This document shows positions 1-64,000 of a stretch of DNA of 64,000 bases, in pieces. The stretch is taken from the NCBI GenBank assembly GCA_019746225.1, contig JAIESE010000012.1, forward strand, positions 38,699 to 102,698, given 5' to 3'. The first letter of the stretch is position 1. Every line of letters begins with the position of its first letter. This stretch comes from Alphaproteobacteria bacterium. Lineage in GTDB: Bacteria > Pseudomonadota > Alphaproteobacteria > Paracaedibacterales > VGCI01. The position numbers and the translations under genes were made by a program. The notes under the pieces are model-generated. The model was not told where the DNA came from, searched no databases, and saw nothing but the letters and a program-made list of their open reading frames with translations.

Positions 1-1
1 G

Positions 2-694
2 TATGGTCATGGTCCCATCGAGCCCCAAGCCTTGCAGGCATGTGCCACCCATCATCATGGGTTAAAGGGCTTGTCGCGGGAACGCATTGGCCATGAGTTT
101 ATGAAATTGTTGAGCGCCCCAAAGCCGCTTTTAAGCCTCACCCTCCTTCATCAGAAAAGCCTTGATTCATTTGTTGTGCCACAGCCCCTGAATCTTAAAG
201 CCATCGAGGCTCTTCTCGCCTTTGGAGAGCCCACAAGTGTGATGTGCCGTCTGGCCGCCCTGTCGTTGCCAAATATTGACGTCAAAGGTGCCAGCACAGC
301 TTTGCGTCTTTCTCGTGATCAAAGGCAGTATCTTCATGATTGTGTCATGCGCCTTGATTCTTATCCGAGTTCAGAGAGGACCATCTATCGGAATCTCTAT
401 CAAGATGGCGTCTCGCTTTTCAAGGATTTCACCCTATTGAGCTTGTGTGTAGGCTCGTTGAGCGCGTCCGCCTCGATTCAGCGCGAGGCTTTCAAAATAG
501 CCGCCTCTTGGCATTCCCCAACGTTTCCGATTCAGGGAAAGGACTTGGTGGATATGGGTGTTATAGCTGGCCCAAAGCTGGGAGAGCTCCTAAAAGCTTG
601 CGAGTCCTGGTGGATTGATCAAGGCTTTTTCCCTGATCGAGAGGCTTGTTTGGCGTGGGTGAGGGACGCTGAGTCTCAAGAAAAAAGTAAATAA
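2..694 (+). CDS. cca: CCA tRNA nucleotidyltransferase, C-terminal part (5' end outside window)
   Basis: This is the C-terminal portion of a class II CCA-adding enzyme (poly(A) polymerase family), which builds or repairs the 3' CCA of tRNAs. The frame is open from base 2 with no stop, so the TTG at 32 is an internal codon and the catalytic head domain lies to the left of the window. What is visible is the helical neck/body/tail: the segment LSRERIGHEFMKLL and a tail with FPIQGKDLVDMGVIAGPKLG followed by a WWIDQGF element, both typical of the alphaproteobacterial enzymes. A tRNA gene follows about 90 bases downstream. Family assignment is confident; the nucleotide specificity cannot be judged without the head domain. 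Confidence 0.82.
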   Translation, partial: YGHGPIEPQALQACATHHHGLKGLSRERIGHEFMKLLSAPKPLLSLTLLHQKSLDSFVVPQPLNLKAIEALLAFGEPTSVMCRLAALSLPNIDVKGASTALRLSRDQRQYLHDCVMRLDSYPSSERTIYRNLYQDGVSLFKDFTLLSLCVGSLSASASIQREAFKIAASWHSPTFPIQGKDLVDMGVIAGPKLGELLKACESWWIDQGFFPDREACLAWVRDAESQEKSK

Positions 695-784
695 ATCCCC
701 TTATTTTCCGTACCCTTAGCATTTTACATCTAGACATCTGGCTCCAGATTTATTATGCATGGGAAGCCTGATGTGTAAACGTAT

Positions 785-860
785 GCCCAGATAGCTCAGT
801 TGGTAGAGCAAGGGATTGAAAATCCCTGTGTCGCTGGTTCGATTCCGGCTCTGGGCACCA
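785..860 (+). tRNA. tRNA-Phe (anticodon GAA)
   Basis: The 76-nt sequence folds into a full cloverleaf: acceptor arms GCCCAGA and TCTGGGC, D arm GCTC/GAGC, anticodon arm AGGGA/TCCCT around the loop TTGAAAA (anticodon GAA, phenylalanine), and T arm GCTGG/CCGGC with loop TTCGATT. A discriminator A is followed by an encoded CCA at 858-860. Confidence 0.97.
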
Positions 861-978
861 TTAATTGTTCTCGAGTTTTTCCTTCAATTGTAGATGAGGT
901 AATTTTTATTTATCTTGTAAATTCTCTTAAGAAGTGCTTAAATAAGAAGCAATAAAACAGCGTGGGTATAAATAAATA

Positions 979-1191
979 ATGCCGTTAGAGCCAAGTGTCG
1001 TTGTAGAATTACAGCACAAGCTGGATAAGTTGAAAAAGGAAGATCGTCAACTCGAAGACGAGATTGCACAACTGTCTCTTCAAGGCCTCAATGACGATAT
1101 TCAAGTTTTTCGCTTAAAGAAACGCCGCATCATGGTTAAAGAACAAATCCAAAAAATCGACGCTCTCCTCGTTCCTGACATTATCGCTTAA
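979..1191 (+). CDS. DUF465 (YdcH-like) small helical protein
   Basis: A 70-residue, highly charged protein made almost entirely of two predicted helices (LQHKLDKLKKEDRQLEDEI and an RLKKRRIMVKEQI stretch), matching the layout of the DUF465/YdcH family common in proteobacteria. No enzymatic motif, signal peptide or membrane segment is present, and the family's function is not established. It stands alone between tRNA-Phe and the rubrerythrin gene, with a weak ribosome-binding site. A short coiled-coil hairpin that binds another protein or RNA is plausible but inferred. Confidence 0.75.
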   Translation: MPLEPSVVVELQHKLDKLKKEDRQLEDEIAQLSLQGLNDDIQVFRLKKRRIMVKEQIQKIDALLVPDIIA

Positions 1192-1310
1192 AGTATAAAG
1201 CTTTTCATTTCAATACATATCATTTTACATTTAAAACCTCTAATATCTTGACGTGAGGCCTGGTTTAGCTGATAGTATGCATTGAAATTGTTTAATTAAA
1301 GGAGAATAAG

Positions 1311-1727
1311 ATGGCTTTAAAAGGAAGCAAGACAGAAGCAAATTTGAAAGAAGCCTTTTCAGGCGAATCTCAAGCCAATCGCCGGTATTTGTATTTCGCA
1401 CAAAAAGCGGACGTTGAAGGCTACAACGATGTGGCGAGCGTATTCCGCTCTACCGCCGAAGGCGAAACTGGTCATGCCCATGGTCACTTGGAATTCTTGG
1501 AAGCGGTCGGCGATCCGGCAACAGGCTTGCCGATTGGGGATACGACCCTAAATTTGAAGGCTGCTATTGCTGGGGAGACCCATGAATATACAGATATGTA
1601 TCCAGGTATGGCTCGTACTGCCCGTGAAGAAGGTTTTGAAGAGATTGCTGATTGGTTTGAGACATTGGGCAAGGCTGAGCGTTCCCACGCCGGTCGCTTC
1701 CAACGTGCTTTGGAGACCATGAGCTGA
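1311..1727 (+). CDS. Rubrerythrin (diiron domain only)
   Basis: A 138-residue ferritin-like protein. Glutamates expected to bind the diiron centre are visible in [40 protein letters not shown] and [10 protein letters not shown]. It lacks the C-terminal rubredoxin (CxxC) domain of classical rubrerythrins, as many alphaproteobacterial versions do. The family reduces hydrogen peroxide in the cytoplasm. A strong Shine-Dalgarno sequence (AAAGGAG, six bases before ATG) supports the start. It is followed by an Fe-S protein and a DUF3501 protein, a recurrent three-gene grouping thought to act in peroxide or redox stress. A hairpin made of a dispersed-repeat core sits just after the stop. Confidence 0.93.
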
Positions 1728-1755
1728 GGTTGATTTAGCTTTCTGAAGCGCCAGA

Positions 1756-1798
1756 TTGTATTCTTACCCCTCCCCTTGTGGGAGAGGTAAGAATACAA
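1756..1798. repeat. Solo CCTCTCCC-core palindrome behind rubrerythrin
   Basis: Arms of 19 bases (TTGTATTCTTACC... and ...GGTAAGAATACAA) flank the core TCCCCTTGTGGGAGAGG, with one mismatch between arms. The core is the same as in the larger repeats at 22411, 50216 and 53012. Its position 29 bases after the rubrerythrin stop means the transcript would end in, or pass through, a strong hairpin, though no T-run follows. Confidence 0.8.
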
Positions 1799-1877
1799 AA
1801 TCATTTATTCTAACTTCCCCCCTCGCGCCAATTCAATTATCATCTGCTTAAGAACACGACAAAAAGGTAAAACCTGT

Positions 1878-3179
1878 ATGCGTCACCCCATTGACTGGAC
1901 CCATCCTGATTATTTGAACCCGGAAAAGCTAGATGAAGAAGTGCGTCGGGTCTTTGACATATGTCATGGATGCCGCCGTTGCTTTAATTTATGTGATACC
2001 TTCCCCCGATTGTTTGATCTCGTGGACGAGTCCCCAACGGGTGAGCTTGATTCCGTTAAAAGCGAAGACTTTGCCCCCGTTGTTGAGGCGTGCACCTTGT
2101 GTGACTTGTGCTTTGCGTCGAAATGTCCCTACATTCCTCCTCATGAGTTCAACCTCGATTTTCCTCACCTGATGTTGCGGTATCGGGCGCTCGAATTATC
2201 CCAAGGTAAAGTCCCTTTTACGAAAAAAGTGATGGCAAAAACGGATCAGACCGGCGCGATTGGTACGATTGTGTCACCGCTAGCCAACTGGGCCACAAAA
2301 GAGGGAAATGCCCTTACGCGTCCTTTGATGGAAAAGACCCTTGGTATTCATCGAGATGCCGCGTTGCCCAAGTTTCAATCTTCTACTCTTGTTCGTCAAA
2401 CAAAGGACCCGTTGCCCCTCAATACGAGCGCTGCGGCTTATGGGCGCAAAGTCGCGATTTACGCAACGTGTTATGGTAATTATAATGATCCGAAAATTGG
2501 CCTTGCTACCCGAAAAGTCCTTGCCCATAACGGGGTTGAAACACAAGTTGTCTATCCAGGGTGTTGTGGCATGCCTCTTCTTGAACAAGGGAATCTAGAA
2601 GCGGTCGCAAAGGCCGCCCGTAACGTTGCCAAAGAGATGCGCCCCTGGATTGATCAGGGGTATGAGGTGATTGCCCTTGTTCCTTCATGTGCGCTGATGT
2701 TGAAATCAGAATGGCCATTGATTGTGCCGGATGATGAGAATGTGCAAGTGTTAAGCAAAGCAACCCGAGATATTAGTGAATATATGGTTGCTCTTTCGAA
2801 AGAACCTGGATTGGAACCCGGTCTTAAACCGTTGACAGAAGGGGTCACGGTTCATATTGCGTGCCATGCTCGGGCTCAAAATATCGGTCAAAAGGCCACG
2901 GATTTGCTGCGGTTGATTCCGGATATCGATCTCCAAGTGATTGAGCGATGTTCGGGTCATGGCGGTGCGTGGGGGGTGATGGCTGAGAACTTTGACATAG
3001 CCCTTAAAGTGGGTAAACCTGTGGCGCAAAGTGCCCTTAAATCGGAAAATCGACTTGTGCTATCGGAATGTCCTCTCGCGGCTACCCATATTCGCCAGGG
3101 GATGGAGAAGTTGGATGAAAGGGCTGTTGTAGAAGAAGCCCACCCGATAGAAATTTTCGCCCGTGCCTATGGCCTGTAA
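1878..3179 (+). CDS. GlpC/HdrD-like Fe-S oxidoreductase (heterodisulfide reductase-related)
   Basis: A 433-residue soluble iron-sulfur protein. Near the N-terminus it carries two ferredoxin-like cysteine clusters, CHGCRRCFNLC and CTLCDLCFASKCP, expected to hold 4Fe-4S centres. Two CCG-type segments follow: one canonical (YATCYGNY...PGCCGMPLLEQG) and one degenerate (IACHARAQN...ERCSGHGG), in which CCG is replaced by CSGHGG. This is the GlpC/HdrD fold that passes electrons between quinones, flavins or thiols. It lies between rubrerythrin and a DUF3501 gene (15-base gap), so it may supply electrons for peroxide reduction; that partner role is inferred. The ATG at 1878 follows an AAGGT site. Confidence 0.9.
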   Translation: MRHPIDWTHPDYLNPEKLDEEVRRVFDICHGCRRCFNLCDTFPRLFDLVDESPTGELDSVKSEDFAPVVEACTLCDLCFASKCPYIPPHEFNLDFPHLMLRYRALELSQGKVPFTKKVMAKTDQTGAIGTIVSPLANWATKEGNALTRPLMEKTLGIHRDAALPKFQSSTLVRQTKDPLPLNTSAAAYGRKVAIYATCYGNYNDPKIGLATRKVLAHNGVETQVVYPGCCGMPLLEQGNLEAVAKAARNVAKEMRPWIDQGYEVIALVPSCALMLKSEWPLIVPDDENVQVLSKATRDISEYMVALSKEPGLEPGLKPLTEGVTVHIACHARAQNIGQKATDLLRLIPDIDLQVIERCSGHGGAWGVMAENFDIALKVGKPVAQSALKSENRLVLSECPLAATHIRQGMEKLDERAVVEEAHPIEIFARAYGL

Positions 3180-3194
3180 CAGAAGAAGAAAAAA

Positions 3195-3782
3195 ATGAAG
3201 AAACGCATCACCAAAGAAGACCTGTTGCCTCTTGAGGAATTTACGAAGATCCGTGCCACCAAGCGCCAAGAGACGATCTCGATCAAGAAGAATCGCCGGC
3301 TTCCATTGGGTCAAGAAGCCACGCTTTTCTTTGAGAATTACGACACTTTGTGGTGGCAAATTCAAGAAATGCTCTACATCGAAAAGGGAGGCGACGCACA
3401 AGCAGAAGATGAGCTCCTTGCCTACAATCCTCTGTTGCCACAAGGGCAAGAGCTGGTTGCCACCTTTATGATTGAAATCGATGACCCTGTCCGTCGCGCC
3501 CAAGTGTTGGGCGTGCTGGGGGGCATTGAATATCATTTGACCATCCGCTTTTGTAACCATATTTTGAAGGGAGCGCCTGAAGAGGACCCGAGTCGCACGA
3601 CAGAGTCCGGTAAGACTTCGGCCATCCACTTTATTCATTGGGTGTTTTCAAAGGATCAGATCGCTGACTTTTCGAAGCCTCATCAAGACATTGTCGTTGA
3701 AATTACCCATCCTCAATTCACCATTAAAACGCTCATGCCCGAGGCTGTACGGGCTGCTTTGCAAGGTGATTTTGAGGAGTGA
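3195..3782 (+). CDS. DUF3501 family protein
   Basis: A 195-residue soluble protein matching the DUF3501 pattern: it starts KKRITKEDLLPLEEF, continues with an ENYDTLWWQIQEMLYIEKGG segment and ends in a beta-rich C-terminal half. Members occur almost always beside rubrerythrin and the Fe-S protein found here, and the function is unknown. It starts 15 bases after the Fe-S gene and is very probably co-transcribed. There is no signal peptide or membrane segment. A role in assembly or control of the rubrerythrin redox module is a reasonable guess, nothing more. Confidence 0.85.
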   Translation: MKKRITKEDLLPLEEFTKIRATKRQETISIKKNRRLPLGQEATLFFENYDTLWWQIQEMLYIEKGGDAQAEDELLAYNPLLPQGQELVATFMIEIDDPVRRAQVLGVLGGIEYHLTIRFCNHILKGAPEEDPSRTTESGKTSAIHFIHWVFSKDQIADFSKPHQDIVVEITHPQFTIKTLMPEAVRAALQGDFEE

Positions 3783-3973
3783 TAAAATAAATTCGTCGCT
3801 AGAGTTAATTAAGGAAAAATACGCGTAAAATCGAAGGTTTTTTTTCACTCCCCGTTATTGATTCCTTTACCTTTGATGGTTAAAGTTAAAGATATGGGTT
3901 AAGACTAAAAAGTATTTTACGACAAGCCTCGACAGCGCCTCAAAGCTGTTGTTTAGAATTTGAAGGAAGAAAA

Positions 3974-5296
3974 ATGACCATGGTGGCACCGAAGACCCAA
4001 ACATTGGCTCAATTGAGTTACCAAGGAAAAACCATTGATCTTCCTGTTTATTTTGGTACGGATGGCCCGGGTGTCTTGGATCTTCAGGGTCTATATAATG
4101 AGACGGGGTTGTTTACCTTTGACCCGGGTTTTGTTTCAACAGCCAGCTGTCGCTCTGAAATTACTTTTATTGATGGCACCAAAGGGATGTTGCTCTATCG
4201 AGGCTATCCCATTCAACAATTGGCTGAAAAGAGCGATTTTATGGAAGTGGCGTATCTTCTTCTTTACGGAGATTTGCCAACATCCTCTCAAAAAGACGAA
4301 TTTGTTCAAGCGATCAATAAGCATACCCTTGTACATGAACAGGTGAGTGCCTTTTACCGTGGGTTCCGCCGAGATGCCCACCCCATGGCCATTATGGTCG
4401 GCGTGGTTGGCGCCTTATCATCCTTTTATCACGACAGCTTAGACATTCAAGATCCCGCTCAACGTCACATTGCAGCCTTGCGGCTCATTGCTAAGATGCC
4501 AACACTGGCCGGAATGGCTTATAAATATTCTATTGGTCAGCCGTTTGTGTACCCTCAAAATCACCTCTCTTATTCTGAAAACATGTTGAATATGTTTTTC
4601 TCAACACCAGCTGAACCTTATAAAATTAATCCCGTGTGGGCAAAGGCCATTGATCGCATCCTTATTTTGCATGCGGATCATGAGCAAAATGCGTCTACCT
4701 CAACCATTCGCTTGGCGGGCTCTAGTGGTGCGAACCCCTTTGCCTGCATCGCAGCCGGTATTGCGGCGCTATGGGGCCCAGCCCATGGAGGCGCTAATGA
4801 GGCGGTTTTAGGAATGTTGGATGAAATTGGAACCATTGATCGCATCCCGGAATACATCAATCGGGCCAAAGATAAAGGCGACCCCTTCCGGTTGATGGGA
4901 TTTGGGCACCGCGTTTATAAGAGCTATGACCCTCGAGCCACTGTGTTGCGCGAGACGTGTCATGAAATTATGGCGGATCTGGGGATTGAAAATCATCCCA
5001 CTCTCCAACTTGCCATGGAGCTGGAACGCATCGCTTTGGCGGATGACTATTTTATTGAGAAAAAGCTTTATCCCAATGTGGATTTCTACTCAGGGATTAT
5101 TTTTAAAGCGATGGGCATTCCGGTGACAATGTTTACCGTCCTGTTTGCCATTGCGCGAACCGTTGGGTGGATTTCTCAATGGAAAGAAATGATTGCCGAT
5201 CCGTTGCAAAAGATCGGTCGTCCTCGTCAGTTGTATGTTGGTAAAGGGTATAGGGACTATGTTCCTATGGAAAAACGTTTGGAGGAGAGAAAATGA
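3974..5296 (+). CDS. gltA: Citrate synthase (type II)
   Basis: A 440-residue hexameric-type citrate synthase that condenses acetyl-CoA with oxaloacetate at the entry of the TCA cycle. The catalytic triad is visible: His271 in GPAHGGAN, His312 in GFGHRVYK and Asp370 in NVDFYSGI. The oxaloacetate-binding block [13 protein letters not shown] is intact. The ATG follows a GAAGGAAG site. The stop codon overlaps the start of a 66-residue membrane protein (ATGA), which suggests translational coupling. Length and motifs are normal for the Gram-negative enzyme. Confidence 0.98.
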
Positions 5297-5493
5297 TAGA
5301 GACGAATACGAATAGAAGACGCACCTCAGACGATCGTTATGAAACATGTATTTCCGACCCAACCAAGAAAATGATTTATCAAATTATTCAGTCTTCAGCC
5401 AATGATAATTTGATGCCGGCAACCAAATGGTTTACCTGGCTGATTGCCTGGACCATTCTTGTGGGGGCAGCGCTCGCCTACGCTATATTTTAA
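5293..5493 (+). CDS. Small single-pass membrane protein coupled to gltA
   Basis: A 66-residue protein of no family I recognise. The first 40 residues are polar (several Arg, Asn and Thr), and the last 22 form one hydrophobic helix ([21 protein letters not shown]) ending at the C-terminus, so it looks tail-anchored in the inner membrane. Its ATG overlaps the gltA stop by four bases, and the gltA tail GGAGGAGAG acts as a strong Shine-Dalgarno sequence. That placement makes it likely to be translated with citrate synthase. Function unknown. Confidence 0.65.
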
Positions 5494-5613
5494 TTGGTAT
5501 TCTTAGAAGCAGATTTTAGCATATTACATTGCCAGATGAGGGCGTTCTCTCAATTTATTAATCAACGGCAATAAGGGTCAAAAAGAATGTTGGGAATACA
5601 GGGTAATGACCTT

Positions 5614-5646
5614 CCAACATCTTGATTTTTAAAATCAAGATGTTGG
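5614..5646. terminator. Perfect stem-loop between convergent genes
   Basis: CCAACATCTTGATTTT and its exact complement are separated by one T, giving 16-base arms. It lies between the gltA/small membrane protein unit on the plus strand and the minus-strand gene ending at 5659. There is no long T-run outside the stem on either side, although the inner part of the stem is T/A-rich. A bidirectional terminator is the simplest reading. Confidence 0.6.
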
Positions 5647-5658
5647 ATTCTTACGAAC

Positions 5659-6354
5659 TTATAATTTTTTAAAAGCTCTCTTAATATTTTGGCCTGCCTT
5701 TTCTAGGGCTTTCCCAGCATTGTGAGCTTCTTGCTCAACTGTTGGTCGAACCTCATTTTTCACAAAGCCTTCAAGGCGTTTTCCCTGAGTATCTGCGTCA
5801 ACTTTCGCTTTCGCTGTAAAGCCGTCTAGTCTTTTACCCAAGATTTCAAAATGGCCCACCTTTTTCTCATCTTTTTTTGCTACAACGAGTTCGTTTGGAA
5901 TAGCCGCAACGACTTCAGGCAACTTAAATTCCACTAGAAGAGAGCGTTGATTGGCTTCATCTATTATAATTCTGGATAGTTTCCCCTCTGCATCAGCTTC
6001 TTCCGCAAATGTTACGGGAACAGTGCCTTCAGAGACTTCTTTAAGAAAGGTTCTCATTGCCAGTGGTTTTGTTTCAGGGGGAAAGTATCCTAAGATTACA
6101 TTTCCATTTATAGGGCTATCTACTTTAAGTACACGATATTTTGCACCCTGTGGATTTATATCTGCAACGAAACTTACGTTATGATTTCCTTCCTCTTCAG
6201 CGACCTCTCCAACGAAGCTACGAAATGTCGAAGTGCGTGGCGTTAGAGGTGTATGTTCGGTAGCTTCAAGTGGCGTTAGGTTATCTAAGTCGATTGCTTG
6301 AACCGGCATGATTCCCAAAAGGGCAGGCAGGGTCCATTTAAATAGTTTCTTCAT
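5659..6354 (-). CDS. Exported protein of unknown function
   Basis: A 231-residue protein with a Sec-type signal peptide (KKLFKWTLPALLGIMPVQA, cleavage probably after AQA-like VQA). The mature part is mixed alpha/beta for about 140 residues. The C-terminal 70 residues are charged and helical with a repeated theme: KRLDGFTAKAKVD and KRLEGFVKNEVRP, then AGKALEKAGQNIKRAF. The start is well supported by AAGGAG seven bases upstream. I do not recognise a family. A periplasmic or membrane-associated location is likely. The tail resembles amphipathic helices of lipid- or membrane-binding proteins, but this is inference. Confidence 0.72.
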   Translation of the reverse strand: MKKLFKWTLPALLGIMPVQAIDLDNLTPLEATEHTPLTPRTSTFRSFVGEVAEEEGNHNVSFVADINPQGAKYRVLKVDSPINGNVILGYFPPETKPLAMRTFLKEVSEGTVPVTFAEEADAEGKLSRIIIDEANQRSLLVEFKLPEVVAAIPNELVVAKKDEKKVGHFEILGKRLDGFTAKAKVDADTQGKRLEGFVKNEVRPTVEQEAHNAGKALEKAGQNIKRAFKKL

Positions 6355-6521
6355 CGCGATTCTCCTTAATTGTTATATTAAAAACCTAATGGGATTTGTC
6401 TTTGCTCAAGTGCCAAGAACTGGTTATGAACCACTCATCATCCATTAGGGATAAGTATATATATCATGTAAAGGAATTAGTTACAACTTTACATATTTTT
6501 AAAATATTGAAATGTTCATTG

Positions 6522-6953
6522 TTAATCCTCATCCTCGCCAGTCATCCGACGCCCACGTTTTATATGACCCCGACGGGCCTTGCTCGCCAGGCGGGATTCT
6601 TTGGACGCTCTCGTAGGTTTACTGGGGATACGTTTTGTGGGGGGAATGGTTGCGCGAAGAATGAGCTCGGCCAAGCGTCGACGGGCATCCTGGCGATTTT
6701 GGTCTTGGCTGCGATAGCGTTGCGCCGTGATGATGAGGATGCCTTCTTTCGTAAGACGACTCCGGACCATCGCCAACAGGCGTTCCCGTATGTCTTCTGG
6801 CAAGGAAGCAGAGTGGCCGATATCAAAGCGAAGTTGCACAGCTGTAGACACCTTATTGACGTTTTGCCCGCCAGGTCCACTAGCTCGAATAAAGGATTCA
6901 CTGATTTCACGCTCATCAATAAAGAGTGTTGGCGTTATTTGCATATGACTCAA
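6522..6953 (-). CDS. arfB: Alternative ribosome-rescue factor ArfB (peptidyl-tRNA hydrolase)
   Basis: A 143-residue release-factor-like protein. It has the catalytic GGQ motif in ASGPGGQNVNKVSTAV and the domain-3 fold of RF1/RF2 but no codon-recognition domain. The C-terminal tail is basic (KRIPSKPTRASKESR, then KARRGHIKRGRR), the part that in E. coli YaeJ enters the empty mRNA channel. It frees ribosomes stalled on non-stop mRNAs by hydrolysing peptidyl-tRNA. It is transcribed divergently from the terC gene across a 65-80 base gap. Length and motif order fit the family well. Confidence 0.95.
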   Translation of the reverse strand: MSHMQITPTLFIDEREISESFIRASGPGGQNVNKVSTAVQLRFDIGHSASLPEDIRERLLAMVRSRLTKEGILIITAQRYRSQDQNRQDARRRLAELILRATIPPTKRIPSKPTRASKESRLASKARRGHIKRGRRMTGEDED

Positions 6954-7033
6954 GCCCTCTGGTTATTGTCTAAATTCAAGTCTATGATAGACTTATTAAC
7001 AGAAGTATACCAAGAATATTGAAAGGCCTCGTT

Positions 7034-7960
7034 ATGGGAACTACTCCGGCATTTTGGATCATCTTCAATGTCCTCGTACTCGCAATGCTTTGGCTTGATC
7101 TGCGTGTTTTTCATAGAGAAGCCCATGTTGTCAATGCTCGGGAAGCCTTAAGATGGTCCTTGGTTTGGGTTCTCATATCTTTGGGGTTTGCGGCGGGTCT
7201 CTACTTCTTTATGGGCCACGACAAAGGCATGGAGTTTTTGGCAGGATATATCGTTGAGAAATCCTTAAGCATCGATAATATATTTGTTTTTTCCCTTGTT
7301 TTTCAATCTCTTCATATTCCTCTAAAATATCAACATCGGGTATTGTTCTGGGGAATTATCGGTGCCCTTATCTTAAGGGCATTGATGATCTGGTTCGGCC
7401 TTGCCCTTATTTCATACTTTCATCCGATCCTTTATTTATTAGGGGCATTTCTTGTATTCACAGGCCTCAAGATACTTTTAATGCCAGAAAAGCCACGCAA
7501 TCTTGAAACACACCCCCTCATACTGTTTTTACAACGGTATATTCCCCTCACCAATAAAATAGAGGGGCAACAGCTTTGGTTAAAAGTCAAAGGTAAAGGA
7601 TGGACGGCAACGCCTTTATTTTTAGCTTTAGCTCTCATTGAATTTTCTGATCTTATTTTTGCCATTGACTCTATCCCCGCTATTTTTGCCATAACCCTTG
7701 ATCCATTCATCGTCTATACATCCAATGTCTTTGCAATTTTAGGGTTGCGATCCCTCTACTTTCTATTAGCTGACGCAGTTGTAAAATTTACCTATTTAAA
7801 ACCTGGGGTTTCTCTTATTCTATGTTTTGTGGGGATAAAAATGATGATTATGGATATCTATAAAATTCCAACGGAATGGTCATTATTCGTGATAATATCA
7901 ATTTTGGGGGGGAGCATTTTGCTCTCCTATTTTAAAGGGGATGAAAAGTGCCCCAAATAG
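7034..7960 (+). CDS. TerC/Alx family integral membrane protein
   Basis: A polytopic inner-membrane protein of 308 residues counted from the ATG at 7034. I prefer this start to the TTG at 7019 because GAAAGG lies seven bases before it. Eight or nine hydrophobic helices are seen. Typical TerC features are EKSLSIDNIFVF and EFSDLIFAIDSIPAIFAIT, two acidic motifs inside helices. The family is linked to metal (notably manganese) export and to tellurite or alkaline pH responses; the substrate here cannot be read from sequence. Its 3' end overlaps the GTG start of cckA by 13 bases. Confidence 0.93.
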   Translation: MGTTPAFWIIFNVLVLAMLWLDLRVFHREAHVVNAREALRWSLVWVLISLGFAAGLYFFMGHDKGMEFLAGYIVEKSLSIDNIFVFSLVFQSLHIPLKYQHRVLFWGIIGALILRALMIWFGLALISYFHPILYLLGAFLVFTGLKILLMPEKPRNLETHPLILFLQRYIPLTNKIEGQQLWLKVKGKGWTATPLFLALALIEFSDLIFAIDSIPAIFAITLDPFIVYTSNVFAILGLRSLYFLLADAVVKFTYLKPGVSLILCFVGIKMMIMDIYKIPTEWSLFVIISILGGSILLSYFKGDEKCPK

Positions 7961-10302
7961 GATCGCTTTTTGTTATTTTGGGTACTCTCGCTTGGTGTGG
8001 GGCGTTTAGCTATTTAAGCGCTCAGGCAACGGACACCCTAGAGTGGTTTTGCCTTGTGATGATTGGTCTTGTGTCTGTCGCAACCATGGCTTACTGGGTT
8101 TATGCCAATAAGCAACAAAATATATATAAGCAGAAACTGAAGCTTATTCATGCGGGCATATCGACTCTAACACCAGCCATTGAAGCTGCAATTTTTGATG
8201 AGTCGGGCAAATCAATTTGGACGACGCACCCCAACACCTATCCCAATCAAGAAGAGTTTTTACGCAAAATCCTGAATCGTATTGCACCAACTCCGGAGGC
8301 GGCTGAACTCAAGGCAATGATCGAAGGCCATGTTCGCGGAGAAATCCTGGTGAGTGGGGGGGGGAATGGGTTGGGGCAGGACCAGAAGTGGTGGTTGTTG
8401 GCAACGGCACCCCTTGATATTGGGGGATATTTTGGTCGCAAAGGTCTTATGGCTGCCCTTCGGGATATAACACCCCATTTTGCCAGTCACAATCAGTTGA
8501 AGCACAATTATGCTGCGCTTGAGTCCTTTGTGGATAAGGCACCTATTGCGGTTGTTTATACCAATACATTTGGGTTAATCACTGGCACAAACACAACGTT
8601 TTGTCGGTGGCTTGGACTCCCCCGAGAGGGGCTTTTGGGAATGGCGCTTCAAGCTTTTTTGGGAGAAGAATGGGCGCAAGGTAAGCCCATTATCCCTGTG
8701 CACAGTCCCCATACGGTTCCTTTCAAGATGTTGGCGCTCACCTCGCAGAAATCTCAACCCCTTCTTTTTTGCCGAGCGGACAGTCTTCTTTCCAGTGGGG
8801 CAGGGGCCGGGGTGTTTAAACAAGCTTTTTCAGATGCAACAATTCCGGCCGTCATGATTGGTGAGGATGGCCAAATTATTGACCACAATCCTTCCTTTTC
8901 CGTAATGGTGGGGGAGATGAAGCCGCATCAAGACTTCTTTGAAATGATTCATCCCGCCATGCGGTCAGAAACAACGACCAAGCTGCGTCGGGCCTTTGAG
9001 CGAACCACCCCACCAACACCTTTTGAAATTCGTTTTGATGAGGATAAAATTCAGACAACCACCTATGTCTCTCACTTGATTCAAGAAGATGACACACCCA
9101 TCCTCATGCTCCAATTTCTTGATATTTCAGAACAAAAGCGCCTGGAGCGACAATTCATCCAATCCCAGAAAATGCAAGCGGTAGGACAATTAGCTGGTGG
9201 TATCGCTCACGACTTTAACAATTTACTGACTGCGATGATCGGGTATTGTGATTTGCTTCTTCAAAGGTATTTGCCCAATGATCCTGCCTATACGGATGTG
9301 ATGCAAATAAAACAAAACGCCAATCGCGCGGCGAACCTGGTGCGCCAGCTTCTTGCCTTTTCTCGCCAACAAACGTTGCAGCCCAAGGTTGTTCATATTA
9401 CGGACAATTTGGCGGATCTCTCGACTCTATTGCGCCGGCTTATTGGTGCTGGCATCGAGCTGAAAATGATTCATGGTCGGGATCTGTGGCCTGTAAAGGT
9501 TGACGTGAGTCAGCTGGAACAAGTTATTATTAATCTCGTTGTCAATGCAAGAGATGCCATCACGAATGGAGGGACACTGACCATCCGCACCAGCAATTAC
9601 CAATGCTTGAAGCAACAACGGATTGGCCATGATCTGGTAGCAAAAGGGGATTATGTCATGATCGAGGTTATCGACACCGGGCATGGTATTCCGCCCGAAC
9701 ATTTAGAGCATATTTTTGAGCCGTTCTTTTCGACAAAAGAAGTGGGGGAGGGAACGGGTCTTGGACTTTCCACAGTTTATGGAATCGTGAAACAAACCGG
9801 TGGGTTTGTTTTGGTGGATAGTGTGCTTAAGGAGGGGACAAGCTTTAAGATTTTACTTCCTCGTTTCGACGGGATTGAAGAGGTGCACACCCCCCACGTT
9901 GAAGCCCCTTCGGGAGACTTGACCGGGGGCGGTACGATACTTTTGGTAGAAGATGAAGATGCGGTACGCATGTTCAGTGCCCGCGCTTTGCGGGAAAAAG
10001 GCTACCGTGTCATTGAAGCGGACAGTGGTGAGTCGGCGCTCGACATCGTCAGCAATGGCGAACCCTTTGATCTGTTGGTAACAGACGTGGTGATGCCGAA
10101 AATGGATGGTCCAACTTTGAGCAAAAAGATCCGAGATCTATATCCCGATACGAAGACAATTTTTATTTCAGGGTATACGGAAGATACTTTCCGCAAAAAT
10201 CTTGACCATAACGCAAAAATTCATTTTTTGCCCAAACCTTTTACGCTAAAAGACCTAGCATCTAAAGTCAAAGAAGTGCTAACAATAACTCAGGAAGTGT
10301 AA
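7948..10302 (+). CDS. cckA: CckA-type hybrid sensor histidine kinase
   Basis: A 784-residue hybrid kinase starting at GTG. In order: two N-terminal membrane helices (about residues 5-50), a PAS region (about 185-400), the dimerisation/phosphoacceptor helix with [11 protein letters not shown] (His421), the ATPase domain with [32 protein letters not shown] and [15 protein letters not shown], then a receiver domain ([12 protein letters not shown]; phosphoacceptor Asp713 in [18 protein letters not shown]). In alphaproteobacteria CckA feeds phosphate through ChpT to the cell-cycle regulators CtrA and CpdR. The domain order and H-box match CckA closely; ChpT and CtrA are not in the window. The 13-base overlap with the terC gene suggests coupled translation. 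Confidence 0.93.
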
Positions 10303-10451
10303 CGATTCAGCTTATGGACAACTGCGGCGCTCCATCTCGCTTCCGGTGCTCACTGACATTAAAGTCAGCTCCGCTCCGGTTCTCGATTCCGCTTGCATTT
10401 GCCTCATAATCTGAATCGGTAGGTAATAATAAAATAAAAGGAGAATGACCC
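10303..10451. other. recA upstream region with small palindrome
   Basis: A 149-base gap between cckA and recA. It holds a GC-rich stretch with the hairpin CTGAC-ATTAAA-GTCAG at 10346-10361 flanked by near-repeated CTCCGGTGCTCAC / CTCCGCTCCGG blocks, and a good Shine-Dalgarno sequence (AAAGGAG) before the recA ATG. I searched for the alphaproteobacterial SOS box GTTC-N7-GTTC and did not find a clean copy. The GC-rich part looks like a fragment of another dispersed repeat, but only one copy is seen here. Confidence 0.4.
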
Positions 10452-11507
10452 ATGTCGAACGACCTATCCCGTGGTGATAAAACCAAAGCCTTAGACGCGG
10501 CCCTATCGCAAATTGAACGTGCTTTTGGAAAAGGCTCCGTGATGCGCTTGGGTCAGCGGGAAAATGCGGTTGATGTTGAAGTTGTCTCTTCCGGCTCTCT
10601 TGGTCTTGATATCGCACTCGGCATTGGAGGACTCCCTAAGGGCCGTATTATTGAAGTGTATGGTCCTGAATCTTCGGGTAAAACAACCCTGACACTTCAT
10701 GTGGTTGCAGAAGCCCAGAAGGTCGGCGGCACATGCGCGTTCATCGATGCGGAACATGCCCTTGATCCAGGCTATGCAAGAAAATTGGGTGTTAATTTGG
10801 ATGAGTTATTGATTTCTCAGCCGGATACAGGGGAGCAGGCCCTAGAAATTGCGGATACCCTCGTGCGCAGTGGTGCCATTGACGTGCTCGTCATCGACTC
10901 TGTGGCAGCGCTTGTCCCGAAAGCGGAATTAGAAGGGGATATGGGCGACTCTCACATGGGCCTTCAAGCGCGATTGATGAGCCAAGCACTTCGCAAGCTT
11001 GCTGGGTCAATTTCTAAGACCGGCTGTATGGTCATCTTTATTAACCAAATTCGTCAGAAAATCGGAATTGTATTTGGCAACCCAGAAACAACCACCGGTG
11101 GTAACGCGTTGAAGTTTTATGCGTCAATTCGTCTTGATATTCGTCGCATTGGCGCCATTAAGGACAAGGATGTGGTCACGGGCAACCAAACCCGTGTGAA
11201 AGTTGTGAAGAACAAGATGGCTCCGCCCTTCAAGGTTGTTGATTTTGACATTATGTATGGGGAAGGCATTTCTAAGACGGGCGAGCTTATTGACCTTGGT
11301 GTTCAAGCGGGCGTCATTGATAAGTCCGGATCTTGGTATTCTTATGGAAGTCAACGCATCGGCCAAGGCCGGGAAGCAACACGGGCATTCTTGAAAGAAA
11401 ATCCAGAAATGTTTGCTGAAATTGAAAAAGCGGTTCGCGATAATACCGGAGTTGTCGCTGAAGCAATGATTGCCAGCCCTGAATCTATGATAGAAGACGC
11501 GGCGTAA
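10452..11507 (+). CDS. recA: Recombinase RecA
   Basis: A 351-residue RecA, the ATP-dependent strand-exchange protein of homologous recombination and SOS signalling. The Walker A motif GPESSGKTT begins at residue 71. The Walker B strand [16 protein letters not shown], the loop-2 region ([22 protein letters not shown]) and the C-terminal acidic tail are all present. Length is normal. An AAAGGAG site precedes the ATG. alaS follows 26 bases downstream in the same direction, an order common in alphaproteobacteria. No clear LexA operator was found upstream, so SOS induction is not evident from sequence. Confidence 0.99.
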
Positions 11508-11533
11508 AACTGGGGGGATTTAGGGGTAAATTC

Positions 11534-14194
11534 ATGCGAACGCTCACAGACATCCGATCCACCTTTCTTCAATTTTTCAAAGACCAGGGCCATGAGCAGG
11601 TCAGCTCATCCCCCTTGGTCCCGCGCAATGATCCGACACTTTTATTTACCAATGCGGGGATGGTGCAGTTCAAGGATGTGTTTACAGGCGCAGATAAGCG
11701 CCCTTATGTAAGAGCGACGACATCCCAGAAGTGTATCCGAGCCGGGGGTAAGCACAATGACCTTGAGAATGTCGGCTATACCGCTCGCCACCATACCTTT
11801 TTTGAAATGTTGGGAAATTTTTCCTTCGGGGATTATTTTAAAGAAGAGGCGATCTCTTTTGCTTGGGATCTGGTCACGAATCATTTTTCCCTTTCGAAAG
11901 AACGGTTGTTGGTCACGGTATACTCAGAAGATGAGGAAGCCGCCAAATTCTGGAAGAAGATTTCGGGGTTGTCAGCGGATCGCATCATCCGTATCCCGAC
12001 GGCTGATAATTTTTGGTCCATGGGCGATACCGGTCCGTGTGGTCCTTGCACGGAAATATTTTATGACCACGGAGAAAAGGTTTTTGGGGGCCCTCCGGGG
12101 AGCAAAGATCAAGATGGCGACCGGTTTACGGAAATCTGGAACCTGGTCTTTATGCAATATGAGCAATTTGCCGATGGCCGGCGCATTCCTTTGCCAAAGC
12201 CATCCGTGGATACGGGCATGGGGTTGGAGCGTTTGGCCGCCGTTTTGCAAGGGGTTCACAACAATTATGACATCGATCTATTTCAGGCTCTGATCCAGGC
12301 CTCTATCGACCTGACTGGTATGAAGGATCCGGCCCATCGCCAATCGCATAACGTGATCGCGGATCATTTGCGGGCATGTTCTTTTCTTTTAGCGGAAGGG
12401 GTTCTTCCCAGCAATGAAGGTCGCGGGTATGTCTTGCGCCGTATCATGCGTCGCGCCATGCGCCATGCTCATATATTAGGGGCCAAAGATCCGTTGATGT
12501 GGCGCTTGGTGCCGACCCTCATTAGTTTAATGGGCACGGCGTATCCGGAATTAATCCGGGCAGAATCCCTCATTGTGGAGAATTTGCGCCTTGAGGAAGA
12601 AAAGTTCCGTCAAACCTTGGAGCGGGGGTTGCGACTCTTGAATGAGGCCACGGCTCCTCTCGGGGTTGATCAACCGCTGCCGGGAGAGGTTGCGTTTAAA
12701 CTCTATGACACCTTCGGCTTTCCCCTTGATCTGACCCAAGATGTGCTGAAAAGCGCTCATCGTAGCGTCGATTTAGAAGGGTTCCAAACCGCGATGGCAG
12801 CGCAGAAAGCTGCCGCACGTGCAGCCTGGGCTGGATCGGGCGAGTCCAAAAATGAGCAAATCTGGTATGACTTGCATGAAGAATTTGGGGCGACTGAATT
12901 CTTAGGGTATGACGCTCTGGATGCGGAAGGCATTGTTCAAGTGATCTTGAAGGATGGTCAACGCATGAAAGAGGCAATCCACGGCCAGGAAATTGCCTTG
13001 ATTGCAAATCAAACGCCTTTCTATGCGGAATCAGGTGGTCAGATGGGAGATCAGGGGAACCTTGTAACGGCGTCCGGGGCTGAACTTCAGGTAACCGATA
13101 CAATTAAGCAGGGAGGGAGCCTTCACGTTCACCTGGCCAAGGTTATCAAAGGAACAGTATTGCCAGGTGATGTAATCAAGCTGCATGTGGATACGAAGCG
13201 ACGCACTCTGCTTCGGGCTAATCACTCAGCGACCCATTTGCTTCATGCGGCTTTGCGACAGATCTTGGGGGAACATGTTACCCAAAAAGGGTCTCTTGTG
13301 GCGCCAGATCGCTTGCGCTTTGACTTTACGCACACCAAACCGTTGAGTCGGGAAGAGATGGTGGAAGTTGAGCGCTTGGTGAATGACCATATTATAAGGA
13401 ATAATCTCGTCCACACCCATTTAATGAATACGGAGCAAGCGATTAGTCACGGAGCAATGGCTTTGTTTGGCGAACGGTATGGAGATGAGGTTCGGGTGTT
13501 AAGTATGGGAGAGCCAGAAGAGGGCGAAAAGCCGTTTTCCGTGGAACTTTGCGGCGGCACCCATGTGAACCGTACTGGGGATATTGGGATGTTTAAAATG
13601 ATCAGCGAAGTGGGCATTGCGGCCGGCGTGCGTCGCATCGAGGCCCTAACGGGTCTAGCAGCATTAGCGTATGTGACCGAGACGGAAGGCACAGTGTTAC
13701 AATTGAGCAGTCTCACAAAATCAACACCAGCAGAACTTGCTGCGCGCATTGACACCCTCCTTACGGAACGAAAGAATCTAGAGCGACAAGTGACGGATTT
13801 GCGCCGTCAGATGGCGCTTATCGGTTCAAATGAGGGGGGGAGCTCAAGCCAAGGGCCAGATACCATGGTAGTAGGCGCCTTCAAAATGATCGTACGTCAC
13901 TTAACGGACATCCCCGCTAAAGATTTAAAACCCCTTGTGGATGATCTGAAAAATCAAATTGGATCGGGTATTGTTGTGGTAACGAGCGTTATGGATGGGA
14001 AATCCTCCTTGGTTGTTGGGGTATCTGAAGACTTAACAGCGATCCTCAATGCCGTGGACTTGGTCCGCGCAGGCGCCGCCATTTTAGGCGGGAGTGGCGG
14101 TGGCGGAAGGACTGATCTTGCCCAAGCAGGGGGCAGCAAAGCCAACGTTTCAGAAGCTGTTGAAGCCATTGTGAGCTTACTGCGTCAGCAGTGA
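11534..14194 (+). CDS. alaS: Alanine--tRNA ligase
   Basis: An 886-residue class II synthetase that charges tRNA-Ala. The N-terminal catalytic core shows [13 protein letters not shown] and the [21 protein letters not shown] block with motif-2 residues. The editing domain, which removes Ser and Gly from tRNA-Ala, has the zinc-binding HxxxH in [12 protein letters not shown] and CGGTH further on. The C-Ala domain ends with [16 protein letters not shown]. Full length with no frameshift. It lies 26 bases after recA and may share its transcript. Confidence 0.99.
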
Positions 14195-14204
14195 CATGCG
14201 CCAT

Positions 14205-14222
14205 TGTGTCACATAAGACACA
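14205..14222. promoter_or_regulatory. Inverted repeat TGTGTC-N6-GACACA upstream of first porin-like gene
   Basis: Six-base arms TGTGTC and GACACA around ACATAA, 152 bases before the ATG at 14375. The same element occurs at 15196-15213 at nearly the same distance (149 bases) from the second, paralogous gene. The matched spacing argues for an operator or a conserved duplicated control region. It lies about 65 bases upstream of the -10/-35 pair at 14264-14293. Confidence 0.55.
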
Positions 14223-14263
14223 CTTCTCCTCTTTTTGTAAAACCTAGATATCGAAAAATCTTT

Positions 14264-14293
14264 TTGTTAAGTATTGGTGCGTAAAACTATAAT
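14264..14293 (+). promoter_or_regulatory. Candidate sigma70-type promoter of first porin-like gene
   Basis: TTGTTA at 14264-14269 and a perfect TATAAT at 14288-14293, spaced 18 bases. Transcription would start near 14300, leaving a 5' leader of about 75 bases before the ATG at 14375. Confidence 0.5.
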
Positions 14294-14374
14294 TGTGTAA
14301 AAAGTATGGTTAATCAATAAGTTAACAAATAGTTAATGAGTTGATATGGTATGTTTATATTAAGGAGTTATATT

Positions 14375-15040
14375 ATGAAAAAGTTAGCTTTAGCTCTCGT
14401 TGCAACTGCATTCGTTATTGGCGCTGCAGATGCAAAACAAATCCAAACTGGTTTCTATGCTGGTATTCATGGTGGTTATGGTGCCAATACTGCTAAATTT
14501 AATGCCCAAACAAACCCAGCATCACCTGGTTCTGTAGATATTGGTAGCGGTGCTGGAAATCTTGGTATTCATGGTGGTTATGGATATGTTTCTCATTGCC
14601 TCTATGTTGGTGGTGAAGTTTCTTACACATGGGAAAATGCAAAAATTTCCAATAATTTTGGACAACAAAATGGCCGTGTTGAGTTGAAGCGTAATGGCTA
14701 TGCAAGAGTAGCTTTGCGTGGTGGTTGGTTGTTTTCACCAACAACAATGGGTTACATTGCCTTGGGTGGAAACTGGGGTAAGTGGACTTTGAATGATAAT
14801 GCTAATAATGGCAACTTTGGTGTAAATACACCAGGTTCTGGATCAAAGAATCGTTTTTCTTTTGCGCCAGGTGTTGGTTTAGAAACAGCCGTTGCTAGGA
14901 ACGTTTATTTGCGTGCTGAATATACATACGAATGGGGTCCAAGTGTTCGTGCAGTAAACCAAGCTGTTCCAAACATTTCTGATACCGCATCAAACATTCG
15001 TAGTCAATCTGCTAAACTTGGAATATCTTACAAGTTCTAA
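14375..15040 (+). CDS. Outer-membrane beta-barrel protein (paralog 1)
   Basis: A 221-residue protein beginning at ATG 14375, chosen over the in-frame ATG at 14351 because AAGGAG lies just upstream and the signal peptide KKLALALVATAFVIGAADA starts there. The mature part is a small eight-stranded barrel of the Omp25/OmpA-like type, with alternating Gly/Tyr strands (GFYAGIHGGYG, LRGGWLF, NVYLRAEYTYEWGPS) and a C-terminal aromatic, KLGISYKF, the expected barrel-insertion signal. It is closely similar to the next gene, and both end in near-identical terminators. Codon use is heavily biased to a few codons (GGT, CGT, AAC), as in highly expressed genes. Surface exposure is likely. Confidence 0.9.
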   Translation: MKKLALALVATAFVIGAADAKQIQTGFYAGIHGGYGANTAKFNAQTNPASPGSVDIGSGAGNLGIHGGYGYVSHCLYVGGEVSYTWENAKISNNFGQQNGRVELKRNGYARVALRGGWLFSPTTMGYIALGGNWGKWTLNDNANNGNFGVNTPGSGSKNRFSFAPGVGLETAVARNVYLRAEYTYEWGPSVRAVNQAVPNISDTASNIRSQSAKLGISYKF

Positions 15041-15070
15041 GGCTTTTGACCTTATTACAACAAAAGAAGA

Positions 15071-15100
15071 CCCTGCACCTCGGTGCAGGGTTTTTTGTTT
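15071..15100 (+). terminator. Rho-independent terminator of paralog 1
   Basis: CCCTGCAC-CTCG-GTGCAGGG (15071-15090) followed by TTTTTTGTTT. Strong GC stem plus T-run. Confidence 0.93.
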
Positions 15101-15195
15101 TCGCCAATATTCATTGTAACGAAGTCTGGTCTGTCCTGAACTCCCTATCCTAACGTGCTTAGAGGTTATTGCCTACTAAGGGCACTCAACCTAAA

Positions 15196-15213
15196 TGTGT
15201 CTCACAAGACACA
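15196..15213. promoter_or_regulatory. Inverted repeat TGTGTC-N6-GACACA upstream of second porin-like gene
   Basis: Arms TGTGTC and GACACA around TCACAA, lying 149 bases before the ATG at 15363. It is the counterpart of the element at 14205-14222. The rest of this 322-base gap holds the terminator of paralog 1, an AT-rich leader sharing TGCGTAAAA and TTGTGT blocks with the first leader, and a strong AAAGGAG site. Confidence 0.55.
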
Positions 15214-15362
15214 CTCTTAGATTTTATATATAAATCAAGTTGACTAACTGTTGTATTCGATTGGAGACATGCGTAAAAAGTGTCCTTGTGTGAAAGTTAC
15301 GGGTGATCAGATTTCTGATAAACGATCTGATTATAAAATAAATAAAATAAAGGAGTTAGATT

Positions 15363-16037
15363 ATGAAAAAATTAACGTTAGCCCTCGCAGCAAGCGTTGT
15401 AATGTTAAGTGCTACACAAGCAAACATTTCAACAGGTTTCTACATTGGTGCAGCTGGTGGTTATGGTTCAACAACAGCAAAAGAAACAGCTCAATTTAAT
15501 GGTCAAGGTGTTCCTGGTTCCGTAGATATTGGTGGCAATGCTGCTAACATTGGTATCTTTGGAGGTTATGGCTGGGTACAAAATTGCCTATACTTTGGTG
15601 GTGAAATTGGATATTTCTTCGAAAATACAAAAATTCGTGACACATTGGACACCAATGTTCCAGCAACAGGCGGTGCTTTTGAATTGAAGCGCAATGGCTA
15701 CTTTAACGCAGCATTGCGTGGTGGTTACTTGTTCACTCCAAACACCATGTTGTACATTCGCTTAGGCGTCAACTGGGGTAAGTGGACATTAAGAGATACC
15801 TTAAATGCATTCTCAACTACGAACGCAGGTAGTGGTTCCAAGAACCGTATGTCTTTCGCACCAGGTCTTGGTTTGGAAACAGCGATTCATAAGAATGTAT
15901 ACTTACGCGTTGAATATACTTATGAATTTGGACCAAGTCTTCGTGCAACAAATAATGCAGCCTTGTCCAATAACTTTGTTAACGTGGGCACAATCCGTAG
16001 CCAATCTGGTAAAATCGGTTTGGCTTACAAGTTCTAA
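15363..16037 (+). CDS. Outer-membrane beta-barrel protein (paralog 2)
   Basis: A 224-residue protein built like its upstream neighbour: signal peptide KKLTLALAASVVMLSATQA, barrel strands GFYIGAAGGYG, ALRGGYLF, NWGKWTL, GSGSKNRMSFAPG, NVYLRVEYTYEFGPS, and the C-terminal insertion signal KIGLAYKF. An AAAGGAG site supports the start. Loops differ from paralog 1 (around residues 40-50 and 95-105), whereas strands are conserved, as expected for surface loops under diversifying pressure after a tandem duplication. It has its own upstream inverted repeat and terminator, so each copy is probably an independent transcript. Confidence 0.9.
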   Translation: MKKLTLALAASVVMLSATQANISTGFYIGAAGGYGSTTAKETAQFNGQGVPGSVDIGGNAANIGIFGGYGWVQNCLYFGGEIGYFFENTKIRDTLDTNVPATGGAFELKRNGYFNAALRGGYLFTPNTMLYIRLGVNWGKWTLRDTLNAFSTTNAGSGSKNRMSFAPGLGLETAIHKNVYLRVEYTYEFGPSLRATNNAALSNNFVNVGTIRSQSGKIGLAYKF

Positions 16038-16067
16038 GGATTCATTCCTTAAAACGTCAAAAGAAGA

Positions 16068-16095
16068 CCCTGCACTTCGGTGCAGGGTTTTTTTT
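16068..16095 (+). terminator. Rho-independent terminator of paralog 2
   Basis: CCCTGCAC-TTCG-GTGCAGGG with a UUCG tetraloop, then TTTTTTTT. Nearly identical to the terminator at 15071. Confidence 0.95.
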
Positions 16096-16280
16096 GTTTG
16101 ATCAGTGGCGCTCCTTGAAATGACTGTATGTTGTTGTTTTCATATAGTATTTCAAAAAAATACTTGTGAAGCATGTTAAGCTCGAGCACGTGCCCCATTC
16201 ACTGGCTTTAATCACGACCCCTAGAGTTTTCTGATCCCTTATGTTACCCCTTAAAAGCAAGAAAACTCTTTACAGGTATT

Positions 16281-19037
16281 ATGATGACGAAGCTCACACT
16301 GGTTGATGGATCTGGTTATATTTTTCGAGCATTCCACGCTCTGCCCCCATTACGGCGCCCAGATGGTGTGCCTGTGGGTGCTGTTTACGGGTTTTGCACA
16401 ATGTTGTTTAAGACATTGCTGGAAACCAAAACGGATGCCTTGGTGGTTGTGTTTGATGCGGGGCGCCAAACCTTCCGCCAGGAAATTTACGCTGATTATA
16501 AGGCGCATCGTCCGGATCCACCTGAAGATCTGATTCCCCAATTTCAACTCATTCGCGATGCTTGTGCAGCCTTTCATGTGCCCAGTATTGAGGCTGAGGG
16601 ATTTGAGGCAGATGACCTCATCGCGACCTACGCTCAGCACGCGCAAGAGGCGGGGTATGAGGTGTGTATCATTTCTTCCGACAAAGATCTCATGCAATTG
16701 GTGCGCCCTGGCGTCTCGATGCTTGACCCCATTAAGAACCGCACCATTGGGGAGGCGGAAGTCCTGGAAAAATTTGGTGTTCCACCCTCGAAGGTTGTAG
16801 AAGTCCAGGCCCTTGCCGGGGACGCGAGCGATAATGTCCCGGGTGTCCCGGGTATTGGCATTAAAACTGCTGCAGAGCTCATCAACACCTATGGGGATTT
16901 GGAAAGCCTTCTGAGGTGCGCCCATGAAATCAAGCAACCTAAACGACGGGAAGCTCTTATGGAGAATGCTACAAAAGCCCGTATTTCTCGTCAGCTTGTT
17001 TCGTTGCGCCATGATACGCCGCTTCCCCTTGCTCTGCCTGATTTAAAAGTTCGCCCCTTGGATCAAATGGTCCTCAATACATTCTTGCGCACCCAGGGGT
17101 TTAACAGCCTGATCGCACGGATTGATCGGCAGAACACAGTTGTAGCCCCGGCAGGTACTCAAGAGCTTCCGGGCTTCTCCATGGCTCAAACGCCGCAACT
17201 TCAAACCACCTATGAGACAGTGACGACGCTGGAAGCTTTGACCCGCTGGATTGATAAAGCCATGGAATCCCCCATCATCGCCATTGATTGCGAAACCACG
17301 TCCTTAAATGCGGTTGAGGCGACCTTGGTGGGGCTTTCTCTGGCTATCAATAAAGATCAAGCATGTTATATTCCCGTCGCCCATCAAGCAAGTACGCCTC
17401 AGCTCACGAGAGAGGCGGTATTGAGCGCCTTGCAACCGCTTCTCACCCATCCAAGTGTCTTAAAGGTTGGTCATAATTTGAAATATGATCTCGTTGTTTT
17501 GGGTAATTATGGGGTCACGATCTCTCCTCTCACGGATACCATGCTGATGTCTTATGTGCTAGATGGGGGGAGAAATGGACATGGGATGGACGAGCTTGCT
17601 GAGCGTCACCTCGGTTATAAAACCATTAAGTTTGCTGATGTTTGTGGTACTGGAAAGGCGATGAAAACTTTTGATCATGTGCCCCTCGATCAAGCAACAG
17701 CGTATGCAGCAGAAGATGCCGACATCACGCTTCAGCTCTACCATGTCTTTTATCCCCGATTGATTGCGGAGAAGATGGTTCACGTGTTTGAGCGCCTGGA
17801 GCGCCCCCTTGTTCCTGTTATTGCGGCGATGGAGCGCCAAGGTATTCGGGTAGATCGTTTGCTTCTGGATCGTTTAGGTCAAGAATTTTCTGACCAAATG
17901 GTGCAATTGGAAACATCTATTTATCAGCTGGCAGGGCGGGTGTTTAATGTGGGATCACCAAAGCAGCTTGGCGAAATTTTGTTTGATGAGTTGAATCTCT
18001 CCATGTCTCCTCCTGCGGAGGGGACTCAAAAAGTAAAGTCGCCAAAGAAGACAAAGACGGGGGCATATGTAACTGATGTTGATGTTCTTGAGACCCTGGC
18101 CGCGCAAGGTCATGACTTGCCTGTGCGGGTGTTGGAATGGCGAGGTCTTTCAAAATTGAAATCGACTTATGTGGATGGATTGATAGCGGCCGCGTCCCCC
18201 AAAACCAGCCGTGTTCACACATCTTATGCATTAGCAGGAACATCAACAGGGCGTCTTTCCTCATCGGATCCGAATCTCCAAAACATTCCTGTTCGTACCG
18301 AAAATGGCCGTAAGATTCGGCAGGCTTTTGTGACGGATGCGGGGAAACGTCTGGTCTCCCTTGATTATTCTCAAATTGAGTTGCGCCTACTGGCCCACAT
18401 GGCGGAGGTGCCGGCTCTCGTTGAGGCATTTCGCAAAGGCCTTGATATTCACACCATCACAGCGTCCACGATGTTTGGCGTTTCCCCGGATCATATCGAT
18501 GGCACCTTAAGGCGCAAAGCAAAAGCCATCAACTTTGGCATTATCTATGGAATCAGCGCATTTGGCCTTGCAAATCAACTGGGTATACCTCAAGGGGAAG
18601 CTGCCGCTTATATCAAGAAGTATTTTGAGACCTATCCCGGGATTCAAGATTACATGGAACGGTGCAAAGAGCTTGCTCGCCGACAAGGCTATGTCCAAAC
18701 ACTGTGGGGTCGAAAATGTTATACGATGGGGATTCAAGACAATAACCCGGTTGCTCGTCAATTTGCGGAACGTCAGGCCATCAATGCCCCGTTGCAGGGA
18801 AGCAATGCAGACATTATTAAACGGGCGATGATTCACATTCCCCCTCTCTTGAGTGATTTGAATTCAAAGACTTGTATGCTTCTGCAAGTTCACGATGAAC
18901 TGGTTTTTGAAGTCCCGGAAAGCGAGTTGGAGACAACCGTTCCAGAGCTCAAAAAGCTAATGGAGAATGTCCTGGTCCTAAAAGTGCCCCTTGTTGTGGG
19001 TGTTGGGATTGGGAACAACTGGGATGAGGCTCACTGA
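16281..19037 (+). CDS. polA: DNA polymerase I
   Basis: A 918-residue family A polymerase with three domains. The N-terminal 5'-3' exonuclease (about 1-290) has EGFEADDLIAT and GDASDNVPGVPGIG. The 3'-5' proofreading domain (about 320-500) keeps its acidic residues (IAIDCETTSLNA, HNLKYDL, DADITLQLY), so it looks active. The polymerase domain has motif A LDYSQIELRLLAHM, motif B RRKAKAINFGIIYGI and motif C VHDELVFE. It fills gaps and removes RNA primers. Normal length and intact. It is followed by a palindromic dispersed repeat rather than a simple terminator. Confidence 0.99.
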   Translation: MMTKLTLVDGSGYIFRAFHALPPLRRPDGVPVGAVYGFCTMLFKTLLETKTDALVVVFDAGRQTFRQEIYADYKAHRPDPPEDLIPQFQLIRDACAAFHVPSIEAEGFEADDLIATYAQHAQEAGYEVCIISSDKDLMQLVRPGVSMLDPIKNRTIGEAEVLEKFGVPPSKVVEVQALAGDASDNVPGVPGIGIKTAAELINTYGDLESLLRCAHEIKQPKRREALMENATKARISRQLVSLRHDTPLPLALPDLKVRPLDQMVLNTFLRTQGFNSLIARIDRQNTVVAPAGTQELPGFSMAQTPQLQTTYETVTTLEALTRWIDKAMESPIIAIDCETTSLNAVEATLVGLSLAINKDQACYIPVAHQASTPQLTREAVLSALQPLLTHPSVLKVGHNLKYDLVVLGNYGVTISPLTDTMLMSYVLDGGRNGHGMDELAERHLGYKTIKFADVCGTGKAMKTFDHVPLDQATAYAAEDADITLQLYHVFYPRLIAEKMVHVFERLERPLVPVIAAMERQGIRVDRLLLDRLGQEFSDQMVQLETSIYQLAGRVFNVGSPKQLGEILFDELNLSMSPPAEGTQKVKSPKKTKTGAYVTDVDVLETLAAQGHDLPVRVLEWRGLSKLKSTYVDGLIAAASPKTSRVHTSYALAGTSTGRLSSSDPNLQNIPVRTENGRKIRQAFVTDAGKRLVSLDYSQIELRLLAHMAEVPALVEAFRKGLDIHTITASTMFGVSPDHIDGTLRRKAKAINFGIIYGISAFGLANQLGIPQGEAAAYIKKYFETYPGIQDYMERCKELARRQGYVQTLWGRKCYTMGIQDNNPVARQFAERQAINAPLQGSNADIIKRAMIHIPPLLSDLNSKTCMLLQVHDELVFEVPESELETTVPELKKLMENVLVLKVPLVVGVGIGNNWDEAH

Positions 19038-19112
19038 GTGAGGTGTTGAGTGATCAGTATAGTTCTGCCTAGGTGAGAATGGAAAGAGTAAGTGAATCAA
19101 AAATTAAGTTAA

Positions 19113-19268
19113 GTCATTGCGAGGAGCGCATGCGACGAAGCAATCCAGGGGTAGTAGGAGCGACCCAAGTGCGTTTAGGATTTCAGGAAAATTAATGGCT
19201 TGTCTTTGGCCCCTGGATCGCTTCCTCGTTCGCCTCCGCAAAGCTGCGGCTTAACTCCTCGCGATGAC
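19113..19268. repeat. Dispersed inverted repeat, GTCATTGCGAGGAG family, copy 1
   Basis: Outer arms GTCATTGCGAGGAG and CTCCTCGCGATGAC enclose inner arms GAAGCAATCCAGGGG and CCCCTGGATCGCTTC. A second copy with the same outer arms but a different centre is at 59315-59472. It fills the gap between convergent polA and infC and would form a long hairpin in either transcript. No coding sequence is supported here. Confidence 0.8.
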
Positions 19269-19315
19269 GTCATTGTTTAAATCACAAAAAATAATGAACT
19301 CATCAAGCCCCTATC

Positions 19316-19852
19316 TTACTTCGGGACGAGGACCATGATCATTTGTTTGCCTTCTAAACGCGGCATTTGTTCGACTTTGGCAGTTTCTTCAAAAAGTTCA
19401 CGAAGGCGCGTTAAAACTTGCATGCCAATTTCATGGTGAGAAATTTCCCGCCCCCGAAAGCGCATCGTAATTTTGACTTTGTCCCCATCTTCAATGAATC
19501 TTTTAATTGATCGACATTTCACCTGAAAGTCATTTTCATTGATTCCTGGTCGCATCTGAATTTCTTTGATTTCGACAATTTTTTGATTTTTCTTTGCTTC
19601 AGCCTTCTTCTTCTGTTGCTCATATTTATATTTGCCATAATCAAGAATTTTGCAAACCGGAGGATCAGCATTGGGAGAGACTTCGACAAGATCAAGACCA
19701 GCAGCTTGGGCCATTTGTATGCCTTCAAAGCGAGTTATCACCCCGATCATTTCCCCATTTTCATCAACCAAACGTACTTTGGGAGCGGTAATCTCTCCAT
19801 TGACGCGGGGGCCATCTTTTGAGGTTGTCGGTTCATTTGGTAAACGTGCTAT
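19316..19852 (-). CDS. infC: Translation initiation factor IF-3, apparent AUA start
   Basis: A 178-residue IF-3, which binds the 30S subunit, checks start-codon pairing and prevents premature subunit joining. Both domains are present: RVNGEITAPKVRLVDENGE and DPPVCKILDYGKYKYE (N-domain), a Lys-rich linker, and EIQMRPGINENDFQVK with KVKITMRFRGREISHHEIG (C-domain). The only upstream in-frame ATGs would add a hydrophobic tail unlike any IF-3. A perfect AAGGAG lies six bases before an ATA codon at 19852-19850, followed by Ala-Arg-Leu-Pro-Asn-Glu, exactly where IF-3 should begin. Non-canonical start codons underlie IF-3 autoregulation in E. coli (AUU), so an AUA start is plausible. The true length fits E. 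coli IF-3 (180). Confidence 0.93.
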   Translation of the reverse strand: MARLPNEPTTSKDGPRVNGEITAPKVRLVDENGEMIGVITRFEGIQMAQAAGLDLVEVSPNADPPVCKILDYGKYKYEQQKKKAEAKKNQKIVEIKEIQMRPGINENDFQVKCRSIKRFIEDGDKVKITMRFRGREISHHEIGMQVLTRLRELFEETAKVEQMPRLEGKQMIMVLVPK

Positions 19853-20076
19853 AGTGATCTCCTTAATGATTATAAAATGATATATCGTTACTATTAACAC
19901 AATGGTTATCATATGGTCTAGACTTTGCAAGAAAAAAGATCAAGGAAATAGTTCATCGCAGGGTTAATTCTCCCACTTCTTTAAAATTATTAAAAAATTT
20001 TATCTAACCCCGTTGCTCTGCCCCTCACTTCATCCTATGATTGATATATGAATGACTAAATTTTGGGTATGAGATC

Positions 20077-20778
20077 ATGATTATCACTTGTCCGTCGTGT
20101 CAAAAAAAATACCTTATTGAGAACGACGCAATGCCCGAAAAGGGCCGTCAGGTTCGCTGTGGTGACTGTGGCAATGTTTGGTGGCAAGAAGCGCAAGAAA
20201 TGTTGGTGTTAGACCCAAGAAGAGAGGGAGTCCTTGAAAAAGAACGGATCTCTCACAACGTAAATCCCGGTCTCAATATATTAGAAAAGTCGTTGGCTGA
20301 TGAAGAAAGGCCACGGGGTTTAAAAGCTTTTATTCATAGGTTTTATTTAGATTGGTTCGTTATTGTTACGGCTATCGGTATTGTTGGTTTTGTGACTTAT
20401 CGTGAACGGGCGACCCTGTTTGACCATGCCCCGAGTTTAAAGCGTGTCCTTAATCCCCGCGTCGGCGGAAATCCAGCTGCAGCTGGGCCAGGTCTTATTG
20501 TTCAAGGCATCAATTATGATGCAACCCATCATAATAATGTGCCGCATCTTCTCGTCACGGGAGAGATCGTCAATGTTTCGTCACAATCTGTATCCATTCC
20601 CCCTTTGACCATAACAATTTCTGGTAAAAACAATGGTCAAGTGATGAAACCAAAATCCCATTCGTGGCAGCACGCCAATAAGGGCGAAGAATTACTTCCC
20701 GGCGGGCGTCTTCCCTTTCAAACCATTACAACCCACCCCGGTTGGTCCACGATTGATAAGATTGATGTGAGTTATTAA
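20077..20778 (+). CDS. Zinc-ribbon, single-pass membrane protein
   Basis: A 233-residue protein. The N-terminus is an MJ0042-type zinc ribbon (ITCPSCQKKYLIEND...VRCGDCGNVWWQ), with two CxxC pairs about 20 residues apart. A charged linker is followed by one membrane helix near residues 92-110 (LDWFVIVTAIGIVGFVTY) and a beta-rich C-terminal domain, probably periplasmic. This architecture (zinc ribbon, helix, DUF3426-like domain) is frequent in proteobacteria, with unknown function. It is flanked by infC (divergent) and hldE. No strong ribosome-binding site is visible. Confidence 0.8.
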   Translation: MIITCPSCQKKYLIENDAMPEKGRQVRCGDCGNVWWQEAQEMLVLDPRREGVLEKERISHNVNPGLNILEKSLADEERPRGLKAFIHRFYLDWFVIVTAIGIVGFVTYRERATLFDHAPSLKRVLNPRVGGNPAAAGPGLIVQGINYDATHHNNVPHLLVTGEIVNVSSQSVSIPPLTITISGKNNGQVMKPKSHSWQHANKGEELLPGGRLPFQTITTHPGWSTIDKIDVSY

Positions 20779-20914
20779 AAGAGGGGTGGATAAATTACCC
20801 TTTCTCCAGATGCTTCTGTAAGGATGAGCGCGAATTAACATTATAAGTTGAAAAAACACGACTGATCGTTTAAGTAGAAGCAGAAGCTAACATAATAGAA
20901 ACGATCTTAACGTC

Positions 20915-22372
20915 ATGAAAATATTTGATATCTCTTTTGAAAACGCCCATGTCTTGTGTTTAGGCGACCTGATGTTGGATCGCTTTGTTTATGGTTCTGT
21001 GGATCGCATTTCCCCAGAAGCACCCGTGCCTGTTCTTAGAATCAATCGTGATTTCTATGCGCTCGGTGGTGCAGGCAATGTGGTGCGAAATTTATCTGCC
21101 CTTGGATGTCCGACAACGTTTGTTGGGATTATTGGCAAAGATGATGCGGGACAGAAGACAAAAGACCTCCTTGCAACTTTACCTCTCGTCGATGCACAGC
21201 TGACAGGAGAAGGTCGTACACCCGTGAAGTCTCGATTCATTTCAAACGCTCAGCAGCTTTTAAGGGTGGATGAGGAAGTGGTTTTAGAGCCCTCAGCGGC
21301 AACTGTAGAGGCCCTAAAAGCCATGGTCACAGACCAATTACCGCGGGCTCAGGTGGTCATTTTATCGGATTATGGTAAAGGATCTCTTCCCCCTGAACTT
21401 TGTCAATTTGTGATTCAAGCAGCAAAAGCAGCGGGAATCCCCGTCATTGTCGATCCCAAAGGTCAAGACTACGCCCGTTATGAAGGTGCAACCCTCCTGA
21501 CGCCGAATGAAAAGGAGTTGCGGGAAGTCACGCCAGGATCGATCACTTCCGATCAAGATGTTGTTCAGGCCTTGCAACGTCTCAAAGATCTCCATCAATT
21601 TGAGTCTGTTATGGTAACGCGTGGTGCAAAAGGCATGACATTGCTCACTTCTTCTGGGCCTGGTTCTAAAGCAGAACCCGTTCATATCCCAACGCAAGCC
21701 CGCGAGATTTTTGATGTATCCGGCGCTGGAGATACCGTCATCGCAACACTATCGGCTGCGATCAGCTCCGGCCATTCTATGGAGGATTCGGCTCGACTCG
21801 CAAATGTGGCCGCTGGAATCGTGGTTGGCAAAGTTGGAACGGCCGTCGTGACCCAAGATGAGTTGGCCGCCGCTGCCCTAAAGGCTGAGACGCTGGCGCC
21901 GTGCAGGATCATGACTTTAGAAGAGGCCAATCACCAAGCCCAAATCTGGCGTCGAAAAGGGTATACGGTCGGCTTCACCAATGGGTGCTTTGACCTTCTC
22001 CATTTAGGCCATCTGTTCTCCTTAGAGGAATGTAAAAAAGCGTGTGATCGTCTCATCGTGGGGCTCAATACAGATTCGTCTATCAAAAAATTAAAAGGGG
22101 AGAGCCGCCCCATTCAAGCTGAAATTGTCCGAGCTCATGTTCTGGCCGCGTTAGAGTATGTCGATGCGGTCATTTTGTTTGAAGATGACACCCCTTTAAG
22201 ACTTATTGAAACCCTTCTTCCGGACATGCTTTTCAAAGGCGCGGATTATACAATCGACAGGGTTGTGGGCGCTGATGTGGTTATGCTGAATGGTGGTAAA
22301 GTTCACCTCATCGACCTCAAACCCGGCTATAGCACGACGGCGACGGTCGAGAAGCTTCAAAAGAGTGGGTGA
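20915..22372 (+). CDS. hldE: Bifunctional heptose-7-phosphate kinase / heptose-1-phosphate adenylyltransferase
   Basis: A 485-residue two-domain enzyme of the ADP-heptose pathway for lipopolysaccharide inner core. The N-terminal ribokinase-like domain (about 1-320) shows GDLMLDRFVYG, the substrate-side GGAGNVVRNLSALG and the catalytic FDVSGAGDT. The C-terminal cytidylyltransferase-like domain (about 345-485) has TNGCFDLLHLGHL, GLNTDSSIKKLKG and a KPGYSTT end. gmhA, the first enzyme of the same pathway, is at 49242. Together they imply a heptose-containing LPS core. The gmhB phosphatase is not in the window. Confidence 0.97.
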   Translation: MKIFDISFENAHVLCLGDLMLDRFVYGSVDRISPEAPVPVLRINRDFYALGGAGNVVRNLSALGCPTTFVGIIGKDDAGQKTKDLLATLPLVDAQLTGEGRTPVKSRFISNAQQLLRVDEEVVLEPSAATVEALKAMVTDQLPRAQVVILSDYGKGSLPPELCQFVIQAAKAAGIPVIVDPKGQDYARYEGATLLTPNEKELREVTPGSITSDQDVVQALQRLKDLHQFESVMVTRGAKGMTLLTSSGPGSKAEPVHIPTQAREIFDVSGAGDTVIATLSAAISSGHSMEDSARLANVAAGIVVGKVGTAVVTQDELAAAALKAETLAPCRIMTLEEANHQAQIWRRKGYTVGFTNGCFDLLHLGHLFSLEECKKACDRLIVGLNTDSSIKKLKGESRPIQAEIVRAHVLAALEYVDAVILFEDDTPLRLIETLLPDMLFKGADYTIDRVVGADVVMLNGGKVHLIDLKPGYSTTATVEKLQKSG

Positions 22373-22410
22373 GTTATTCTCATAAGAAAGAGATTCTTAT
22401 GATGCTGCAC

Positions 22411-22585
22411 ACCCCTCACCTATCAACTCGCTTTGCTCGTTGCTGACCTCTCCCACAAGGGGAGAGGTAATAACAGCCACTTTTCTCATATTTCAGAGAT
22501 CCACTATTTAGTAACTCGTGCATTTTTACCTCTCCCCTTGTGGGAGAGGTCGCTGATGAGCAGCGCGAAGAAGCGGGTGAGGGGT
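22411..22585. repeat. CCTCTCCC-core dispersed inverted repeat, two-core copy
   Basis: Outer ends ACCCCTCACC and GGGTGAGGGGT. Inside each end is the core CCTCTCCCACAAGGGGAGAGG or its complement, in opposite orientation, separated by about 60 bases of unique sequence. Same family as the copies at 50216 and 53012. It lies in the 386-base gap after hldE; the rest of that gap has no supported gene. No transposase is nearby, so it resembles a miniature non-autonomous element. Confidence 0.8.
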
Positions 22586-22758
22586 TTATGGCCAAAATTC
22601 ACTGGGAACTATGACGTCGAGTGAATTATTTATTCTGGAAAAATTTTTTAAGCAAACATAACGAAGCTATGGTTTAACTTCTCGCAATTCCCTGTTTGCA
22701 ATCATTCACAAAATTCATCACCTTACGTGGGTTTCCCAATAATGCTATAGTCAGGCCT

Positions 22759-23469
22759 ATGGCCTATGACGTTGTGAATTTTACGGAGTTTTATTCGACC
22801 CCCCTTGGGCAGGCCGCAGGGCACCAGATCCAGGGGTGTATCCATCATATGTGGCCGGATCTTTCCGGACAGACTTTGTTGGGACTGGGGTATGCGCTTC
22901 CCTATTTGGATTTTTACCTGAAACCTTCCGAAAATATCATTGCTTTAATGCCTGCGCAGCGAGGCGTTGTGTTGTGGCCGGATAATGGGAACTCTCGCAT
23001 TGCGCTTATTGAAGAGGGGTGTTTGCCTTTGCCCGATGAATCTGTGGATCGTATCTTGATGATCCACACCCTTGAACATACGGAACAACCGCGCCAACTC
23101 TTGCGAGAAGCTTGGCGAGTGTTGAGAGGGCAGGGGCGGTTGTTGATCATTGTTCCCAACCGGCGTAGCATGTGGGCGCATCTTGACAGCACGCCCTTTG
23201 GGCATGGACAGCCCTATACCATGACCCAGCTAACCACCTTGTTGAAGAGTAACCTGTTTACGCCTGTGTCGACCAAGCGCGCGTTGTATATGGTTCCGAG
23301 CCAATCCCGTCTGATGATGGCGTGTGCGCCTTTCTTGGATAAGATTGGCAATCAGGTTTTGCAAAAATTTTCAGGGATCGTGTGCGTTGAGGCGATGAAG
23401 CAAGTTTATGCGGGAACGCCCATGCGCGCTCTAAAACCCGTTCCTGCCCCAAAGCTTGTTGGGGCTTAA
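22759..23469 (+). CDS. SAM-dependent class I methyltransferase
   Basis: A 236-residue protein starting at ATG 22759 (MAYDVVNFTEFY); the longer frame adds an unconvincing N-terminus. The fold is a type 11 methyltransferase: a degenerate motif I (QTLLGLGYALPYL), then LPLPDESVDRILMIHTLEHTEQ and REAWRVLRGQGRLLIIVPNRRSMWA. These give the acidic loop, the His-Thr-Leu-Glu-His strand and the post-motif III strand. The N-terminal FYSTPLGQAAG is seen in a group of alphaproteobacterial methyltransferases of unknown substrate. The 3' end overlaps the convergent DUF2125-like gene by four bases. Confidence 0.82.
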   Translation: MAYDVVNFTEFYSTPLGQAAGHQIQGCIHHMWPDLSGQTLLGLGYALPYLDFYLKPSENIIALMPAQRGVVLWPDNGNSRIALIEEGCLPLPDESVDRILMIHTLEHTEQPRQLLREAWRVLRGQGRLLIIVPNRRSMWAHLDSTPFGHGQPYTMTQLTTLLKSNLFTPVSTKRALYMVPSQSRLMMACAPFLDKIGNQVLQKFSGIVCVEAMKQVYAGTPMRALKPVPAPKLVGA

Positions 23470-24281
23470 GATTTCCCCACTTTAAACAAGGGGACCGGAC
23501 CTAAGAACACTTCCCCATCCTCGATTTTCAAAGGCAATGTGAGGTCATGAAGCCCAATTTTACCTAAAAATTCGCTGCCCGCTGTAACAAGGCCCGCTTG
23601 TGATGCATCAATAACGCCAGCGGTCACCAATTCCTTCAACATCTTATCGATATTTCGGATTTTCACATCCATTTTACCGTGGATTGGTGCTTTCGTATCA
23701 ATAGTCCCTTCTCCACTTAACCCAAATTCGATACCATTTGCAAAAAAGAGGTCTGGCGCATCTGTCTTTAGAGAGAGTTGATGACTCCCCATTTCATAAA
23801 GGAAATCAAAAGAGGCGCGGGAGCCCCCGAACTCGAGAAGAGGGAGTTTGGCGTTGATGCCAGTGAGGACGAGCTCTGAGACTTTCACACGTGATCTTAA
23901 CTCTGCGGTGTCCAAAATCCCGCGGGCATCTTGAATGGCCAGCGTCTCGGCGGATTTAACGTCTTGTGCTTGGATATGTGCGAGGCGCCAGTCGCGCCAC
24001 CCTTGCCGAATGGTAACCGTCGTAGCGGCAAGAGGTGTTCCAGACACATTGACATGAAAATTCTTTAAAATCAGATGACTTTGAAGGAATGGCCAGATTG
24101 AGATGGACATCGAATCAAGAGTTATCACCCCTTGTGAAAGAGCAATTTCATTTTCCAGGGTTCTTTTTAAAATGAAGTGTTTGCCAAAATCAAAGGCGAT
24201 GGTCAGAAGGAGGATTGCCAGGAGGGACTTGACAATGCGCCCTCCCCAAGTTGCATTGCTTTGGTTTTGTTTGGATGACAT
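23466..24281 (-). CDS. DUF2125-like envelope protein
   Basis: A 271-residue protein with one N-terminal membrane helix (SLLAILLLTIAFDFGKHFI) and a long beta-rich periplasmic part. The repeated short strands and the C-terminal LPLKIEDGEVFLGPVPLFK are typical of DUF2125/AsmA-like proteins of alphaproteobacteria, which are suspected to act in envelope lipid traffic or assembly. It follows plsC on the same strand with a 9-base gap, so the two are probably co-transcribed, which fits an envelope role. The family call is by pattern and moderately sure; the function is inferred. Confidence 0.68.
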   Translation of the reverse strand: MSSKQNQSNATWGGRIVKSLLAILLLTIAFDFGKHFILKRTLENEIALSQGVITLDSMSISIWPFLQSHLILKNFHVNVSGTPLAATTVTIRQGWRDWRLAHIQAQDVKSAETLAIQDARGILDTAELRSRVKVSELVLTGINAKLPLLEFGGSRASFDFLYEMGSHQLSLKTDAPDLFFANGIEFGLSGEGTIDTKAPIHGKMDVKIRNIDKMLKELVTAGVIDASQAGLVTAGSEFLGKIGLHDLTLPLKIEDGEVFLGPVPLFKVGKS

Positions 24282-24290
24282 GATCGACTC

Positions 24291-25010
24291 CTAATTTGGT
24301 TTCACCTTATTCAAAGTTTCGCAAGTCATTTCAATGCGGTCAACTAATTTCTCCATAAAATCAGCCCGGGAAAGACCTGGTTGGATGGGCTCTAAGAATT
24401 GAATGGTGATTTGCCCGGGTTGTTTTAAAGGACTGCGACGGCCCCAGAACAAGCCGGAATTGAGTGCAACAGGTACGACGGGTACGCCCAAATCGCGATA
24501 GAGAACACCGACGCCTGCTTGATATTCCGCGGGTTTGCCGGGAATGCTGCGTGTCCCTTCGGGATAAATAATAAGGGGGCGACCTTGCGCGGTGATCCGC
24601 CGTGCACCGTTGATCAGACTTTTTAAGGCACTGGCCCCTGCACCCCGATCAATGATCACCATTCCCATGCGCCAGAAATATAGATTGATCAGCGGAATCC
24701 ACATCAACTCACGCTTTAAGGCGTAGCAAGGGCGGTTAACAAGAATATGGAAAATGAGAGTTTCCCAAGCGGATTCATGCTTGCAGGCAACGATACAAGG
24801 TCCTTTCGGGAGATTTTCCAACCCTTCAACGCGATAGGTGAGTCCCACAATGGTTCTCAAGAGTCCCATGGACACATGAACCCAAACACGCCCGGCCCAA
24901 AAGATCACCTTTTGTGGCAGGAGCATCAAGGGCAAAAACAGAATCATTAGGATGAAAGATGCGATATAAAATGACGCATCAAATATAAATGACCGTAAAA
25001 ATCTTATCAT
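24291..25010 (-). CDS. plsC: 1-acyl-sn-glycerol-3-phosphate acyltransferase
   Basis: A 239-residue membrane enzyme that acylates lysophosphatidic acid to phosphatidic acid. Two N-terminal hydrophobic stretches (residues 10-55) anchor it. The acyltransferase block I reads CKHESAWET, an HX4E variant of the usual HX4D that is common in alphaproteobacterial PlsC. Block III is YPEGTRS and block IV VPVVPVALNSG. All are in the expected order. It heads a two-gene minus-strand unit with the DUF2125-like gene. pgsA at 28789 acts downstream in the same phospholipid pathway. Confidence 0.94.
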   Translation of the reverse strand: MIRFLRSFIFDASFYIASFILMILFLPLMLLPQKVIFWAGRVWVHVSMGLLRTIVGLTYRVEGLENLPKGPCIVACKHESAWETLIFHILVNRPCYALKRELMWIPLINLYFWRMGMVIIDRGAGASALKSLINGARRITAQGRPLIIYPEGTRSIPGKPAEYQAGVGVLYRDLGVPVVPVALNSGLFWGRRSPLKQPGQITIQFLEPIQPGLSRADFMEKLVDRIEMTCETLNKVKPN

Positions 25011-25152
25011 GTTGATCCTCTTATATAATGCCCGAATTGTGGGTCAACGGGCCAAAATTTGCAATCTCTTTGTTGCCTGAAAATTAACCCCATTTCCCAA
25101 GAGATTCGTTCCGTCTATACTCAAGTTATTAAATTTCTTAAGGAGGGCTCTC

Positions 25153-25836
25153 ATGAAATCAATTCGGTATCTTCTCATCCTGTTCACTTTCTTTTTTGTC
25201 ACTGGTGTTGATGCGGATGCCCCAAAAGTGTATCCGCCAAAAATTCCACAACCAGTTCTCCCTTACGCGTTAGGTGCCCTTGCCCCGTACATCTCTGAAA
25301 AGACGCTCACATTTCACTACACGAAGCATCACCTGGGTTATGCTGAAAAATTAAATGATTTGATGACCGCAAATAATTTGGCGGATCTGACATTGGAAGA
25401 AGTGATCAAAAAATCCTATAACGATCCGAAGCTAACACCCCTCTTTAATAATGCAGCACAGACCTGGAATCATAGTTTTTATTGGGCATCCATGAAAGAA
25501 AAAGGGGGGGGAACGCCCACTGGAGCAATCAAAGATCTCATTGAGAAGACCTTTGGAAGTTATGATGACTTCAAAAAACAATTCGTGGAAGCAGGTGTCA
25601 AACAGTTTGGAAGCGGCTGGGTGTGGTTGGTTCTCGAAAAGGATAAAACCTTAAAGATTGTCACGACAGGCAATGCAGATTTACCAATGGTTCATGATCA
25701 AAAGGCTCTTCTGACCTGTGATATTTGGGAGCATGCCTATTATTTGGATTACCAAAACCGTCGAAAGGATTATGTAGAAGTTTTTCTGGACCATCTTGTT
25801 GATTGGGACTTTGCAAACAAAAATCTGGAGGGGTGA
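25153..25836 (+). CDS. sodB: Iron superoxide dismutase with signal peptide
   Basis: A 227-residue Fe-type superoxide dismutase with an N-terminal Sec signal peptide (SIRYLLILFTFFFVTGVDA), so the mature enzyme should be periplasmic. Metal ligands are visible: His in FHYTKHH, His in WNHSFYWASM, Asp and His in CDIWEHAYYLDY. The Gln in AAQTWNHSFYW and the GG-GTPTGAI region favour iron over manganese. AAGGAGGGC precedes the ATG closely, which confirms that the start includes the signal peptide. Export is less common than a cytoplasmic location for this family and would protect the envelope against external or host superoxide. Confidence 0.93.
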   Translation: MKSIRYLLILFTFFFVTGVDADAPKVYPPKIPQPVLPYALGALAPYISEKTLTFHYTKHHLGYAEKLNDLMTANNLADLTLEEVIKKSYNDPKLTPLFNNAAQTWNHSFYWASMKEKGGGTPTGAIKDLIEKTFGSYDDFKKQFVEAGVKQFGSGWVWLVLEKDKTLKIVTTGNADLPMVHDQKALLTCDIWEHAYYLDYQNRRKDYVEVFLDHLVDWDFANKNLEG

Positions 25837-25944
25837 TTTGACAAAGTATTGGAAATAAAGTTTAACTTCTGTGTTGAAGAATTTTAAGTGGTCACGCATA
25901 AGTAGATAAGCATTAAGAAATAAGTAGGTTTAGGAAGCACATCA

Positions 25945-26907
25945 ATGGACTCTAAAGTAAATGCATGGATCTTGGCAGATCACGGCAAAATTGGGACGTA
26001 CAGCCAGTGCTTGGGCATTGCGCAAGCCCTTGGACTGACGCCAAAATTTAAATCCATGAAGCCGCGGATGCCTTGGCGTGTTCTGCCACCTCAGCTTTGC
26101 TTTGGCGCAATTTACTCCCAGACACAAGGGCATGATCCTCTCAGTCCTCCGTGGCCGGATGTCCTCATCGCAGGCGGGCGTGTATCCGCGGCGCCAGCGT
26201 TAGCGATTAAGAAACGAAACAAGAAGTGTTTTACGATTATCTTACAAAAGCCGTACATCAGTCCCAAACATTTTGATTGTGTTATTGTGCCGTATCACGA
26301 TCACGTGAAGGGGAAAAATGTGATCTCCGTACTCGGGGCCCTCCATCGCTTGAATGATGCTGAGATTAGGTCCGCAGCTGAAGTGTATACGCATCCTGAA
26401 ATATCGCCGCTGACGACGGTTCTTTTAGGGGGCGATAATCGCCATTATAAATACCAAGAAGCGGATATCAAGGCCTTGGCGGAAGCTTTAAAGAAGATCG
26501 GGGGCCATACGTTTATAACCCCATCACGCCGAACGTCTCCTCATTTACTCCAGATGCTGAAAGACAATTTAATGGGGCATTCCTATGAAATTTGGGATAG
26601 CGTCGGTGAAAATCCCTATCCTGCGTATCTTGGATTGGCCGATCAAATTATAGTAACTCAAGACTCTATTTCTATGGCCTCAGAAGCCTGTTATACAGGA
26701 AAACCCGTCTATATTTGGGAGGCAAATCATACGTCACCCAAGTTTCGAGAATTTCATAATGATCTTTATGATCAAGGGTATGCTAAGCCATTCCAATATC
26801 CATTTCCTCAATGGACACCCAAAAAGCTCGATGAAATGGGGCGTGTTGTCGCCATTATCAAGAAAAAGTTGGGGTGGAGCAAAACCACCAATGACAAAGA
26901 AGTTTAA
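25945..26907 (+). CDS. ELM1-family (DUF1022) protein
   Basis: A 320-residue protein of the family named after plant ELM1, a mitochondrial fission factor. Features include WILADHGKIGTYSQCLGIAQALG, PDVLIAGGRVSAAPALAIKK, LLGGDNRHYKY and the late block ADQIIVTQDSISMASEACYTGKPVYIW. These give a GT-B-like two-domain layout, so it may be a glycosyltransferase acting on the envelope; the bacterial function is not proven. It overlaps uvrC by 17 bases and probably forms an operon with it. No signal peptide is seen. Confidence 0.88.
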   Translation: MDSKVNAWILADHGKIGTYSQCLGIAQALGLTPKFKSMKPRMPWRVLPPQLCFGAIYSQTQGHDPLSPPWPDVLIAGGRVSAAPALAIKKRNKKCFTIILQKPYISPKHFDCVIVPYHDHVKGKNVISVLGALHRLNDAEIRSAAEVYTHPEISPLTTVLLGGDNRHYKYQEADIKALAEALKKIGGHTFITPSRRTSPHLLQMLKDNLMGHSYEIWDSVGENPYPAYLGLADQIIVTQDSISMASEACYTGKPVYIWEANHTSPKFREFHNDLYDQGYAKPFQYPFPQWTPKKLDEMGRVVAIIKKKLGWSKTTNDKEV

Positions 26908-28750
26908 TCTTCCCCTCTCTCTGGCTCAAGGGATTGAAGTCATCCGACAAACCGTGAGGACTTTGCCTCAAGTGCCGGGTGTCTATCGGATGATCAATGG
27001 GCGAGGTGAGGTCGTCTATGTGGGCAAGGCGAAGGACCTTAAGAAACGGGTTGTCTCCTATACCTTCGCAAATAAGCTTCCCCACAGACTCCAGCGGATG
27101 GTTTCTGAAACCATTTCAATGGAAATTGTTACAACCCACACTGAAACGGAAGCTTTGCTGCTTGAAAGCAACCTGATCAAAAAACTGCAGCCCCATTATA
27201 ATATCCTTTTAAAGGACGACAAATCTTTTCCTTACATTCTGATAACACAAGGGCATCCGTATCCGCGTCTCGAAAAGCATCGAGGGCCTCAGCGTCAAAA
27301 GGGAAAATACTTTGGGCCTTTTGCTTCTGTTCTTGCGGTTGAAGAAACGATGATTCTTCTGCAGAAGGTATTTTTGCTGCGGAATTGTAGTGATTCATTT
27401 TTTGAGAAGCGCACCCGGCCTTGTCTTCAATATCATATCAAGAGGTGTAGCGCTCCTTGCGTTGATAAAATTTCAGGAGGAGATTATGCAACCCTCGTAA
27501 AAGAAGCCTTGGCCTTTTTAAATGGGAAGACGACGCGTATCCAAGAATATTTGGCGGACAAAATGAGCCAAGCGAGCAAAAATTTAGCTTATGAAGACGC
27601 GGCCTCTTATCGCGATCGTTTGCGCCTGTTAACCCGGATACAGGCCCATCAACGAATTAATATGTCTAAGATTCGTGATGCAGATGTGATAGCGGGAGCA
27701 AGAGAGGGGGGACAAACGTGTGTTCAGATTTTCTTCTTCCGAGGGGGGAGAAACCTCGGCACAGCTTCATTTTTTCTGGCTCATACGGATGATGCCGGTC
27801 TCGAGGATCAAATCGCTGCCTTTTTAACCCAGTTCTATCAAGATCGCGCGCCCGCCTCTATGGTGTTGCTCAGTCATAAGCCACCAGAGTTGCCCCTTAT
27901 TCGTAAAGCCTTGCAAGAGAAATTTGGGGTTGCGACCTCTTGGGAAGTTCCAAAATCAGGTGATAAGCGTGACCTTGTAGAACACGCATTAAGCAATGCA
28001 CAAGGGGCTTTAAGCCGGAAATTTGCTCAAAATGCAACGTTTGAGGTGCTTCTCGATCAAATGGCTGTGCTCTTTCAGATGTCCAAGCGGCCAGAGCGTA
28101 TTGAAATCTATGATAATAGCCATTTGCAAGGAACTCATCCCTATGGGGTGATGGTTGTGGCAACCCCCCAAGGTCTTGAGAAAAAATCATATCGGAAATT
28201 TGCGATTCGATCTTCACCGTCGACGTCCATGGGAGACGACTATGCCATGATGGGTGAAGTCCTTCATCGTCGGTTTGCCCATGCGGGGGAGAAAGATTGG
28301 ATCTTACCTGATTTGATTTTGGTCGATGGGGGGCAGGGTCAGCTGAATGTGGCCTTAAAAGTCATCCAAGAATTGGATGTTGATGGCATTACCGTTGTTG
28401 GTGTTGCCAAAGGACCGGATCGAGATGCGGGCCGTGAAAAATTTTTCCAAAGTGGACGCGACAATTTTACGCTGCCTGAAAACGATCCCTTAATGCACTT
28501 TTTGCAACGTCTTCGAGATGAGGCACATCGCTTTGCTATTGGAACCCACCGGGCGAAGCGTGCTAAAACCCTTGTGCAGTCGCGTCTTGATGAAATTCCG
28601 GGGATTGGCCCTACACGGAAAAAAGCGCTCCTTCATCATTTTGGATCGGCTCGCGGTGTCCTTGCTGCAAGTCTTCAAGACTTAACGTTGGTACCTGGAA
28701 TAAATAAATCTGTTGCAAAAAAAATCTATGCATACTTTCATGAGAAGTAA
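26891..28750 (+). CDS. uvrC: UvrABC excinuclease subunit C
   Basis: A 619-residue UvrC starting at ATG 26891 (MTKKFNLPLS); an in-frame extension upstream is the shadow of the previous gene. Domains in order: GIY-YIG nuclease (PGVYRMINGRGEVVYVGKAK), a Cys-rich region (CSDSFFEKRTRPCLQYHIKRC), the UVR helix pair that binds UvrB, an RNase H-like nuclease (IYDNSHLQGTHPYGVM, LILVDGGQGQLN) and a C-terminal double HhH (IPGIGPTRKKALLHHFGS, VPGINKSVAKKIYAYF). It makes both incisions in nucleotide excision repair. pgsA follows after 38 bases, and the uvrC-pgsA linkage is common in bacteria. Confidence 0.97.
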   Translation: MTKKFNLPLSLAQGIEVIRQTVRTLPQVPGVYRMINGRGEVVYVGKAKDLKKRVVSYTFANKLPHRLQRMVSETISMEIVTTHTETEALLLESNLIKKLQPHYNILLKDDKSFPYILITQGHPYPRLEKHRGPQRQKGKYFGPFASVLAVEETMILLQKVFLLRNCSDSFFEKRTRPCLQYHIKRCSAPCVDKISGGDYATLVKEALAFLNGKTTRIQEYLADKMSQASKNLAYEDAASYRDRLRLLTRIQAHQRINMSKIRDADVIAGAREGGQTCVQIFFFRGGRNLGTASFFLAHTDDAGLEDQIAAFLTQFYQDRAPASMVLLSHKPPELPLIRKALQEKFGVATSWEVPKSGDKRDLVEHALSNAQGALSRKFAQNATFEVLLDQMAVLFQMSKRPERIEIYDNSHLQGTHPYGVMVVATPQGLEKKSYRKFAIRSSPSTSMGDDYAMMGEVLHRRFAHAGEKDWILPDLILVDGGQGQLNVALKVIQELDVDGITVVGVAKGPDRDAGREKFFQSGRDNFTLPENDPLMHFLQRLRDEAHRFAIGTHRAKRAKTLVQSRLDEIPGIGPTRKKALLHHFGSARGVLAASLQDLTLVPGINKSVAKKIYAYFHEK

Positions 28751-28788
28751 TAACATGAAAAGTAATAGAACATTCATTAGAGATCTGT

Positions 28789-29406
28789 ATGACTCAAAAC
28801 GCGCTTAGAGAAGCAAGGATAATGACTGAGACTCCAAAGTTGTCAGACGAATCAACTTCCCTTCCCAACATTCCCAATTTGTTGACGTTAAGTCGTATTG
28901 CCTTGATTCCCATCATTATGGCTGCATTTTATACGGACAACCACACGGGTCGATGGGTGGCCACTCTTGCGTTCATCAGCGCTTGCTTTACGGACTTTCT
29001 GGATGGGTATGTGGCGAGGCTTTGGTCTCAAACTTCAAGATTCGGCCAGTTTCTTGACCCCGTTGCGGACAAACTTTTAGTCGCCTCTACGCTATTGATG
29101 TTGGTCGGTTTTGGTCGAATACAGCCCCTTTCGTATTTGCCGGCCATTATTATTCTGTGTCGTGAAATTCTTGTGTCAGGTTTGCGGGAGTTCTTGAGTG
29201 GTCTTCAGGTTCAAATGCCAGTCACGAAGCTGGCAAAGTGGAAAACGGCAGCGCAAATGACCTCGATCTCGCTTCTGTTAATTGGGGACATTTCTCCCTT
29301 CGGTGGTGCTGTAAACCTCATTGGTGAAATTCTTTTGTGGGTTGCGGCTTTGTTAACCTTGATTACGGGATATGCCTATTTGAAGTCGAGTTTGCGGCAT
29401 CTTTAG
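28789..29406 (+). CDS. pgsA: CDP-diacylglycerol--glycerol-3-phosphate 3-phosphatidyltransferase
   Basis: A 205-residue multi-pass membrane enzyme that makes phosphatidylglycerol phosphate. The CDP-alcohol phosphotransferase signature D-x2-DG-x2-AR-x8-G-x3-D-x3-D is complete, starting DFLDGYVARLW and ending FGQFLDPVADK. Four or five hydrophobic helices are visible. An alternative ATG at 28822 would drop 11 residues and also leaves a complete enzyme. It is probably transcribed with uvrC. Confidence 0.95.
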   Translation: MTQNALREARIMTETPKLSDESTSLPNIPNLLTLSRIALIPIIMAAFYTDNHTGRWVATLAFISACFTDFLDGYVARLWSQTSRFGQFLDPVADKLLVASTLLMLVGFGRIQPLSYLPAIIILCREILVSGLREFLSGLQVQMPVTKLAKWKTAAQMTSISLLLIGDISPFGGAVNLIGEILLWVAALLTLITGYAYLKSSLRHL

Positions 29407-29510
29407 ATGAATAACACTTTGGTTATTTTCTATAATTAGACATTTTAAAATGATCGCGCAACAGATGTTTTGTTGACTTTTGTTCGCTTTTAAAGTTCTT
29501 TATCTTAAGA

Positions 29511-29530
29511 AAGCCTTAGAGGCTTTTTGG
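29511..29530 (+). terminator. Short terminator after pgsA
   Basis: AAGCCT-TAG-AGGCTT followed by TTT, 105 bases past the pgsA stop. The stem is short but the shape is right. Confidence 0.5.
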
Positions 29531-29544
29531 GGTAGAGATTTGCT

Positions 29545-30018
29545 TCAACAAAACTTTCCTTGATAATATACCAGGGGCGCCTTTTCATCGGGAGACTCTT
29601 CCCAATGAATATCCTCAACGTGATTTAGGAAAATCGTATGGTCTCCACCGTCGTAAGTGTCTTTGCGACGGCAGTGAAGAATTCCTAAGGAATGAGGGAT
29701 CAACGGGCAGCCCGCTTGGTTCAACTCATAGTTTATCCCTTCCCAATGCTGGCTTGATGAATGAGCAAATGACTTGCACAATTCCTGCTGAGCTGTGGAT
29801 AAAATATGGATCGCACAATGGGGATTTTCGAAAAAGGCAGGATAAACCATTCTCTTGTTTCCGAGGCAAAACAAAACCAAAGGGGGATCTAGAGAGACTG
29901 AGGTGAGGGTGTTAATGGTTACACCAACAGGCTTTCCGTGGTGTTGGGTTGTGATAATGGCTACACCTGTCGTAAAGCGGCCCATAACTTTTCGAAAATC
30001 TTTCTCAGAAACACTCAT
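29545..30018 (-). CDS. Flavin reductase domain protein
   Basis: A 157-residue protein of the HpaC/RutF-like flavin reductase family, which reduces free FMN or FAD with NAD(P)H for a partner monooxygenase. The N-terminal FRKVMGRFTTGVAIITT, the flavin-binding GVTINTLTSVSLDPPLVLFCL and the C-terminal HTIFLNHVEDI are characteristic. No partner oxygenase gene is in the window. The ATG lacks a clear ribosome-binding site. It is convergent with pgsA and divergent from pgeF. Confidence 0.9.
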   Translation of the reverse strand: MSVSEKDFRKVMGRFTTGVAIITTQHHGKPVGVTINTLTSVSLDPPLVLFCLGNKRMVYPAFFENPHCAIHILSTAQQELCKSFAHSSSQHWEGINYELNQAGCPLIPHSLGILHCRRKDTYDGGDHTIFLNHVEDIHWEESPDEKAPLVYYQGKFC

Positions 30019-30214
30019 TAATGATCTACTTTCATTTTGCCTTTGAGATCGACCTTAGCATTCTTGAGCCCCCATATGCCAAGGTAAATGTGATACGATT
30101 CAAGAGAAGGGCAAAGACTGTATACGGTTGATTCTTCTCCATCTTTCAAGAAATTGTATCATCTGAGGCCATAATAATGTTAAATTAGCAAGAGCATTTC
30201 GAAGGAGAGTACTT

Positions 30215-30982
30215 ATGGTTCCTTATCTTCAAGCATCTGTTTTAGCAGATATAAAACCCATCACGCATGGGTTTTTCACCCGCAAAGGCGGGGTGAGTCA
30301 GGGTGATTTTGCTGAACTTAACGCCGCCAGAGAAAAGGGGGACAACCTTGAGCATGTGCAAGAAAATAGACGTCGGATCACAGAAACGCTCGGTTTTGAT
30401 GTCAAGAAGCTTGTCACCGTTCGTCAGGTACATTCTCCTAAAGTCCTGGTTGTTAAAGGTCCTTTTGCGGGAGATCCTCCGGAAGCAGATGCTTTGATTA
30501 CAACCACGCCTGGGCTTTTAATCGCGATTTTGACTGCGGATTGTGTGCCGATTTTGTTATCAACACCGCAAGGGGACATTGTTGCAGCGATCCATGCCGG
30601 ATGGCGGGGAGCTGTTACAGGAATTATAGAGGAAACGGTTCGGGAGATGAAGGCGCTGGGCGGAAAAGAGATTGTAGGGGCGTTAGGTCCATGCATCTGG
30701 CAGGAATCCTATGAAGTATCCCAAGAGTTTTATGATAATATTGCCCTCACCCCCGCCTACTTTAAGCCAGGGAATCGACCTGATCATTGGCAATTTGATT
30801 TGCCGGGTTATGTTACCAATCGTCTTCACGAGGCAGGGGTTCACAACATATCTCCGTCTCCGGGAAATACTTATGTAGATCCTTTAAGATTTTTTAGTTA
30901 CCGTCGCAAGACGATTTTGGGACAACAGGATTTTGGGTGTGGTCTGTCGGGAATTGGGATTAGGGACAAGAAAAATGGGTGA
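30215..30982 (+). CDS. pgeF: Peptidoglycan editing factor PgeF (YfiH, polyphenol oxidase family)
   Basis: A 255-residue protein of the YfiH/LACC1 family. The conserved ligand residues appear in HGFFTRKGGVS, VRQVHSPKVLVV, ILTADCVPILL, AIHAGWRGAVTG and the C-terminal DFGCGLSGIG. In E. coli the protein removes wrongly incorporated residues from peptidoglycan precursors, and related proteins act on purine nucleosides. A GAAGGAGAG site gives the start. prs follows 29 bases later, so co-transcription is possible. Confidence 0.94.
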   Translation: MVPYLQASVLADIKPITHGFFTRKGGVSQGDFAELNAAREKGDNLEHVQENRRRITETLGFDVKKLVTVRQVHSPKVLVVKGPFAGDPPEADALITTTPGLLIAILTADCVPILLSTPQGDIVAAIHAGWRGAVTGIIEETVREMKALGGKEIVGALGPCIWQESYEVSQEFYDNIALTPAYFKPGNRPDHWQFDLPGYVTNRLHEAGVHNISPSPGNTYVDPLRFFSYRRKTILGQQDFGCGLSGIGIRDKKNG

Positions 30983-31011
30983 GGGTGAATAAGCCCCATT
31001 AAGGAAATGAA

Positions 31012-31992
31012 ATGAAAATTTTAACATGCAATAGTAATCGCCCCTTGGGAGAGGCCGTCGCTGCCTATTTAAAGGTTCCTTTGGTGCAAGCTTTTATTCA
31101 GAGATTTGAGGATCGAGAAGTCTTTGTGGATGTTCAAGAGAGCGTGCGCGGACAAGATATTTTTGTGATTCAGCCAACCTCAAGCCCTACGAATGACACT
31201 TTGATGGAATTGTTGGTGACGATGGATGCCTTGAAAGGGGGTTCAGCTCGGTCGATAACGGCTGTAATCCCCTATTATGGTTATGGCCGTCAGGACAGGA
31301 AAACATCTCCTGGCAGCCCTATTTCAGCCAAATTGGTGGCAAATTTACTCACCGTAGCGGGGGCGAATCGTGTTTTGACGATTGATTGGCACTCTGCTCA
31401 AATTCAAGGTTTCTTTGACATTCCCACGGACAATTTGACTTTGGCACCTTTGTTCTGCCGAGAGATTAAGGCTCGGTATGGCCAAGAGTCTTTTGTGATT
31501 GTCTCCCCGGATGTAGGAGGGCTGGTGCGTGCGCGGAACGTGGCTGAGACCCTGTCAGCCGATATGGCAATTATTGATAAGCGGCGGACAATGCCTGGAG
31601 AAGTTATCGCTCAAAATCTCTTAGGGGAGGTTGAGGGACGGACGTGTCTTCTCATTGATGATATGGTCGATTCCGCAGGGACCCTTTGTGAAGCAGCTGG
31701 AATACTGAAGTCAAGGGGAGCGGCGGGTGTCGACGCCTTTGTTTCCCATGGGGTATTATCAGGTAAAGCCCTTGAAAGAATAGAAAAATCACATCTGCGC
31801 CGTCTCATTATTTCGGATACAATTCAGCCATCGCAGGCGATCCTTCAGGCGCCAAATATCGAGATTCTTTCGGTGGCACCTTTGTTGGGGGAGGCCATTC
31901 AACAGATTGCCTGTGATGAGTCTGTTTCAAATGTGCTTGAGATGAAAGGAAGCTTCTTGAAAAAAAAGGTTAAAAGTCAGACAAGTATTTGA
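31012..31992 (+). CDS. prs: Ribose-phosphate pyrophosphokinase
   Basis: A 326-residue PRPP synthase that transfers pyrophosphate from ATP to ribose-5-phosphate, supplying purine, pyrimidine, histidine and NAD synthesis. Visible are the flexible ATP-binding region PYYGYGRQDRKTSPGSPISAK, the metal-binding DWHSAQIQGFFDIPTDNL and the PRPP loop CLLIDDMVDSAGT. Its length is slightly over the usual 310-315 owing to a basic C-terminal tail (FLKKKVKSQTSI). It is followed by rplY and pth, a typical alphaproteobacterial order. Confidence 0.96.
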   Translation: MKILTCNSNRPLGEAVAAYLKVPLVQAFIQRFEDREVFVDVQESVRGQDIFVIQPTSSPTNDTLMELLVTMDALKGGSARSITAVIPYYGYGRQDRKTSPGSPISAKLVANLLTVAGANRVLTIDWHSAQIQGFFDIPTDNLTLAPLFCREIKARYGQESFVIVSPDVGGLVRARNVAETLSADMAIIDKRRTMPGEVIAQNLLGEVEGRTCLLIDDMVDSAGTLCEAAGILKSRGAAGVDAFVSHGVLSGKALERIEKSHLRRLIISDTIQPSQAILQAPNIEILSVAPLLGEAIQQIACDESVSNVLEMKGSFLKKKVKSQTSI

Positions 31993-32081
31993 CGACCATC
32001 TTGCATTTCACTTAAGACTCATGTATACACGGGTAAAGGCATTTTTATTTTATTAGCTATTTTTTGGGGGGAGTTTTTCTC

Positions 32082-32738
32082 ATGAGTACAACAATTACAC
32101 TCAACGTTTCGCCGAGAGCACTATCTGGGACGGGGGGCGCACGAGCTGTTCGGACTTCCGGATTGATTCCGGGAATTATTTATGGCAACAAAAAAGATCC
32201 AGAAATGATTTCTATTGATCCTAAGGCTTTGATGGCTGAGTGCATGGAACCTGGGTTTTTTAGCAGGTTATATTCTGTTGCGGTGGATGGTAAGGCGGAG
32301 GAAGTGCTTGCAAAAGATGTGCAGTTTCATCCCGTTACAGACCGTCCGATTCATGTGGATTTTATGCGCATCAGTAAAGGCGCGAAAGTTCATGTATTTG
32401 TTCCTGTTGTCTTTATCAATGAGGATAAAGCACCTGGAATCAAGCGCGGTGGTGTGTTGAACATTGTTCACCATAATCTTGAACTCATCTGTCCAGCCCA
32501 ATCTATCCCAGCAAATTTAACTGTTGATTTGACTGGGAAAGATATTAACCAAACGATTCACCTTGAAGGTTTGACATTACCTGAAGGCGTCATTGCCGCC
32601 CATCCTGAGCGGGATAACACGATTGCAACCATCGTTGCGCCGACCGTTATGGAAGAAGAAAAGCCTGGAGAAACAACAGAAGAAGCACCGGCAACGGCTT
32701 CTGGTGGTGGTTCTTCCTCTGCACCGGCCGCTTCTTAA
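32082..32738 (+). CDS. rplY: 50S ribosomal protein L25/general stress protein Ctc
   Basis: A 218-residue long-form (CTC) L25 that binds 5S rRNA. The start at ATG 32082 (MSTTITLNVSPR) is preferred because GGGGGGAG lies about ten bases before it. The N-terminal RNA-binding domain (SGTGGARAVRTSGLIPGIIYG) is followed by the TL5-type beta domain (VDFMRISKGAKVHVFVPV, LEGLTLPEGVI). The tail is a disordered Glu/Thr/Ala/Ser-rich extension. pth follows 15 bases later. Confidence 0.96.
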   Translation: MSTTITLNVSPRALSGTGGARAVRTSGLIPGIIYGNKKDPEMISIDPKALMAECMEPGFFSRLYSVAVDGKAEEVLAKDVQFHPVTDRPIHVDFMRISKGAKVHVFVPVVFINEDKAPGIKRGGVLNIVHHNLELICPAQSIPANLTVDLTGKDINQTIHLEGLTLPEGVIAAHPERDNTIATIVAPTVMEEEKPGETTEEAPATASGGGSSSAPAAS

Positions 32739-32753
32739 AGCGAATTATTGTCG

Positions 32754-33335
32754 ATGTATGTGCTGGTTGGCCTGGGAAACCCAGGAGCAAAGTACGCTCT
32801 CAACCGGCACAACATTGGATTTATGGCTGTCGACTCTATTGCCGCCACCTATTCCTTCCCCCCTTTCAAAATAAAATCTTCCATAGCTCTTTCTGAAGGA
32901 ACCATCGGGGATCACAAAGTGATCTTGTGCAAGCCTTTGACTTATATGAATCTTTCCGGCCAGCCGGTGCGGGATCTGATCCAATTCTATAAGGTCCCCT
33001 TGGATCATGTGTATGTCATTCATGATGACTTGGATCTTGAGCCTGGAAAGATAAAAGTAAAGCAGGGGGGTGGCAATGGCGGCCATAATGGGTTGAAGAG
33101 TCTCGATCAAAGTCTTGGAAAGGATTATTGGCGGGTCCGTCTTGGGATTGGTCACCCGGGGCGCGTGCAGAATCGTGAAGATCTTGTCACGAATTATGTT
33201 TTAAGTAATTTCTCCCGTAATGATGAGGAGTGGCTGGTGTCGATACTTCGGGCTGTGTCAGAAGAGACTGACTCCCTTTTTGGGGCAGATCCGGGTGTGT
33301 GGTTAACGAAGATTGCCGAGAATTTGCGGCGGTAG
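32754..33335 (+). CDS. pth: Peptidyl-tRNA hydrolase
   Basis: A 193-residue enzyme starting at ATG 32754 (MYVLVGLGNPG); the TTG two codons upstream is less likely. It cleaves peptidyl-tRNAs released from ribosomes. The catalytic His is in NRHNIGFMAVD, with Asp in VIHDDLDLEPGKIKV and the GGNGGHNGLKSL loop. Full length and intact. It is the last gene of the prs-rplY-pth group, before a strong terminator. Confidence 0.97.
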   Translation: MYVLVGLGNPGAKYALNRHNIGFMAVDSIAATYSFPPFKIKSSIALSEGTIGDHKVILCKPLTYMNLSGQPVRDLIQFYKVPLDHVYVIHDDLDLEPGKIKVKQGGGNGGHNGLKSLDQSLGKDYWRVRLGIGHPGRVQNREDLVTNYVLSNFSRNDEEWLVSILRAVSEETDSLFGADPGVWLTKIAENLRR

Positions 33336-33356
33336 CTAGATTTTAGATCATAAAAA

Positions 33357-33384
33357 AAGGCGGGGAATTCCCCGCCTTCTTTTA
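33357..33384. terminator. Bidirectional terminator between pth and the convergent gene
   Basis: AAGGCGGGG-AATT-CCCCGCCTT with an A-run on the left and TTTT on the right, serving pth on the plus strand and the secreted-protein gene on the minus strand. Confidence 0.92.
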
Positions 33385-33397
33385 AGCAACCGTATAA

Positions 33398-33799
33398 TTA
33401 TGGAGCTCTGTGGCCTGGAGAAACAGCTGGTCCAGCTTTAGGACTCAAGTCTTCACATGGAGCACAGTCAGCTTTTGGCAATTCACCACAATTCTCATCA
33501 TAAGATTTTCTATAAGAACCTTGTGGAGAGTTTCCTGTGGAACCTGAATCATAGGCCTCACCAGAATGCTTCTTATGGTGATGCTTCTTACCGTGATGTT
33601 TTTTCTTTCCTTTTGCTTTAGCTGGAGCAGCGTCAGCAGCTGGAGCAGCATCAGCAGCTGGAGCAGCGTCAGCAGCAGGTGCTGTTTCTGTTTCAGTGGT
33701 TGTAGTTGTCGTTGTTGTTTCTGCACCTGCTCCTAAAGTTGCTGGAACAGCCAATACGGCAAGCATTGCTGCTAAAATCATTGGTAACTTCTTAGACAT
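33398..33799 (-). CDS. Small secreted low-complexity protein (twin A)
   Basis: A 133-residue protein of no known family. It has a signal peptide (KKLPMILAAMLAVLAVPATLGAG), a run of eight threonines, three copies of an APAAD unit encoded by an 18-base DNA repeat, a Lys/His block (KGKKKHHGKKHHHKKH), and a C-terminal part with three Cys (CGELPKADCAPC). It shares signal peptide, Thr run and upstream DNA with the gene at 33977, so they are tandem duplicates with diverged bodies. The His cluster suggests metal binding in the periplasm or outside the cell; this is inferred. AGGAG precedes the ATG. Confidence 0.75.
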   Translation of the reverse strand: MSKKLPMILAAMLAVLAVPATLGAGAETTTTTTTTETETAPAADAAPAADAAPAADAAPAKAKGKKKHHGKKHHHKKHSGEAYDSGSTGNSPQGSYRKSYDENCGELPKADCAPCEDLSPKAGPAVSPGHRAP

Positions 33800-33875
33800 A
33801 ATATAATCTCCTATTTATAAGTAACACTAAACTTCACACTTAAAATCATAACACTAAAAATAAAAAAAAATAAAA
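33800..33875 (-). promoter_or_regulatory. Conserved leader/promoter region of twin A
   Basis: Very AT-rich and nearly the same as 34310-34385: both contain CTCCTATTTATAA, then CTAAACTTCACA, then an A-rich end (plus-strand reading). Read on the minus strand it holds the AGGAG site and a TATGAT-like -10. The control region was evidently duplicated with the gene. Confidence 0.6.
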
Positions 33876-33976
33876 TACATTTTTTTATATTTTTATCAAT
33901 AATTCCCCATACGGGTGATTACATGGCCTTTGGAACGTCTAGTTCTTGTTGTTCAAATCCTTACATGAGTCGTTAT

Positions 33977-34309
33977 TCACGAACCGGAGCATCCTGAACT
34001 ATCACTGTTTCCTTTGTTCCAATAATCCCATGGATTTCTTGTATCTCCAGCTGGATAAGGAGCATTTGCTCCGCCTTCATCTTTGTAGTGATGATGGCCG
34101 TGTTTGTGGCCATGCTTATGACCATGCTTATGGGCGTGTTTGTGGCCATGTGCATGATGAGCCTTTTTGGTTGGAGCTGCAGCTGGAGCTGTAGTCTCTG
34201 TTGTCGTCGTTGTCGTTGTTGCTTTGGTTTCTTCACCTGCTGCAAGTGTGGCTGGAACAGCCAAAGCAGCGAGCATTGTCGCCAATATCATTGGTAACTT
34301 TAAATTCAT
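33977..34309 (-). CDS. Small secreted histidine-rich protein (twin B)
   Basis: A 110-residue protein with a signal peptide almost identical to twin A (LPMILATMLAALAVPATLAAG), a Thr run, a short Ala/Pro spacer, and a His-rich tract of HGHK-type units (HKHAHKHGHKHGHKHGHHH). The tail is Gly/Asn/Trp-rich with one Cys. More than a dozen histidines in about 30 residues would bind Ni, Zn or Cu strongly. I know no family with this layout; resemblance to metal-storage His-rich peptides is by composition only. AGGAG precedes the ATG, and the leader is duplicated from twin A. Confidence 0.75.
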   Translation of the reverse strand: MNLKLPMILATMLAALAVPATLAAGEETKATTTTTTTETTAPAAAPTKKAHHAHGHKHAHKHGHKHGHKHGHHHYKDEGGANAPYPAGDTRNPWDYWNKGNSDSSGCSGS

Positions 34310-34618
34310 AGTATAGTCTCCTATTTATAAATAACCCTAAACTTCACATTAAAAGCATAGCATCAAAAATAAAAAAAATTACACAATCATTTTTGAAATA
34401 ATTTTCTTAAATTCATTACATGTGTTCTGAATCCCACAGTAAATGCGATTTTATTGAGGTTTCGTAAAAAATGTTAAAATTTTTCTAAAATAGTGCCATA
34501 CTTTTAAAAGTAGGTTGATTTTGTTTAAGAGCAGGCCCGTGACATGAACAAAGTCTTGTTGTTTAGTGAGGGGTAAGAGGAGCCTTTTGGGTGCCAAAAT
34601 AAAGAAGGTGATTAAATT
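34310..34618. promoter_or_regulatory. Divergent intergenic region with conserved leader of twin B
   Basis: Bases 34310-34385 are the duplicated leader shared with 33800-33875. The remainder is AT-rich with no supported gene. The right end carries GAAGGTGAT, the presumed ribosome-binding site for the TTG start at 34619. Confidence 0.5.
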
Positions 34619-35728
34619 TTGTTTCAAAGAGCCTCCCAGCTTGCTTCCGTAGCAGCCAACAACACGCCCTTTGAGAATGGAGATGATTTTTCTCCTTCTA
34701 CTGTGAGCCAAGGCCCACCTCCTTCTTTTCTGGTCAGCACACCGTTGGGGGTTCCTTTAGAGGAAAGCGTTGGTTCAAAGCCGATTGTTGAAAATCACCA
34801 ACCAAGACAACACAATGTAGGGGGGCAAACGGTATCATTGGCAAGAACCCCCAAGGGTGCAAATGATGCTCCCAAGCAGTTAAAGAAAAGAGCTGCACAG
34901 CTGAAGAAGCCCGTAAAAGCTGCCAATAGGGTTGGAAAAAAGGGAATTAAATATCGTTGGATTAATCAGGAAGTTAGGCTTTCCATGAGTAAAATGTCAA
35001 TTATGAGTTTAGTGCTCGGATTATTATTTTTAAGCACCTTATTTTTCATTATTGGGTTTTTGGCTGCCGTTACAACACTAAAATCAGAGGAAGGGAAACA
35101 TCCTCCTCAGTCTGCGTGGCAAGCCTCAAATCAGCCAGCTCAAGATGGCCCTCCAGGTGGAAAATTGGGGAAAATGGCAGCGCACATGGGGGGGTCTATA
35201 CTTGGTCGTGAGGTTCGCCATGAATTGTCTCCTGTGAGAGGTGCTTTGGTTTCAGCAGCAAAGATCGTTCCGAAACCTTTGCAACCTTTTGCCCGTTATG
35301 GAATGGGGTCAGCTAATGTGAAGGTTCGTCAGGCTGCTAGCCATGTAAATCCATTCCATCGTGGCAGGTCAACAGGCGCTCAACAACAATATCAACAATA
35401 TCCTGCACAGCAGCAAGCACAATCCTATGCTCCTCCTGGTTCTCCTCAAATGCCGTACGGGAATCAAGCGCCAACAGCTTATCCTCAAGGCGGGGGGCAG
35501 GTATATGGTCAGCCCCAACAGCAGCAAATGCAGCCTCCACCGCAACAAATGTCTCAGCAGATGTTGGTTCCTCAACAGCAGATGATACCTCAGCAGCAGT
35601 ATCAACAACCTATGGTGCAGCCGATGATGCAACAACCTCAACAACCTCAGTATCAACAGCCGATGATGCAGCAACCCCAACAACAATTTCAGCAGCCAAT
35701 GGTTCCTCAGCAAGGCTATTATCGATAA
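34619..35728 (+). CDS. Single-pass membrane protein with Gln-rich prion-like tail
   Basis: A 369-residue protein starting at TTG. The first 120 residues are disordered and basic (KKRAAQLKKPVKAANRVGKKG). One membrane helix follows (about 128-150, SIMSLVLGLLFLSTLFFIIGF), then a linker with a conserved-looking LSPVRGALVSAAKIVPKPLQPFARYG. The last 120 residues are Gln/Pro/Met/Tyr repeats (YQQPMMQQPQQ, QFQQPMVPQQGYYR). I do not recognise a family. The composition of the tail resembles prion-like, phase-separating or adhesive domains. Which side of the membrane it faces is uncertain; positive charges before the helix suggest that the N-terminus is cytoplasmic and the Gln tail periplasmic. No start better than TTG is seen. 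Confidence 0.68.
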   Translation: MFQRASQLASVAANNTPFENGDDFSPSTVSQGPPPSFLVSTPLGVPLEESVGSKPIVENHQPRQHNVGGQTVSLARTPKGANDAPKQLKKRAAQLKKPVKAANRVGKKGIKYRWINQEVRLSMSKMSIMSLVLGLLFLSTLFFIIGFLAAVTTLKSEEGKHPPQSAWQASNQPAQDGPPGGKLGKMAAHMGGSILGREVRHELSPVRGALVSAAKIVPKPLQPFARYGMGSANVKVRQAASHVNPFHRGRSTGAQQQYQQYPAQQQAQSYAPPGSPQMPYGNQAPTAYPQGGGQVYGQPQQQQMQPPPQQMSQQMLVPQQQMIPQQQYQQPMVQPMMQQPQQPQYQQPMMQQPQQQFQQPMVPQQGYYR

Positions 35729-35734
35729 GAAACT

Positions 35735-36538
35735 TTAACTGCGCTTGTTCTGTTGATGAATGACAATGCCTGCAATTGTGATTCCAATAGCCACAATACC
35801 AACGATGATGGTTGCAAGGGCATTGATGACAGGGCTGACTCCCAAACGAATACTTGAAAAAATCAACATTGGTAAGGTTGTAGCACCGGGTCCAGAAAGA
35901 AAGCTCGCGATGACGACATCATCTAAAGATAAGGCAAAAGCAAGGAGCCATCCCGCCATGAGAGAAGGAAAAATCAAGGGAAGCACAATGACCAGAAATA
36001 CCTTTAAAGGACGGGCGCCCAAATCAAGAGCGGCTTCTTCAATAGATCGATCAAAATCCTGAAGTCGAGCTTGAACAACCAAATACACATAAGCCATAGC
36101 AAGCGTAATGTGGGCAATGGTAATCGTCATAAGGCCTCGATGAGACGGCCAACCAATAAGTTGCTCAAAAGTGACAAACATCATTAAAACCGCAAGGCCA
36201 GTGATGACATCTGGCATCACTAAGGGCGCAGATATTAATCCGCTAAATAAAGTTTTTCCCCGAAAATTAACAAATCGGACCATGACAACAGCTGCAAGCG
36301 TTCCTAAAATGACAGCAACTGTGGCCGTCATTGAGGCAATTTTGACGCTTGCAAATACGGCTTCCCATAGCCCTTCATTTGTCATTAAAGCTTTATACCA
36401 TTTGGTTGAAAAGCGAGACCACACGGTTACTAAACGAGACTCATTAAAAGAGTAAACAATGACTGTTAAAATAGGGAGGTAAAGAAAAGCGTAGCCAAAA
36501 ATTAATGTCGTGATACTTGTTCGAGAGAGCTGACGCAT
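35735..36538 (-). CDS. potI: Polyamine-type ABC transporter permease (PotI/PotC-like)
   Basis: A 267-residue permease with six hydrophobic helices. The EAA loop that docks the ATPase reads IEEAALDLGARPLKVFLVIVLPLIFPSLM. N-terminal RTSITTLIFGYAFLYLPILTVIVYSFN is typical of PotC/PotI proteins. It is the last gene of a minus-strand cluster with the binding protein, ATPase and second permease. Import of putrescine or spermidine is the likely role, from gene order and similarity. Its 3' end faces the Gln-rich membrane protein gene across six bases. Confidence 0.9.
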   Translation of the reverse strand: MRQLSRTSITTLIFGYAFLYLPILTVIVYSFNESRLVTVWSRFSTKWYKALMTNEGLWEAVFASVKIASMTATVAVILGTLAAVVMVRFVNFRGKTLFSGLISAPLVMPDVITGLAVLMMFVTFEQLIGWPSHRGLMTITIAHITLAMAYVYLVVQARLQDFDRSIEEAALDLGARPLKVFLVIVLPLIFPSLMAGWLLAFALSLDDVVIASFLSGPGATTLPMLIFSSIRLGVSPVINALATIIVGIVAIGITIAGIVIHQQNKRS

Positions 36539-36541
36539 GGC

Positions 36542-37480
36542 TTATTCCTCAATTTCACGAAATTGAAATCGTTGAAATATCATGAACGGAACAACGAAAA
36601 CAATTAAGGTTATTAGAGCAAGAGCGCAAGCCAACGGCCAATTTTGATTATTAAAGAATTCCGACCATAACACCCGTCCAATCATGACAGTGTCTGGTGC
36701 CCCAAGCAATTCTGGAATCACGAATTCACCAACGGCAGGAACGAAGACTAAGATACTTCCTGCGATAATGGCTCGAAAAGACAAAGGAACTGTTATGCGC
36801 AAAAATGCCCGCCACGGGCGACAGCCTAAGTCATAAGCAGCTTCTAAATAAGCAGGGTCAATCTTATCAAGCACGGAATAAATCGGTAAAATCATAAACG
36901 GCAGATAGCAGTAAACGATGCCAACGGTAACGGCAAAGCTATTATATAAGAGGGGGAGGGGTTCTCTAATAACACCTAAGGATATGAGCAATGTATTAAT
37001 CACACCTTCGGTGCTGAGCAAACCAATCCAGGCATAAACACGCACCAAAAAGGAGGTGAAGAACGGTAAAATGACCAATAAAAGGAGTGGGGTGCGCCAT
37101 TTGGATGATGCTTGAGCAATGGCATAAGCCATGGGATAACCAATGAACAAACACGTTAAGGTTGCTGTCAATGCTATTTTGAGGGACCCCAGAAAAGCGG
37201 ATGCATAAAAAGGGTCGGTTAACAAAGTGCCATAAGCCGCTAAGTTGAGACGGAGTTGAAGGACTTGCTCTGCTGGCCATTGGAAGAGGGGATGAAAGGG
37301 GGGGATTGCTAATACCGCTTCCGAAAGGCTTATTTTTACCACGAGGAGGAGGGGGATGAGTGAAAATATCCCGAGCCATAAGTAGGGCGCTGCGATCACT
37401 AATCGTCGCTCACGGGCGAGGCGGTTCCATAAAGGATTCCACAGGCGCTTAAGGGTCAAATAATTCGTTTGATTGATCAT
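36542..37480 (-). CDS. potH: Polyamine-type ABC transporter permease (PotH/PotB-like)
   Basis: A 312-residue permease with an N-terminal extension and about six helices. The EAA loop is LEAAYDLGCRPWRAFLRITVPLSFRAIIAG. FVPAVGEFVIPELLGAPDTVMIGRVLWSEF is a highly characteristic PotH/PotB stretch. Its start overlaps the potG stop by four bases, and potI follows three bases after its stop, so the three genes are translationally linked. Confidence 0.92.
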   Translation of the reverse strand: MINQTNYLTLKRLWNPLWNRLARERRLVIAAPYLWLGIFSLIPLLLVVKISLSEAVLAIPPFHPLFQWPAEQVLQLRLNLAAYGTLLTDPFYASAFLGSLKIALTATLTCLFIGYPMAYAIAQASSKWRTPLLLLVILPFFTSFLVRVYAWIGLLSTEGVINTLLISLGVIREPLPLLYNSFAVTVGIVYCYLPFMILPIYSVLDKIDPAYLEAAYDLGCRPWRAFLRITVPLSFRAIIAGSILVFVPAVGEFVIPELLGAPDTVMIGRVLWSEFFNNQNWPLACALALITLIVFVVPFMIFQRFQFREIEE

Positions 37481-38631
37481 GATGTTAAAACAACGCCATT
37501 TTCAGCGCGCCAATAGAGATAAATTTCATCTTCCCATTTGACATCTCGTTCCGATAGACGGAGCAGATTTGGGAGAGCTGCTTGGACGATTTTGCCTGAG
37601 GCAAGCTCCACATAATATATAGAAAGGTCTCCTAAATAGGCAATTTCACGAACCACCCCTTTGGCACAGTTGCGCTTTCCAGAAGGCTCCACGGTTGAAA
37701 TCATGACCTTTTCAGGACGTACAGCGACCGCTACTTGTGCCCCAACGGGCACGGCTGCCGAATGAGTAACATAGAGTTGACACCCCGCTGCTTCGGAATC
37801 AATGAGGACATGGTCAGGCTCATCTTCCACGACGACACCCTCAAATATATTAATAGAGCCAATAAATTCAGCCACAAAACGAGAGTTGGGGAATTCGTAT
37901 ACATCATGGGGAGCACCGATTTGACGTATACGTCCTTCTTCCATGACGCCAATGCGACTCGACATTGTCATCGCTTCCTCTTGGTCATGCGTTACCATAA
38001 TAAAGGTAATTCCGACGCGTTCTTGAATGTTGACAAGTTCAAATTGAGTGCGTTCCCGCAATCGTTTATCCAAGGCTGCCAAAGGCTCATCAAGCAAGAG
38101 AAGCTTGGGTTGTTTTACTAAACTTCGCACGAGCGCGACACGTTGACATTGCCCCCCGGAAAGTTGGTGAGGTTTGCGCTCCGCATAATCACTCATTTGG
38201 ACGAGATCGAGCCCTTCCTTGACACGTTCACGAATGATTTTCGGGGGAAGACGTTCTTGTTTCAGTCCAAAGGCGACATTTTGGGCAACTGTCATGTGAG
38301 GAAACAGGGCATAAGATTGAAACATCATATTGACTGGACGTTCATAAGCTGGGACATCTGTTACATCGACGCCATCAATATAAAGTCGCCCCGACGTGGG
38401 GCGTTCCAAGCCAGCCAATAAACGTAACAAGGTTGTTTTACCGCACCCTGATCCTCCCAGAAGACAAAACAGTTCTCCTTGGTAAATGGATAAGGAAACA
38501 CCACGGACAGCTACGGCCGATCCAAAACTTTTGGTGACATTTTCAATGGAAATGTAAGGTTTTGCCTTTGGATCTTGCCAAGGTTCAAGCTGACGGCGTG
38601 TTGGAGGGTGAGGCGCCATATCAGCGGCCAA
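37477..38631 (-). CDS. potG: Polyamine-type ABC transporter ATP-binding protein
   Basis: A 384-residue ABC ATPase. Walker A is GGSGCGKTT, the Q-loop is MMFQSYALFPHM, the signature is LSGGQCQRVALVRSL (Gln-Cys-Gln instead of the usual Gln-Gln-Gln), Walker B is LLLLDEPLAALD, and the switch His is in MVTHDQEEAMT. The C-terminal 130 residues form the TOBE regulatory domain. Best match is PotG/PotA by context with the two permeases and the binding protein. Confidence 0.93.
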   Translation of the reverse strand: MAADMAPHPPTRRQLEPWQDPKAKPYISIENVTKSFGSAVAVRGVSLSIYQGELFCLLGGSGCGKTTLLRLLAGLERPTSGRLYIDGVDVTDVPAYERPVNMMFQSYALFPHMTVAQNVAFGLKQERLPPKIIRERVKEGLDLVQMSDYAERKPHQLSGGQCQRVALVRSLVKQPKLLLLDEPLAALDKRLRERTQFELVNIQERVGITFIMVTHDQEEAMTMSSRIGVMEEGRIRQIGAPHDVYEFPNSRFVAEFIGSINIFEGVVVEDEPDHVLIDSEAAGCQLYVTHSAAVPVGAQVAVAVRPEKVMISTVEPSGKRNCAKGVVREIAYLGDLSIYYVELASGKIVQAALPNLLRLSERDVKWEDEIYLYWRAENGVVLTS

Positions 38632-38751
38632 AAATAAAGAGGCAAAATGAAGAGGAAATCCTCATCACTTTCTCGCTTTTTTTAAAATGAGTTTCGGGTA
38701 CACTGCTAATCATTGGTTTCAAATTACACCTCCTGTATGGCCTGGCATTCG

Positions 38752-39903
38752 TTACGCACCTTGCTTTGCGATAAACCAATACCGAGTTCGTATCTCTTCA
38801 TACCTAGGGTTTTGAATTTTATCAAGCTTTAACCTTTTAAATACGGAAGGTTCTGGGTAAAGGGTTCTATTATTTCGAATTTCTTTCTTTATAAGGCGAA
38901 GGGCATCTTTGTTCGCGATAGGGAATAACATGGCATTTGTAATAGCTGCACTTATTTCAGGTCGCATCAAAAAGTTTATGAACAGATAGGCATTTTCAGG
39001 GTGAGGGGCATCTTTGGGTATACATATTGCATCAATCCAAAGTGTTCCTCCCTCTTCTGGAATCACATATCGAATGGTAGTTTTACGCTTTGATTCTTTA
39101 GCTTGCTCCGCAGCAGCTTGCACGTCGCCTGACCAGGCTTGCGTCAGACAGACTTCACCAGAGACGAGCTCACTGGCAAAACGTTGTCCTAAGAATCGAG
39201 AGATGTGAGGTCGTGCTTTCAACAGTTGCTCTTGGGCAGCTTTAAGGTCGTTGATGTCAGAGCTTTGGGGGTCAAGTCCTAAATACGCCATAATAGCTGG
39301 GTATACGTCAACAGCTTCATCCAAAAGGGTAACGCCACAGGATTTAAATTTAGAGACAACTTCTGGGTCGAAAAGCATTCGGTAGCTGGTAAGGGGGGCA
39401 TTTGGCATTCGAGCAAGAATGACTTCTTCCACATAAGCAAACCCAAATGTTCCCCAGAAAAAGGGAATGCTATACACGAGCCCAGGATCGATGATTTGCA
39501 TGCGGTCTGAAAATTCTGGATCTAAATGGTGAAAATTAACCAGTTTGGATTTATCCAACTTTTGATAAACACCCGCTCGGATCTGACGTTCAATGTAGGG
39601 ACAAGCTGAAGGAAAAACAATATCATAACCAGATTTACCGGCGAGGAGTTTGGCCTCTAAAATTTCATTGTTATCGTAGAGATCGTATCGAATACGAATG
39701 CCAGTTTCAGTTTCGAATTGTCGTAAAATTGTTTCTGGTATCATTCCGTACCAGTTATAAACATTGAGATAGGGTGCCTCACCCGTTGGGCTTTTTTGGG
39801 CAGGTTTGCTGAAGAAAGAGATAATTCCCCACAGAATTATAATGCTAACGATGGCAATGAGGCTGATTTTCTTGATGGATATTTGGTTATTTGACCAATT
39901 CAA
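38752..39903 (-). CDS. potF: Polyamine-type extracellular solute-binding protein
   Basis: A 383-residue periplasmic binding protein with an uncleaved-looking or cleavable N-terminal helix (ISLIAIVSIIILWGIISFF). The mature part shows LNVYNWYGMIPETILRQFETETGIRIRYD, YDIVFPSACPYIERQI and GTLWIDAICIPKDAPHPENAYLFINF, all typical of PotD/PotF. The ligand-binding acidic and aromatic residues suit a polyamine, but the exact substrate is not settled. It lies 38 bases after the TauE/SafE gene and 120 before potG, so one operon of five genes is possible. Confidence 0.9.
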   Translation of the reverse strand: MNWSNNQISIKKISLIAIVSIIILWGIISFFSKPAQKSPTGEAPYLNVYNWYGMIPETILRQFETETGIRIRYDLYDNNEILEAKLLAGKSGYDIVFPSACPYIERQIRAGVYQKLDKSKLVNFHHLDPEFSDRMQIIDPGLVYSIPFFWGTFGFAYVEEVILARMPNAPLTSYRMLFDPEVVSKFKSCGVTLLDEAVDVYPAIMAYLGLDPQSSDINDLKAAQEQLLKARPHISRFLGQRFASELVSGEVCLTQAWSGDVQAAAEQAKESKRKTTIRYVIPEEGGTLWIDAICIPKDAPHPENAYLFINFLMRPEISAAITNAMLFPIANKDALRLIKKEIRNNRTLYPEPSVFKRLKLDKIQNPRYEEIRTRYWFIAKQGA

Positions 39904-39941
39904 AGTAGATTACCCCTCATTGTTTTTCCGTAAAGGCACAT

Positions 39942-41015
39942 TTAGTCACGACGCGTTCTAGAAATCAATGAAAATCGAAAGAAAATGTATTCGAGTAGTA
40001 TTGAAAAAAGAATAGCGCCCAAAACACCAACAAAGGCACTTGCAATCGGGTAACATTGTGAAAACTCCATGATGCAGGACAGAGAATTTGGGGGGCACGC
40101 TCTTAATTCCCGACATGAAGAAAGCATGGAGAAGCTTTTCCCTGTGTTTGCTGTCCAAGAAATACGCAAACATATTCCTAAAATGACAAAAGCTCCAATC
40201 ATCCCTATGTAGGGTCGAGGCAAAGTATACCCAAATCGGACACCCATTTGAGATCCTAATATTCCCCCCCCCAAAAGGATGAGAACCAGAAATAAATCCA
40301 CCGATTGTGTGCCAACAGCGTACATGAACGTTGTGATGATGCTCATCCCGACGCCGGCAAGAAGAGTTGTTCCATAGACGACGGGGCTTGTTCTTCCAAT
40401 GAGGTAAGAGATGGCGGGCATCATAAAAATGCCATTGCCAACGCCCAAGCATGAGGTCAAAGAGCCGTTGATTATCCCAACAAATAAGGGGAATAAGACA
40501 CTGAGCTCAACACGCGTTCTGGTGAAATATATCTTTAAACCGATGAATCGGGTCCAGGAAGGTGTATGTATGGCCTTGGTGGCAGATCGATAATGGGCTA
40601 AGGTTTTTAAACTCTGCCGAAACAGGACAAAGGACATGGCGGCGAGGACAACAATGTAACTTATGGTAATAATTGAAACGGCTTGACCGTGGGCATTTAA
40701 CCACCTCAGTAAATAAACCCCTCCAACGGCACCGACAATTCCCCCGATGAGCAAGATGCCCCCTAAACGAAAATCAACGTCATTGTTTCGCCGATAATTT
40801 AGAAACCCCGTTAAATTTGTTCCGATAGAATGATTGACTTGGCTTGCGACGGCAACCATGGGGGGAACGCCCAAAACCATTAAGGCTGGCGTGATAATGA
40901 CACCCCCGCCCACACCCAGCATTCCAGACAAAAAACCGCCCATCCATCCTAAACCTAAAAGGAAGAAGATGTTCAACGAAACGCCAGCGATGGGTAAAGT
41001 AAGTTCGAAATTCAT
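39942..41015 (-). CDS. TauE/SafE family permease
   Basis: A 357-residue integral membrane protein with about eight hydrophobic helices. The two internally related halves carry the family signatures GFLSGMLGVGGGVIITPAL and GIINGSLTSCLGVGNGIFMMPAIS. Members export sulfite, sulfoacetate or related anions, or take up organosulfur compounds; the substrate here is unknown. It is longer than the usual 250-300, with an extra C-terminal hydrophobic segment. Upstream of potF on the same strand, so it may be co-transcribed with the polyamine transporter. Confidence 0.9.
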   Translation of the reverse strand: MNFELTLPIAGVSLNIFFLLGLGWMGGFLSGMLGVGGGVIITPALMVLGVPPMVAVASQVNHSIGTNLTGFLNYRRNNDVDFRLGGILLIGGIVGAVGGVYLLRWLNAHGQAVSIITISYIVVLAAMSFVLFRQSLKTLAHYRSATKAIHTPSWTRFIGLKIYFTRTRVELSVLFPLFVGIINGSLTSCLGVGNGIFMMPAISYLIGRTSPVVYGTTLLAGVGMSIITTFMYAVGTQSVDLFLVLILLGGGILGSQMGVRFGYTLPRPYIGMIGAFVILGICLRISWTANTGKSFSMLSSCRELRACPPNSLSCIMEFSQCYPIASAFVGVLGAILFSILLEYIFFRFSLISRTRRD

Positions 41016-41155
41016 GAGTGTTACTATACAGACTAGATGACAGAAAGGGAATTTGAAGTTTTGGATTGCCTGTAATTTTTCTCAATGCTAATAATTGACG
41101 TATACATAAGGTTTTGGAAATTCTTAAAAATCATTCTAAGGAACCGATTTTATCA

Positions 41156-42223
41156 ATGCTGACAAGTGCTTCAAACATCATGAAAATTATTGCGAACGGC
41201 GCTTTTTTTGGTTGTCTACTTTTGTTAATTTCGTGTTCGAAGGAAGAAAAAAAAGACATCAAAGTTGTTGAAGTTGAAAAGGCTTCTCGCAAGGATATTA
41301 CTCAAACCGTTCGCTTGATTGGAACCATTCAAGCTAAAAGATCTACCCTCTTGATCGCTAAAACTATTGGTACTTTAGATTATGTGGCTTTTCCAGGTCA
41401 GAAAATATTGAAGAAGAATGTCATTGCAAAATTAGAGAACATGGATCTTGAGCAGACCTATTTCCTTTCGGAAAGCGCAGAAAAAAATGCGAGAGATCAG
41501 TATGAGCGTATGGTGCAGTTGGAAAAGTCAAAGCTTGCCAAGAAGCAGGATGTTGAGGACCGAAAGAACCAGTGGATTGATGCTCAAAAAGCTTTAAATT
41601 CAGCGCGTATTGAGTTTGACAAAACCCGATTCATTGCTCCCTTTGATGGTATCGTTGGGAGTTTTAAAAGAAGAGAAGGGGTTCAAGTACAGGTCGGCGA
41701 TCCCATCGTTAGTTTTTATGACCCGACTGAGCTTATCGTTGAATTTGATATTCCCTCGCCTATCTTGAAAGTTATTCAAGAGGATGCCGGTAAGGTTCAG
41801 GAGGTGATCATTGATGGCGAAAAGATTGATGTTCCTCATATTCAAAAAATGATTGATCCAGATACCCATATGTCCCCCGCCTATGTTAATTTTTCTTGTG
41901 ATAATTGTGTGATTGGATCAAATATTACCCTTGATCTTGTGGTGGCACAGCATCGAAATGTTTTGGTAGTTCCTGTTGACAGCACTTTCTTTCGAGATGG
42001 AAAGACTCATGTTTATCTAGTTAAAGATAACAAAGCTGTGTTATGTCCCATAGCCTTTGGGATTCGTGAAAAAGATTCTGTTGAGATTACATCAGGCCTT
42101 TCAGAAGGTGATACCTTGATTATACGGGGTCATGAGCGCCTATCCCCAGATACCGATGTCAAAATTTTTCAGCCTGCCCCTGTAGGAAAGACTTCGCCTG
42201 AAAAGAAACCAGTTGCTCCATGA
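41156..42223 (+). CDS. RND efflux periplasmic adaptor, lipoprotein
   Basis: A membrane-fusion protein of 355 residues counted from ATG 41156 (the frame opens at a TTG at 41114; ATG 41180 is also possible). The N-terminus has a lipobox, LLLLISCSKEE, so the protein should be lipid-anchored. The lipoyl-like halves (TIGTLDYVAFPGQKILKKNVIAK and FIAPFDGIVGSF) flank a short alpha hairpin, followed by beta-barrel and membrane-proximal domains. It links the inner-membrane pump with an outer-membrane channel. Its stop overlaps the pump start (ATGA). No TolC-like gene is in the window. Confidence 0.92.
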   Translation: MLTSASNIMKIIANGAFFGCLLLLISCSKEEKKDIKVVEVEKASRKDITQTVRLIGTIQAKRSTLLIAKTIGTLDYVAFPGQKILKKNVIAKLENMDLEQTYFLSESAEKNARDQYERMVQLEKSKLAKKQDVEDRKNQWIDAQKALNSARIEFDKTRFIAPFDGIVGSFKRREGVQVQVGDPIVSFYDPTELIVEFDIPSPILKVIQEDAGKVQEVIIDGEKIDVPHIQKMIDPDTHMSPAYVNFSCDNCVIGSNITLDLVVAQHRNVLVVPVDSTFFRDGKTHVYLVKDNKAVLCPIAFGIREKDSVEITSGLSEGDTLIIRGHERLSPDTDVKIFQPAPVGKTSPEKKPVAP

Positions 42224-45200
42224 ACTTTACTTCTTTTTTCATCAAACATCCGGTTACGGCAACCATCTTGAACGTCATGATTCTTGTTGTTGGATTGTTG
42301 AGTCTGAAGACAATTTCTGTGCGCGAATATCCGGAAATAAAACTCCCGAGTTTTGTGGTTTGGGCGCATTATCCCAATGCCAGTGCGGAGCTGGTGGAGT
42401 CGGCTCTCACCAACGTTTTGGAGGATCAGCTCGCTGGGGTTGAAGGGGTTGAGACGATGACGTCTCATTCCACCCAAGGCGCCTGCAACATTGATCTTAT
42501 TTTTGTGGAAGGAACGTCTGTTGAGCGGGCTCTCATTGCTGTAAGAGATGCCATTGCTTTGGCACGATCGGAGTTACCCAAAGACATACCGGAGCCCGTT
42601 GTTCAACAAAGGACAAAGTCGAATGGTCCTCCTTTTATGGCAATTTCGGTGTCTTCCAAGACATTAAATATTGGGGATCTCACTCATTATGTAAACTTGA
42701 ATCTTAAAAATGCTTTTAGAAGCTTGAAAGGAGTTGCTGCGGTTGAAGTGTGGGGTCAACCGTATACAATGACGGTCTCCCTTGATCCCCAGAAACTCTA
42801 TTCCTTTGGCATTAATGCAGACGATGTTTTCACGGCTATTGAAAAAAATAATTTATCTTGGCCGGTTGGTAAGTTTCGAAATGATGTTCCAACAACAATG
42901 GATTTGAGTCTATCTTCTGTGGCAGATTTTGAAGATTTATTTATTAAAGATAACAATGGGAAACCCATATTTTTACGTTCGATTGCTGACGTTCAGCTCA
43001 AAACCAACACAAAAACAATGCTCACAAAGATCAACGGAAAGCCAGGTCTTATCCTTGGCATTTCCCGAACGAACGATTCAAATCCCTTAAATGTTTCTGA
43101 GCTGGTGAGTGAGCAAGTTGAGCATTTGAAGCAGACGCTTCGAAGCGATATGGTCCTTGAGGTTGTTCTGGATCAAGCGGACTTTATTCGCGCTTCGTTA
43201 AGTAACATTCAAAACTCTATTATTGAGGCCATCTTACTTGTTCTGGTCATCGTTTTCTTATTTTTAAGAAATATTCGAGCAACCCTTATTCCTTTAATAG
43301 CGGTTCCAATTTCTCTTGTTGGGTCTGTTATCTTGTTGAAAATATTTGGCTTTTCGATTAACACAATCACCTTGTTAGCCATGGTTTTGGCCATTGGTCT
43401 TGTGGTGGATGATGCAATTGTGGTTTTGGAGAACATCGAGAGACACCTTGCCAATGGGATGAAACCTCTTAAGGCTGCCCTGGAGGGAAGTCGGGAAATT
43501 GGGTTTGCGATTGTGGCCATGACGTTGACCCTTGCCAGTGTTTATGCCCCTATTGCCTTTATTCAAGGGGCCGTTGGCCAATTGTTTGTTGAGTTTGCTG
43601 TAGCCCTTGCGGGGAGTGTACTCATTTCTGGAATGGTAGCATTGACTCTGTCGCCTCTCATGTGTGGAAAAATACTCCGTCATGAAAAAAAGCGCCTCTT
43701 TCCAAAGATTGATGACTTTTTTGGCGCAACGGAAAAATTTTATGTCAGAAGTTTGAATCAGTCACTCGCCCATCCTCGGGTCGTTCTTTCAATTGCGGGA
43801 GGGACCTTTCTTTCTTTAATCTTTTTATTTTCGCATCTTCCTTCCGAAATTGCCCCCAAAGAGGATCGGGGTCTTATGGGGGTTTATTTGCCCCGTATTC
43901 CTGGAAAAGACGTCAATGCTCTTGCCCCTTACGTTGCTCAAATTGAAGAGCAGGTAAAAGACATTCCCGAAGGTAAGGGGTATTTGGCCTTTATGGGGGA
44001 GTGGGGTGGTAACGTGATTCTGTCTTTAAAGCCCCATGAAGAAAGACGTGTTTCGACAGAAGCTGTTGTTGAACGAATTCGCCCCCAGATGGTGGATCTC
44101 CCGTCGATTGACGCACACACGTGGAGTTGGGAATCAGGGTTACCTGGTTTAGATGATGCAGTAACCGGGGGAGAGTTAACGTTGGCTATCTCTTCCATCG
44201 GAAGTTATCGCGATCTCTTCGACCAGGTCGAGAAAGCCAAAAAGGCCATTGAGGATAAGAAGATCTTTCAATACGTGAACCATAATCTCATGCTTAATAC
44301 GCCTGGCTATTCTGTTCTCCTTGACCCAAACACTGTTTCGCGTCTTGGTTTTACCCCTTTTCAAATTTCGAAAATGATCGAGGTGTTTTTCAGTGGCCAA
44401 CAGTCTCTCCATTTCCAGAAGGATGGGATCCGATATCAAATTACCCTAGAGGGAAAACCAGCGCCCTGGACGTTGGATGAATTGTACCTCACAAACGCAA
44501 AAGGAAAGAGAATTTCTCTTGGGACCCTCGGGGAACTTAAGTCCTCTGTTATGCCGAAAGAGTTGATTCACTTTAACCAGATGCGTTCTGTATCTCTTTC
44601 TGCGGGTTTAATGCCGGACCAAAAAATCAAGGCAGCGATGCCTCAGTTTTGGAAGCTGGCGTCTGAATCACTTTCTCCTGAACTAAAAAAAGAATGGACG
44701 GGAGCAGGCAAGTTGTACACAAAGTCTTCGTTGGCGATGGTTCTTTTGTTTGGGATGGCGCTCATTTTCATTTATGCCATTTTAGCCATTCAATTTGAGA
44801 ATTTCCTTGATCCCTTTATTATCATGCTAACCGTGCCGTTGGGGTGCTTTGGAGCCTTGGTTACGGCGTGGGTGTTTGGGCAGTCGTTGAACATTTATAC
44901 TCAGATCGGGCTTGTGACCCTGATCGGTTTGATCACCAAGCACGGTATCCTCATTGTTGAATTTGCCAACCAATTGATTGCGGCTGGAAAAAGCGTTGAA
45001 GAGGCGATTCGCGAGGCGGCACGCTTGCGCTTGCGGCCCATTCTTATGACAACAGGCGCGATGGTTTTTGGAGCATTGCCATTAATTTTGTCCTCAGGGG
45101 CAGGTATCGAGGCCCGCCGAGCGATAGGCTTGGTGCTCGTCGGCGGGCTCACGTTTGGAACATGCTTCACATTGCTGATCTTGCCTAAGCTGTATCACTT

Positions 45201-45237
45201 ATTGAAAACGATGAGATTAAAAGTTAAATCTGTCTGA
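42220..45237 (+). CDS. RND multidrug efflux pump, HAE1 type
   Basis: A 1005-residue inner-membrane antiporter of the AcrB/MexB superfamily. It begins TSFFIKHPVTATILNVMILVVG, has large periplasmic loops after helices 1 and 7, and carries the proton-relay helix 4 with LAIGLVVDDAIVVLENIERH. The second half repeats the pattern (ITKHGILIVEFANQ, RLRPILMTTGAMVFGALPL). The layout fits drug or metabolite efflux. Substrate is unknown. It forms a two-gene operon with the adaptor. The 3' end overlaps the convergent F-box-like gene by 14 bases. Confidence 0.95.
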   Translation: MNFTSFFIKHPVTATILNVMILVVGLLSLKTISVREYPEIKLPSFVVWAHYPNASAELVESALTNVLEDQLAGVEGVETMTSHSTQGACNIDLIFVEGTSVERALIAVRDAIALARSELPKDIPEPVVQQRTKSNGPPFMAISVSSKTLNIGDLTHYVNLNLKNAFRSLKGVAAVEVWGQPYTMTVSLDPQKLYSFGINADDVFTAIEKNNLSWPVGKFRNDVPTTMDLSLSSVADFEDLFIKDNNGKPIFLRSIADVQLKTNTKTMLTKINGKPGLILGISRTNDSNPLNVSELVSEQVEHLKQTLRSDMVLEVVLDQADFIRASLSNIQNSIIEAILLVLVIVFLFLRNIRATLIPLIAVPISLVGSVILLKIFGFSINTITLLAMVLAIGLVVDDAIVVLENIERHLANGMKPLKAALEGSREIGFAIVAMTLTLASVYAPIAFIQGAVGQLFVEFAVALAGSVLISGMVALTLSPLMCGKILRHEKKRLFPKIDDFFGATEKFYVRSLNQSLAHPRVVLSIAGGTFLSLIFLFSHLPSEIAPKEDRGLMGVYLPRIPGKDVNALAPYVAQIEEQVKDIPEGKGYLAFMGEWGGNVILSLKPHEERRVSTEAVVERIRPQMVDLPSIDAHTWSWESGLPGLDDAVTGGELTLAISSIGSYRDLFDQVEKAKKAIEDKKIFQYVNHNLMLNTPGYSVLLDPNTVSRLGFTPFQISKMIEVFFSGQQSLHFQKDGIRYQITLEGKPAPWTLDELYLTNAKGKRISLGTLGELKSSVMPKELIHFNQMRSVSLSAGLMPDQKIKAAMPQFWKLASESLSPELKKEWTGAGKLYTKSSLAMVLLFGMALIFIYAILAIQFENFLDPFIIMLTVPLGCFGALVTAWVFGQSLNIYTQIGLVTLIGLITKHGILIVEFANQLIAAGKSVEEAIREAARLRLRPILMTTGAMVFGALPLILSSGAGIEARRAIGLVLVGGLTFGTCFTLLILPKLYHLLKTMRLKVKSV

Positions 45238-45892
45238 ATTTTTCTAATAGAACAGTTAGAGAGTCTTTCGTATAATTAAGTTGTTGTTCTGCCAGTCGTA
45301 TATTATATCCAGCGAAAAGAGTTTGATTTTCTTGAAGGTAAACAACTTTTACCCCTTCGAATTGACTTGTTATATGAATCACCTTAAATACACAATCCAG
45401 TAACTGTCCGTTAGATTTAATGAGGTTGTCTTTTACGAGGCAAAATATGGGGTCTATCCAATTGAGTGGATTTTGTATCGGTGTTTCAATACCTTCACAA
45501 GGCAATCCCATTCCTTTGAGGGTCTGTGGATCAAGTTCAAGCAAGCTAGGCTTGCTTAGATTTGTCTTTAAATAACCCTCTTCAACCAAAAAATTGAAAT
45601 ACCTTGAAACTCTGAATTTGACTATGGTTTTTAAATCAAGATGCCTAAATACGGATTTTGTCATTATCTCAAATGGTACCTTAGCAAGGGGACCTGCGGC
45701 AGTAATCATTTCATCAGATATTTCAACAGTACCTAGAGCTAAACCGGGTTGGGTTTCTGAGGTTAGAGTTTGTGGAGTCTTAGCTTCCTCCGTAAGAGGG
45801 TTTTCCTCGGTGGATAAGGCTGGATGTGTCATTTGGGAGAGTACAAGCGCCAAAGGCACAACAGCCAAAATTCCTTTCATACTATTCTTCAT
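45224..45892 (-). CDS. Exported protein with F-box-like motif
   Basis: A 222-residue protein with a signal peptide (KGILAVVPLALVLSQMTHPALS). After a disordered Thr/Glu linker, residues 71-105 match the F-box pattern: VPFEIMTKSVFRHLDLKTIVKFRVSRYFNFL, to be compared with LPxEILxxIFxxLxxxDLxxxxxVSxxFxxL (the hydrophobic spacing and the Val-Ser-Arg are right). The remaining 115 residues have no recognised fold. F-boxes recruit Skp1 in eukaryotic ubiquitin ligases and occur in effectors of intracellular bacteria. A signal peptide plus an F-box suggests secretion towards a host, but this rests on pattern matching by eye. AAGGATT lies before the start. Confidence 0.65.
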   Translation of the reverse strand: MKNSMKGILAVVPLALVLSQMTHPALSTEENPLTEEAKTPQTLTSETQPGLALGTVEISDEMITAAGPLAKVPFEIMTKSVFRHLDLKTIVKFRVSRYFNFLVEEGYLKTNLSKPSLLELDPQTLKGMGLPCEGIETPIQNPLNWIDPIFCLVKDNLIKSNGQLLDCVFKVIHITSQFEGVKVVYLQENQTLFAGYNIRLAEQQLNYTKDSLTVLLEKFRQI

Positions 45893-46253
45893 TTTTGAAT
45901 CCTTTAATTTGGGTTTGCTTTAACGACCTGATGTAAATAAAGGTCGCTAATTTATATTAATACTTTGCAAAAGATAATTTTCTCAAGTAGCGTTATATAT
46001 AACCAGTGAATTCATATTTTGCAATACCGTAAAAATACGCTAGTTTCAAACTATTCAGATAGATGAAGCAACATAATCAAAGGAATTATTTAACTTTTGC
46101 AGAGGTTTTTATATGATTTATTTGGGCATTTGCCTAATAGGGAAATACACACCTCTATGGAGTGCATAAGAAGTATTTATCATGTTTCAAGTCAATGTAT
46201 CAACAAATAATACTCTGAAAACAAATGGATCGCTGTGCTGTCTTTTATGAAAA
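45893..46253. other. AT-rich gap without supported gene
   Basis: 361 bases between the F-box-like gene and dsbB, carrying the promoter region of the former. One short stem-loop (CGACC...GGTCG near 45925-45945) is the only structure noticed. No ORF with a ribosome-binding site. Confidence 0.4.
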
Positions 46254-46766
46254 TCACGATTTATTCGTTGGCAAATAAAGACTCAAAGAGGTTAAGAAAC
46301 CGAGTCCTGCTTGAAGAAGCAGGTTCCATACGGTGGCGGAAATCCCGAAGATTGCCCAGGAGATTTGATCACATCGCGGGCGGGTGACCTTCATCATTTG
46401 AGCGCGAAAATCTTCGAGTGTTGCGGCGCTTCCGACGCCTGTGCAACTCGCAGGACCCGACCACCAATGTTGCTCCATGCCTACATGATAACCGGTGAGC
46501 ACGATTCCGATGAAAAGCACGAAGAGCTGGGCGAGGATGCCGCGATGACCAGCAAAGAAAGCCGTTTTAAGGCTGAGGATGCCAACCATAATGATGCCCG
46601 CATATACGCACCGTTCATAAAGGCAAAAATCACAGGGCAGAATACCAAAACCATATTCCGCAATATAAGCAAACCCGAGAGATGCAGCAGCGATCAGGAT
46701 CAAAAAATAGTGGACGTGTTTGTGGGAGAGACAGCTGAGGACTTTGTTCATGGTGGTGCAGGTCAT
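46254..46766 (-). CDS. dsbB: Disulfide bond formation protein B
   Basis: A 170-residue four-helix membrane protein starting at ATG 46766 (MTCTTMNKVLSC), chosen because AAGGAG lies six bases upstream; a longer frame reaches 46811. It reoxidises DsbA with quinone. The first periplasmic pair is CDFCLYERC (CxxC with Tyr-Glu-Arg-Cys, typical of DsbB). The second cysteine pair lies in the second periplasmic loop: one in PASCTGVGSA and one in TRPRCDQISW. No dsbA is in the window. It is in the same orientation as the upstream DedA-like gene, 91 bases away. Confidence 0.92.
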   Translation of the reverse strand: MTCTTMNKVLSCLSHKHVHYFLILIAAASLGFAYIAEYGFGILPCDFCLYERCVYAGIIMVGILSLKTAFFAGHRGILAQLFVLFIGIVLTGYHVGMEQHWWSGPASCTGVGSAATLEDFRAQMMKVTRPRCDQISWAIFGISATVWNLLLQAGLGFLTSLSLYLPTNKS

Positions 46767-46857
46767 TGTTGTCTCCTTGAGATGAGCCTTTTGTACGATC
46801 TCTCTTCTCAAAGCTTACCCCCACTGCCTCCCATAATCAAGATGGACTCAGTTCAAA

Positions 46858-47475
46858 TCACCCAGCCAAATATTGAACAATCATGAATCCAGCGACTAAA
46901 GAGATTAAGACGAGTCCCAAAAGCCAAGGCAGATATCGCTCAATGAATACGCGGGCCCAGTCTCCAAAGAACCAGAGAAGAGCGGAGAGGAGAAAGAATC
47001 GGAACGAACGGGCGATTATTGAGGCCACGACGAATTGAGAAAGATTTAATCCGGCCACGCCGCTTGCGATGGTCACGAGCTTAAAAGGAATCGGGGTGAG
47101 CCCTTTGAGGACAATAATCCAAAATCCCCAGTCTTGAAAATCTGCCTGAAAGCGGCCAAATGCAGCTTCTAAATGATAGGTTTCAATAATCCATTCCCCA
47201 ATGGTTTCAAATAAGAAATACCCGATGGCATAGCCTACAAGCCCCCCCAACACGGAAGTAATGGTGCACAAAGCGGCCAACACCCAGGCTTTGGCCCGAT
47301 CTGCTAGAATCATGGGGATGATCATTAAGTCCGGGGGCAAGGGAAAAAAGGAGCTCTCGGCAAAAGAAACCAGGCAAACAATCCATACGGCTTGTGGTTT
47401 GGCAGCCATTTGAAGGGTCCAAGCGTAAAGGCGACGAAGCCAGGAGGGTGACGCGATGACAGCAGTATTTGGCAT
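46858..47475 (-). CDS. YqaA/DedA-family membrane protein
   Basis: A 205-residue integral membrane protein of the SNARE-associated/DedA group, YqaA subgroup. Signatures are SFAESSFFPLPPDLMIIPMIL and the re-entrant loop KGLTPIPFKLVTIASGVAGL with the Pro-x-Pro and conserved Arg in IARSFRFFLLSALLW. The DedA superfamily flips or scrambles lipids or maintains the proton motive force. Start overlaps the lysS stop (TGATG), so the two are coupled. Confidence 0.92.
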   Translation of the reverse strand: MPNTAVIASPSWLRRLYAWTLQMAAKPQAVWIVCLVSFAESSFFPLPPDLMIIPMILADRAKAWVLAALCTITSVLGGLVGYAIGYFLFETIGEWIIETYHLEAAFGRFQADFQDWGFWIIVLKGLTPIPFKLVTIASGVAGLNLSQFVVASIIARSFRFFLLSALLWFFGDWARVFIERYLPWLLGLVLISLVAGFMIVQYLAG

Positions 47476-49112
47476 CAGATGGCTTTCTCTATTTCAGGAG
47501 CGGTTGTACTTTTGAGCTTCTCATCAATGAGATCAATCATTTCCTTGACGCCATATAATGCAATGAAGGAGCCCATGCGCGGGCCTTCTGCTTGTCCCAA
47601 GAGAACCTCATATAATGCCGCAAACCAAGCGCGCAATTCCGGGTAAGGATGGTTTTTACCCACCTCAAAAACAAGGGTCTGGAGATCTTCTGCCGACGTT
47701 TGGGTTGGAATCGTCGTGAGACGATCCCGTAACTCAATCATCGCGCTTCGGTCTATCTCGGTTGGTGTTCGATAGGTTTTCGTTGGCAAAATAAAGTCAT
47801 TGTAGTAGTGAATCGCATGATCGATGAGTCGGGCCAGGAAGGGCGCAGACTCAGGGGTGACATCCTTCTGATAGCGCGTGACAAACCCCCAGAGAATGGA
47901 GGCATCTTCCGCATTACACACGGACGCTAAATTCAACAAAATCCCAAAGCTGAGGGTGCTTTCCAAAACCGGTGGATGCCCAGCATGGACGTGCCAGGTG
48001 GGGTTTTCCAGCTGTTGATCCTCAGGTTGAGCAGGATATTTGGCAACCCAAGACAAATAATCGTCAACATGGCGCGGAATAACATCAAAATACAAGCGTT
48101 TGGCTTTACGAGGTGACTGGTACATGTAGTATGACAAGCTTTCCCATGGAGCGTATTTTAGCCACTCCTCTATGGTTAAGCCATTGCCTTTGGACTTCGA
48201 TATCTTTTGTCCTAGTTCATCTAGGAAAAGCTCGTATGTCAAACATTCCGGGGGTTTTCCGCCTAAGATGTGGGTGATTTGAGTTGACAGTTTCACAGAA
48301 TCAATGAGGTCTTTGCCTGACATTTCATAATCCACATCAAAGGCCCGCCAACGCATGCCCCAGTCGACCTTCCACTGCAGCTTACAATGCCCCCCGGTAA
48401 CAGGGACCTCAACCGGTTGGTTGGTCTTTGGGTCAAGATAGGTGACAGTCGCAGCTTGTGTATCCCGACTTATAATAGGCACCTGAAGGACGTGACCGGT
48501 TGTTGGACAAATCGGCAAGAATGGGCTGTAGGTGGCGCGGCGCTCTTCACCTAATGTCGGTAGAATAACGGCAATCACGGCGTCATAATGTTCAAGGACA
48601 AGCTTTAAAGTTTCATCAAAGCGACCACTTTTATACCAATCTGTGGAGCTTTGGAATTCATAATCAAACCCGAACGAATCTAAAAACTGGCACAACATGG
48701 CATTATTGTGATGCCCAAAACTTTCAAATTTTTCAAAAGGATCAGGGATTTGTGTGAGAGGTTTGCCCAAATGTTGGAGGAGCATTTGTTGGTTGGGTAC
48801 GTTATCAGGGACTTTGCGAAGGCCGTCCATATCATCCGAAAAAGCAAAAAGCCGGGTCGGTATGTCGCTTAACACTTGAAAAGCATGGCGTACCATGCAG
48901 GTGCGGGCGACTTCACCGAATGTCCCGATATGCGGCAAACCAGAGGGACCATACCCCGTTTCCAAGAGAACAAATCCTTTTTTAGGGGTTTTATGTTGGA
49001 TTCGGTTTAAGATTCGCCGGGCCTCTTCAAATGGCCAAGCTTTTGCATGGATACCACCTTCGCGCCAGCGCGTCCAATTTTCATCAAGCGTCGTGTTATG
49101 CACTTTTTTCAC
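47475..49112 (-). CDS. lysS: Lysine--tRNA ligase, class I
   Basis: A 545-residue class I LysRS, the archaeal-type enzyme that replaces the class II form in most alphaproteobacteria. Class I signatures are present: the HIGH variant [10 protein letters not shown] and KMSKS variant ISKSKGNG. The zinc-ribbon-like and helical C-terminal domains follow. A GTG start at 49112 is used here; a second GTG four codons in gives better spacing to the GAAGGA site, so the exact start is unsure. It heads a minus-strand unit with the DedA-like gene. Confidence 0.95.
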
Positions 49113-49241
49113 TTTCCTTCGTATTTGACTTGACAGATGTATAGCATAGATTCAATGATTTGGAAATGCTTGCCATTATAGATGACACGTGATATTACCT
49201 TAACACATTCTTTGAATTGAATTTGACAGAAAGGCTAAAAA

Positions 49242-49850
49242 ATGTCTTTAAAACACTATTTAGAGTCGTCCATTCAAGTCCTCCAATCCACAACAGCGGA
49301 TAACACCTTGTTGGGTGCAGTTGATGAAGCGACTCAGCTCATCATTGAAGCCTTGACGAGTGGGTTGCCGGTCCTGGTTTGTGGCAATGGGGGCTCAGCT
49401 TGTGATGCTTTGCATATAACCGGGGAGCTGGTGGGTCGATTCTTAATGGAGCGTAAAGCCTTAAATGTGATCGCTTTGTCAGACAATGTTGGCATCCTCA
49501 CCGCCCTTGCCAACGACTATTCCTATGATTATGTCTTTGCCCGTCAAGTGGAGGCGTACGCAAAACCGGGAGCTGTGCTCATTGGTTTGACGACGAGTGG
49601 GAATTCCGCCAATGTCGTACGGGCGTTTGAAACAGCGCGTGAGCTTGGCATGAAGACGGTGGCTTTCACAAAGAAGGGCAGCACAAAAATAGCTTCCTTA
49701 AGTGATGTTCTAATTGGGGTTCCCTCTTCTTCTACGCCCTTGATTCAACAGGTGCACATCTGCTTATATCATTATCTGTGTCATGCTATTGAACAAGACA
49801 TGTTTGGGCAAGAACAGGGGGATGATCAGAAGGTTGTTTCAGCACCCTAA
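49242..49850 (+). CDS. gmhA: Phosphoheptose isomerase (SIS domain)
   Basis: A 202-residue SIS-domain isomerase converting sedoheptulose-7-phosphate to D-glycero-D-manno-heptose-7-phosphate, the first step of the ADP-heptose pathway. Conserved parts are VCGNGGSACDALHITGELVGRF, LTALANDYSYDYVFARQVEA, LTTSGNSANVVRAFETARELGM and the late HICLYHYLCHAIEQ. It works with HldE encoded at 20915. gapR follows 55 bases later. The start follows a GAAAGGC site. Confidence 0.94.
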   Translation: MSLKHYLESSIQVLQSTTADNTLLGAVDEATQLIIEALTSGLPVLVCGNGGSACDALHITGELVGRFLMERKALNVIALSDNVGILTALANDYSYDYVFARQVEAYAKPGAVLIGLTTSGNSANVVRAFETARELGMKTVAFTKKGSTKIASLSDVLIGVPSSSTPLIQQVHICLYHYLCHAIEQDMFGQEQGDDQKVVSAP

Positions 49851-49905
49851 GTTCTGCTATAACAAATCAAATTTTGTGTTTTAAAAATAATCTTAAGGGA
49901 GAATC

Positions 49906-50190
49906 ATGATGGCATTTGAAGTCGTATCCACTGGACAATTGCGTCAATATATTGAAAAGGTCGAGCGTCTTGAGGAAGAAAAAGCGGAGCTTATGGATGC
50001 TATTCGGGAAGTTTTTGCCGAAGCCAAAGGAAATGGCTTTGATGTCAAAATCATGAAGCAAGTTTTAAAAATGCGCAAAATGAAACAAGAAGAGTTAATG
50101 GAGCAAGAAGAACTCTTAACCCTTTATCTTCAAGCATTGGGCATGGTTCCGAACTCCAAGCTCGCCGATGGAATTGATGAAGCGGCGTAA
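49906..50190 (+). CDS. gapR: Nucleoid-associated protein GapR (DUF2312)
   Basis: A 94-residue, all-helical protein of the DUF2312/GapR family: VVSTGQLRQYIEKVERLEEEK, EVFAEAKGNGFDVKIMKQVL, MRKMKQEELMEQEELLTLYLQALG. In Caulobacter GapR clamps around overtwisted DNA ahead of forks and RNA polymerase and aids topoisomerases. Two ATGs (49906, 49909) follow AAGGGAG. Its gene ends 25 bases before a 59-bp-arm palindromic repeat. Confidence 0.94.
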   Translation: MMAFEVVSTGQLRQYIEKVERLEEEKAELMDAIREVFAEAKGNGFDVKIMKQVLKMRKMKQEELMEQEELLTLYLQALGMVPNSKLADGIDEAA

Positions 50191-50215
50191 AGCGTTTTAG
50201 TTGATGTTTTTAGTG

Positions 50216-50353
50216 CCCCTCACCCGCCTCTTCACTTTCGTTCAGAGTCGACCTCTCCCACAAGGGGAGAGGTAAAAATACAAACGTGCACGATTACCTC
50301 TCCCCTTGTGGGAGAGGTCGACTCTGAACGAAAGTGAAGAGGCGGGTGAGGGG
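50216..50353. repeat. CCTCTCCC-core inverted repeat with perfect 59-bp arms
   Basis: The left arm (50216-50274) and right arm (50295-50353) are exact complements over all 59 bases, around a 20-base loop. The outer ends are CCCCTCACCCGCC / GGCGGGTGAGGGG, and the inner cores CCTCTCCCACAAGGGGAGAGG and its complement. Same family as 22411 and 53012. Perfect arms imply recent origin or ongoing repair between arms. It lies between gapR and mrdA, ending 34 bases before the mrdA ATG. Confidence 0.9.
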
Positions 50354-50387
50354 GAAAAAACCTTTCACAAATCCTAGGAAAACATGA

Positions 50388-52190
50388 ATGTCCTCTCAAG
50401 ATAAACAGCAGCTCTTTACCCGACGGGCCTTGATAATAGGGGGCGCCCAAGGGCTTCTTTTGACCAGTTTGGTAGGGCGCCTTTATTATCTTCAAGTCAA
50501 TTCTTCGGATCATTACCGCACACTTTCGGACAAAAATCGCATTCATTCCCGGCTCATCGCGCCTTCACGGGGGCAGATTCTGGATCGATCTGGTAAAATT
50601 TTGGCCACCCATCATAATGCCTATCGGGCTATTGTTATTCGAGATCAGGCCACAGATCTTCCCCAACTTCTCACATCGGTACAATCAATTTTAGGATTAG
50701 ATAATCAGGACATCGATCGTATCTCCCAAGAATTGAAGCGCAAACCCCGCTTTGTGCCGGTAACTTTGAAAGAGGGCCTCTCTTGGGATGAAGTTACACG
50801 CCTTGAGCTGCATTTGCCTGATTTAACGGGGATGAGTGTTGAGCAAGGCCAAAACCGCTCCTACCCCTTTGGTCCTGAAACATGTCATTGCGTTGGCTAT
50901 GTGGCGACGGTTGGGGAAAAAGATCTTGATGGGGATCCGTTGCTTGAATTGCCGGGGGTCCGTATTGGAAAAGCAGGGATCGAGAAGTCTTACGAGACAG
51001 AGCTCCGTGGAAAACCCGGCGTGAAACAAGTGGAGTTGAATTCGGTTCGTCGAATTGTGCGGGAGTTATCGACATCTCCAAGTTCTGCTGGGCGAGATAT
51101 CAATCTCACCCTTGACCTTGAATTGCAGCAGTCTGTGTTTCAGCGTCTCTCAATGGAAACGGGGGCAGCAGCTGTTATTTTAGACGCAAAGGTTGGTGGG
51201 GTTTTGAGTTATGTATCAAGCCCGGGATTTGATTCCAACTTATTTGCCAATGGCATTTCAAAAACCCAATGGGATGAGCTCTTAAATCACCCCCAACGCC
51301 CCTTAAATGATAAAGTGCTGACTGGTCAATATGGGCCTGGATCCACCTTTAAAATGATTGTGGCCTTGGCTGCCCTCGAGGCGGGGGTGATTACACCGTC
51401 AACGCCGGTTTGTTGTACAGGGTCCGTGACCTTAGGGAATCACGAGTTTCATTGCCATAGTTGGAAGACAGGCGGGCATGGAACCGTCACTCTTGAAAAT
51501 GCGATTGCACAATCCTGCGATGTCTATTTTTACCATGTGGGCAAATTGTTGGGTATTGATCCCATGGCCGCGATGGCCAAGCGCTTTGGTCTGGGTTCTC
51601 CAACTGGTATCGATCTTCCAGGCGAAAAGCCTGGTCTCATTCCTTCACGGGAATGGAAAAGTTTGGTGATGGGAAAATCTTGGGCCCTTGGGGAAACTTA
51701 TAATGCTAGCATTGGTCAAGGGTATGTGCTGGCCACGCCCCTTCAATTAGCCGTCATGACAGCGCGGCTCGTCACAGGAAAAGTTGTGACGCCTCATTTG
51801 GCACGGCTGCAGGACCAGCCAACTTTTGAGGACATTAAGGTCAATTCTGAGCATTTGAATCTTGTCATATCTGGAATGTCAAAAGTGGTGAATGAGCCGT
51901 TTGGGTCTGCATATGCAAGTCGAATCACGGAAGCTGGGTTTCAGATGGGGGGAAAAACGGGATCAACCCAAGTACAGCGCATTACCAAGAAAGATCGAGA
52001 GCAAGGTCTTGCGGGCAGTGCGAACCGTCCATGGCACACCCGGGAGCATGCCCTGTTTGTTGGATATGCGCCCCTCGAGAATCCGCGCTTTGTTGCGTCC
52101 GTTCTTGTTGAACATGGGGGAAGTGGTGCAAGAGCAGCGGCTCCCGTGGCACGAGACATTCTTTTAATGGCACAGAAAATGGTGGGCTGA
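50388..52190 (+). CDS. mrdA: Penicillin-binding protein 2
   Basis: A 600-residue class B transpeptidase that cross-links peptidoglycan during cell elongation. One N-terminal membrane helix (ALIIGGAQGLLLTSLVGRLYYLQV), the pedestal domain (NRIHSRLIAPSRGQILDRSG), then the catalytic motifs: Ser319 in GPGSTFKM (SxxK), SCD in IAQSCDVYFYHVG (SxN variant usual for PBP2), and KTG in MGGKTGSTQ. Full length. In many bacteria rodA sits next to mrdA; it is not here. A stem-loop terminator follows. Confidence 0.96.
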   Translation: MSSQDKQQLFTRRALIIGGAQGLLLTSLVGRLYYLQVNSSDHYRTLSDKNRIHSRLIAPSRGQILDRSGKILATHHNAYRAIVIRDQATDLPQLLTSVQSILGLDNQDIDRISQELKRKPRFVPVTLKEGLSWDEVTRLELHLPDLTGMSVEQGQNRSYPFGPETCHCVGYVATVGEKDLDGDPLLELPGVRIGKAGIEKSYETELRGKPGVKQVELNSVRRIVRELSTSPSSAGRDINLTLDLELQQSVFQRLSMETGAAAVILDAKVGGVLSYVSSPGFDSNLFANGISKTQWDELLNHPQRPLNDKVLTGQYGPGSTFKMIVALAALEAGVITPSTPVCCTGSVTLGNHEFHCHSWKTGGHGTVTLENAIAQSCDVYFYHVGKLLGIDPMAAMAKRFGLGSPTGIDLPGEKPGLIPSREWKSLVMGKSWALGETYNASIGQGYVLATPLQLAVMTARLVTGKVVTPHLARLQDQPTFEDIKVNSEHLNLVISGMSKVVNEPFGSAYASRITEAGFQMGGKTGSTQVQRITKKDREQGLAGSANRPWHTREHALFVGYAPLENPRFVASVLVEHGGSGARAAAPVARDILLMAQKMVG

Positions 52191-52205
52191 AGGGGATAGG
52201 GCCTA

Positions 52206-52241
52206 GACAAAGGGATGAAATTTTTCTCTCATCCCTTTGTC
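52206..52241. terminator. Bidirectional terminator after mrdA
   Basis: GACAAAGGGATGA and its exact complement around AATTTTTCTC, between mrdA and the convergent gene ending at 52271. Confidence 0.8.
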
Positions 52242-52270
52242 TTACCCTTTAATCTTTAGAAACTACCTTA

Positions 52271-52819
52271 TTAGTTTTTTTGAGATTGAAGCGCTAAGAG
52301 ACGATTTTGCTCATCCAAGAATACTTTAAGATTTCTCGCATCTTCCATTAACTTTTCCCAATTATCGAGACCTGGTCCATACTCCATAAAGTGTCCACCC
52401 AAGTCATTAATATTGGCAAAGCCGCGTACATTTTTGAGTTCCATGAGCCGCTTAATATTTCCGTTGTTGAAAGCAATCTCAAATTCATAAATAAATCGAA
52501 TAAAGTTTGCATTCAAATCCGTCGTTTTACAGACTTCTCTGGCATCAGAAATTAATAAATCCCAATTGTCGAGCGAAGAGCCATAACGAGAGAACCCTGG
52601 GCCCATGTCATTAATATTAGCAAAACCAGGAGTTTTCCTCAGGCTTTCTAATTTTGCAACATCTCCGCTAAGGAATGCTTGGTGAAATTCTCTTGTAGAT
52701 TCTTCCCAACTCTTCTGAGCGGTCATCGTGCTTACTTCAGAAACACCTTCTTCCATAGCAAAAGATGAAATGGATATAAAAGCGCTCAGGGCAATGGATG
52801 TGTAAATAGATTTTTTCAT
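52271..52819 (-). CDS. Exported protein with two tandem 50-residue repeats
   Basis: A 182-residue protein with a signal peptide (IYTSIALSAFISISSFA). It contains two clear copies of one unit at about residues 45-95 and 113-163: each reads F-x2-AF-x-GD/GN-x3-L-x2-L-x5-GFANINDxG, then YGxxLDNWxxLxxDAR. The unit is like an ankyrin helix pair in size but lacks the TPLHxA motif, so I do not call it ankyrin. AAGGATT gives the start. A periplasmic or secreted binding protein is plausible. No family recognised. Confidence 0.72.
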   Translation of the reverse strand: MKKSIYTSIALSAFISISSFAMEEGVSEVSTMTAQKSWEESTREFHQAFLSGDVAKLESLRKTPGFANINDMGPGFSRYGSSLDNWDLLISDAREVCKTTDLNANFIRFIYEFEIAFNNGNIKRLMELKNVRGFANINDLGGHFMEYGPGLDNWEKLMEDARNLKVFLDEQNRLLALQSQKN

Positions 52820-53011
52820 AAAATAATCCTTCTCTTCTAAAATAATATGGTTTTAAATTTGTAGATTTTTCCAATAATAAATGAGGATAATGCAGATAAT
52901 ATGAAGTATAGTCAAGACAAATTTGAGGAAGTCATTCTTGGTTCTTTATTGAATTAGAAAATTTAGGTGGGTGAGAAATGAAAGAGTTAAGGAGATTACT
53001 ACATTGTATTA

Positions 53012-53179
53012 TCACCTCTTCCCTTGTGGGAGAGGTCGCCACGAAGCTTAAGCTTCGTGGCGGGTGAGGGGTCTTCCTGAAGAATGTTTACATCCAATAA
53101 ATGTTATTTGTAGCAATCACACCCCTCACCCGCTTCTTCGCAAGGCTCATCAGCGACCTCTCCCACAAGGGGAGAGGTA
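53012..53179. repeat. CCTCTCCC-core dispersed inverted repeat, diverged two-core copy
   Basis: Two half-units in inverted orientation: 53012-53072 (core CCCTTGTGGGAGAGG then GCGGGTGAGGGGT) and 53120-53179 (ACCCCTCACCCGC then core GACCTCTCCCACAAGGGGAG). The inner arms no longer match each other; the left one holds a separate perfect 26-base palindrome at 53037-53062 (CGCCACGAAGCTT and complement). It fills the 423-base gap between two minus-strand genes; nothing else is supported there. Confidence 0.78.
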
Positions 53180-53242
53180 AAGTGCACGAGATTATTAAAG
53201 ATATGACTTCACTTAAAAATAGGGAGATTCAGATATCTTCCC

Positions 53243-54274
53243 TCACACAACCACGACTTGATTGCGCCCCTCGCGTTTGCCTTGATAAAGCGCTTGATCA
53301 GCCCGAGCGATCAGGCCTTCTAAAGTTGGGCGGCTTCCGGGGACAATGTTGGTAAGGCCGATGGTGACGGTGACGTTGAGAGGCGGGGTGAAGGGCAGAG
53401 ATACTTGTTGCATTTCCATGGCGATGCGGATTCTTGAAGCAATGTCCATAACGTGATCGGGGTTTGATTCGTTGATGAGGATTAAGAATTCTTCACCGCC
53501 CCATCTTCCAATGGCATCAGATTCCCTGCAGCCTTCCCGCAATGAGTGAGCGATGGCCTTTAAAGTTTGATCGCCGGATTCATGACCGTATGTGTCATTA
53601 ATGGTTTTAAAATGATCGATGTCCAGAATCGCAACGGCAAATCCTTCTCCGCCTAAGAGGTACTCATCCATACGAGATCTCAAAATATTATAGATGCCTT
53701 GACGATTCCATAGGCTGGTGAGGGGGTCTATCATGGATGCCAAGCGTGCTTGGTCAAGGTCAGAGGCAAGTTTGCCTTTGTCCGACGTTATAGTGAAATT
53801 ATGAATCTCTGTTTCAATCAGGGCAGCAACGTCTTTCAACCAGGCGAGCTGGTCGTAGGAAAAATATCGTGGTTTATGATCTACGATCGAAATTGTACCA
53901 AGCTTTTCCAAATTCAATTGAATAGGATATCCGGCATAAAATCGAATGTGAGGATCCCCCAAAACATAAGAATTCCGAGAAAAGCGCTCATCTCTAATTG
54001 TTTCAGGTACATTAAAGATATCTTCATGGGACAAGACATGGTCACAAAACGATTCAACATGGGAAATTTCAATACGATCTGTTCCAAGCAGAGAATTAAA
54101 GAGTAAGCGTTGATCGTCAATTAAGCTAATGAAAGCAATAGGAACATCAAAAAGACTCTGAGCAAGGCGGGTGATGCGCTCAAAATTCCCCTGGAGGGGG
54201 CTTCCTAAAATGTCGAGGGAGTGCAAAGGGTAAAGACGCTCGGAAATATTCAGAGGAAGACTAGGAGCGAGCAT
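53243..54274 (-). CDS. GAF-domain diguanylate cyclase
   Basis: A 343-residue cytoplasmic sensor enzyme. The N-terminal GAF domain (about 20-165) shows LFDVPIAFISLIDDQRLLFNSLLG and DPHIRFYAGYPIQL. The C-terminal GGDEF domain (about 180-343) has LTSLWNRQGIYNIL, AVAILDIDHFKTINDTYGHESGD and the active-site GGEEF in RWGGEEFLILI, so it should synthesise cyclic di-GMP. An RxxD inhibitory site precedes the active loop as REGCRESDAIGRWGGEEF, where RESD fits. GAF ligand unknown. No phosphodiesterase is nearby. Confidence 0.93.
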   Translation of the reverse strand: MLAPSLPLNISERLYPLHSLDILGSPLQGNFERITRLAQSLFDVPIAFISLIDDQRLLFNSLLGTDRIEISHVESFCDHVLSHEDIFNVPETIRDERFSRNSYVLGDPHIRFYAGYPIQLNLEKLGTISIVDHKPRYFSYDQLAWLKDVAALIETEIHNFTITSDKGKLASDLDQARLASMIDPLTSLWNRQGIYNILRSRMDEYLLGGEGFAVAILDIDHFKTINDTYGHESGDQTLKAIAHSLREGCRESDAIGRWGGEEFLILINESNPDHVMDIASRIRIAMEMQQVSLPFTPPLNVTVTIGLTNIVPGSRPTLEGLIARADQALYQGKREGRNQVVVV

Positions 54275-54510
54275 ACAGTTGTTCCTTAAACTACAGTTTT
54301 TTCTAACGTTTATGAGTTGCTACTACAATCTCTTAAAGAGAAATCTTGTAGCAGTTTTTAAAAAAATATCAGTCAATTCGAAATAGAATTATTGTATATT
54401 GTTTATATAATGTAATTAAAAAATTAGAGAAAGAGGGAAAATGAGATAAGAGTCACTTATTTTGTCCATTCTCTCCCCTGCTGATGAAAAGATTTGGAGA
54501 AGTGACAAAT

Positions 54511-55857
54511 TTATCCCAACAATGGGGTCGCTTCCCCGGGATTTGAGTCCTTTGACACTGCGCTAGGTTTTCCCCAAAAAATTTGGTCAAACGATTCACA
54601 CGATGGACAAACTGGTTGCCATACAGGTGTTGGTGTATGGCAGTTTCCACAAATCCATGCGGGGTCTGCAGGTGCAGTTGTCGCTTTTTCCAACCAGTCA
54701 TGAGCTTGATTAGCCTGATGAGGATTTTCGGCTTCCTCGACCTCTGCCATCAGGCGGCATACCCTTCCTGAATATTGGACGCCTTTGAGCAGATTCAGAT
54801 AATGACGAGATTGCCCCCAGAGTTTTGCCGCGCGTGCCGCAGTTGCTAAAATAAAAAGGGATTCAGGGTGGTTGGGGGCGCCTTCTACGAGCTTTTCAAT
54901 ATCCCGATAATGATCAAGGGGGCTGTTGTCTGGATTGAGAGCCACTAGTTGAGTTGAGAAGTCTGGGTGAGGGCAATGAGCATATCCCCCCATCAAAATT
55001 TTTTGAGCTTTTGAGGTCTTCCCAACCTTGTGATAATGGTTTGCAAGACGCACAGCAATCGCGGAAATTTCAGGCGCTTCGTAGTGCGCGCTGGCCATTG
55101 TTTGAACAAACAAACTTTCATCGCCTGCCAATTCCGCAGCCTCGGCTTTCATCCAATGAATCAGCGCTTGTCTTCGACGACTCTCCGGTTTGGTAATCAT
55201 ATGACGAAGCTGCATCTGTTCTACAATCATGCTAGCCTTATCAAACGCGCCAAGGCGCAAATCCAGTTCCAGAAGTTGTTGTAAAACCCATGGGGATTGA
55301 GGGCGAAGGGCCATTGCTTCTTGGAGATAATGGCGCATTTGCTCCCAATTACTGGTTTGATGAGCATGCAAAATTAAGCCACGCAAACCTAAAAAGGCTG
55401 TTTTGGGGTTCTTGCTCATTTGTAAGAAATGCGTTTGGGCTTCCTCAAGTTTGCCTGACATATAAGAACTTTGTGCAGACAAAAGCAGATTTAAGGGTTG
55501 GTTCGCATTTAACATCATCGATCGTTTCGCGAGGCGACGGGCCTCCGAGAGTTCCCCGGCCGCAATGGCACTTAAGCCCTCCAGGAGCGCAAGTTCACTT
55601 TTACGGACGCGGCGTGCTTTTCGACGCTCCACCCAAATAACAGGAAGGCGCCATATAAAGCGCCAAACCCCGACGAGAAGGAGAAGAGATGCCACTGCAA
55701 ATAAAATACAGGCCAGCAATATCCCAATGCTCATCTCGAATCGATACCCGAACCAAGTTAAGTTGGCGTGCCCTGGATATTGGGTCAAGAGAAACCCGAC
55801 CAATACAAGGATTGTGAGTTTGGTAAAGAAAATAAATCCACGTATGAATTGAACCAT
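54511..55857 (-). CDS. hemY: HemY-like heme-cluster membrane protein
   Basis: A 448-residue protein of the HemY_N family. Two N-terminal membrane helices (FIFFTKLTILVLVGFLLTQYPG and IGILLACILFAVASLLLLVGVWRF) precede a long TPR-like helical region and a C-terminal zinc ribbon (WICGNCHTPTPVWQPVCPSC), as usual in alphaproteobacteria. The name comes from genetic linkage to heme genes; it is not protoporphyrinogen oxidase, and its role is unclear. Its start overlaps the stop of the upstream mitofilin-like gene (TAATG). It closes the hemC-hemD-mitofilin-hemY operon. Confidence 0.9.
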   Translation of the reverse strand: MVQFIRGFIFFTKLTILVLVGFLLTQYPGHANLTWFGYRFEMSIGILLACILFAVASLLLLVGVWRFIWRLPVIWVERRKARRVRKSELALLEGLSAIAAGELSEARRLAKRSMMLNANQPLNLLLSAQSSYMSGKLEEAQTHFLQMSKNPKTAFLGLRGLILHAHQTSNWEQMRHYLQEAMALRPQSPWVLQQLLELDLRLGAFDKASMIVEQMQLRHMITKPESRRRQALIHWMKAEAAELAGDESLFVQTMASAHYEAPEISAIAVRLANHYHKVGKTSKAQKILMGGYAHCPHPDFSTQLVALNPDNSPLDHYRDIEKLVEGAPNHPESLFILATAARAAKLWGQSRHYLNLLKGVQYSGRVCRLMAEVEEAENPHQANQAHDWLEKATTAPADPAWICGNCHTPTPVWQPVCPSCESFDQIFWGKPSAVSKDSNPGEATPLLG

Positions 55858-56702
55858 TATAAGGCATCTCCCGTTTGTGATGATGGGAATAGAGATTGTG
55901 AGCTAAGTTTTTGGATTAACGTTTGTTCTATGTGGCTCAAGGCTTCTTCAACAGTTGATCTGTCTGGGGATTCTGGGGGACGAGGTGCTTCCGGCGCGTT
56001 TGGATCCACTTTTTCAATCTTGATGGCGGATTGTACGGAGGCCTTTAGGCGGGACCACACTGTTGTTGGTTCATTCACAGAAGGAGATGCTTCTTGAACT
56101 TTATGTTTTAAACCCTGAAGCCCATGGTCTGCATACTTTTCTAAAATTGAAAAATTCACATCCGTTTTGGTTGACTCTTTAAAAGCGGCTAACTCTCCGA
56201 CATAAGGGGTTTCAGATAGAACTTTTGCTTTTAAACGCCAAAATAAAAGGGCTTCTCTTAACACTTGATTGGCCTGGGTTAATCGCGTTACCCCTTTCTC
56301 AACAGCTTGGGAGCGCTCAATTGTGTCTGGTGCGCCTTCCTTAGGTTGTTTTTGAAGGTCTTCTATTTGTTGTTGGAGAGTTGTAAGACGCCTTTCAACG
56401 TCCTTAACAAGTTCTTCTTGGTTGACGGTGCTACTCAGAGGCTTGTCCATTTTCTCAAGGTAGGTTAACCGATCATCAAGCGCGACGGTGTGACTTTTCA
56501 AAAGGTCGATCTCTTGAGTGTTCGGCGAGGGTATGAACCAGAGATTTTGATTAAGAAGAACGACAGAACCAATGACTCCCAAGGCAATGGCCATAATCAT
56601 CGGGATCACGAATTTTAAGAAACACGACCTTTTCGGTTTTGTTGGTAGGGTTTCTTCAACCGGGGATGGAGGGACGGGTTTATCTTTCATTGAAGTCTCC
56701 AC
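55857..56702 (-). CDS. Mitofilin/Mic60-like inner-membrane protein (short form)
   Basis: A 281-residue protein: a cytoplasmic Pro-rich N-terminus, one membrane helix (FVIPMIMAIALGVIGSVVLL), a coiled coil (about residues 70-135), then a helical region with LREALLFWRLKAKVLSETPYVGELAAF, which matches the alphaproteobacterial Mic60 pattern. Position between hemD and hemY is the syntenic location of bacterial mic60. The C-terminal mitofilin signature that normally follows is short or missing. Mic60 bends membranes in alphaproteobacteria and mitochondria; whether this short form does so is open. Confidence 0.8.
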   Translation of the reverse strand: METSMKDKPVPPSPVEETLPTKPKRSCFLKFVIPMIMAIALGVIGSVVLLNQNLWFIPSPNTQEIDLLKSHTVALDDRLTYLEKMDKPLSSTVNQEELVKDVERRLTTLQQQIEDLQKQPKEGAPDTIERSQAVEKGVTRLTQANQVLREALLFWRLKAKVLSETPYVGELAAFKESTKTDVNFSILEKYADHGLQGLKHKVQEASPSVNEPTTVWSRLKASVQSAIKIEKVDPNAPEAPRPPESPDRSTVEEALSHIEQTLIQKLSSQSLFPSSQTGDAL

Positions 56703-56737
56703 ATAAGTACCAAAATGTCATTGCCCAAAAAACAATG

Positions 56738-57457
56738 TCAGTCTGCCATCATCAGCGCCAATAGTAAATCGTCTGTTGTGGATTTTTTTGCAATTCTCAT
56801 ACTTTTCCAGGGAAGGTCTTCTATCTCAGTTTTGATTGCATCGCTTAAACAGATGGCATTAACACAAGCGCATTCGACATCAAGATTCGTGTCTCGGCAT
56901 AATTTTTTAAATATTTTTGCTGTACGAGGCGAGTAGAATAGGATCGCATCAAGGGCATTGGTTTGAAGGGTATGCAAGGTTTGAGGTAAGAATGTATTTG
57001 CTTCGTGAGTGGTGTAAACAACCATTCGTGTGGCTTCAATTCCCATCTTGATGAGTTCATGGACAATATCGGTGCGGATGATATCTCCAGATATATGAAG
57101 GATGGGTTTGCACAAAGAGGGCTGGGCCTTGAGGAATTCTGCCAGCAATAGTTCAGCGGAGCCCCCTCCCTGATGGACATGTTGAAATCCAAGATTCTTG
57201 GCCACCTTCGCTGACTCTTCCCCCACACACCACAAGATGTACGTGCGTTTGGAAGTCAGATTCGCCAAACAACGAATAGCTTGTTGGGAAGTGGCGATAA
57301 TCGTTTCATGAGTGGCAAGAGAGGTTAAATCTAAAGTCCCTGGGTCAATTGGCGTTAGGTGAATTAAGGAGTCGACGGTCACCTCATGTCCCAGATGTGT
57401 GAGTTGGCTTGCGAGGATGGCGGCGCTCTCTTGAGGGCGTGTAATTAAGATGCGCAT
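56738..57457 (-). CDS. hemD: Uroporphyrinogen-III synthase
   Basis: A 239-residue bilobed enzyme that cyclises hydroxymethylbilane to uroporphyrinogen III. The family is poorly conserved, but the start MRILITRPQESAAILASQL, the Thr-Ser near IIATSQQAIRCL and the C-terminal LDAILFYSPRTAKIFKKL are characteristic. It overlaps hemC by 13 bases, which is strong context support. Confidence 0.93.
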   Translation of the reverse strand: MRILITRPQESAAILASQLTHLGHEVTVDSLIHLTPIDPGTLDLTSLATHETIIATSQQAIRCLANLTSKRTYILWCVGEESAKVAKNLGFQHVHQGGGSAELLLAEFLKAQPSLCKPILHISGDIIRTDIVHELIKMGIEATRMVVYTTHEANTFLPQTLHTLQTNALDAILFYSPRTAKIFKKLCRDTNLDVECACVNAICLSDAIKTEIEDLPWKSMRIAKKSTTDDLLLALMMAD

Positions 57458-58389
57458 TCCAGCATCTCTAAGTCAGCGCCTGCTAGCTCTTTTAATATTT
57501 TAGCCGTTGATAACCCCAGTTCTGTTGGATCATTCCCTATTTGTTTTGTTCGAAATAGGGGGGCGCCTGAAGGGGACGCAATCATCGCATCTAACTGCAG
57601 TTGGCCATCGTCTTGCAGGGTTGTGTGCCCACCAATGGGGGTTCGACAACTGCCCCCGAGGCCTGCCAAGAGCGCGCGCTCAGCCGTCACACAACGCTGA
57701 GTGTTAAGATGGTTTAACGGTGTTAGATAAGACAGTGTGCGCGGATCATCTTTTCGGCATTGCAGGGTGAGGGCGCCTTGGCCGACCGCTGGGAGCATCT
57801 CTGACTCTGGAAATATGTAAGTGGCCTCGTCTTGACGACCCAAGCGGCGCAAACCAGCTAATGCCAGAATGATCGCATCCATATCGCCGTCCCGAAGTTT
57901 TTGAATGCGACTATCCACATTTCCTCTTAATGGAACACAAATGAGGTCGGGTCGATGGTGGAGTATTAGCGCGACACGTCGAGGTGCACAAGTTCCAACA
58001 ACACTATTGGGAGGAAGGGCCTCGAGGGACTGAGCTTTGTTGCTGAGCAAGGCATCGCGAGCATCTTCTCTTTGGAGTATCGCAGCCAGCATCAACCCGT
58101 CGGGGGCTTTCGTTTCCATATCCTTTAGACAATGAACTGCAAAGTCAACCTCATTGGCAAGGAGGGCCTGCTCTATCTCTTTTGCAAACAATCCCTTTCC
58201 CCCAATTTCAGAAAGAGGGCGGTCCTTGATGCGATCCCCCGTTGTTGTGATGGTAACGATGTTGGCGCCTTGAATGGCAGCATCATCTGGGAATTGTTTT
58301 TTCAGGAGTTCTAAAACCATGTTCGCTTGTACGAGGGCGAGCTTACTTCCGCGGGTGCCTAGGCGAAGGGGGGGGAGTGATTGATTCAT
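57445..58389 (-). CDS. hemC: Hydroxymethylbilane synthase (porphobilinogen deaminase)
   Basis: A 314-residue enzyme polymerising four porphobilinogens. Conserved parts include LRLGTRGSKLALVQA, GLFAKEIEQALLANEVDFAVHCLKDM, the Arg-rich GNVDSRIQKLRDG, and the dipyrromethane cofactor Cys in GLGGSCRTPIGG. GAGGGAATA before the ATG supports the start. First gene of the four-gene heme operon on this strand. Confidence 0.97.
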   Translation of the reverse strand: MNQSLPPLRLGTRGSKLALVQANMVLELLKKQFPDDAAIQGANIVTITTTGDRIKDRPLSEIGGKGLFAKEIEQALLANEVDFAVHCLKDMETKAPDGLMLAAILQREDARDALLSNKAQSLEALPPNSVVGTCAPRRVALILHHRPDLICVPLRGNVDSRIQKLRDGDMDAIILALAGLRRLGRQDEATYIFPESEMLPAVGQGALTLQCRKDDPRTLSYLTPLNHLNTQRCVTAERALLAGLGGSCRTPIGGHTTLQDDGQLQLDAMIASPSGAPLFRTKQIGNDPTELGLSTAKILKELAGADLEMLECAS

Positions 58390-58570
58390 TTTTTATTCCC
58401 TCATAAGTTACACCTCGATTTATAGTGAATCTGAGCGGCGTGTGCAAGAGAAGTGATATTCCGAGATTGATATATTGTGTCTTCTGAATTATCATTTTTA
58501 ATAGGAATAACCTTTTTTAAGCTATTGTTACTGAAATAGAGTTCTTTGTTTTAAGGAATGGAATTTAAGA

Positions 58571-59254
58571 ATGCGGGCCTGTACCTTGTTTTTGAGTCGA
58601 TTATTGATCGCCCTGATGCCTGTCATGATTTTGTCTATTGGCGTTACAGATGCATCACCGAAAGCAAAGAAAAGTCCTTTGAAAGTAGAAAAAAAAGTTG
58701 AAAGCAGCCCAATTGTTGGCGAGGCTGATGAAAGTGATGCTGAGGAAGAAGATGCCGACGATGATGTAGAAGAAGCGCCTTCACCAAAGAAGGGAAAAGA
58801 ACCAGCCCCTTCCAAAAGTAAGTCTGAGAAAAATAAGAAGAAATCAGAAAAAGAGAAGAAACGAGCAAAAATTCTGGAAGGGTTTCGCCAAGCCGAAAAT
58901 TTCCACAACAACTGGTACAACCTGTCAACGACTGAGGTAAAAGCCTCTCATGAAAAGCTCATTAAATTCTGTAAAATAGCCTGCACCAAAAAACACTGTA
59001 TGCATGATAAGGTGGCCGATAAATGCCATTTGATGTGTCCTGAAACCACAACACGAAATTGCCCCGATCCCTTGAAACGATCTGATGATGATGGAGACGA
59101 TATGGAAGAACCCATGGGCAATGGGGATATGTCGAGCGATCCTGCTTCAAAACTAGATGACTACGTTAGCCAAACCTCAGGATCTATTGATTTGTCAGAT
59201 TCTATAGACAAATCGGATCGTAAGCTCATAGACAGTGAGGGCGAAGGGGGGTAG
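58571..59254 (+). CDS. Exported, highly charged Cys-containing protein
   Basis: A 227-residue protein of no recognised family. A signal peptide (LFLSRLLIALMPVMILSIGVTDA) leads into about 90 residues of alternating basic and acidic low-complexity sequence (KKGKEPAPSKSKSEKNKKK). A compact middle part follows, with FRQAENFHNNWYNLSTTE and six Cys (FCKIACTKKHCMHDK, CHLMC, NCPD), which could form disulfides outside the cytoplasm. The C-terminus is acidic (Asp/Ser). Probably secreted. AAGGAATGG precedes the start. Confidence 0.72.
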   Translation: MRACTLFLSRLLIALMPVMILSIGVTDASPKAKKSPLKVEKKVESSPIVGEADESDAEEEDADDDVEEAPSPKKGKEPAPSKSKSEKNKKKSEKEKKRAKILEGFRQAENFHNNWYNLSTTEVKASHEKLIKFCKIACTKKHCMHDKVADKCHLMCPETTTRNCPDPLKRSDDDGDDMEEPMGNGDMSSDPASKLDDYVSQTSGSIDLSDSIDKSDRKLIDSEGEGG

Positions 59255-59314
59255 GTGATAGCCCATGCTAGGGATTGAACGGGGCATAACATCCTTCATA
59301 AATCGACTGGTTAC

Positions 59315-59472
59315 GTCATTGCGAGGAGCGTTAGCACGTAAGTGCATAAGCGACGTGGCAATTTATGTATTCTTAGCTCCCATCTACATAAAATCCTTTT
59401 GAAGAATCAAATACATAGATTGCCACGTCGCACGCCTTCGCTGGTCGCTTCGGCTTACCTCCACGCAATGAC
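59315..59472. repeat. Dispersed inverted repeat, GTCATTGCGAGGAG family, copy 2
   Basis: Outer arms GTCATTGCGAGGAGCG and a degenerate complement ending GCAATGAC. Inner arms GCGACGTGGCAATTTATGTAT and ATACATAGATTGCCACGTCGC pair closely. Same outer sequence as 19113-19268 with a different inner part. It occupies the gap between two convergent genes. Confidence 0.78.
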
Positions 59473-59501
59473 TATGTTATTGGATTTCACGATCATGTTC
59501 C

Positions 59502-59912
59502 CTAACTCTCTTTTGAAAACGGAAAGCCTAAGTGTGTGTGCTTAAAGTTATCTGAATACTTCAGTCCAAAACCAAGCATACGATCAGCGCCAACATGGCT
59601 GATCCAAATGGTGCTGATCACCACGTAATCCGGGGAATTTACCATCATGCCAGTAATCCCAAGGATGAGGGGACCGACTGCGGAGTGTAGGGTGTTATAG
59701 GCATAAGCGCCGATGCGGGGTCCAAAGGCATATCCTGCAAAACTGAGGTCAGGGAGCAAGAAAAGGGCTGCAAAAAAGCCCCAAGAGCGATGATGTAATG
59801 AAAAAAGATAGAGCCCTGCGATGAAATAGCAGAGCCCTTCGAGGTGTAACCATATCTTGGGGCCAGATTTGACAGCACCGCCAAAGGGACTTTGTGTTTT
59901 ATCAAGGTTCAT
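59502..59912 (-). CDS. DUF4260 family membrane protein
   Basis: A 136-residue protein with three or four hydrophobic helices, matching DUF4260: WLHLEGLCYFIAGLYLFS, FFAALFLLPDLSFAGYAFGPRIGAYAYN and SHVGADRMLGFGLKY. Function unknown. It starts nine bases after the stop of the upstream FMN-reductase gene and is very likely co-transcribed with it. Confidence 0.85.
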   Translation of the reverse strand: MNLDKTQSPFGGAVKSGPKIWLHLEGLCYFIAGLYLFSLHHRSWGFFAALFLLPDLSFAGYAFGPRIGAYAYNTLHSAVGPLILGITGMMVNSPDYVVISTIWISHVGADRMLGFGLKYSDNFKHTHLGFPFSKES

Positions 59913-59921
59913 GAAGGATTC

Positions 59922-60575
59922 TTACTTTGGTAATAGAGCAGTTGTAAAACGAACTATATTTTGGGAAAGCTCCTCAATGCGCTTTTGGGTTTCTTCATTG
60001 GGTTGTTTTTTGTCATTAAAGTCGCCTCCCGTTGCCATGACAAAGTTGGGGACAACGACAACGCTCGCTTCGATCGTTAAGCTGTTGAGGAAAGGCATGA
60101 AAGCCCAACGTGAGCCAGGTCCGCCAGAAGTACCCATGAATCCAACCACCTTATTTTCCCATGCCTTACCTGTCAGAATGGTTTTGTGAGCATGGGTGGT
60201 GAGCTCCATCAAATTTTTAGCAACGGCGCCCACGCTATTATTATAGATAGGTGCTGCGATAATAATTCCTTTGGCTTTTGCGATGCGTTCATGAATGACC
60301 TTTACTTGCGGATCATCATAAGCGGATTGCTCGTGGCCATTGGCCAGGGGAATTTTGTAGTCTCGCAAATCCAACAATTCGACGTCTTGGCCATGTGATT
60401 TCAAATAATCGAAAGCCCCTTTAGCCAAGATTGCACTTCGGCTGTCGGGGTTTAAGCTGCAGCTGATGACCAAGAATGGGACAGACTCTTGCTTCAGTGT
60501 CACTTTGTTTTCAGCGCATGTGACTGAAATGAACAGAAAATATGAAGCTAGAGTGAGGACTAACTTTTTAAACAT
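59922..60575 (-). CDS. Exported NADPH-dependent FMN reductase-like flavoprotein
   Basis: A 217-residue flavodoxin-like protein. The FMN_red core has VISCSLNPDSRSAILAKGAFDYL (phosphate loop), AAPIYNNSVGAVAKNLMELT and GFMGTSGGPGSRWA. The family reduces FMN, quinones or azo dyes in the cytoplasm. This copy has an added N-terminal signal peptide (KKLVLTLASYFLFISVTCA, cleaved before EN), with GGGAGAA before its ATG. No twin-arginine motif is seen, so it would be exported unfolded and would have to acquire FMN outside the cytoplasm. Confidence 0.85.
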   Translation of the reverse strand: MFKKLVLTLASYFLFISVTCAENKVTLKQESVPFLVISCSLNPDSRSAILAKGAFDYLKSHGQDVELLDLRDYKIPLANGHEQSAYDDPQVKVIHERIAKAKGIIIAAPIYNNSVGAVAKNLMELTTHAHKTILTGKAWENKVVGFMGTSGGPGSRWAFMPFLNSLTIEASVVVVPNFVMATGGDFNDKKQPNEETQKRIEELSQNIVRFTTALLPK

Positions 60576-60614
60576 GTGCTTTCTCCCAGTGAGTGATTGA
60601 TATTTTTTTTCATA

Positions 60615-61292
60615 CTACTTTGAATTTTCCATTTGAGCTAGTTTTAAGTCTTCTGCCCTTGGACTGGTCGCTTCACTCGTGCTTCCCTTGCTTACTCTCG
60701 GGCTAATCGTGTCTCTGGGGCTCGACCTTGAACTTCCCCCCGGGGTTCTGGGGCTTTTATGTGGACTATTAGGTCCATTGGATTGGAGGCTTCCTGAAGT
60801 ACTGCGCCCAAGACCTGTCGAAAGTTTATCTTGGTTGCCCAAATTGCCTGATTTTCGGCGGCCTAGTTGATCAAGAGGACTTGACGAACTTCCAGATTTT
60901 CTTCTGCGGGCATCATCGTTTGGTGTTTTTCTGAGGCGGACTTCTTTTTGTGCGTCTACACCCCCCTTCGAGTCTGCTACAAGGGCCGCTAAAGCCTCTG
61001 GGTCCATAATATAGGAGGGTTTGCTTAAACTATCTCCTACACTTAATGCAGGGTCTGATTTTCTTCGCCCCCCACCAAGCTGTGAAAAGGATGTTGGGCC
61101 CTTTGAGTCGGCGGAGCCCCTTTTGTCTGATGGACTCATTAATTCTTTTAACTTATCATCTTTTTTTGGATTTTCAGACCCTTGCGATCTTCCAAAAAAT
61201 CTCCGTCGTGTGTCCTTCTCTTTTTCTGTTGCTTGTACGATTGATATCACGAGAGAAAAAGATAACAGTAAGGCACCAAACTTTTTTAACAT
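60615..61292 (-). CDS. Exported Ser/Arg/Pro-rich low-complexity protein
   Basis: A 225-residue protein with a signal peptide (KKFGALLLSFSLVISIVQA). The rest is predicted disordered and rich in Ser, Arg, Gly and Pro. It repeats RRKS (GGGRRKSDPAL, ARRRKSGSSSS, LGRRKSGNLG) and SPR (HKSPRTPGG, RSSPRDTISPRV, ATSPRAED). The same motifs occur in the larger gene 61 bases upstream on the same strand, and both share a TFAQL/SFSQL...GG patch. No known family. CAGGAGAG gives the start. The motifs look like eukaryotic basophilic kinase sites, so an effector is possible. Confidence 0.68.
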   Translation of the reverse strand: MLKKFGALLLSFSLVISIVQATEKEKDTRRRFFGRSQGSENPKKDDKLKELMSPSDKRGSADSKGPTSFSQLGGGRRKSDPALSVGDSLSKPSYIMDPEALAALVADSKGGVDAQKEVRLRKTPNDDARRRKSGSSSSPLDQLGRRKSGNLGNQDKLSTGLGRSTSGSLQSNGPNSPHKSPRTPGGSSRSSPRDTISPRVSKGSTSEATSPRAEDLKLAQMENSK

Positions 61293-61353
61293 GTTTTCTC
61301 TCCTGTTTTGAGTCAGATCCTATTAGAAAATCAGGTTGGAGAGCAAGGAAAAT

Positions 61354-64000
61354 CTATATCGTATACTCATCTTGCTTCCCATCTGTAGGAGGTGCTACAT
61401 CCTTACTTGAGGTTTCCTCATCTCTTGGCGTTGCTTTCTGGCCATTGTTGTTCGACCCACTTTGCGCAACTGTCACACTTGTTCTCCTTGGTGTTACTGG
61501 AATGGCTTTGTCCTTCGAAATGCCCTCAGGTCTTGGGCTCCCTGTTCTTGGACTTCCCGTTCTTGGACTTCCCTTCCTTGGACTTCCCGTTCTTGGACTC
61601 GGTGCGTGAGGATCTAAGCTCGTTGGAGGTTGTGAGCCGATTACCGATTTTCTTCGAGTCTCTACTTCCAGGGGACTTGGTTGTCCAAGGCGTGCTGATC
61701 TTCTTCCATCTGAATTAATTCCTGATCCTGGCACATCACCTTCAGATCTTCTTATCGCTGGGGCATCACCCCATTTGGAGGGGAGGCCCCTTGTAGGGCT
61801 CTTTGGGCTTGTTAGGGCTAGATCTCTGGGGTTGAGTGTTTCCATAGTATCAGCCAAACCTGACAGATTCCCTGCGCTTTCAGAGTATCTGAGGCCTCCA
61901 GCGTTGTTTGAAGGGAGTTGTGCAAAGGTCATACCAGACGATCCTTCAGAGCCAACCCTTGGGCTTTTTAAGGGCGCGAGGACGGCTGTATCTGATTTTC
62001 TCATTCCTCTTCTTCTTTCGTCAGAAGCACCTTGAGGGACACCTCTTAATCGTGGCACAAGATTTGACCCCTTTTTTTTCGGTAGCTCTTCATTTTGATC
62101 CGTGCCTGCTGCGGGCAATGGAGGTGGTGGGGGCTCCTCATTTGTTGGAAGTGGGAGAGGAGGTGGACCACTGAGGATAGAAGAGATTTCTGTGCTAAGA
62201 GTTGGATCATTAACAGGTGAAGACCTCCCTGATTGAGTTCGTTCTCCTTTGGCTCTTCTAAGGGCAGGACTTTGAGGAGGTGTCATATGAGACGGTTGTG
62301 CCATCGGAGGTTGGGTACCTGATATTGTGTTGCTTCTTTTCCGTCCGCCTGGGGCAGAAACCGAAGAAACAGTTGAAACTGACTCTTCGGTAGGATTTAA
62401 AAGACCCGGTTTACTACTTCCTGACAAACGCTGTTCAAAATAATCTCCTGAATCTGAGCGCGAGTGTGTCACCGGTCTGTCGCTACTGCCTCTCGCTTCA
62501 ACATGAGCAAGCCTAGGAGATTGAGTTGAGATCATTGGTGATGGTCCGCTTATGGTGCTGCTTCTTGAGCGTCCTTTTACAACAGGATCCGGTTTCTGAA
62601 AGTTGGGTGGTGAAGTAGAATCGTTCGTACCACTTCTCGAGCGGGTCTTTGCAACAGACGGCACCAGAACGGGGGGTAATGAAGTACTGTCTCTGGTACT
62701 GCTTCTTGAACGGGTTACGGAAGAACCCTGTGGATCAAAGGAAGACCCAGATCCTGTTAAGGCATCTTCTAATGTTTCACCGGGTTTGAGGGAGATCGAG
62801 TTATGACGCGATCGAATACGTCCAAATGATCCATCTTGCATTCCCTCTTGCTCAACAGGGGGTGTTGCGGCACGATTGGTGGCTGTTGGTATTACGACGG
62901 AGGCGTTGCCTACCCTTCTTGAGAGTGAAGGCGAAGAGAAAGGTGTGGAGAAAACACTATTGGCTGCTGTTTGAGGTCGAGTAATGGCCATAAGGGGGTC
63001 GTAAGCATCCTTTTGAAACTTTATGAGACAAAACTTGAGTAATTCTGAACTGGTTACCTCACTCAACTTTTCCGGAAGATCACTTAAAAATGAAGTGTCA
63101 ACGATGACCCCGACTTCCTCGAGCAGGTTGAAAGCTTCGGTGCGAACATCCCATGCGTCTTTAGAACTTAATGCACATTTGGAAGATAAATTATAAATTG
63201 AAGCAGCATACTGACAGATCCAATAAAAGTTCTGTTCAACGGGTATGTTATTTTTAGGGATTAGGAAAACAGTTCGGGAGTTCTTGTCTAAACATTCTTT
63301 TGCTTTTAACAAACATTCTTTCGCTTTTGTGCGGGCCACGGCAAAAGCCTCGTATCTCTTAGATCGATCAAATCTCCGACTTGCCATTTTGCGCGCTTCT
63401 TCTGAAAGCAAATAGAGCATGGGTACATCTTCAGCTCCCAAACAGGATGCTTCAAGATAGATGCCTGCTAATCGACCAAAATCTGCCTTAATTTCAGCAA
63501 GAGCTCTTCGAACTTTTCGTATTTGAATTAAATTATTTTCATAGTTCTCTACTAAAAAATAGCGTTCGTTGGAAGAATGCTCTTCAGAATAGTACTTATA
63601 TAAGGGTTTACCATCATAGCTAATTCTACCAGCGATTTCTATGGCTTTAAATGCCCTTAGGTGAGCTTCAGCAGCTGCAATATAGTTATTTAAGCCTGCG
63701 TTATCCCCTAAAGTTTCTATCCACCGTTGGGTATAGGTTGAAGATGCATACAAGCAGAAAATATATAAATGAACGTGACGCTCCTTCCCGGGAATGAATA
63801 CAGGTGCCTCTCCTACAAAGGGGCAAATTCTCTTACTTTCGCTTAAAAGCCTATTGGCTGCTTGCAATAGATCTGTGGCAGGAACGTTGTCCTTTTCATA
63901 GCCAAAAGCGAGAGCATCGAAATCATATTTGATGGCATCCGTAAACAAATCCCATATATATTCACACGGCAGAGCGCGCTGAATGCATAAAACTTGGTAT
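61354..64000 (-). CDS. Large Ser/Pro/Arg-rich protein, partial (5' end outside window)
   Basis: The frame is open to the right edge. The TTG at 63948 is not the start, because upstream codons (YQVLCIQRALPCEYIWD) read as protein. About 340 residues nearest the N-terminus are helical and Cys/Tyr-containing (LLQAANRLLSESKR, WICQYAASIYNLSSK). The remaining 540 are disordered: RSRS-type motifs (KTRSRSGT, KGRSRSST, GRKRSNT, RRKSV, RRTSV), a polyproline patch (PPPLPLPTNEEPPPPPLP, about 62110-62170) and SPRTG repeats near the C-terminus. No family recognised. It may be a host-interacting protein together with the downstream gene. Confidence 0.7.
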   Translation of the reverse strand, partial: YQVLCIQRALPCEYIWDLFTDAIKYDFDALAFGYEKDNVPATDLLQAANRLLSESKRICPFVGEAPVFIPGKERHVHLYIFCLYASSTYTQRWIETLGDNAGLNNYIAAAEAHLRAFKAIEIAGRISYDGKPLYKYYSEEHSSNERYFLVENYENNLIQIRKVRRALAEIKADFGRLAGIYLEASCLGAEDVPMLYLLSEEARKMASRRFDRSKRYEAFAVARTKAKECLLKAKECLDKNSRTVFLIPKNNIPVEQNFYWICQYAASIYNLSSKCALSSKDAWDVRTEAFNLLEEVGVIVDTSFLSDLPEKLSEVTSSELLKFCLIKFQKDAYDPLMAITRPQTAANSVFSTPFSSPSLSRRVGNASVVIPTATNRAATPPVEQEGMQDGSFGRIRSRHNSISLKPGETLEDALTGSGSSFDPQGSSVTRSRSSTRDSTSLPPVLVPSVAKTRSRSGTNDSTSPPNFQKPDPVVKGRSRSSTISGPSPMISTQSPRLAHVEARGSSDRPVTHSRSDSGDYFEQRLSGSSKPGLLNPTEESVSTVSSVSAPGGRKRSNTISGTQPPMAQPSHMTPPQSPALRRAKGERTQSGRSSPVNDPTLSTEISSILSGPPPLPLPTNEEPPPPPLPAAGTDQNEELPKKKGSNLVPRLRGVPQGASDERRRGMRKSDTAVLAPLKSPRVGSEGSSGMTFAQLPSNNAGGLRYSESAGNLSGLADTMETLNPRDLALTSPKSPTRGLPSKWGDAPAIRRSEGDVPGSGINSDGRRSARLGQPSPLEVETRRKSVIGSQPPTSLDPHAPSPRTGSPRKGSPRTGSPRTGSPRPEGISKDKAIPVTPRRTSVTVAQSGSNNNGQKATPRDEETSSKDVAPPTDGKQDEYTI
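61531..61605. repeat. 15-bp tandem repeat coding for SPRTG units
   Basis: Five consecutive 15-base units of the type TCTTGGACTTCCCGT (plus-strand reading), varying at a few positions, encode GSPRT/GSPRK repeats within the large Ser/Pro/Arg-rich gene. A site prone to length change by slippage. Confidence 0.85.

Follow-up and report, generated by a model that had tools for sequence, protein, structure and literature searches.

A protein of 222 residues, encoded on the minus strand at positions 45224–45892 of the window (the whole 64,000-nucleotide stretch of DNA that was analysed), is probably a Sec-exported protein bearing a divergent version of the F-box, a eukaryotic interaction module of adaptors in protein degradation. 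It is not filed here as a member of a Pfam F-box family because the test with the curated models failed; the resemblance picked up by profiles built from the lineage itself probably reflects descent from an F-box, as far as sequence comparison can tell. By this match and by its layout, the protein would belong to a set of signal-peptide F-box proteins found across its order, and this repertoire is more notable than the single gene in the window. The explanation that we prefer, with moderate confidence, is that the protein is exported by Sec, belongs to a fast-turning, order-wide set and would dock on host Skp1 through a divergent three-helix F-box.

The gene and its surroundings

The 222-codon open reading frame is a genuine gene. 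It begins with ATG, preceded at a distance of 7 nt by a Shine-Dalgarno-like AAAGGA read from the sequence (45900–45905, minus strand), and when the same 669 bases were shuffled 2,000 times, the longest open reading frame obtained would encode only 148 residues; the other five frames at 45224–45892 are interrupted by 8–20 stops each. With a GC content of 0.380 and a third-position GC content (GC3) of 0.314, compared with a GC3 of 0.349–0.538 in 16 other window genes measured, the gene is AT-rich and looks accessory. Scans for promoters and terminators around it revealed nothing clear.

The gene is also an orphan at a variable spot. At its 3′ end, stop codon included, it shares 14 bases with the end of an RND efflux gene (Pfam ACR_tran) that runs towards it; upstream lies a gene that reads as DsbB-like. 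The corresponding loci L051 and L052 keep the order GmhA, LysS, DedA, DsbB, TauE (all but TauE named by reading) and contain neither the efflux genes nor the 222-residue gene between DsbB and TauE; in L053, different genes follow DsbB. The RND efflux pair itself (window 41114–45237) is absent from L051 and L052, and a 47-residue remnant of a membrane-fusion gene persists in L052, which suggests that the efflux genes were lost there rather than gained in the window. No relative of the 222-residue protein was accepted in 143 other related genomes. The sole database relative, in genome G041 (E 0.003), proved on reading to be a stretch of a MutS-like gene and was rejected, and none of the 40 stretches that matched the search pattern in a wider collection of genome contigs, which may leave out records very close to the window, was a relative. 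Two other signal-peptide proteins of the window, both on the minus strand and both lacking a Pfam match at E ≤ 0.01, may be mentioned here: one is basic and serine-rich (60615–61292), and the other has two repeats of a FANINDxG-type motif (52271–52819).

The carrier genome comprises 2.38 Mb in 76 contigs. Its LysS is 88% identical to that of L051, from a metagenome-assembled genome (MAG) labelled Candidatus Finniella inopinata, and 69–70% identical to those of L057 and L059, from MAGs labelled Candidatus Paracaedibacteraceae, a family placed in Holosporales by the NCBI taxonomy. Because of these labels of its LysS relatives, the carrier is probably a Holosporales-type bacterium associated with protists, probably living inside them.

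F-box proteins with signal peptides in the order

Among 43 order genomes, 16, including the carrier, match the curated F-box model PF12937 at E ≤ 1e-3, and 11 of these do so above the model's cut-off; the largest number of matches per genome is 34, in G023. At the same threshold none of 14 control genomes matches. When the threshold is relaxed to E ≤ 0.05, five of the 14 controls match too, so weak matches alone mean little. Across a sample of the whole class, hits at E ≤ 1e-3 were obtained in 12 of 289 genomes, three of them from this order. Copy number is very uneven, with many copies in G023, G020, G015 and G030 and none, at the cut-offs used, in G001, which belongs to the same genus as the carrier. 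PF00646 or PF12937 matches in L004, L007, L013, L045 and L049 fall in frames with internal stops and were not counted as members.

Ninety-five open reading frames of the order without internal stops were inspected; removal of L037, on reading a flagellar-motor-like protein, and of two more by a filter for duplicate cores and short segments left 92 segments, of which 77 form alignment A1 and 30 form alignment A2. Compared with the PDB at E ≤ 0.1, A1 gave 53 matches, headed by FBXW7 (2.3e-14), and 52 of them are F-box proteins, either so named or, in some cases (KDM2A/B, cyclin F, TIR1, Dia2, ECT2L and C85627), taken by us to be such. The sole exception is MgtE, at 0.05. Because the PDB matches are so nearly confined to F-box proteins, the sister proteins, taken together, are true F-boxes by profile comparison.

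How many of them are exported? Our signal-peptide rule is passed by 74 of the 95 hits of the order if any start codon before the F-box is allowed and by 65 if only ATG starts are. Elsewhere in the class, in other families, the rule was applied to 36 of the hits listed, and 33 pass. Among control open reading frames, 98 of 372 pass a slightly different version of the rule that considers the first 70 codons only. The rule is crude; the version that gave 65 of 95 lets through 24 of 49 window genes too, and many of these encode membrane proteins. Some members of the set carry repeats that on reading resemble leucine-rich repeats (LRRs) or TPR/Sel1 repeats, the TPR type being weakly visible in Pfam as well. 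In genome G003, L021 and L023 combine a signal peptide, an F-box and, by reading, LRR-like repeats, a layout like that of eukaryotic FBXL proteins.

The carrier genome encodes three further proteins with weak PF12937 matches (P0002, P0003 and P0004; E 1e-4 to 3e-3), two of which pass the signal-peptide rule; the third fails it despite a run of hydrophobic residues close to the N-terminus. A1 finds these three at 4e-12 to 6e-8, values that are high by construction because their own segments are rows of the alignment, and it finds one further protein at E 0.19. Another protein of this genome (L214:1489-3006, on contig C33 of G000), which by reading has a signal peptide, an F-box-like segment and leucine-rich-like repeats, was detected solely by the lineage profile (E 0.02), among whose rows it is absent; its gene lies downstream of one that reads as ATP-synthase-beta-like.

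A divergent F-box-like segment

A previous sequence-only reading had described the protein as one with a signal peptide, an F-box-like segment and an unrecognised C-terminal domain. Its N-terminus indeed has the appearance of a Sec-type signal peptide (residues 1–27; 45812–45892, minus strand), with a positive n-region, a hydrophobic core and a cleavage site after residue 27, as judged by our own simple heuristic rule and not by SignalP. Beyond it, no 17-residue window looks membrane-like, the highest hydropathy being 0.98. A linker (residues 28–66; 45695–45811, minus strand) leads to the F-box-like segment, and the gap from signal to F-box, 42 residues, sits at the centre of the values of 74 sister proteins (median 43.5, range 6–162).

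The segment itself (residues 70–108; 45569–45685, minus strand) lies where that reading had put it. Curated models miss it: at E ≤ 10, Pfam gives no F-box match (PF00646, PF12937) anywhere in the 222-residue protein, let alone one at the gathering score. The claim is nevertheless probably right, since the main profile, built from the 92 order-wide segments without the protein itself, aligns to residues 70–108 with 14.0 bits and a single-sequence E-value of 1.6e-6, a score equalled by one of 20,000 shuffled sequences. The 50 strongest segments, none of which comes from the carrier genome, yield 10.5 bits (E 1.9e-5; equalled by 3 of 20,000 shuffles). By comparison, a first profile made from only 18 segments of the genus was weak (E 0.0014) and was equalled by 18 of 5,000 and 72 of 20,000 shuffles. 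Alignment and settings were varied in 26 ways: E-values ran from 9.2e-8 to 1.9e-5 in the 22 variants derived from order-wide sets and were 0.0014–0.0015 in the remaining four, derived from the 18-segment set. An hhalign comparison with the lineage profile covers residues 64–108 (P 5.4e-5, probability 66.5).

Natural sequences provide a further yardstick. None of 1,652 open reading frames from 63 other loci reaches 14.0 bits, the best scoring 11.0, and among the 167 open reading frames of the window the protein ranks first, the next one scoring 3.8 bits. When the genus was left out and only the 74 segments from other genera were used, in four different alignments, the protein scored 10.2–11.5 bits (E 9.5e-6 to 2.4e-5) and exceeded the best of the 1,652 natural decoys (10.0–10.1 bits) in all four, narrowly in two of them (10.2 versus 10.1 or 10.0 bits); between 1 and 3 of 20,000 shuffles equalled it, the best shuffles attaining 16.1–16.6 bits. 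Taken by itself against natural decoys, this leave-genus-out test is borderline. The search of the carrier genome with A1 does not list the protein, though it scores 14.2–14.5 bits when A1 is used in an ordinary hmmsearch; perhaps the omission arose because just 17 first-look candidates were scored in the genome search. Relative to the consensus, the segment has one residue inserted and one deleted, and the identical one-residue insertion in helix 1 recurs in L020, from the same genus.

Structure prediction is compatible with this assignment. AlphaFold run on the single 222-residue sequence was uninformative; supplied with rows of the family, an input that favours such an answer, it placed helices at residues 74–84, 87–92 and 97–111, with block-mean pLDDT values of 86–93 over residues 61–110. 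Among the matches listed, the three best solved structures for this guided model are F-boxes, an outcome that the guiding rows likewise favour. The C-terminal half is modelled at block-mean pLDDT values of 37–70 as a mixture of helix and strand, with weak and mixed fold matches, and the C-terminal region (residues 129–222; 45227–45508, minus strand) corresponds to no known family in Pfam, NCBIfam or PHROGs, the last two of which match no part of the protein, in keeping with the unrecognised domain of the earlier description.

Possible mode of action and competing explanations

If the preferred explanation holds, Sec would move the protein across the inner membrane, with about 27 residues being cleaved off, and the mature protein would start with a flexible linker, which leads to a three-helix F-box of divergent type and then to a lineage-specific C-terminal region. 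A second step across the outer membrane would bring it into the host cytosol, where, if it behaves like other F-box proteins, it might dock through the F-box on Skp1 of the protist host, the C-terminal region choosing which protein is ubiquitinated or sequestered. These last steps, delivery to the cytosol and Skp1 binding, are suggested less firmly than the steps before them, and action of the protein in a host is plausible. The effector idea of the sequence-only reading, in which an intracellular bacterium targets the host ubiquitin system, is strengthened because many sisters with the same layout are encoded in the carrier and in related genomes. On a wider scale, we propose, as a little less likely than not, that this Holosporales-type order, together with certain families elsewhere in the class, possesses a large, fast-turning F-box set that uses Sec signal peptides rather than type III or type IV signals. 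Members would complete their way to Skp1 of the host in a second step at the outer membrane, and the window gene would be among the most diverged of them. What could that second step be? Secretin-like matches (E ≤ 1e-10) are present in 40 of the 43 order genomes and in none of the 43 above the curated cut-off, and one of the two secretins of the carrier genome sits among open reading frames that on reading resemble a Tad pilus cluster, so the search does not demonstrate a type II system.

Are there simpler ways to account for the gene? It might be a decayed member of the set, an F-box by descent that has lost Skp1 binding and is now drifting or serving another role. Such a history, which we regard as unlikely, could explain why the protein, unlike P0002, P0003 and P0004 from the carrier, has no curated match, and it would sit well with the segment's one inserted and one deleted residue, the failure to find an orthologue and the variable spot, where DsbB adjoins TauE in two near relatives that lack both the efflux genes and this gene. 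It is harder to reconcile with an intact frame of 222 codons equipped with a signal peptide and a ribosome-binding site, and with a helix-1 insertion that is shared with L020 of the same genus.

A more radical possibility is that there is no F-box at all and that a helical hairpin in an orphan exported protein mimics F-box spacing by chance. The silence of the curated models, the weak genus-only profile with its 18 of 5,000 equalling shuffles, the single natural decoy at 11.0 bits and the single shuffle at 16.6 bits all speak for this, as does the fact that the motif was picked by an earlier reader among many possible ones. We consider coincidence rather improbable given a score that exceeds those of 1,652 natural open reading frames and of the 166 others of the window, a match that withstands changes of aligner and removal of the genus, and a distance from signal to F-box that sits at the family median. 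Lastly, the helices could be real and yet serve contacts within the bacterial envelope, the protein remaining in the periplasm, to which a Sec signal leads. This we judge to be the least probable of the three, since it would assign an envelope role to a module of eukaryotic interactions, and since the patchy distribution of hits (12 of 289 class genomes and none of 14 controls at E ≤ 1e-3) fits host contact better than envelope housekeeping. There is precedent in both directions: the exported ankyrin protein RARP-1 is reported to reach the host cytosol via Sec-TolC in one Rickettsia species and to be periplasmic in another (PMC9553169).

Should the exported F-box family in the preferred explanation be real, it would put forward specific proteins as candidates for acting on the ubiquitin system of the host, many similar exported proteins of relatives could tamper with host cells, and a mechanistic question would follow: how does a Sec substrate reach the host cytosol? 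The window gene suggests that members can be so diverged that curated models overlook them, and a census of the set by Pfam alone is therefore probably an underestimate.

Relation to known systems

How Holosporales act on their protist hosts is poorly understood, a type VI system being favoured for delivery according to the accessible text of a review (PMC11909080), and the F-box is mentioned neither in that text nor in that of a paper on a Bodo endosymbiont. No published description of a signal-peptide F-box set in Holosporales was found among the matches listed, which covered titles and the beginnings of abstracts in a mostly open-access literature exclusive of bioRxiv, and a search combining F-box with Paracaedibacter returned, by title, only work on Amoebophilus and Cardinium.

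F-box effectors as such are already well known in Chlamydiae and Amoebophilus, as the available portions of two reports indicate (PMC4209131, PMC8831229), and in Legionella. Compared with eukaryotic F-box proteins such as Skp2, FBXW7 and Cdc4, the 222-residue protein is far more divergent in sequence and has no WD40 or LRR region by Pfam. Another comparison is with Legionella AnkB, a bacterial F-box effector of solved structure (5k35_A) that the order-wide profile matches at 2.7e-11 and that is reported to travel by the Dot/Icm system (PMC2790608). The amoeba symbiont Amoebophilus asiaticus, from a different phylum, likewise has F-box proteins, thought to act on host ubiquitin, and the main text describing them, insofar as available, does not mention the term ‘signal peptide’ (PMC8831229). 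A further parallel is offered by the NEX/PEX families of amoeba-infecting Chlamydiae, which are again eukaryotic-like F-box sets in intracellular bacteria of protists and are reported, in the text available, to be large and fast-turning, some of them with repeats (PMC4209131). The 222-residue protein differs from them in having no recognised repeat region, and the sets differ in their export signals, the tested NEX/PEX members carrying functional type III signals according to the same text (PMC4209131), whereas the set of the present order bears signal peptides of the Sec type.
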